The position numbers were made by a program, and so were the translations under genes. Positions 1-34,258 of a stretch of DNA of 34,258 nucleotides are shown one piece after another. The notes beneath the pieces were generated by a model. That model worked only from the letters and a program-made list of their open reading frames with translations. It ran no database searches and had not been told where the DNA came from. Origin of the DNA: a bacterium (GTDB taxonomy: Bacteria; Thermosulfidibacterota; Thermosulfidibacteria; Thermosulfidibacterales; Thermosulfidibacteraceae); contig JALVKL010000125.1 in the NCBI GenBank assembly GCA_027033775.1, forward strand, positions 1 through 34,258, written 5' to 3'. The first letter of the stretch is position 1. Every line of letters begins with the position of its first letter.

Positions 1-2
1 AA

Positions 3-791
3 CCGGGAGGAGTTCCATATATATTCATCTTTAGAAGTAAATACGGAAAACATGATGGCTCCAATGTTCCTACAGATACGCACTTTGTGAAACTTGTTGC
101 TGACTGGACTCCTGTTCCTAAAATTGTCACCAGCTTGAATCTCAGCTACAAATATCAGGACAATGACGATTCAGATTGGGAAGCAGACATTTATGTTGCT
201 GGCTTGAACCTATTCTTCATGCCCATGGAAAAGCTTACCTTTAACATAGGCGGTAATTACGAGTATGACACCTATGAAGCCAGGATGTGTGTTGATCTTT
301 TTGGTGGCTGAGGCGGTCACAGCTTTGTGAGGCAGGTTGCCTCACTCTGTGACAAGGTTGATTATGATGTGAAGAATGTTGTTCTTTACGCCAATTTGGA
401 CTTCCAGCCACTGGACAATTTGAAGCTTTTTGCCGACTTTAGCTACACATGGTCTAAAGCGGATGCGGACAATCCCCACTTTGGCAATCCTTGGAATGTG
501 ATAACCCTTTACGGTGGCACTCCTGATGATCCTCATCCCAGTTATAAGCCAGGTTATGATCCTTGGTTTGCTATAACCTATACCAGCAGCATGGACGATA
601 TGTCCGACTGGTATGATTTGGAGTATGAGGTCTATGAGGTCTCTGGTGGGTTTGAGTGGAACATATGGAAGAATCTTTCCGTCAAAACTGTGGCCACATT
701 TAGAAAATTCAATGATGATGAGGAGTACCTCTACGAGGACAACGACGGAAAGATCTATATCCTGAATGCCAGCCTTATTTGGAAATTCTAA
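3..791 (+). CDS. Outer-membrane beta-barrel protein (5' end outside window), read through an in-frame TGA at 309-311; candidate selenoprotein
   Basis: ORFs 87-311 and 327-791 are in the same frame, and the frame is open from base 3. They are separated only by TGA 309-311 (ggt ggc TGA ggc ggt cac). Alternating amphipathic beta-strands with short turns (PMEKL, PLDNL) occur on both sides. The protein ends ...NASLIWKF*, with the C-terminal Phe typical of outer-membrane barrels. A SECIS-like hairpin lies immediately downstream of the TGA. Confidence 0.75.
316..353 (+). promoter_or_regulatory. Candidate bacterial SECIS element
   Basis: GTCACAG(316-322) pairs with CTGTGAC(347-353), 7 bp. There is an asymmetric internal loop CTTT/T. 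GTGAGGCA(327-334) pairs with TGCCTCAC(338-345), 8 bp, with apical loop GGT(335-337). The loop is 23 nt after the in-frame TGA. The apex GCAGGTTGC resembles GCAGGTCTGC of E. coli fdhF SECIS. Confidence 0.75.
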
Positions 792-812
792 GCTCCTGCC
801 TCCGTTTCATAT

Positions 813-846
813 AAAAGCCGCCCTCTACTTCAGAGGGCGGCTTTTT
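813..846 (+). terminator. Rho-independent terminator of the beta-barrel gene
   Basis: Perfect stem AAAAGCCGCCCTCT / AGAGGGCGGCTTTT with loop acttc, running into a T-tract, 22 nt after the stop codon. Confidence 0.92.
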
Positions 847-851
847 AATTC

Positions 852-879
852 TTGACATAAAAATCATACAAATTATCTT
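852..879 (+). promoter_or_regulatory. Sigma70-type promoter for ssrA
   Basis: TTGACA (852-857), 16 nt spacer, TATCTT (874-879), about 14 nt upstream of the tmRNA 5' end. Confidence 0.6.
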
Positions 880-892
880 TTATTCTGCCTGA

Positions 893-1246
893 GGGGGCGA
901 AATGGTTTCGACGGGGATGGACGGGAGGCAGGGTAGCACGCCGGGTGCCGCCGACCCGTTACCACAGGCGGGCAAACACAAGTGCCGACGCTGAGTACGC
1001 ACTGGCTGCTTAATTAGCAGCCACAGGTTATGCGGCCTCGCCTGCCGGGCTGCATAACCTGCCGGGTAGGCAGGCTGGCTGAAGTCTCTTGCTCCGGGAG
1101 GCTTCAGCGAGAAACTCACGGAGCTGGTAGGATGTCCAACCTGCCCGTGGGTTGGCTCCTGCGAGATTCCAAACACGGGCTGAGCGTGGAGAGGCCCTGC
1201 TGGCCTGCATCTCCGGACGCGGGTTCGATTCCCGCCGCCTCCACCA
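893..1246 (+). ncRNA. ssrA: Transfer-messenger RNA (tmRNA, one-piece)
   Basis: 5' GGGGGCGAAATGGTTTCGACGGGG and 3' GGACGCGGGTTCGATTCCCGCCGCCTCCACCA are the conserved tmRNA ends. The acceptor stem GGGGGCG/CGCCTCC pairs (with one G-U). The tag ORF at 972-1013 reads ANTSADAEYALAA*. CCA is encoded. Confidence 0.97.
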
Positions 1247-1271
1247 GTTTTTATTCTTTGGAGTTCTGAAA

Positions 1272-2378
1272 ATGACCAGAAAAGATAGGATAGAAGAGTT
1301 TTTCCGCTCTCTTAAAAAGAGAAAGGCTATAGCCGAGGAGAGGTTTGAAGACATAAAGTATTACAGGCTTAAGGATGACACCAGGTCTTTCCTCAGGGGA
1401 ACAGTTTATGTGGAAGGAGATCTCATAATAGGGTACCCCAGAATACCGAGAATACTCTCTCTTTATGCTGGGGTGAAATCCAACATAAAGGAGCCTTTCT
1501 GGGTGGAGGAGAAGGCTGACGGCTATAATGTGAGGGTGGCAAAGGTTGACGATAAGATTGTTGCCTTTACAAGGGCAGGATACATCTGTCCTTTCACAAC
1601 GGATAGATTAAAGGATCTTGGGGATTTTGAGGCTTTCTTTAAAGATTATCCCCATATGGTCATAGCGGGAGAGGTGGTGGGTAAAAACACCCCATATTCC
1701 GAGCTTTATCCCGCCTATCTGGATGAGGAAATTGCCTTTTTTGCCTTTGATCTTTTCTCTAAGGATGATTGGCGTTTTGTCTCTCCAGAGGAAAAATACA
1801 AAATAATTTCAAGATACGATATCAGACAGGTGGAGCATTGGGGGCCTTTTTCATACTCTGATCTTGAAAAGGTGGTGGATGTTTTAAAGTGGCTGGATAA
1901 GAATGTTTACGAAGGTGTGGTGATAAAGGGTGCCACTGGGAGAAGGGTAAAGTATGTTCTGCCTCACATAAACATCAGGGATGTTCTCTTTTCCTCTCAT
2001 CTTATGGCGGAGCTTCCCCCTGAGTTTTACACTCAAAGGATAGTGAGGATGGTGCTTTCCTCTAAGGAGCTTGGGATTAGCCTTAACAATACCGATTTTT
2101 GCCAGCTCGGGGAGGCTTTTGTCTCGGGTTTTATGAAGGCTGTTGAGGATTACTTAAAAGATGGAAAGGTGAAATGGATTTTTGAACTCAAATTTAGGGA
2201 TCCTAAAAGGGCGCAGCTTTTTGTTGATCAGATAAACAAAACCAGTAAAACCGTTAAGGTGAAGATCTTCAGTATGGAGCCTGAGGGAGAATACTGGCGG
2301 GTTGTCCTTGAGAAAGACTTTTTAAGATCCACCGGGTATCTTGCCAGTATCTTTAGCGGAAATCTTATTTACGATTAA
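1272..2378 (+). CDS. ATP-dependent RNA ligase, Rnl3 / Pab1020-type family
   Basis: Contains the nucleotidyltransferase motif EEKADGYNVRV and downstream motifs (EVVGKNTPYSELYP, FAFDLF, EGVVIKG). The ATG at 1272 is preferred because the longer ORF start (1152) lies inside the tmRNA. Confidence 0.85.
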   Translation: MTRKDRIEEFFRSLKKRKAIAEERFEDIKYYRLKDDTRSFLRGTVYVEGDLIIGYPRIPRILSLYAGVKSNIKEPFWVEEKADGYNVRVAKVDDKIVAFTRAGYICPFTTDRLKDLGDFEAFFKDYPHMVIAGEVVGKNTPYSELYPAYLDEEIAFFAFDLFSKDDWRFVSPEEKYKIISRYDIRQVEHWGPFSYSDLEKVVDVLKWLDKNVYEGVVIKGATGRRVKYVLPHINIRDVLFSSHLMAELPPEFYTQRIVRMVLSSKELGISLNNTDFCQLGEAFVSGFMKAVEDYLKDGKVKWIFELKFRDPKRAQLFVDQINKTSKTVKVKIFSMEPEGEYWRVVLEKDFLRSTGYLASIFSGNLIYD

Positions 2379-2967
2379 ATTTTCCCTTTGTGACGGATAA
2401 AAGGGAAAAGAAGGCTCTCGGATTGAGAAGCCTTATACCCAGCTTTTCTGCCCATCTCCTCACACCTGCGTCCATGGTGATAATGGTGGCGTCAAGCTCC
2501 ATGGCTAAAAGCACTATCTCAAGGTCTTCTTTGGAGTCTATTATCCCTTCCCTTAAAGCCTGTCTGTATTTCTCCCTTAGCCGTGCTATGGTAGTCTCTT
2601 CGCTTTTTGTTTCAGCTCTTTCCCTTACAGCCTTTTCCGCTACCCTCAATCCTTTGTTTATTCTCTCTCTTATTTCGTCTATCAGCTCATAGAGAAAGGC
2701 TCCTGTTACTCTTATGTCATACTTTCTGGGAGGACGCAGTCTTATGAGGAGTTCTGTGTCAGGGGGTAGATCCTCTCCAACAAAGTGCATAAGTTCGTTG
2801 TAAACAGAAGGTGGCATAAAGAATTCTGCATACTCCAGGTTTCTTATGTATTCAAGAAATCTCAAAAAAGCCTCTCTGGGAGAGTCTCCTAAGATAGAGT
2901 AGGTTTCCGGGTTTGTAAAAATGCTGGTGTCAATAACAAACTTTTCGTATTCTCTTATGTTATGCAT
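2365..2967 (-). CDS. HARP-type protein-only RNase P (homolog of Aquifex RNase P; also annotated 'RNA ligase partner protein', PIN domain)
   Basis: Characteristic motifs: FVIDTSIFTNPETY, EFFMPPSVYNEL, FLYELIDEIRERINKGLRVAEKA, LREKYRQALREGIIDSKEDLEIVLLAMELDATIITMDAGVRRWAEKLGI. These match my recollection of Aquifex Aq_880. Confidence 0.9.
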   Translation of the reverse strand: MHNIREYEKFVIDTSIFTNPETYSILGDSPREAFLRFLEYIRNLEYAEFFMPPSVYNELMHFVGEDLPPDTELLIRLRPPRKYDIRVTGAFLYELIDEIRERINKGLRVAEKAVRERAETKSEETTIARLREKYRQALREGIIDSKEDLEIVLLAMELDATIITMDAGVRRWAEKLGIRLLNPRAFFSLLSVTKGKFNRK

Positions 2968-2976
2968 AACCTATTT

Positions 2977-3600
2977 TTAGTCTGGAACAGGATTTCCTGC
3001 AAGCCACTGGTAAATATTTATGAAAAATCTTTTGTTGTCGTATTGATTCTGCGGGAAAAAGGGAAGAAGAACCCCTGTGGGAAGGTAAACTCCCCTTCCT
3101 TTTCCGTATTGAAAGGCAAAGGAGACAACCTTTTGATCCTTTCTGGCAAGAAGAGGTATCTTGCCAGAAAGGTTCTTTATGTCCGGGATTCTGTACATGT
3201 AAAACTTTACCTGGGTCACTCCTTTTAACAGGGGATGGTTTGATGAGGGAAAAGCTTTCAGCACTATAGGTTCCCATCTGTTGAGGGTGGCGTATTCTAT
3301 TTGATTGTTGAAAAATATGGAAGCGCTGTCGGTTTCTTCGTCTGAACCTGCATATACGATTATTCCTTTTCCACTTTTTACCCAGTTTTTGATGAGCTTC
3401 TGAAGATCTGTAGGAATATAAGCTATGCCCACCCTTAGATCCAAAACCTGGTATATATCCGGATTTTTTGTCAAAAACTCCCATAGCTCTTTTATCTGCT
3501 CTTTGTAGGCTATAAACACCTTTACCTTAGGCAGTCTTGCTTCCTGAGAAGGGGTGAGGGCTAAAAGCAAAAGGGCTATAAGAGGTGCTATTCTCTTCAT
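2977..3600 (-). CDS. Secreted ThuA/GATase-like protein of unknown function
   Basis: N-terminal signal peptide MKRIAPLIALLLLALTPSQEA. The fold pattern (YIPTDLQKLIKNWVKSGKGIIVYAG..., GRGVYLPTG) resembles ThuA/GATase1-like domains. The start overlaps the purH stop (TGATG). Confidence 0.55.
   Translation of the reverse strand: MKRIAPLIALLLLALTPSQEARLPKVKVFIAYKEQIKELWEFLTKNPDIYQVLDLRVGIAYIPTDLQKLIKNWVKSGKGIIVYAGSDEETDSASIFFNNQIEYATLNRWEPIVLKAFPSSNHPLLKGVTQVKFYMYRIPDIKNLSGKIPLLARKDQKVVSFAFQYGKGRGVYLPTGVLLPFFPQNQYDNKRFFINIYQWLAGNPVPD
3138..3172. repeat. Perfect 13-bp inverted repeat inside the ThuA-like CDS
   Basis: CCTTTCTGGCAAG (3138-3150), 9-nt loop, CTTGCCAGAAAGG (3160-3172). Confidence 0.9.
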
Positions 3601-5081
3601 CAGTGTTTAAAATGCCTCATTCTTGTGAAGACCATTGCCAGTCCCAGTTCATCTGCCCTCTTTATCACCTCTTTGTCTCTTATGGATCCACCCGGCTGTA
3701 TAATTGCTTTTACTCCAGCTTCATAGGCTATTTCTATACTGTCGGGAAAAGGAAAGAAGGCATCAGAAGCCATAATAGATCCCTCAATGACATGGCCAAA
3801 CTCCTTAGCCTTTGATATGGCTATCTTCACTGAATCAACCCTGCTGGTCTGGCCTGCTCCTATCCCTAAGGTCTTGTTTTCGTTTGATATCACAATGGCG
3901 TTGGACTTCACATGTTTTACAACTTTGAGTCCAAAAAGCATAGCCTTCCACTCTTCTTCTGTGGGTTCTCTTCTTGTTACCACTTCTAAATTAGAATAAA
4001 GTTCTTGATCGCTGTTTTGAACAAGTAATCCCCCTGTTATCTGCTTTATATTTATCTTTTCTGTGTATCTCCACTGGGGAAGCTCTATCACCCTGAGGTT
4101 TTCCTTGGCTGAAAGTATTTCTAAAGCTTTATGACTGTAAGATGGGGCTATTACAACTTCAAAGAAGTGCTTCACCATCTCTTGGGCTGTTTCAGGATCC
4201 AGCATTCTGTTAAAGGACACGATACCCCCATAGGCAGATAGAGGATCGCATGAGAGTGCTTCTAAAAAGGCTTTTTTTAGACTTGTTGATTCAGAGACTC
4301 CGCATGGATTCGTGTGTTTTATTATGGCACATGCTGGCTCCTCAAATTCCAGTATGAGTTGATAGGCTGCATCTGCGTCGTACAAGTTGTTGAAGGACAG
4401 GGGCTTTCCTTGGTGCTGTTTTATGTTGGAAAAGCCGTTATCGTTAAGTTGATAGAAAAATCCTTTCTGATGTGGGTTTTCTCCGTATCTTAAGGTGGCT
4501 TTCTTTTGGGCTGCAAAAAGCATGTATTCTGGGAATTCCTCTTTAGAAAGCCAGCTGTATATGTGGCTGTCGTACACTGAGGTTAGCATAAAGGCTTTTT
4601 CAGCAAGTTTCTTTCTGTCCTCTAATGAAAGGCTTTTTTCTTTAAGTTTTTGGGCTACCCAATGATAGTCCTTTTGGTCTGTTATCACCACTACGCTTTC
4701 GTAGTTTTTGGCTGCTGCCCTGATGAGTGTGGGACCGCCTATGTCTATCATCTCCACAGAGGGCTTTTCTGTAAAGGGATATAGGTTTATGACCACCACA
4801 TCAATTGGCTCTATACCAAGTTCTTTAAGGGTTTCCATGTGTTTGCTGTTGTTTCTGTCTGCAAGAATTCCTGCGTGAATTTTAGGGTGTAAGGTTTTAA
4901 CCCTTCCGTCCAGAATCTCGGGATAGCCTGTGTATTCAGAGACATCGATAACTTTTATGCCCTTTTCCCTTAAAAATCTTGCCGTGTTTCCTGTGGAAAG
5001 TATCTTGTATCCTATTTCAGTCAAAGCTTTGGCAAGCTCTTCTATTCCTTCTTTATAATAAACGCTTATTAACGCCCACAT
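3600..5081 (-). CDS. purH: Bifunctional AICAR formyltransferase / IMP cyclohydrolase
   Basis: MGS-like N-terminus (LISVYYKEGIEELAKALTEIGYKILSTGNTARFL...), DGRVKTLHPKIHAGILA, LRYGENPHQKGFFY, IIKHTNPCGVS, QPGGSIRDKEVI. Confidence 0.97.
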   Translation of the reverse strand: MWALISVYYKEGIEELAKALTEIGYKILSTGNTARFLREKGIKVIDVSEYTGYPEILDGRVKTLHPKIHAGILADRNNSKHMETLKELGIEPIDVVVINLYPFTEKPSVEMIDIGGPTLIRAAAKNYESVVVITDQKDYHWVAQKLKEKSLSLEDRKKLAEKAFMLTSVYDSHIYSWLSKEEFPEYMLFAAQKKATLRYGENPHQKGFFYQLNDNGFSNIKQHQGKPLSFNNLYDADAAYQLILEFEEPACAIIKHTNPCGVSESTSLKKAFLEALSCDPLSAYGGIVSFNRMLDPETAQEMVKHFFEVVIAPSYSHKALEILSAKENLRVIELPQWRYTEKINIKQITGGLLVQNSDQELYSNLEVVTRREPTEEEWKAMLFGLKVVKHVKSNAIVISNENKTLGIGAGQTSRVDSVKIAISKAKEFGHVIEGSIMASDAFFPFPDSIEIAYEAGVKAIIQPGGSIRDKEVIKRADELGLAMVFTRMRHFKH

Positions 5082-5092
5082 TTTTTCCTCCT

Positions 5093-6169
5093 TTAGAAGG
5101 GAAGATTTCTTTTTAAAAAGTCCACCTTTTCTTTTATATCTCGCTTTATACTATTTTTACTTCCGCTCCAGGAAGGAATATCCCTTATACCTGGTCCTTC
5201 GTAGCCCTCCATTATGGATATTCTCATGAACCATTGGGGAAGCCAATCTTCAATGGTTTGTCCCGTTATGGATGCCCAAAAGATGGTCCATATCCGTGCA
5301 ACATTTATTATATCGTAGCCTCCACCTCCTGTGATCACCATAGGGATGCCATTGAATTCTGATAACAGCTCTCCCATCTTTTCGTATATTCCTGTTGTAA
5401 GATAAAGAGAGCTTAAAGGATCGTCTTTATGGGCGTCAATACCTGCCTGAATGAAGATGATTTCTGGTTCAAATCTTTTTATTACAGGAATTATAAGCTT
5501 CTCAAAGACAAAAAGAACGTCCTCGTCCTCTGCGTATCTTGGCAAAGGGATGTTGATGTTATATCCGTATCCCTTTCCGCTACCCAGTTCATCCACTTTT
5601 CCTGTATTGGGAAATATGCCTTCTTGGTGTATGGAGACAACGAGAACCCTGTCAGTTTCGTAATACATCTCTTGGACAGCATCGCAGTGGTGTGCATCAA
5701 AGTCAAGGTAAAGCACTTTCTCTACCTTCTTTCTTGCCCTCTCAATGGCCACGATTATATCATTAACATAGCAAAAACCGTAGGCTTTATCCTTTTTTGC
5801 ATGGTGCATTCCTCCGCCTAAGTTAAAGAAAATACCGCCATTGAGGGCTAAATCTGTTGCTTTTAATGTCCCTCCAGCTGTGAGAAGGCAGAGCTCAAAA
5901 ATGCCTGGTATAGCGGGGTTTTCTTCGTTTCCAAGATTGAAGGCAGGATCCGGCTTTTCCCTTCTTAAGGCTTCCAAATACTCTTTGGTGTGGAAAACCA
6001 ATAGATCTTCAGGACTTGCCAGCTCAGGCTCATAAATTTCGTCTTGAGAAATGACCTTCATCTCTTTCATCAGCTCAAAGGCAAGTTTTATTCTTATGGT
6101 TCTTACAGGGTGGTTTCTTCCATAATCAAACTGCCAGTATTTTTCCGAAACTATAATGCCCTTTTTCAT
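5093..6169 (-). CDS. Histone deacetylase / acetoin-utilisation (AcuC-like) family amidohydrolase
   Basis: NLGGGMHHAKKDKAYGFCYVNDIIVAI, YLDFDAHHCDAVQEMYY, FIQAGIDAHKDDPLSSLYLTT, VITGGGGYDIINVARIW. Start at ATG 6169; the upstream ORF extension lacks family similarity. Confidence 0.9.
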   Translation of the reverse strand: MKKGIIVSEKYWQFDYGRNHPVRTIRIKLAFELMKEMKVISQDEIYEPELASPEDLLVFHTKEYLEALRREKPDPAFNLGNEENPAIPGIFELCLLTAGGTLKATDLALNGGIFFNLGGGMHHAKKDKAYGFCYVNDIIVAIERARKKVEKVLYLDFDAHHCDAVQEMYYETDRVLVVSIHQEGIFPNTGKVDELGSGKGYGYNINIPLPRYAEDEDVLFVFEKLIIPVIKRFEPEIIFIQAGIDAHKDDPLSSLYLTTGIYEKMGELLSEFNGIPMVITGGGGYDIINVARIWTIFWASITGQTIEDWLPQWFMRISIMEGYEGPGIRDIPSWSGSKNSIKRDIKEKVDFLKRNLPF

Positions 6170-6188
6170 GTTTTTCCTATTTAAATGG

Positions 6189-6217
6189 TTGACTATGTTA
6201 AATTCAAGGAGTATTAG
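6189..6217 (+). promoter_or_regulatory. Predicted sigma70-type promoter for asd
   Basis: TTGACT (6189-6194), 17-nt spacer, TATTAG (6212-6217), in the divergent intergenic region. Confidence 0.5.
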
Positions 6218-6254
6218 GCAGAAAAATTCTTGGTAAGGGACAGGGGGATTGGAT

Positions 6255-7271
6255 ATGGGGGAATATGTTGTAGCTATAGCAGGAGCTACTGGTGCTGTGG
6301 GCAGAGAAATGCTCAAGATTTTGGAGGAAAGAAACTTTCCTGTTAAAGAACTCAAGCTTTTTGCTTCTGAAAGGTCAGAGGGTGTAGAGCTTGAGTTTAA
6401 AGGTGAAAGGATAAAGGTTCAGGTTCTGAGAAAAGGGGTTTTCAAGGGATGCGATATAGCCCTTTTTTCCTGTGGCGGGTCAAGATCTTTAGAGTTTGCA
6501 CCAGATGCTGCGAAGGATGGATGTGTCGTGATAGACAACTCCAGTGCTTGGAGGATGGATCCAGAGGTGCCTTTGGTGGTGCCTGAGGTTAATCCTCATG
6601 CAGTGGCTGATTACAAAAATAAAGGTATAATAGCCAATCCCAACTGTTCCACCATTCAGATGGTGGTTCCTTTGAAGCCCTTGCATGACTACGGAAAAAT
6701 TAAGTACATTTTTGTTGCCACCTACCAGTCCACTTCTGGAGCAGGTAAAAAGGCTATGGATGAGCTTCTTGAACAGACAAGGGCTATATTAAACTTCCAG
6801 CCTGTAGAATGTAAGGTGTTTCCCTATCAGATTGCCTTCAACTGCCTGCCTCATATAGATGTCTTTCTGGAAAATGATTACACCAAAGAAGAGATGAAGA
6901 TGGTGAATGAAACAAAGAAGATTATGGAGGATCCTGATATAAAGGTGAGCCCCACTTGTGTGAGGGTTCCTGTCTTTATTGGCCATTCAGAGGCTGTTAC
7001 CATAGAGACAGAGAAGAAAATAACCGCAGAGAAAGCAAGGAAGCTTCTTTCCAACTTTCCTGGTGTTAAGGTGGTTGATGATCCTTCGCAAAATTTGTAT
7101 CCTCTTGCTATAGAAGCTGCTGGAAAGGATGAGTGTTTTGTGGGTAGGATAAGAGAGGATGTGGGTATTGAAAATGGCCTTTCCATGTGGATAGTGGCGG
7201 ATAATCTGAGAAAGGGAGCCGCACTAAACGCTGTTCAGATAGCGGAGATACTGATTAAAAACTATCTTTAA
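6255..7271 (+). CDS. asd: Aspartate-semialdehyde dehydrogenase
   Basis: VVAIAGATGAVGREMLKILEERNFP, IANPNCSTIQMVVPLKPLHD, TYQSTSGAGKKAMDEL. ATG 6255 is chosen over TTG 6249 because AGGGGG lies 7-8 nt upstream. Confidence 0.96.
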   Translation: MGEYVVAIAGATGAVGREMLKILEERNFPVKELKLFASERSEGVELEFKGERIKVQVLRKGVFKGCDIALFSCGGSRSLEFAPDAAKDGCVVIDNSSAWRMDPEVPLVVPEVNPHAVADYKNKGIIANPNCSTIQMVVPLKPLHDYGKIKYIFVATYQSTSGAGKKAMDELLEQTRAILNFQPVECKVFPYQIAFNCLPHIDVFLENDYTKEEMKMVNETKKIMEDPDIKVSPTCVRVPVFIGHSEAVTIETEKKITAEKARKLLSNFPGVKVVDDPSQNLYPLAIEAAGKDECFVGRIREDVGIENGLSMWIVADNLRKGAALNAVQIAEILIKNYL

Positions 7272-8762
<1,491 letters not shown>

Positions 8763-9959
8763 TTATCTTTTTCTTGCTAAGACCTTGTATGGAAGCCCCC
8801 ATATCTTGCAGAAGCCTTCTCCTGCTTTGTGTTCAAAGGCATCCTTTGCGTCGTAAGTGGCAAGCTCATAGTCGTATATGGAATACGGGGATTTCCTTCC
8901 CACAGGAATGGCTTCGCCTTTGTATAGCTTTAGTCTTACTTCTCCTGTGAGTCTTTCGTTCAGTTTTTCCATAAAAGCATCCAGAGCCTCTCTTGTTGGG
9001 GAAAACCAAAGTCCGTAGTATACAAGATCCGCGTACTTTATTGAGAGATACTCTTTTAGCCTGAAGGACTCTCTGTCAAGACAAAGATGCTCAAGCTCTT
9101 TGTGGGCTTTGTAGAGAATGGTGGCTCCAGGGGCTTCGTAAACTTCCCTTGATTTTATACCCACCAGTCTGTCTTCCACCATGTCAATTCTTCCAATTCC
9201 GTGTTTTGCGCCTATTTCGTTTAGCTTTGTAACAAGGGTTACGGGATCATATTCTTTGCCATTTATCTTTACAGGTTCTCCCTTTTCAAAGGATACGGTT
9301 ATGTATTCTGGCTCATTCGGCGCTTTTTCAGGGGATGTGGTTATAAGGTATGCGTCTTCTGGAGGTTCTGTCCATGGATCCTCAAGGACTCCACATTCTA
9401 TGGATATGCTCCATATATTTCTGTCTATTGAATAAGGCTTTTCCTTGGTTACCTCTACGGGGATGTTGTGTTTTTGAGCATACTCTATCTCTTCCTCTCT
9501 GGATTTGAATTCCCAATCTCTTACAGGGGCAATTATTTTAAGGTCAGGATTTAAAGCCATAACACCCACTTCAAATCTCACCTGGTCGTTTCCTTTCCCT
9601 GTGGCTCCATGAACAACAGCATCTGCCCCTTCTTTTTCCGCTATCTCAACGAGGTATTTTGCTATTATGGGTCTGTTTAAAGCTGTTCCCAAGGGATATT
9701 TGCCTTCGTAAAGGGCTTGTGCTTTTAATGCTTTGAAACAGTAATCCTTCAGGAATTCTTCCTTAAGATCCATTATGTAAACTTTGCTTGCCCCAGTTTT
9801 AAGGGCTTTTTCCTCAACCTCTTTTAGGTCTTCCTGCTGGCCTACATCGGCAGAAAAAGCGATAACCTCACAGTTGTATTTTTCTATAAGCCATTTAAGG
9901 ATAACAGAGGTGTCAAGTCCTCCTGAATATGCAAGAACCACCTTTTTTACGTCGTTCAT
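8763..9959 (-). CDS. argG: Argininosuccinate synthase
   Basis: KVVLAYSGGLDTSVILKWL, HGATGKGNDQVRFEV, RNIWSISIECGVLEDPW. Confidence 0.97.
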   Translation of the reverse strand: MNDVKKVVLAYSGGLDTSVILKWLIEKYNCEVIAFSADVGQQEDLKEVEEKALKTGASKVYIMDLKEEFLKDYCFKALKAQALYEGKYPLGTALNRPIIAKYLVEIAEKEGADAVVHGATGKGNDQVRFEVGVMALNPDLKIIAPVRDWEFKSREEEIEYAQKHNIPVEVTKEKPYSIDRNIWSISIECGVLEDPWTEPPEDAYLITTSPEKAPNEPEYITVSFEKGEPVKINGKEYDPVTLVTKLNEIGAKHGIGRIDMVEDRLVGIKSREVYEAPGATILYKAHKELEHLCLDRESFRLKEYLSIKYADLVYYGLWFSPTREALDAFMEKLNERLTGEVRLKLYKGEAIPVGRKSPYSIYDYELATYDAKDAFEHKAGEGFCKIWGLPYKVLARKR

Positions 9960-9971
9960 ATTCTCCTCCCT

Positions 9972-10886
9972 TTAAGGGTTTATATTTAATAGATGAAGCA
10001 CGATGGCTTTCTGCGTGTGAAGTCTATTTTCAGCTTCGTCCCAGACCAAAGAGTTTGGTCCGTCTATCACTTCATCTGTGACCTCTTCTCCTCTGTGGGC
10101 AGGAAGGCAGTGCATGAAAAATGCAGATTCACAGTTTTTCATAAGCTTTGAGTTTACCTGAAAGTTTTGGAAATCTCTTTTTCTTTTCTCTTTTTCCTCT
10201 TCCTGGCCCATGCTACACCAAACGTCTGTGTATATAACATCTGCCCCTTTCACGTCTTCGTAAGGATTGTGTGATACCTTGACTTTTGCTCCTTTATCTT
10301 GAGCTTTTTTTAAAATTTCTGGGTGAGGCTCATATCCTTCTGGACAGCTTATGGTAAGCTCAAAATTAAGCTTTGTGGCAAGGTTTATCCATGAGTTGGC
10401 TACGTTGTTTCCATCTCCTACAAATACTATTTTAAAGTCTTCGTACCTTCCCAGTCTTTCATATATAGTGAAGATATCTGCCAGTATCTGGCACGGGTGA
10501 AGAAGATCAGAGAGCCCGTTTATTACAGGAATATCTGAATGTTCAGCGAATATCTCCAAGGTTTCGTGTCTGTAGACCCTTAATACCATTATGTCAAGGT
10601 ATCTGGAGAGAACCTTTGCTGTGTCTTCCAAGGTTTCTCCCCTTCCCAGTTGTAGTTCTTTAGGGCTCATGAATATGCTACTGCCTCCCAACTGTTGCAT
10701 ACCAGCTTCAAAGGAGATCCTTGTTCTTGTGGAGGGTTTTTCAAAGAGAAGCCCCATAACTTTCCCTTTTAGAGGTCTGTATGGGATGTTTGTCTTTTGT
10801 CTTCTTTTGAGAATTTTTGTGTCAAATATTAGCTTTTCTATCTCTTCTCTTTCAAGCTCTGTTATTGACAAAAGATTGCGTTTCAT
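9972..10886 (-). CDS. argF: Ornithine carbamoyltransferase
   Basis: FEKPSTRTRISFEAGMQQLGG, DLLHPCQILADIFTIYE, FVGDGNNVANSW, FMHCLPAHRGEEVTDEVIDG. Confidence 0.96.
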   Translation of the reverse strand: MKRNLLSITELEREEIEKLIFDTKILKRRQKTNIPYRPLKGKVMGLLFEKPSTRTRISFEAGMQQLGGSSIFMSPKELQLGRGETLEDTAKVLSRYLDIMVLRVYRHETLEIFAEHSDIPVINGLSDLLHPCQILADIFTIYERLGRYEDFKIVFVGDGNNVANSWINLATKLNFELTISCPEGYEPHPEILKKAQDKGAKVKVSHNPYEDVKGADVIYTDVWCSMGQEEEKEKRKRDFQNFQVNSKLMKNCESAFFMHCLPAHRGEEVTDEVIDGPNSLVWDEAENRLHTQKAIVLHLLNINP

Positions 10887-10920
10887 CTTTAACTCCTCGT
10901 AAATCTCTCAACAGAGAAGG

Positions 10921-10927
10921 TATTATA
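10921..10927. promoter_or_regulatory. Candidate bidirectional promoter -10 (TATTATA) between argF and the argA-like gene
   Basis: Palindromic TATTATA. It reads TATAAT on the minus strand (10927-10922) toward argF and TATTAT on the plus strand (10921-10926) toward the GNAT gene. Confidence 0.45.
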
Positions 10928-10932
10928 CGAGG

Positions 10933-12706
<1,774 letters not shown>

Positions 12707-12707
12707 T

Positions 12708-13703
12708 ATGAAAATATCTGTTGTGGGAGCTGGTGCTTGGGGCACTACCATTGCCCATATTCTGGCTTCTAAAGGTTTTAGGGTTATTTTGTGGTGCTAC
12801 GAGAGAGATGTTGCTGAGAGTATAAATTCCATCAGGGAAAATGTAAGGTATCTTAAGGGATATAAATTATCTGAAAACATAGAAGCTACAACAGAATTAA
12901 GAGATGTTGTTGAAGCTGATCTTTTTGTCAATGCAGTTCCTGTCCAATTTATAAGAGGTGTCTGGGAAAATCTTAAAGGGTTAAAATTTCCCCGTATAGT
13001 CAATCTCTCTAAGGGTATAGAGGTAAAGAAACTTGAGCTTGTGCATCATATATTTGAGGATATATTTGGTGAGGAGATTCTATATGCCATATTATCTGGA
13101 CCTTCCTTCGCCAGAGAGGTTATAGATGGAAAGCCCACAGCAGTTACACTGGCTTCAAAGAGTGAGGGCTTTGCTGTTGATATGAGAACTCTCTTTTCCA
13201 CGCCCTTTTTTCGGGTTTACTCTCACAGTGATGTTATTGGAGTTGAGGTGGGGGGTGCTTTAAAGAATGTGATAGCCATAGCTTCAGGTATATGTTCAGG
13301 TTTAGGGCTTGGACATAACGCTATAGCCTCTTTAATAACAAGGGGGCTTGTTGAGATGGCGAAAATGGGGAAGGTTTTAGGAGCCGAAGCCTATACTTTT
13401 TTTGGCCTTTCAGGAATGGGGGATCTTGTTTTGACCTGCACAGGGGATTTGAGCAGAAACAGAAGAGTTGGTATAGCTTTAGGATATGGGAAGGGTTTGA
13501 GGGAAGCCCTTTCGGAGATTGGAGGAGTAGCTGAGGGTGTGGAGACGGTGAGGGCTGTGGTGAGGTTGGCTGAAAGGTTTAATGTGGAGATGCCTATTTC
13601 TTCAGAAGTGTATAAGGTTTTGTTTGAAGGAAAAAGCCCTCAAAAGAGTATATCTGATCTTATGGGAAGGGAAGCTAAATTTGAATTTTACTGGCTTAAA
13701 TAA
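12708..13703 (+). CDS. gpsA: Glycerol-3-phosphate dehydrogenase [NAD(P)+]
   Basis: ISVVGAGAWGTTIAHILASKGF, VNLSKGIE, LSGPSFAREV, GGALKNVIAIASGICSGLGLGHNAIASLITRGLVEM, GMGDLVLTCTGDLSRNRRVG. Confidence 0.96.
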   Translation: MKISVVGAGAWGTTIAHILASKGFRVILWCYERDVAESINSIRENVRYLKGYKLSENIEATTELRDVVEADLFVNAVPVQFIRGVWENLKGLKFPRIVNLSKGIEVKKLELVHHIFEDIFGEEILYAILSGPSFAREVIDGKPTAVTLASKSEGFAVDMRTLFSTPFFRVYSHSDVIGVEVGGALKNVIAIASGICSGLGLGHNAIASLITRGLVEMAKMGKVLGAEAYTFFGLSGMGDLVLTCTGDLSRNRRVGIALGYGKGLREALSEIGGVAEGVETVRAVVRLAERFNVEMPISSEVYKVLFEGKSPQKSISDLMGREAKFEFYWLK

Positions 13704-14217
13704 GGGGAATTTACCCAATGCCATAAGCTTTTTTAGGGTTTTCTCCACAGTTCCTGTGGTTGTGCTCTTATCTTTTAAATCTAAAGTGCTCCATGAGATA
13801 GCAGGTATCATATTTCTGTTTGCCTCTTTAACAGATGTGGCGGATGGTCTTGTAGCAAGAAGCATGGGTCAGGTTACCAATTTAGGCAAGTTGATAGATC
13901 CTTTAGCCGATAAGATTCTTCTTGTGGGTGCAGTAGTTCCTTTAGTGGGTTTAGAGAAGGTTCCGGCTTGGCTTGCTGTGGTTGTGCTTTCAAGAGAAAT
14001 CGCTGTTACAGGATTTAGGGCTTTGGCTGCTTCTAAGGGTAGGGTTCTGCCAGCCGATGTTGTGGGTAAGGTAAAAACCCTTTTTTATACTGTCTCTCTT
14101 ACCCTCATTATGTTTTCTGTTGAAAATATGGGGCTATTACTTCTTTACTTTGGTGCCTTTATATCTATATTATCAGCCTTTAAGTACTTTAAACAAAATC
14201 TGGATTTGCTTAGGTGA
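13681..14217 (+). CDS. pgsA: CDP-diacylglycerol-glycerol-3-phosphate 3-phosphatidyltransferase
   Basis: [10 protein letters not shown] and the CDP-alcohol phosphatidyltransferase motif D(G)[27 protein letters not shown] 13681 is the likely start; the upstream extension overlaps gpsA. Confidence 0.88.
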
Positions 14218-14231
14218 ATTGGAGGTGTAGT

Positions 14232-15398
14232 ATGTACGAGGCTAAAGGTAAGGTGCTTTTTACTTCCGAATCTGTTACCGAGGGGCATCCTGATAAATTG
14301 GCGGATCAGATTTCAGATGCCATTCTTGATGCCATTATTGAGAAGGACCCTTATGGTAGGGTTGCCTGTGAAACATTGGTTACAACTGGTTTGGTGTTTG
14401 TGGCTGGTGAGATAACAACCACCTGTTATGTGGATATTCCCACTATAACCCGTGAAACGGTGAGGGATGTGGGATACACAAGGGCGAAATACGGTTTTGA
14501 TTACGAAACCTGTGCAGTGATAACTTCCATTCATGAACAGTCTCCGGATATTGCTATGGGTGTGGATCCTGGGGGAGCAGGGGATCAGGGGTTGATGTTT
14601 GGTTTTGCTGTTAATGAAACCCCTGAGCTTATGCCATTGCCCATAATGCTTGCTCACAAACTTTGTATGAGGTTAGCTGAGGTTAGAAAAAAAGATATAC
14701 TGGAGTATTTGAGGCCAGATGGAAAGTCTCAGGTGACTGTGGAGTATGAGAATGGAAGACCTGTAAGGATTCAGTCCATAGTTCTTTCTGCCCAGCACGC
14801 TCCCGATATAACTTTAAGAAGGTTGAGGGAAGATCTCATAGAGTATGTGATAAAGCCTGTCATTCCTCCTGAGTACTTAGACGAAGAATATGTCAAGTAT
14901 TACATAAACCCTACAGGAAGGTTTGTCCTGGGTGGTCCTATGGCTGATACAGGGCTTACAGGAAGAAAGATAATAGTTGATACCTATGGTGGAGCGGCAA
15001 GGCACGGCGGTGGTTGTTTTTCTGGTAAAGATCCTACAAAGGTGGACAGATCCGCTTCCTACATGGCGAGGTATGTTGCCAAGAATGTGGTTGCCTCTGG
15101 TATAGCCCATCTCTGTGAGGTGCAGCTTGCCTATGCCATAGGTGTTCCTGAGCCTGTGGCTGTGTTTGTTGATACAAAAAAGACAGGGAAAATCCCTGAC
15201 GAGAAAATAGCAGAGTTGATAACAAAGATCTTTGATCTCACTCCCAAGGGTATGATTGAGACCTTGGATTTGAGAAGGCCTATATACAAAAAGACCGCTG
15301 TTTATGGTCATTTTGGAAGGGAATTGCCTGAGTTTACATGGGAAAAAACTGATATGGCTGAGGAGATCAAAAGAGAGGCTGAGTTGATAGGAGGCTAA
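14232..15398 (+). CDS. metK: S-adenosylmethionine synthetase
   Basis: [86 protein letters not shown]. Confidence 0.98.
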
Positions 15399-15401
15399 AG
15401 G

Positions 15402-15872
15402 TTGCAGGTTTGTGTTATAGCTGGAAGCAAAAATGACAAAAAGTTTGTGGAAGAGACTTTGAAGGTGTTAGAGGATTTTGGAGTAGAATATGAATTTAGG
15501 GTGCTTTCTGCTCACAGGACACCTGAAGCCCTTATCGACTACATAAAACTTGCTGAAAGCAAAGGAGCAAAAGTATTTATAGCTCTTGCTGGATATTCTG
15601 CCCATCTTGCTGGTGTTATAGCTTCACATACGGTGCTTCCTGTTATTGGAGTTCCCCTTGCCACATCAGTCCTTTCTGGTGTTGACTCCCTCTTTTCTAC
15701 GGTTCAGATGCCTTCGGGAGTTCCTGTTGCCACTGTTGCTGTCAACGGGGCTAAAAATGCTGCTCTTCTTGCTGTGTCTATTCTTGCGGTGGAAAATAAG
15801 GATTTGAAAAAAAAGCTTGAGACCTTTAGAGCCAAGCTGGCAGAGGGTGTAATTGAGGGAGATAGAGGTTGA
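15402..15872 (+). CDS. purE: 5-(carboxyamino)imidazole ribonucleotide mutase
   Basis: VIAGSKNDKKFVEETLKVLEDFGV, VLSAHRTPEAL, ALAGYSAHLAGVIASHTVLPVIGVPL, LFSTVQMPSGVPVATVAVNGAKNAALLA. TTG start. Confidence 0.95.
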   Translation: MQVCVIAGSKNDKKFVEETLKVLEDFGVEYEFRVLSAHRTPEALIDYIKLAESKGAKVFIALAGYSAHLAGVIASHTVLPVIGVPLATSVLSGVDSLFSTVQMPSGVPVATVAVNGAKNAALLAVSILAVENKDLKKKLETFRAKLAEGVIEGDRG

Positions 15873-16497
15873 TCATCCCCGTTTGGTTAAGGAAGTTCTG
15901 GATGTGCTCAACAAAGGCGGGGTTGTAGTTTTTCCCACAGAAACTGTTTATGGTCTCATTGCCGATGCTGAAAATAGAAAGGCGGTGGAAAGGGTTGTTA
16001 GGATAAAGGGAAGAGATTTGGAAAAACCCATGTCTATCCTTGTTTCATCCTTTGAGATGGCGAAAAGATATGTTGTGGCTGATGAGAGATTGAGGTTATT
16101 ATGGGAGAAGTTTTCTCCTGGCCCCATTACATTTGTTGTTAGGGCATCTCCCTTTTACAAAATGAAGTATATTGTTTCGCCTTCTGGGAAAGTGGGTATC
16201 AGAGCTCCTGCCTATGGTTTGTTGCGTCAATTGATATTGAGTTTTGGAAGGGCTGTTACGGGAACTAGTGCCAATTTTTCCGGAGAGCCTGCCCCCAAAC
16301 GGAAAAAGGAGCTGAGTAGAAAGCTTGTTGAGATGGTGGATCTTGTTGTCATAAGCAAAGATCCCCTTTTAGGTGTTGCCTCAACTGTTGTGGAGTTAAA
16401 CCATGAAGTCAAACTCTTAAGGAAAGGGCCCATAAGTTACCAGGAGATATTAAATGCTTTACGAGAGGAAAACCCCCACATCAAAAAGGATATTTGA
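15853..16497 (+). CDS. tsaC: Sua5/YciO/YrdC family threonylcarbamoyl-AMP synthase
   Basis: GGVVVFPTETVYGLIADAEN, RVVRIKGRDLEKPMSILV, SPGPITFVV, VGIRAPAY, VTGTSANFSGEPAP. Confidence 0.9.
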   Translation: MREIEVDHPRLVKEVLDVLNKGGVVVFPTETVYGLIADAENRKAVERVVRIKGRDLEKPMSILVSSFEMAKRYVVADERLRLLWEKFSPGPITFVVRASPFYKMKYIVSPSGKVGIRAPAYGLLRQLILSFGRAVTGTSANFSGEPAPKRKKELSRKLVEMVDLVVISKDPLLGVASTVVELNHEVKLLRKGPISYQEILNALREENPHIKKDI

Positions 16498-17755
16498 AAG
16501 GGCTTATAAGGTTATTCCTGGGGGTATATGCCATAATATAAGGTATTTTCCTCCCTATCCTTTTTATGTTGAAAAGGCTGAGGGTCCATATATATGGGAT
16601 GTTGATGGCAACAGATACATTGATTTTTGGATGGGACATTATGCTCATATCCTTGGGCATAACCATCCCCTTATATCCCATGCTGTTTCAAATTTTATAA
16701 AAGAGAAAGGATTTCATTTCGGGATTCCCAATGAATGGGAAGTAGAGCTTGCAGAGTTAATACAAGAGCTTGTTCCTTGTGCAGAGGCTGTAAGGTTTTG
16801 TTCTTCTGGAACAGAAGCCACTATGTATGCTGTCAGGCTTGCCCGGGCTTATACCGGTAGGAATGTGGTGGTTAAGATTACAGGTGGATGGCATGGTGCT
16901 TCCACAGATCTTTCCTTTGGGGTTTCCTATCCCTTTGACCTTAAGGAGACTTTGGGTGTTCCAGATTGTATGGAAGCCTACACAAGATTTGTGAAGTTTA
17001 ACGACATTGAATCCTTGGAAAAGGTTATAGACGAGGCGGGTTCTGATCTTGCCTGTGTGATAGTGGAGCCTGTCTTGGGAGTGGGAGGGTTTATTCCTGC
17101 TGAAAAGGATTTTTTATTAAAGCTGAAGGTTTCAGTGGAGAAATTGGATGCCATTTTGATATTTGATGAGATTATAACTGGATTTAGGTTATCCCTTGGC
17201 GGCTATCAGAAAGTTTGTGGAGTTATCCCTCATATTGCTACCTTAGGTAAGGTATTGGGTGGCGGATTTCCAATAGGTGCTGTGGTGGGAAAGAGGGAGA
17301 TTTTAGATTTTGGAAGCTGGGAAAGAAAAAAGCCTTTAAGGGTATTAATGGGAGGGGGAACCTTTTCCTGTAATCCTGTCTCCATGGTTGCAGGGGTGAA
17401 GATTTTGAATTTTTTAAAAGAAAACGAATCTTATGTTTATGAAAGGTTGAACAGTCTTGGAGATTACTTGAGAAAAAGGATATCAGAGGAGAAATTTTCC
17501 TTTCAAGTAAAAACCACAGGTATAAGCTCTCTTTTTATGATCCATTTTGTTAAAGAAGGAAATTTAAATATAAAATGTGCGGAGGATATTGTGAATAATA
17601 CCTTTTGGGAGCTGAGGGACACTCGTTTCAGGGTTTATATGGCAGAGAGGGGATTTTATCTTGTACATGCTGGCGGTGCTATCTCTTTATCACATGAGGA
17701 ATCTCATATTGATGCTTTTGTTGAAGCCCTTAAGGATTATACTTTAAAGGTTTAG
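16454..17755 (+). CDS. Class-III PLP aminotransferase of the glutamate-1-semialdehyde aminomutase-like group
   Basis: GPYIWDVDGNRYIDFWMGHYAHILGHNHP, RFCSSGTEATMYAVRLARAYTG, IFDEIITGFR, catalytic Lys in ATLGKVLGGGFPIGAVVG. The N-terminal motif (GGICHNIRYFPPYP) differs from canonical HemL. Confidence 0.8.
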   Translation: MLYERKTPTSKRIFERAYKVIPGGICHNIRYFPPYPFYVEKAEGPYIWDVDGNRYIDFWMGHYAHILGHNHPLISHAVSNFIKEKGFHFGIPNEWEVELAELIQELVPCAEAVRFCSSGTEATMYAVRLARAYTGRNVVVKITGGWHGASTDLSFGVSYPFDLKETLGVPDCMEAYTRFVKFNDIESLEKVIDEAGSDLACVIVEPVLGVGGFIPAEKDFLLKLKVSVEKLDAILIFDEIITGFRLSLGGYQKVCGVIPHIATLGKVLGGGFPIGAVVGKREILDFGSWERKKPLRVLMGGGTFSCNPVSMVAGVKILNFLKENESYVYERLNSLGDYLRKRISEEKFSFQVKTTGISSLFMIHFVKEGNLNIKCAEDIVNNTFWELRDTRFRVYMAERGFYLVHAGGAISLSHEESHIDAFVEALKDYTLKV

Positions 17756-17758
17756 CTA

Positions 17759-18706
17759 ATGAAGACTCTTATTACTGGGGCTTCGGGATTTTTAGGTTCA
17801 CATCTTTGTGAATATTTCTTGAATAAAGGATTTAAAGTTGTGGGACTTTCCAGAAAAAGAGGATTTTTAGATGAATTAAAGGATGTAAAATGGATAAAGT
17901 GCGATTTAACTGATGAAGCTCAAGTTGGTAATGTTTCCTTTTCAGATTTTGACTTAATTATTCACAACGCTGGTCTTATATCATCACCTTTTCCGGATAG
18001 ATTTTGGGAGGTTAATGCTTTAGCCACTCACAACATTGTGTGCGCCCTTGAAAGACAAGGATTCTCAGGTGTTCTGGTCTATATAAGCTCCCTTGCAGTG
18101 TCTGGTCCAGGAAAAAAAAGGGAGAATGATCCATGTAATCCAATAACCACCTACGGTAAAAGTAAATTATTAGCTGAAAGGATTGTTAGTTGTTCCTCTC
18201 TTAAATGGCTTGTTATAAGGCCTCCTGTGATTTTTGGTGAGAGGGATTGGGGGTTATTAACGTTATACCGCATCCTTGAAAAGGGGATCGCTTTAAAGTG
18301 GATACCACAAAAGTATGTGAGTGTTGTATATGCTAAAACTGTAGCAGCTTTTTTAGACTTTCTTCTTCAAAGGAAGATCGTCAATGAAATCTTTTTCGTA
18401 AAGGATGCGGATATGTCGTGGAATGATATGGCTTCCCTTTATAAAAAAATTAGAGGAAAAAAGCTTTTGATACCAATTTATCTACACAATGGCATTGTTT
18501 CTTTGGTTAAACCTCTCTTTTCTTTGTTAAATTGTATTTCAAAAAGAGAGAGTATCCTTTCCGCTGATAAGCTTGAAGAGATGAAACAACATTACTGGAT
18601 AGCGGATGATTCAAAGGCTAAAGCTTTGGGCTTTTCTTCCCCCTATTCTTTAGAGTTGGCTTTAGCTGCTACCATTAGCTGGTATGTTGAAAGGGGGCTT
18701 TTGTAG
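17759..18706 (+). CDS. NAD-dependent epimerase/dehydratase (extended SDR)
   Basis: TLITGASGFLGSHLCEYFLNKGFKVVGLSR, YISSLAVSG, TTYGKSKLLAER (YxxxK), VIRPPVIFGERD. Confidence 0.85.
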   Translation: MKTLITGASGFLGSHLCEYFLNKGFKVVGLSRKRGFLDELKDVKWIKCDLTDEAQVGNVSFSDFDLIIHNAGLISSPFPDRFWEVNALATHNIVCALERQGFSGVLVYISSLAVSGPGKKRENDPCNPITTYGKSKLLAERIVSCSSLKWLVIRPPVIFGERDWGLLTLYRILEKGIALKWIPQKYVSVVYAKTVAAFLDFLLQRKIVNEIFFVKDADMSWNDMASLYKKIRGKKLLIPIYLHNGIVSLVKPLFSLLNCISKRESILSADKLEEMKQHYWIADDSKAKALGFSSPYSLELALAATISWYVERGLL

Positions 18707-20071
18707 TTATTGAAATTTGAGGGGATATTTTCCAGTGAAACAGGCAAGGCAAAAAGGATGGCTTTCTAAGGTGTATCCTGTTGCCTTTATCATCCCTTCC
18801 AGCGATAGATACTGAACTGAGTCTGCGGTAATATACTTTCTTATCTCCTCTATGGTGTGCGACGAAGCTATAAGTTCCCTTCTTGTGGGTGTGTCAATTC
18901 CGTAAAAACAGGGGTGAGTTATGGGAGGGGAGCTTATCTTCATATGCACCTCTTTAGCTCCTGCAGCTCGCACCATTTTAACAATTTTTCTGGAGGTAGT
19001 TCCCCTCACTATTGAGTCATCTATAACTATTACTCTTTTGCCCTTTATAAGTTCTTTAACCGGATTGAGTTTTATCTTAACACCAAAGTGTCTTATGGAT
19101 TCTGTGGGTTCTATAAAAGTTCTGCCCACATAATGGTTTCTAATTATGCCAAGCTCAAAGGGTATTCCTGATTCTCTGGAAAAGCCCAAAGCTGCCACTA
19201 TTCCTGAGTCAGGCACAGGAATAACAAGGTCTGCTTCTATCTCATTTTCTTTAGCAAGCTGTACTCCAAATCTGAACCTGATGTTGTAAACCTCTTTTCC
19301 AAAGACAATGGAATCTGGTCTGGAAAAGTATATGTATTCAAATATACAGTGCCTAAGAGGTTGTTCATCAAAGGGGAACCAAGATTCGACCCCCTTTTCA
19401 TCTATTTTTATGATTTCTCCTGGTTTTATGTCCCTTTCGTATTTGGCGTCTATAAGGTCAAAGGCACAGGTTTCAGAGGCTATCACATATGCGTCTTTGA
19501 GTCTGCCTAAGGCAAGAGGCCTTATACCCCAGGGATCCCTTATGCCTATAAGCTCCTTTTCTCTGAGCAGAACCATGGAGAAGGCTCCTCTAATCTGTTT
19601 CAAAGCATCTATCAGACTGTCCTTGAAACTTTTGCATTTTGATTTGGCAATTAGATGAACTATGACCTCAGTATCCATGGTTGATTGAAATATGGATCCT
19701 TCCTCTTCTAAAACTCTCCGCAAAAGGTGTGCATTTACCAAATTGCCGTTGTGTGCTATGGCGAGATTTCCGTATTTAAAATTTACCACTAAGGGTTGTG
19801 CATTTTTTAAGCTGCTTTCTCCGGTGGTTGAGTATCTGTTGTGACCTATAGCGGCCTCTCCTTTTAATTTTTTCAGTCTTTCTTCATTAAAAATCTCCGC
19901 TACAAGCCCCATCTCTTTTTCTATATGGATCTCTGTGCCGTTTGTTGATGCTATGCCTGCGCTCTCTTGACCTCTGTGTTGCAATGCGTAAAGGCAGAGA
20001 TACACCAAATTGGCAGCTTCTGGATGGCCATAAACTCCTGCAATTCCACACTTTTCCTTTACATTCCACAT
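18707..20071 (-). CDS. purF: Amidophosphoribosyltransferase
   Basis: [35 protein letters not shown] (Ntn Cys after a short propeptide MWNVKEK), [41 protein letters not shown]. Confidence 0.97.
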
Positions 20072-20515
20072 TCAGTATTTACCCTCAAAGTAATCCTTTA
20101 AGATCCTTTCATGATCAAAGGCAAGGGGTTTGGGCAGGTTCTCTTTAGTAAAGACTGCCACCTCTTTCGCGTCGTCACCTGCTGTGGGTCTTCCTTCAGC
20201 TTTGGCTATAAAGACCACTGTTATGGTATGCTGTCTGGGATCCCTATCAGGATCTGAGTAAGCGTGAAACTGCCTTATAAGTTCAATGTCCAAGCCGGTT
20301 TCCTCTTTAGCTTCTCTCACCGCTGCTTCTTCCAGTGTCTCTCCGTAATCTACAAAACCTCCTGGAAGAGCCCATCCGTAGGGGGGATTTCTTCTTTTTA
20401 TAAGAACTATGCCTTCAGGGGTTTCAATTATTATATCAACTGTGGGTATAGGATTTTTGTAGATTTCAATCTCCTGCCCACATGATGGGCATTTTATTAC
20501 CTGTTTTTTAGCCAT
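20072..20515 (-). CDS. NUDIX hydrolase with N-terminal zinc-ribbon-like CxxC
   Basis: Nudix box [29 protein letters not shown]-terminal CPSCGQEI. Confidence 0.92.
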
Positions 20516-20517
20516 AT

Positions 20518-21642
20518 CTACACCCCTTTTGCCAATAAGGCGCTAAAAAAGCCACCAAAACCTGCTGAAACAGAGATAAAAAGCCCCTTCTTGTATGTAA
20601 TCTCCTTTCTTATTACATTTATTTTGCCGCACTCAGGATCAAATTCTTGGTGGTTTTTTACAGGAGGAACCTTTCCCTTTTCAAGATAATCTGAAAGAAT
20701 TAAAAGCTCAGCAAGTCCACATGCTGTGACAGAGTGACCTATCAATGGTTTTAAAGCCGTAACATTTATATTTCCAAATAGCTTGGTGTAAGCTTTACCT
20801 TCGGCTTTATCGTTGGTTGGTGTGGCTGTTGCGTGGGCTTTTATAAATTCTATTTCGGCTTTCTCTTTTGTAAGATTCTCTAATAACTTTATAAAACTTT
20901 CTCCAGATGGATCCAGGGAAAACATGTGGTAAGAATCACATAAACTGTTATAGCCTTCTATGCTTAATAGGGGCGATATTGACATTTTTTCCGTCAGTCT
21001 TTCTGAGCACACAACCCCTAAAGCAATGGCATCTGAGAAGATAGTGCCGTCTCTTTCTTTATCAAAGGGCATTATCTTCCCTTTTTTTGAGACAACCCTC
21101 AGGATTTTATGATAGCTTGTTCTTGCCACTGAGGCCATACTGTTAATTCCACAAACTATTGCTGCATCCACTATCTTATTCTTTATCATTTTATAAGCTA
21201 TTCCCAGCACATCGTTTCCCGATGAACATACATGGTCTATTCCCAAGCCGTAATAAAATCTTATCCCCATATAGTTTGCTATAAGAAAGTTTATGCCGTT
21301 GTGAGTCAAAATAAAGCCGTCAGAAGGGGAGACGTTTTTTGGATTTTTTGCAGATTTAATGGCTATTTCGTCCCTTTCTCTTTCAAGTTTTGCCGCTGCT
21401 ATAATGGCTAATTTGTCCGTTTTTGATAATAGATTATCTATGGTTCTTAATTGGTCTATGCATTTTATAAGTGCCTTTAAAACGGATGGTAGTCTGTTGA
21501 ATAGCTTGTATTTCTTTTTAGGGATATAAGAGCTTGTTTCTTCTTCCCAATCTATTTTTCCGTAAAATTCCACTGGAAGCTCAGGAACTTTTAAAAATTC
21601 CTCCGTTGTTATTCTGCTTCCTTCTATAAGGTAAACTTTCAT
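20518..21642 (-). CDS. Orphan beta-ketoacyl synthase-like (KAS I/II fold) protein
   Basis: Putative Cys-His-His triad: [50 protein letters not shown]-terminal [12 protein letters not shown]. Confidence 0.75.
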
Positions 21643-21681
21643 GGGCTTGCTTTTACTTCTAACTTATGTGTTGGTCAAGGA

Positions 21682-21710
21682 TTGACATGGGCTCTCTTTA
21701 TTGGTTATTT
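21682..21710 (+). promoter_or_regulatory. Predicted sigma70-type promoter for the downstream plus-strand genes
   Basis: TTGACA (21682-21687), 17-nt spacer, TTATTT (21705-21710). Confidence 0.4.
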
Positions 21711-21739
21711 CTAATGGAGATTTTACCAGGAGGACAGAT

Positions 21740-22468
21740 ATGGAAGAAATGCACAAAAACGAAGAAGATTTTGAGGAGCACAAAGAGACAGAATCTTCTG
21801 ATAAAAATAACGACTTTAAGGAGGTAAAGGTGGAGGAGAGGAAAGAGGAAAGAAGAAATGGTAATGGAAAAATTGTGGCTTATGTGGCTGTTGTAATTGC
21901 TGTTGTTGCCCTTGTTTTAAGCTTGGCGAACCTTGGGACAAGGGGAACTGTTAAGAATTTGCAAAAGAAAACAGAGTTGGTAGCTCAAAAGGAGGGTATT
22001 CTTGAAGTTAAGACTATGCAAATAGATCTTTTGTCTGATCTGGATAGAATATATGTTCTTACATTGGTTGAGCATAATTACGATAAGGCTGCTAAAGAGC
22101 TTGAAAAGGCGATGGATCTATTTAACAGAATAAAAGGCACCTTAGACGAAAATGAAGCAAAGAGGGTGCAGAGCCTTTTTGCTTCGTTGAAAGCGGAGAT
22201 AGAGAAGGGTCCTTCTCCCATTCCAGAAATTATATCTGAGATAAGGTCCAGTATTGCGGGAATTTCAGTCAAGCCAGTTTCTGAGGTCAAGCCACCAGAG
22301 GCTAAAAAGGAAGTGGCTGTTGTAAAGAGAAAGAAAGCCCCTCAGGAGGTTGTTCAGAAAAAAGCACCTGAGCAGGTTAAAGAAGAACAGGTTCAGGAAA
22401 AGCCTTCTTCTCTTAAAAAGTTCTATGATTTCTGGAGCAGTTTAGGAAAGAAGTTAGTCAAGAAATAG
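21740..22468 (+). CDS. Single-pass membrane protein with charged N-terminus and Lys/Pro/Glu-rich C-terminus, unknown function
   Basis: AGGAGG precedes ATG 21740. Acidic/Lys-rich N-terminus, TM segment IVAYVAVVIAVVALVLSLANLG, helical ectodomain and basic tail. Confidence 0.65.
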   Translation: MEEMHKNEEDFEEHKETESSDKNNDFKEVKVEERKEERRNGNGKIVAYVAVVIAVVALVLSLANLGTRGTVKNLQKKTELVAQKEGILEVKTMQIDLLSDLDRIYVLTLVEHNYDKAAKELEKAMDLFNRIKGTLDENEAKRVQSLFASLKAEIEKGPSPIPEIISEIRSSIAGISVKPVSEVKPPEAKKEVAVVKRKKAPQEVVQKKAPEQVKEEQVQEKPSSLKKFYDFWSSLGKKLVKK

Positions 22469-23413
22469 TTGTTATTAAGAGTTGAGAATTTAAGGGTTAA
22501 GTTCTCTGTTTCAAAAGGGGAAAGTTTAGAGGCCCTTAAAGGGGTCTCTTTTTTTATTAGCAAGGGGGAAATTTACTGTATGCTTGGTGAGTCTGGTTCA
22601 GGGAAAAGCGTGACGGCTAAATCTATAATACGGCTTCTTCCTCCTCAGGCTTCAATGGACGGAAGGATCATTTTTGAAGGCAAGGAACTTCTTTCACTGA
22701 GCGAAAAAGATATGAGGAGAATAAGGGGAAGTAATATTACTATAATTTTTCAGGAACCTATGACTTCCCTAAATCCTACCATGAAGGTTGGAGATCAGGT
22801 TGCAGAGGTTTTGTGTGTACACAAAAACATGAAAAAAAAGGAAGCTTTAAAAAGGGTTATAGATCTTTTCAATGAGCTCTTGATTTCTGATGCTGAAAAA
22901 AGAATTCATGCCTATCCCCATATGTTGAGTGGCGGTATGAGGCAGAGGGTTATGATAGCTATGGCTATCATAGGTGATCCTAAACTTGTTTTGGCTGATG
23001 AGCCTACTACTGCTTTGGATGTTACTGTTCAAGCTCAGATCTTAGGTATTATGAAAGATCTTGTAAAAAGAAGAGGTGTTTCTCTATTTTTTGTTACCCA
23101 CGATATTGGTGTGGCATCGGATATGGCTGATAGAATAGGTGTGCTTTACAGAGGCATTCTTGTAGAGGAGGGAACTGTTGAGGAGCTTATAAACAAGCCT
23201 TTGCACCCTTACACCCTTGATCTCATAAAAGCCATCCCCACAACTGAAAAAAAGGAGTTTGATATAGAAATTTCTGAGGCTACAGAAGATTTTCAAGGTG
23301 GATGCCCCTATTTTGGAAGATGCAGTAAAGCAAAAGAAGCATGCAGGAAGGTATTTCCCCAATGGATTGAAAAAAGCGCTACACATAAGGTTAGGTGTTT
23401 AAATGTTGATTAA
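22469..23413 (+). CDS. Oligopeptide/dipeptide ABC transporter ATP-binding protein (OppD/DppD type)
   Basis: Walker A GESGSGKS, QEPMTSLNPTMKVGDQ, LSGGMRQRVMIAMAI, Walker B LVLADEPTTALDV, and the C-terminal Opp/Dpp extension (GCPYFGRCSKAKEACRK). TTG start. Confidence 0.9.
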   Translation: MLLRVENLRVKFSVSKGESLEALKGVSFFISKGEIYCMLGESGSGKSVTAKSIIRLLPPQASMDGRIIFEGKELLSLSEKDMRRIRGSNITIIFQEPMTSLNPTMKVGDQVAEVLCVHKNMKKKEALKRVIDLFNELLISDAEKRIHAYPHMLSGGMRQRVMIAMAIIGDPKLVLADEPTTALDVTVQAQILGIMKDLVKRRGVSLFFVTHDIGVASDMADRIGVLYRGILVEEGTVEELINKPLHPYTLDLIKAIPTTEKKEFDIEISEATEDFQGGCPYFGRCSKAKEACRKVFPQWIEKSATHKVRCLNVD

Positions 23414-23455
23414 TTTAATAACATTTCATATATTTAACATGGGAGGTAAAGGGTT

Positions 23456-24214
23456 ATGTTGAGGATAGAGGATTTGGTGGTTGAGGTTGCAGGTAAAGAG
23501 ATCCTTCATGGTGTTAGCCTTTTTGTGAGGGAAGGCGAAGTTGTAGCTCTTATGGGTCCCAATGGATCAGGTAAAAGCACTCTCATAATGACTATAATGG
23601 GTTTTTCTGAGTATAAGGTAAAAAGAGGAAAAATATGGTTTAAAGGTAAGGACATAACGAATCTTCCAGTTTATGAGAGGGTTAAGTTGGGTATAGGACT
23701 TGCCTTTCAAAGGCCGCCAGTGATAAAGGGCGTTAAAACACGACAAATCGTTGAGATTGCTGCCTCTGCTAGGGGAAGAAAGGTTGATGTGGTTGAACTG
23801 GCCAAGGAACTTGATTTTGAGGATTTTCTAGACAGGGATGTCAATTATGGATTTTCAGGGGGAGAGATGAAAAGATCTGAGATTCTTCAGCTTCTTGCCA
23901 TGGATCCAGATCTTCTTTTGTTGGACGAACCTGAGTCTGGAGTTGATCTTGAAAGCATAAGCCTTTTGGGAAGAGTTATAAACAAAATTCTTATGAGGGA
24001 TATTGAGCCTTTGCCTGATAAAAGCTTTAAAGAGGTAAAAAGTCACAGGAAAAGCGCCCTTATAATTACCCATACCGGTCATATATTGAAATATGTTGAG
24101 GCTGACAGAGGCTATGTTCTTATCAATGGCAGGATTGCCTGTTCTGGCAATCCTAGGGAAATTTTAAAGACTGTGGAAAAATATGGATATGGGGAGTGTT
24201 TAAAATGCGTGTAA
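23456..24214 (+). CDS. sufC: SufC-like Fe-S cluster assembly ATPase
   Basis: [65 protein letters not shown], followed directly by a SufB/D family gene. Confidence 0.88.
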
Positions 24215-25263
24215 AAGAGGATTTTAATTTGGAAATGGTAGGAATAGATGTTGAGGAAAGGGAAAGGGCTGGAACTTATATGCAAGTTGACTCTGGTGTT
24301 CTTAGGTGCACTGTAAAACAGCCTGGGCTTGTCATTATGTCAACAAGAGAGGCTCTTAAAGAACTTCCTGAGGCTAAGGACTATTTATGGAATGCTTTGG
24401 AAGAGGATCCCAATTTAGGCGCTTTTTCTAACGGGTATTTTATAAAAACTGAGCCCAATGCCAATATTCTCTTTCCTGTTCAGGCTTGTCTTCTTATAGA
24501 AAAGGATGAGACTCAGCATGTGCATAACATAATAATAGCCGAGGAAAATTCCGAGTTGAGGGTTATCACAGGTTGTGCCAGCAAACCTCAAAGGGGAAAG
24601 CATATAGGTGTTAGTGAATTTTACGTAAAAAGAGGGGCCAAGCTTCATTTTACTATGATACATATGTGGGGCAGAGAGGTTGAGGTTTTGCCCAAAACAG
24701 CAGTTATAGTAGAGGAAGGGGGTGTTTTTATAAGCGATTATATCTGCCTTCACCCTGCCGCTAAAATAAAGGCGTATCCTACTGTTTATCTTGTAGGTGA
24801 GAAGGCTACAACAAGACTTCAAACAGTGCTCGTCTCTACTGTTGGATCTCACCTTGATCTTGGTTCTAGGGCTTATTTGAGAGCCAAGGACACAAAGGCT
24901 GAAATTATTTCAAGGGTAGTCTGTTTTGGTGGAGATGTAATAGCCAGGGGCCACTTGATAGGAGAATATCCAGGGGTTAAAGCTCACCTTGAGTGTAAAG
25001 GACTTCTTCTTTCTCCTAACGGCAGGATACATGCCATTCCCGAGCTTGAGGGCAGAGCTGTAGATCTTGAAATGTCACACGAGGCGGCTGTTGGTAAGAT
25101 TGCCAAAGAGGAGATAGAATATCTTATGGCGCGTGGGCTTACAGAGGAAGAGGCTACTTCCACCATTGTTAGAGGTTTCTTGAACGTGGATATCCTTGGT
25201 ATTCCTGAGAGTTTGAAGAAGGAGCTTGATAAGATAATAGAGATGAGTGAGGATGCCCATTAA
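24205..25263 (+). CDS. SufB/SufD family Fe-S cluster scaffold protein
   Basis: SufB/D beta-helix pattern: [31 protein letters not shown]-terminal [47 protein letters not shown]. Confidence 0.9.
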
Positions 25264-25286
25264 CTTCTTTTACGGAGGTTTGCAAA

Positions 25287-27242
25287 ATGTCAGAACTACC
25301 AGGGGTGGGCAGTTCAATTCGTGGCTTTAGGCTTTCTGAGCTTCCTCCTGTGGAGCTTGAAAGATTAAAGGAGCTTTCACGTATATGCAAAGGTGATATT
25401 TTGAAGATGACAAATATAGCCGGTTCTGGCCATCCAGGTGGTTCAATCTCTTCTTTAGACATCTTCCTTGTTGTTTTTTCTTACGCGAACATTGATCCTA
25501 CTGACCCTAATATGGAATCCAGAGACAGGATAGTCGTAAGTCATGGCCATACCTCACCGGGAGTTTATTCGGTTTTGGGAAGGCTCGGTTTTTTTGATAT
25601 TGATGAGGCTATTGCCACCTTTCGAAAGGCAGGTAGCATCTTTGAAGGACACGTGGAAAGGATTGTTCCTGGTATAGAATGGTCAACAGGCAATTTAGGT
25701 CAGGGACTTTCTGCCGGTTGTGGCTTTGCCCTTGCTGCTAAGATTAACAACAGGGATTATCACACCTTTGTTTTGATGTCTGATGCTGAGCAGGCTAAAG
25801 GGCAGGTGGCTGAAGCAAGGAGATTTGCAAAAAAATTTAATCTAAATAACATTACAGTAATCATAGATTTTAACAACATACAGATAAGCGGAAAACTTAA
25901 CCAAGTTATGCCTATAAATATAAAGGGCAACTATGAAGCCGATGGGTGGAAGGTTCTTGAGGTTGATGGACATGATCATCAGCAGATTTACAAAGCTATA
26001 AAAATTGCCATTGAGGATAAAGCTTTTCCGTACGCTATAATAGCCCATACTGTTATGGGAAAAGGAGTGTCCTTTATGGAAGATGATGAGCAATATCACG
26101 GCAGGGCTCTTAAGGAAAATGAGATAGTCCACGCCTTTGAGGAGCTGGATATAGTAAATGACAGGGCAAAATATAGAGTTTTAAGGGATAAGATTGAGAT
26201 ATCCAGAAAACCCGATAGCTGTTTAAAATACAAAGTGAACCTGGATTTGGGCAAACCCTTTACCTATGCTCCTAAAGATAAAATAGATAATAGAGCCGCT
26301 TTTGGAAAAGCTCTTCTTGATCTTGGCAAGAGGAATTGTAAGGTGGAAGGAAGAACACCTATAGTGGTTTTCGATTGTGATCTTAGAGATTCTGTTAGGA
26401 CTGGTTGGTTTGCCAGAGAGCTTCCTGAATTCTTTTTTGAAGCAGGGGTTCAGGAACACAGTACAGCCACCATAGCTGGAGCTATTTCTGTTTGTGGTAT
26501 TATATCTGTTTTTGCGGATTTTGGTGTGTTTGGTATAGATGAGGTTTATAACCAACACAGGCTCAATGATATAAATTGTACAAATTTGAAGCTTATACTT
26601 ACCCATTTAGGTATAGATGTGGGACAGGATGGAAAGACACATCATTGTATAGATTACATTGGACTTTTGAGGAATCTTTTTGGTTTTAAACTCATCATCC
26701 CTGCCGATGCGAATCAGATGGATAGAGTAATAAGATACATATTCTCAGAATACGGTAATTTTGCCGTGGGTATGGGTAGGGAATCTCAACCTATTATAAC
26801 AGATGCTAAGGGCAATGCTGTGTTTGGACAAGGATACAACTTCCAATATGGGAAGATAGACGTTGTAAGAGAGGGGAAGGATATAACCGTTTTGAGTTAT
26901 GGAAATATGCTTTATAGAGCAGTGGAAGCCTCTGATAGACTTAAAGGTGAGGGATTCAGTGTTAGGGTGGCCAATGTATCCTGTGTCTTAGATCCTGATA
27001 TATATCAGATTTTAAAGTGGGCAGAGGAAGGTCCCATATTGGTTTATGAAGATCATCATATATCAACAGGGTTGGGGTCAATTATAGCTGATAAAGTGAT
27101 TGAGAAAAGGTCGTGTATAAAGCTCATCAAAATGGGGGTTAGAAGATACGCTCCCTCTGGGCTTCCCGATGAGCTTTACGAGGTTGAAGGCTTAAGTGTA
27201 AATCATCTTATAGAGAAAATTAAAGAGGAGATTGGAAGATGA
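25287..27242 (+). CDS. tkt: Transketolase (full-length, divergent)
   Basis: SGHPGGSISSLDIFLVVF, RDRIVVSHGHTSPGVYSVLG, TGNLGQGLSAGCGFALAAK, IIDFNNIQISG, EAGVQEHSTATIAGAIS, THLGIDVGQDGKTHH. Confidence 0.85.
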   Translation: MSELPGVGSSIRGFRLSELPPVELERLKELSRICKGDILKMTNIAGSGHPGGSISSLDIFLVVFSYANIDPTDPNMESRDRIVVSHGHTSPGVYSVLGRLGFFDIDEAIATFRKAGSIFEGHVERIVPGIEWSTGNLGQGLSAGCGFALAAKINNRDYHTFVLMSDAEQAKGQVAEARRFAKKFNLNNITVIIDFNNIQISGKLNQVMPINIKGNYEADGWKVLEVDGHDHQQIYKAIKIAIEDKAFPYAIIAHTVMGKGVSFMEDDEQYHGRALKENEIVHAFEELDIVNDRAKYRVLRDKIEISRKPDSCLKYKVNLDLGKPFTYAPKDKIDNRAAFGKALLDLGKRNCKVEGRTPIVVFDCDLRDSVRTGWFARELPEFFFEAGVQEHSTATIAGAISVCGIISVFADFGVFGIDEVYNQHRLNDINCTNLKLILTHLGIDVGQDGKTHHCIDYIGLLRNLFGFKLIIPADANQMDRVIRYIFSEYGNFAVGMGRESQPIITDAKGNAVFGQGYNFQYGKIDVVREGKDITVLSYGNMLYRAVEASDRLKGEGFSVRVANVSCVLDPDIYQILKWAEEGPILVYEDHHISTGLGSIIADKVIEKRSCIKLIKMGVRRYAPSGLPDELYEVEGLSVNHLIEKIKEEIGR

Positions 27243-28570
27243 GAATAGTTGTAATTGGTGGTGTAGCTGGGGGTATGTCAGCGGCAGCAAAAGCTAAAAG
27301 AACCAATAAAAATGCAGAGATAATAGTGTTTGAAAAGGGAAGATTTGTATCTTACGGGGCTTGTGGTATCCCTTACTTTTTGTCAGGGGAGATTGAAAGC
27401 TACGAAAGTCTTATAGTTAGAAAGCCTGAGGATTTTGAAAGGGCGGGTATAAAGGTCAATTTAAATGCAGAGGTTAAAGAGATTGATGTTAAGAATTTTA
27501 ACTTGACGGTGGAAATCAACGGTGCAAATGAAAAGGTCGGCTTTGATTCCCTTATTATTGCCACAGGTGCTTCTTCTAAGAGATTGCCTGTGGAAGGAAG
27601 GGATCTTGAAGGTGTCTTTACCCTGAAGAGTTTGGATGATGGTATAGCCATCAAAGATTATATTAAAAGAGCTTCTGTAAAAAGGGTGGGAATTGTTGGG
27701 GCAGGTTTTATAGGTCTTGAGCTCATAGAGGCTTTTGTTAAGCAGGGATTAGAGGTGGTCAGTGTTGATATTGTCTCTTCTCCACCCCCTCAGTTTGATG
27801 AGGATATGGTAGATTTTGTTAAGGAAAAGGTGGAGGAATATAAGGTAAAAACATATTGGGGCGCTGGCATAGATAGGATAGAAGGTGCGGATAAAGTGGA
27901 AGCTATGGTGATCGAGGGAGAAAGGGTTCCTGTGGATATGGTGATCTTTTCCGTTGGCGTTTCTCCCAACTCTGAAATAGCGAAGAATGCGGGATTGGAG
28001 CTTTCTGTGGCTGGCTCTATAAAGGTGGATGAACGGATGCAAACCAGTGTTGACAATATTTATGCTGCTGGAGACTGTACTCACTCCTACAGCGCGGTTA
28101 CAGGAAAGCCTGTGTACCTTCCTTTGGGAAGTCTTGCCAACAGACATGGAAGGGTTGCAGGAACTAACGCAGCAGGAAGGCTGGCTTTTATGAAGCCTAT
28201 AGCTGGTACATCCATAGTGAAATTTTTTGATATTGGCCTTGCCAGAACAGGCTTAACAGAGACAGAGGCCAAGAGGGAAGGATTCGATGTGGATTCTGTG
28301 GTAATAAAAGCTTATGATAAAGCACATTACTATCCCGGTGCTGGTAAAATCAAAGTTAAGCTGGTCTGGAACAGAAAAGACGGCGCACTGTTAGGTGCTC
28401 AGCTTTCTGGCCCTTATATGTCGGTAAAAAGAATAGATGTAATCTCTTCTCTAATTATAAAAAAGGCATCAGTGGAGGATTTAAAAGCTGTTGATCTTGC
28501 CTATTCTCCTCCCTTTTCCCCTGTTTGGGATCCCCTTTCTATTGCCGCAAACCAAGCAGTTAAGGATTAA
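27239..28570 (+). CDS. CoA-disulfide reductase-like FAD/NAD(P)-dependent oxidoreductase
   Basis: [34 protein letters not shown] (redox Cys), [53 protein letters not shown]. Confidence 0.88.
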
Positions 28571-28572
28571 AT

Positions 28573-29358
28573 ATGGTGGAGATACATTCCACAGCCATCG
28601 TGGATCCATCGGCGGAAATAGACGAAGATGTCAAAATTGGCCCATATGCCTTTATAGAAGGCAAGGTTAAGATTGGAAAAGGCACAGTTGTAGGGGCTCA
28701 TACTGTCATTCATTCTGGTACTGAAATTGGGAAAGATAATAAAATAGGTGTTCATGTGGTTTTAGGTGGGGAACCTCAGCATTTGTCTTATAAAAGGGAA
28801 GAGACCTTTCTCAAAATAGGGGATAGAAACATCATAAGGGAGTTTGTATCAATACACAGATCTTTTCGCGAAGGATGTGCAACTGTTATAGGAAATAACT
28901 GTTATATAATGGCTTCCTCTCATATAGGACATGATTGTGTTATAGGTGATGATGTTATAATAACGAGTTTTGCAGGGATATCGGGGCATGTAATAATAGA
29001 AGAGAAAGCTGTTGTAGGCGGGCATGTGGGAATACACCAGTTTGTGAGGATTGGCAAACTTGCCATGCTTTCTGGAAGTTCTGGTATAGCACAGGATGTA
29101 CCTCCTTTCTGTATAGCGGCTGGAAGGCCCGCCAAGGTTTATGGTTTAAATGTTGTTGGTTTAAAAAGAGCGGGTTTTGATTCTGAAAAAAGAAAAATTA
29201 TAAAAAAGGCCTTTGATATGTTTTACAGAAGTGGACTTCCTAAAAGGGAAGTTTTAAAAAGATTAGAGGAAATGGATGATCCAGAGGTTAGGCATTTTGT
29301 TGAATTTGTGAGGAGTTCAGAAAGGGGGGTTTGTTCCTTTGCCAGGGATGTCAAATAG
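28573..29358 (+). CDS. lpxA: Acyl-[ACP]-UDP-N-acetylglucosamine O-acyltransferase
   Basis: Left-handed beta-helix hexapeptides; [90 protein letters not shown]. Confidence 0.95.
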
Positions 29359-30322
29359 AGTTAAGGCTGGCGTGATTGGTGTTGGCAGGATGGGAGAGTA
29401 TCATGCCGGAGCCTACACCGAAATTCATTATGTTGATCTGGTTGGTGTAGCTGATATAGACGAGGAGAGGCTCAAAGTTATTTCTGAAAGATATGGAATT
29501 CCTGGTTATAAAGATTATAGAGAGCTTTTGGACAAAGTTGATGTGGTCACAGTTTCTGTTCCTACTGCTTTACATTACCAAATCGCTAAGGAGTGTATAG
29601 AAAAAGGTGTGCATGTATTAGTTGAAAAACCTATAACATACACTTTGGAGGAGGCGAGGGATCTTTTTAGGCTTGCCATGGAGAAGGGGGTTGTTCTTCA
29701 TGTTGGTCATGTTGAAAGATTCAATGGGGCTGTCCAGGAGCTTATGAACATAGTTTCTAATCCCTTGCTTATAGAAACAAGAAGGCTTGGCCCTTTCTCT
29801 CCGAGAGTGGCAATGGATAGTGTAGTGTTGGATTTAATGATACACGATATAGACATAGTATTGAGGTTGGCAAGATCAGAGGTTGTTGAGGTTGAAGCTA
29901 CAGGTGTTTCTGTATTTTCCAACAAATGCGATGCCGCCATTGTTAATTTGAGATTTGAGTCTGGATGCGTGGCAACCCTTACAGCCAGCAGGGTTACCCA
30001 GAACAAGATTAGAACCATGGCAGTTTCGGAAAAGGATTTTTATGTCTTCTTGAATTTCACAGAACAGGATATTCATATACACAGACAGGCTTACTCCGAA
30101 GCTGTTAGATTAAAGGATCAGTTGAGATATAAACAGAGTTCCATTATAGAGCAGGTGTTTGTACACAAGGGGAATCCTCTTAAATTGGAGCTTATGCACT
30201 TTATCGAATGCGCCATGAACAACTGTAAAAGAATGGTTCCTGTGGAGAGTGAGCTAAAGTCTTTGGAGATTGCCCTTAAAATTGAGGATATACTAAAAGA
30301 AAAAGGAGTTATAAAGGAGTAG
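29348..30322 (+). CDS. Gfo/Idh/MocA family oxidoreductase, lpxA-linked
   Basis: [66 protein letters not shown]; start overlaps the lpxA end. Confidence 0.88.
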
Positions 30323-31327
30323 TTGAAGACAGTCTTTGTAGCTTTAAGTGGAGGAGTGGATTCTACCTTTTCGGCATTAAAACTTAAATCCGAAGGTTAT
30401 AATGTTGTAGCACTCACTATGGACATCGGAATCCCCATCTCTAAATTTTGGGTAGAGGCATCTAAAAGAGTGGCTTTTTCGTTAGGGATTATCCTTAATG
30501 TGGTTGATCTTTCTAAAGAATTTAAAAGGTTTGTTATTGATTATTTTGTGAATGAGTATCTTTCAGGAAGAACTCCCAATCCGTGTGCTATTTGCAATAA
30601 GTACATAAAATTTGGCTATTTAAGGGATCACGCTTTTTCTATGGGAGCCGATCTTTATGCAACGGGACATTATGCATGCCTAAACAATGGCATTTTGTCT
30701 AAAGCTTTTGATATTAAAAAGGATCAGAGCTATTTTCTCTGCTTGGTTGAGAGAGAAAAATTTTCTTCCGTTATCTTTCCCATGTGTAAGGTTGAAAAAT
30801 CCGTTGCCATGACAAGTGTTAGGGATTTGGTTCAGAGTATTCCTAAAGAGAGCCAAGAGGTCTGTTTTCTTCAGGGAACAGATTATAGAAAACTTATACT
30901 TGAAAGGATTGGCCACAAAAGGGGTGTTTTTGTGGATAAACACGGCAACTTCTTAGGAGAACATGATGGATATTTTCTGTTCACCATTGGACAGAGAAGA
31001 AAACTCGGTGTGAATTTGGGAAGGCCACTTTATGTAATTGACATAATACCAGAGAAGAATATTGTGGTTTTAGGTGAAGAGGGTGATCTCTTAAAAAAAG
31101 AGATGAGGGTCTCTTCCATCAATTGGTTTGTGGATTTAAAGAATTTAAGTTTTCCCATGGAGGTTGAGGTTAAGATACGAAGTCAGCATGAACCTGCTAA
31201 GGCTTTTCTTTACAAAGATGGCAGAGTTCAATTTTTCGAGCCACAAAAGGCTGTGACTCCCGGTCAAGTAGCTTGCTTTTACAAGAACAGCATTGTTGTG
31301 GCAGGAGCAATTATAGATTATAATTGA
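30323..31327 (+). CDS. mnmA: tRNA-specific 2-thiouridylase
   Basis: VFVALSGGVDSTFSALKLKSEGYNVVALTMDI, RTPNPCAICNKYIKFGYL, DLYATGHYA, DQSYFLC, SQEVCFLQGTDYR, GQRRKLGVNLGRPLYV. TTG start. Confidence 0.93.
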   Translation: MKTVFVALSGGVDSTFSALKLKSEGYNVVALTMDIGIPISKFWVEASKRVAFSLGIILNVVDLSKEFKRFVIDYFVNEYLSGRTPNPCAICNKYIKFGYLRDHAFSMGADLYATGHYACLNNGILSKAFDIKKDQSYFLCLVEREKFSSVIFPMCKVEKSVAMTSVRDLVQSIPKESQEVCFLQGTDYRKLILERIGHKRGVFVDKHGNFLGEHDGYFLFTIGQRRKLGVNLGRPLYVIDIIPEKNIVVLGEEGDLLKKEMRVSSINWFVDLKNLSFPMEVEVKIRSQHEPAKAFLYKDGRVQFFEPQKAVTPGQVACFYKNSIVVAGAIIDYN

Positions 31328-31356
31328 TAATCATTAAACTATCGGGGGGATGTGGA

Positions 31357-31638
31357 ATGAGGAAGATAAAGGGTGTGAAAATTAAGTGTGGTATATGCGG
31401 GGAAGAACACAGTGAGTTTATAGATCTTGATAGGTTGCTGGAGTGGTCTAAAAGGGAAGTTACTCCAATTTTTGTTTGTCCTTCCTGTGGCGAAGATGGA
31501 CTTTCGCATATTAATAATGTGCATTTGAAAGTTTTGGCAAAATATCTTGATCTTCTGAATTCTGTATTTGAAGCCATCTCTTTAGAACAGCAGAAACTTT
31601 CCCGCCATGGGGTTTGGGTGGATATAGTTATTGAGTAA
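31357..31638 (+). CDS. Small two-CxxC (zinc-ribbon-like) protein, unknown function
   Basis: [21 protein letters not shown]...[24 protein letters not shown] precedes ATG 31357. Confidence 0.65.
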
Positions 31639-32821
31639 TATCCAATACCAGTTCGTCTAAAATTTCATCTGCTATGTCTTCTTTGTTCATTTCCGGTAGG
31701 TATCTAATTTCACCGTTTCTTTTGATTATTGTTACTCTGTTGGTATCCCTTTGAAATGCTTCAGCTACCAAGTTTGCAACGATCATATTCATATTTTTTC
31801 TGTTCAGTTTTTCCTGAGCATTTTTAATAAGATTTTCTGTTTCAGCGGCAAATCCTATTATGTACAGGTTTTGTTTTTTTACTTTATTTATTTCATTTAT
31901 GATATCTGGGGTTCTCTCCAGTTCAATTGCGTCAATTTTGCTCTCTTCTTTTTTTATCTTTTTTCGGTGTGTTATTTTAGGCTTGTAGTCAGCAACAGCG
32001 GCACTCATTATCACAACATCCACATTTTCTATGTTTTCCAGAACCTTTTCGCACATCTGTTCAGCAGAGATTATCTTTATAGTCTTTACTCCATAAGGTG
32101 GATCAAGATAGGTGGGACCAGTTATTAGAATTACTTCTGCTCCTCTTCTTTTTGCAGCCTTTGCAAGCGCATATCCCATCTTGCCTGATGAAGGATTACT
32201 TATAAATCTTACTGGATCTATATGCTCTCTTGTAGGGCCCGCTGTCACAAGTATTCTTTTGTTTTTAAGATCCTTAATAGAGAGGGATTCTACAGCCTTT
32301 TCAAATATAAGCTCCACGCTGGGCAGTCTTCCTCTTCCTTCCTCTCCACATGCAAGCTCTCCTTCTTCAGGTTCCAATATTTCTACTCCCAATTCCTTAA
32401 GTCTTGATATGTTCTCCTGTACCTGTTTGCTGGTGAACATTTTGTGATTCATGGTGGGGCAGACAATGGTCTTTCCTTTATATGCAAGGAAAAAGGCTGT
32501 CATCATGTTGTCTGCAAATCCCCACGCCATTTTTGCTATGGTGTTTGCTGTGGCTGGTGCTACTATGAAAAGGTCTGTTTCTTCCGTTAGGCTGATGTGC
32601 TCCACTCTCTCTGCCGATGTGTATTGAAAGGTATCTATAAGCACCTCTTTTCTTGAAAGCACCCTGAAGGTTTCAGGGTTTATAAATTTTGTTGCGCTTT
32701 TGCTCATAAGGATTCTTACCTCTAAATTGCTTTTTACGAAATTTCTAACCAGATCGCAGATTTTATAACAGGCTATTCCCCCTGTTACTCCTATGGTTAC
32801 TCTATTTCCTGCAAGCCTCAT
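31628..32821 (-). CDS. coaBC: Bifunctional phosphopantothenoylcysteine decarboxylase / phosphopantothenate-cysteine ligase
   Basis: [98 protein letters not shown]. Confidence 0.96.
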
Positions 32822-32823
32822 TC

Positions 32824-33366
32824 TTATCCTTTCCAAGGCTTGTATAGATTGTGTTGCAATCCTAAGCAGTCCATAACTTTTCCTACCACAAAGTTAATCA
32901 TATCATCAATATTTTGAGGTTTGTGGTAGAATGTGAGCACAGGAGGAATTATATAGGCTTCTGCTTTTGCAAGCTTTAGCATGTTTTCCAAGTGAATAAC
33001 ATTCAGTGGCGCTTCCCTTGGAACTATTATAAGTTTCCACTTCTCCTTTAGTGCAACATCAGCTGCCCTTTCAATGATATTGGAGGATATCCCGTTGGCT
33101 ATTCTGGCAAGAGTGCCCATAGAGCAAGGGGCTATTATACATCCCTTTAGGCGATACGTTCCTGAAGCCACAGGTGAGAGAAAATCCTTTTCCTTGAGTA
33201 GCTCTATGTTAGGGGCATTTTTTAGGCTTTTTCCCTCTTCTTTTCCTATCTTTATAGCCGTTTCTGTGGCACACAAAAAGACTTTGTCTATTTTGGAAAG
33301 CTCTTCTGCAATCTTTATTCCGAGTATAAATCCACTTGCTCCTGTTATTCCTACAAAATAGGGCAT
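32824..33366 (-). CDS. ubiX: UbiX-family flavin prenyltransferase
   Basis: [85 protein letters not shown]. Confidence 0.93.
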
Positions 33367-34258
33367 TATTTTAGCTTGTAAATTACAAGTCCAGAGTAAA
33401 ATTTTGGATAGAAATAGGTGCTTTTCTGAGGCATTTTGAGACGCTTCAAGGATATATCTGCAATCTCCTCTACCGTAGGGGGATTGTAAGATACTATTAC
33501 TCTGCTTTTATTCTGTTTTATATTTTCTAGAGCTTCTTCTATGTTTTTGTAATAATCTATTTTTGTTTTTTCTTCTAATTCTTTTTCAGTAATTCCAAAG
33601 ATTTGTTTAATTATCCTTTCGTGCAAAAGTTGGACATCTATCAAATCGCTCTCATCTTCTATCCTGAAGATAAAGCCCTTTTCTCCTTTGTGGTAGATTA
33701 TGCCAAAATGCCGTCTGCCGAATTTTTTTAATAGAGAATTTATACTTTTGGGTTCTTTTATATGGTAAATTCTCTCAAATCTACGCTCTATCATTGAAAT
33801 TGCTCTTTCTGAAACCTCTTCAGGGATGTTTTTGATAACCCTGTGTATGGGAAGCACCACCAATCCGCGATCTTTAGAGCTCACAATGGCCATTAGCACA
33901 TAATTGTAAGGTTCATTTCCTGTATGGTTGGGATTTTTGCTCTCCATCTCTTTTTTATAGTTCAGAGCTGTTTCATATCTGTGGTGCCCATCTGCTATGA
34001 GAATCTTTTTGTCTTTGAATAGTCTTTCTATTTCTCTATTTTGGCTGGGGTCCACCTCATAAAATTTGTGTATTACCTCGTTCTCATCCTTGAACTCAAA
34101 CAGTTTTTTTGAAGGTATTTCTTTTATGGTCTCATATATACTTCCTTCTTCAAGGACTATTCCAAACACTGGGCTCAAATTGCATTCTGTAGCTTTCATA
34201 AGCCTTAATCTATCTTTCTTAGGGGCTGATAGTGTCTTTTCGTGAGGAATTATTATTC
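33366..34258 (-). CDS. DUF1015 family protein (5' end outside window)
   Basis: [45 protein letters not shown]. The frame continues upstream of the listed Met at 34199 as [32 protein letters not shown], so the gene runs off the window edge. Confidence 0.85.

Follow-up and report, generated by a model that had tools for sequence, protein, structure and literature searches.

The gene that enters at the left edge of the window (the whole 34,258-nucleotide stretch of DNA analyzed here) almost certainly encodes a real selenium-containing outer-membrane barrel. Sequence evidence identifies it as a barrel of the GSU2204 family in which the UGA at 309–311 is decoded as selenocysteine (Sec) via a hairpin at 316–353, and places it second in a two-gene operon, behind a decaheme cytochrome of the GSU2203 family (DmsE/MtrA-like). 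The best explanation overall, which we consider highly probable, is that the protein is the Sec-containing barrel of an MtrAB-like conduit with the decaheme as its partner; the barrel and the ten-heme cytochrome probably carry electrons across the outer membrane. The features concerned are as follows.

3–791, + strand: gene for a GSU2204-family outer-membrane barrel, MtrB/PioB-like, C-terminal third; 262 residues including Sec; stop TAA at 789–791; 5′ end beyond the window
309–311, + strand: UGA in frame, decoded as selenocysteine within LFGG-U-GGHSF; order relatives with the gene, paralogues and four further families share the TGA column
316–353, + strand: bacterial SECIS hairpin; outer helix 316–322/347–353, inner helix 327–334/338–345
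335–337, + strand: SECIS apical loop GGU, beginning 24 nt after the UGA; GGY in aligned relatives
814–844, + strand: stem-loop with a T-run, read from the sequence as probably the intrinsic terminator that closes the decaheme-barrel operon

Translation of 3–791 yields 102 residues, the TGA at 309–311, 159 residues and the TAA at 789–791, with LIWKF at the C-terminal end. The TGA is the sole interruption of the frame from 3 to 788, as an earlier note on this DNA had described, and the clean terminator it mentioned is visible as the stem-loop at 814–844; directly 3′ of this terminator lies a tmRNA gene (893–1246, tag ADAEYALAA). While the frame that the note placed at 3–791 is real, the gene is truncated there by the start of the window, the full protein being about 780 aa long. 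Its N-terminus lies on contig C153 of the same assembly (L029, 1296–3506). The two contigs share the window's first 659 bases apart from 9 differences, and the TGA is present in both, so that it is not a one-off sequencing error of the kind that the note had raised as a possible refutation. Eight of the nine differences fall at third codon positions, three of these eight 3′ of the TGA, and none falls inside the SECIS hairpin; both halves of the gene thus appear to be under protein-level selection.

These observations bear on two other ways of reading the TGA. Standard ORF calling splits the gene into 3–311 and 327–791, as had been anticipated, and selA, selB and selC are missing from this assembly, both of which would suit a true stop in a decaying pseudogene or in a gene split into two proteins. 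We regard this as very improbable, given that the same TGA recurs in every one of the seven order relatives that have the gene as well as in other families, that strain differences 3′ of it are mostly third-position, that the GTG start at 327 sits within the hairpin, and that the second fragment forms the C-terminal portion of one barrel. Decoding as Trp or Gly, through code reassignment or natural suppression, draws on the flanking glycines (FGG-U-GG), which make Gly compositionally plausible. Against it, stop usage among the 35 main ORFs of the window (TAA 21, TAG 7, TGA 7) shows that UGA is not generally reassigned, which the earlier note had judged unlikely; where the motif is otherwise intact, neither Gly nor Trp occupies the column in any homologue; and the covarying hairpin and Sec machinery would be left with no role, making this reading extremely improbable.

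Conservation of the column supports decoding as Sec. Exactly one in-frame TGA is present in each of the seven order relatives having the gene (7/7), within the motif LFGG-U-GGHSF or [LF]FAG-U-AGHSF; the barrel gene had no match in the same-genus genome G001 (71% complete). A paralogue with FFNG-U-AG occurs both in this genome and in G003. In this genome, it belongs to a further decaheme-barrel pair, likewise carrying a UGA in frame (L030, 684–4324, contig C96) and preceded by a small ORF (180–497) that resembles an ArsR-type regulator by eye. A domain-wide sample of 386 genomes contained five further genes with TGA at the column, from four families (G104, with two copies, G242, G283 and G344), where the relationship of relatives outside the order is graded only as "same domain"; GMC4_bin_23 holds another such homologue, and a second domain-wide search, centred on G104, added no genomes. 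Among the homologues examined, none has Cys at the Sec column, although in so small a sample the absence of Cys is unproven, and none has Gly or Trp there in an otherwise intact motif. The comparison proposed in the earlier note therefore returned TGA in order relatives, paralogues and four other families, zero Cys, and in an otherwise intact motif neither the Trp nor the Gly that it had named as contrary evidence.

Homologues lacking Sec were seen once in GMC4_bin_23 and, as distant members, in G251, G293 and G283, and in these the whole motif is gone. GMC4_bin_23 combines both forms in one genome: a non-Sec homologue with its decaheme lies about 2 kb upstream of a Sec paralogue (L045, 6407–8734 and 10506–11192). 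The open frame of the Sec copy is only 229 aa, which may reflect a frameshift or an assembly error. The order genomes L038–L044 bear conflicting labels (Aquificota, Thermodesulfobacteriota, bacterium). A pattern scan of genome contigs, by a pattern other than the Sec motif, found eight loci.

Bacterial Sec insertion depends on a UGA and a SECIS hairpin just downstream of it, with a small loop whose first positions include G. In this gene, the RNA that follows the UGA and GGCG can fold as GUCACAG-CUUU-GUGAGGCA-GGU-UGCCUCAC-U-CUGUGAC, so that the downstream hairpin that had been supposed is present at 316–353, with compensatory changes in close homologues. At −22.4 kcal/mol, it is the most stable of the 248 in-frame 45-nt stretches in 3–791. 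In the SECIS alignment of 11 sequences, 83% of cells are paired, rising to 94% in the inner helix, where four of the eight pairs are changed on both sides (for example columns 23/33, G-C in six sequences and C-G in five). The covariation score was 0.320 compared to 0.142 in shuffles, none of 500 shuffles scored as high, and sliding the pairing by 1–3 columns dropped it to 0.06–0.10. Synonymous recoding of 312–356 with the protein held fixed never reached −22.4 kcal/mol (0 of 5000, mean −8.8); the same control gave 0–83 of 1000 for the ten other sequences, the weakest being this genome's paralogue. The dinucleotide-shuffle z-score for 309–371 was −2.24. Short GC-rich stems are possible by eye in G104, G242, G283 and G344, where some computed folds are weaker. 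The Rfam model SECIS_1 (RF00031) matched neither this genome nor 250–450; it matched no control genome either and is thus uninformative.

The Sec machinery is partly present in this assembly and more fully so in relatives. The selD of this genome is itself Sec-type, with one TGA (MVRASGUGSK, 351.5 bits), and the hairpin following that UGA is not unusually stable; the gene (L015, contig C146) is clustered with genes named by eye as YedF-like, class V aminotransferase, NMN adenylyltransferase-like and CinA-like. Neither selA nor selB was found in this assembly (90.6% complete, 259 contigs), while they are adjacent in seven of eight relatives; as the same-genus genome has both, their absence is most simply a matter of assembly incompleteness. 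ARAGORN found tRNA-Sec in six relatives, all in other families of the order. No tRNA-Sec was found in the three genomes of Thermosulfidibacteraceae (G000, G001 and G002; best weak matches L105–L109) by either of two models, the second built from the six true tRNA-Sec genes, and selA-selB is present in two of these three. With the genomes 71–91% complete, gaps are a possible reason, but three misses are odd and unexplained. Candidates set aside in this genome were the first SelB match (L001), which is EF-Tu, and tRNA-Sec candidates that proved to be tRNA-Ser, Leu, Pro or Arg, His, Gly and Trp. Of the sel gene check suggested in the earlier note, then, a Sec-type selD was borne out here and selA-selB and tRNA-Sec were borne out in relatives, but selA, selB and selC were not found in this assembly. 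Taken with the conserved TGA column and the covarying hairpin, the machinery of the lineage supports the note's reading of the UGA as Sec.

Profile searches assign the barrel to a named family. Against NF041027 (cut-off 350), which NCBIfam names "GSU2204 family CXXCH-containing (seleno)protein", the 620 N-terminal residues encoded on C153 reach 485.5 bits and the homologue in G005 reaches 505.4 bits. The model ends at profile position 580, just before Sec; the window piece by itself aligns to positions 490–580, and C-terminal fragments past the UGA are unrecognized as GSU2204 family by either of two profile libraries. Pfam PF11854 (MtrB_PioB; 30.7 bits, cut-off 23) is passed by the G005 homologue and by this genome's paralogue, while against TIGR03509 (MtrB_PioB, cut-off 240) the G005 homologue reached 14.8 bits and this genome's own protein was not matched. 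The barrel carries a single CXXCH (GKCTPCHIVG), with equivalents in relatives. Directly upstream on C153 lies a decaheme gene with ten CXXCH motifs and a lipoprotein-like N-terminus, which scores 434 bits against NF041028 (GSU2203 family, DmsE/MtrA-like, OmcK in G. sulfurreducens; cut-off 325), with no difference from that family seen, and 241.2 bits against TIGR03508 (DmsE family, cut-off 192.2). The decaheme-barrel pair also occurs in order relatives whose contigs extend upstream and in G104 and G242, and no MtrC-like surface cytochrome gene immediately adjoins it. In G006, two 12-CXXCH cytochromes are encoded consecutively some 7 kb downstream of the barrel (L036, 17290–19044).

Structure modeling agrees with this assignment. 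A model of the G005 homologue built from 21 sequences (pLDDT 75.3, pTM 0.71) superseded an earlier model from 9 sequences (pLDDT 49.9), and its best PDB match is Shewanella MtrB (6r2q chain B; E = 1.3e-22, TM 0.74 by target length). Together with the NF041027 score and the PF11854 pass, this match substantiates the earlier description of an outer-membrane beta-barrel. Both proteins are large outer-membrane barrels encoded with a decaheme cytochrome; they share 13% identity in the structural alignment, and the family here differs in having one CXXCH, Sec in most members seen and no adjoining MtrC-like gene. In the G005 model, Sec 617 falls in a low-confidence loop (615–624) between the long strands 592–614 and 625–651, and the CXXCH (224–228) is at the tip of the hairpin 200–220/228–251. 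With the C-terminus taken to lie in the periplasm, a backward count of strands would place both loops on the extracellular side, a count that assumes a standard barrel and runs over a model whose stretch 121–168 is of low confidence.

MtrB forms a sheath around the decaheme MtrA in the Mtr complex (PMC7198977), and by analogy the decaheme here would thread the barrel as MtrA threads MtrB, letting electrons cross the outer membrane. The G. sulfurreducens genes GSU2203/GSU2204 are upregulated 2.68-/2.36-fold with hematite and 1.65-/1.53-fold with magnetite (PMC4070692), a response consistent with a part in extracellular electron transfer, though not a test of it. As no surface cytochrome gene lies beside the pair, Sec and CXXCH may join in the exit step: on their predicted surface loops, the two could form or tune an electron exit that would stand in for a separate MtrC-like surface cytochrome, with minerals, sulfur compounds and selenium oxyanions as candidate substrates. 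The surface CXXCH possibly bears heme. The stronger proposal, that the extracellular Sec takes part directly in the electron exit and with CXXCH replaces the extracellular cytochrome, so that the barrel would serve as a redox-active terminal reductase as well as an insulating sheath, we put forward as speculative and rather unlikely.

A different division of labor would make Sec and CXXCH a surface thiol/selenol redox enzyme, for instance for disulfide or oxyanion reduction, to which the decaheme only supplies electrons, in place of a general conduit. CXXC and Sec are typical redox pairs, and the loss of the whole motif in non-Sec homologues, with no Cys swap, is what a dispensable added activity would produce; one such homologue (L045) also retains its decaheme neighbor. 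The motif, however, is CXXCH, which is heme-binding, in all full-length Sec members, and fold and operon agree with MtrAB. We therefore consider a surface enzyme of this kind possible, if on balance unlikely, and favor the Sec-containing conduit barrel.

The earlier note was right about the selenoprotein but not in its hint of novelty. The family, already named a (seleno)protein in NF041027, appears in two lists of prokaryotic selenoproteins, as "MtrB/PioB family outer membrane beta-barrel protein" in 2022 (PMC9312934) and as NF041027, "GSU2204 family CXXCH-containing protein (MtrB/PioB family...)", in 2026 (PMC13188914). The main text of the GOS 2008 and ISME 2016 papers cited in these reviews does not include an outer-membrane or MtrB family, and a literature search found no experimental study of the GSU2204 family as a selenoprotein or of Sec in any member. 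The protein described here fits the same model, has the same CXXCH and meets the model's end at Sec, so that nothing essential sets it apart from NF041027, but it comes from a little-sampled lineage and its genome has a second, paralogous Sec copy. The ExtKL multiheme (seleno)protein (NF040886) is likewise a predicted selenoprotein tied to Geobacter outer-membrane conduits; ExtKL, however, is a cytochrome and not a barrel, and the decaheme here reaches only 15.7 bits against its cut-off of 250. What is new is the lineage, the covarying SECIS, the Sec paralogue in the genome, the lack of Cys variants in our sample and the predicted surface position of Sec.

Because automatic annotation cuts genes at the UGA, the C-terminal part of such conduits is easily missed. 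MtrB-type barrels are commonly viewed as passive insulation around a heme wire; the retention of Sec and CXXCH across distant lineages, with Cys never taking the place of Sec in the sample, implies that the barrel itself takes part in the chemistry.
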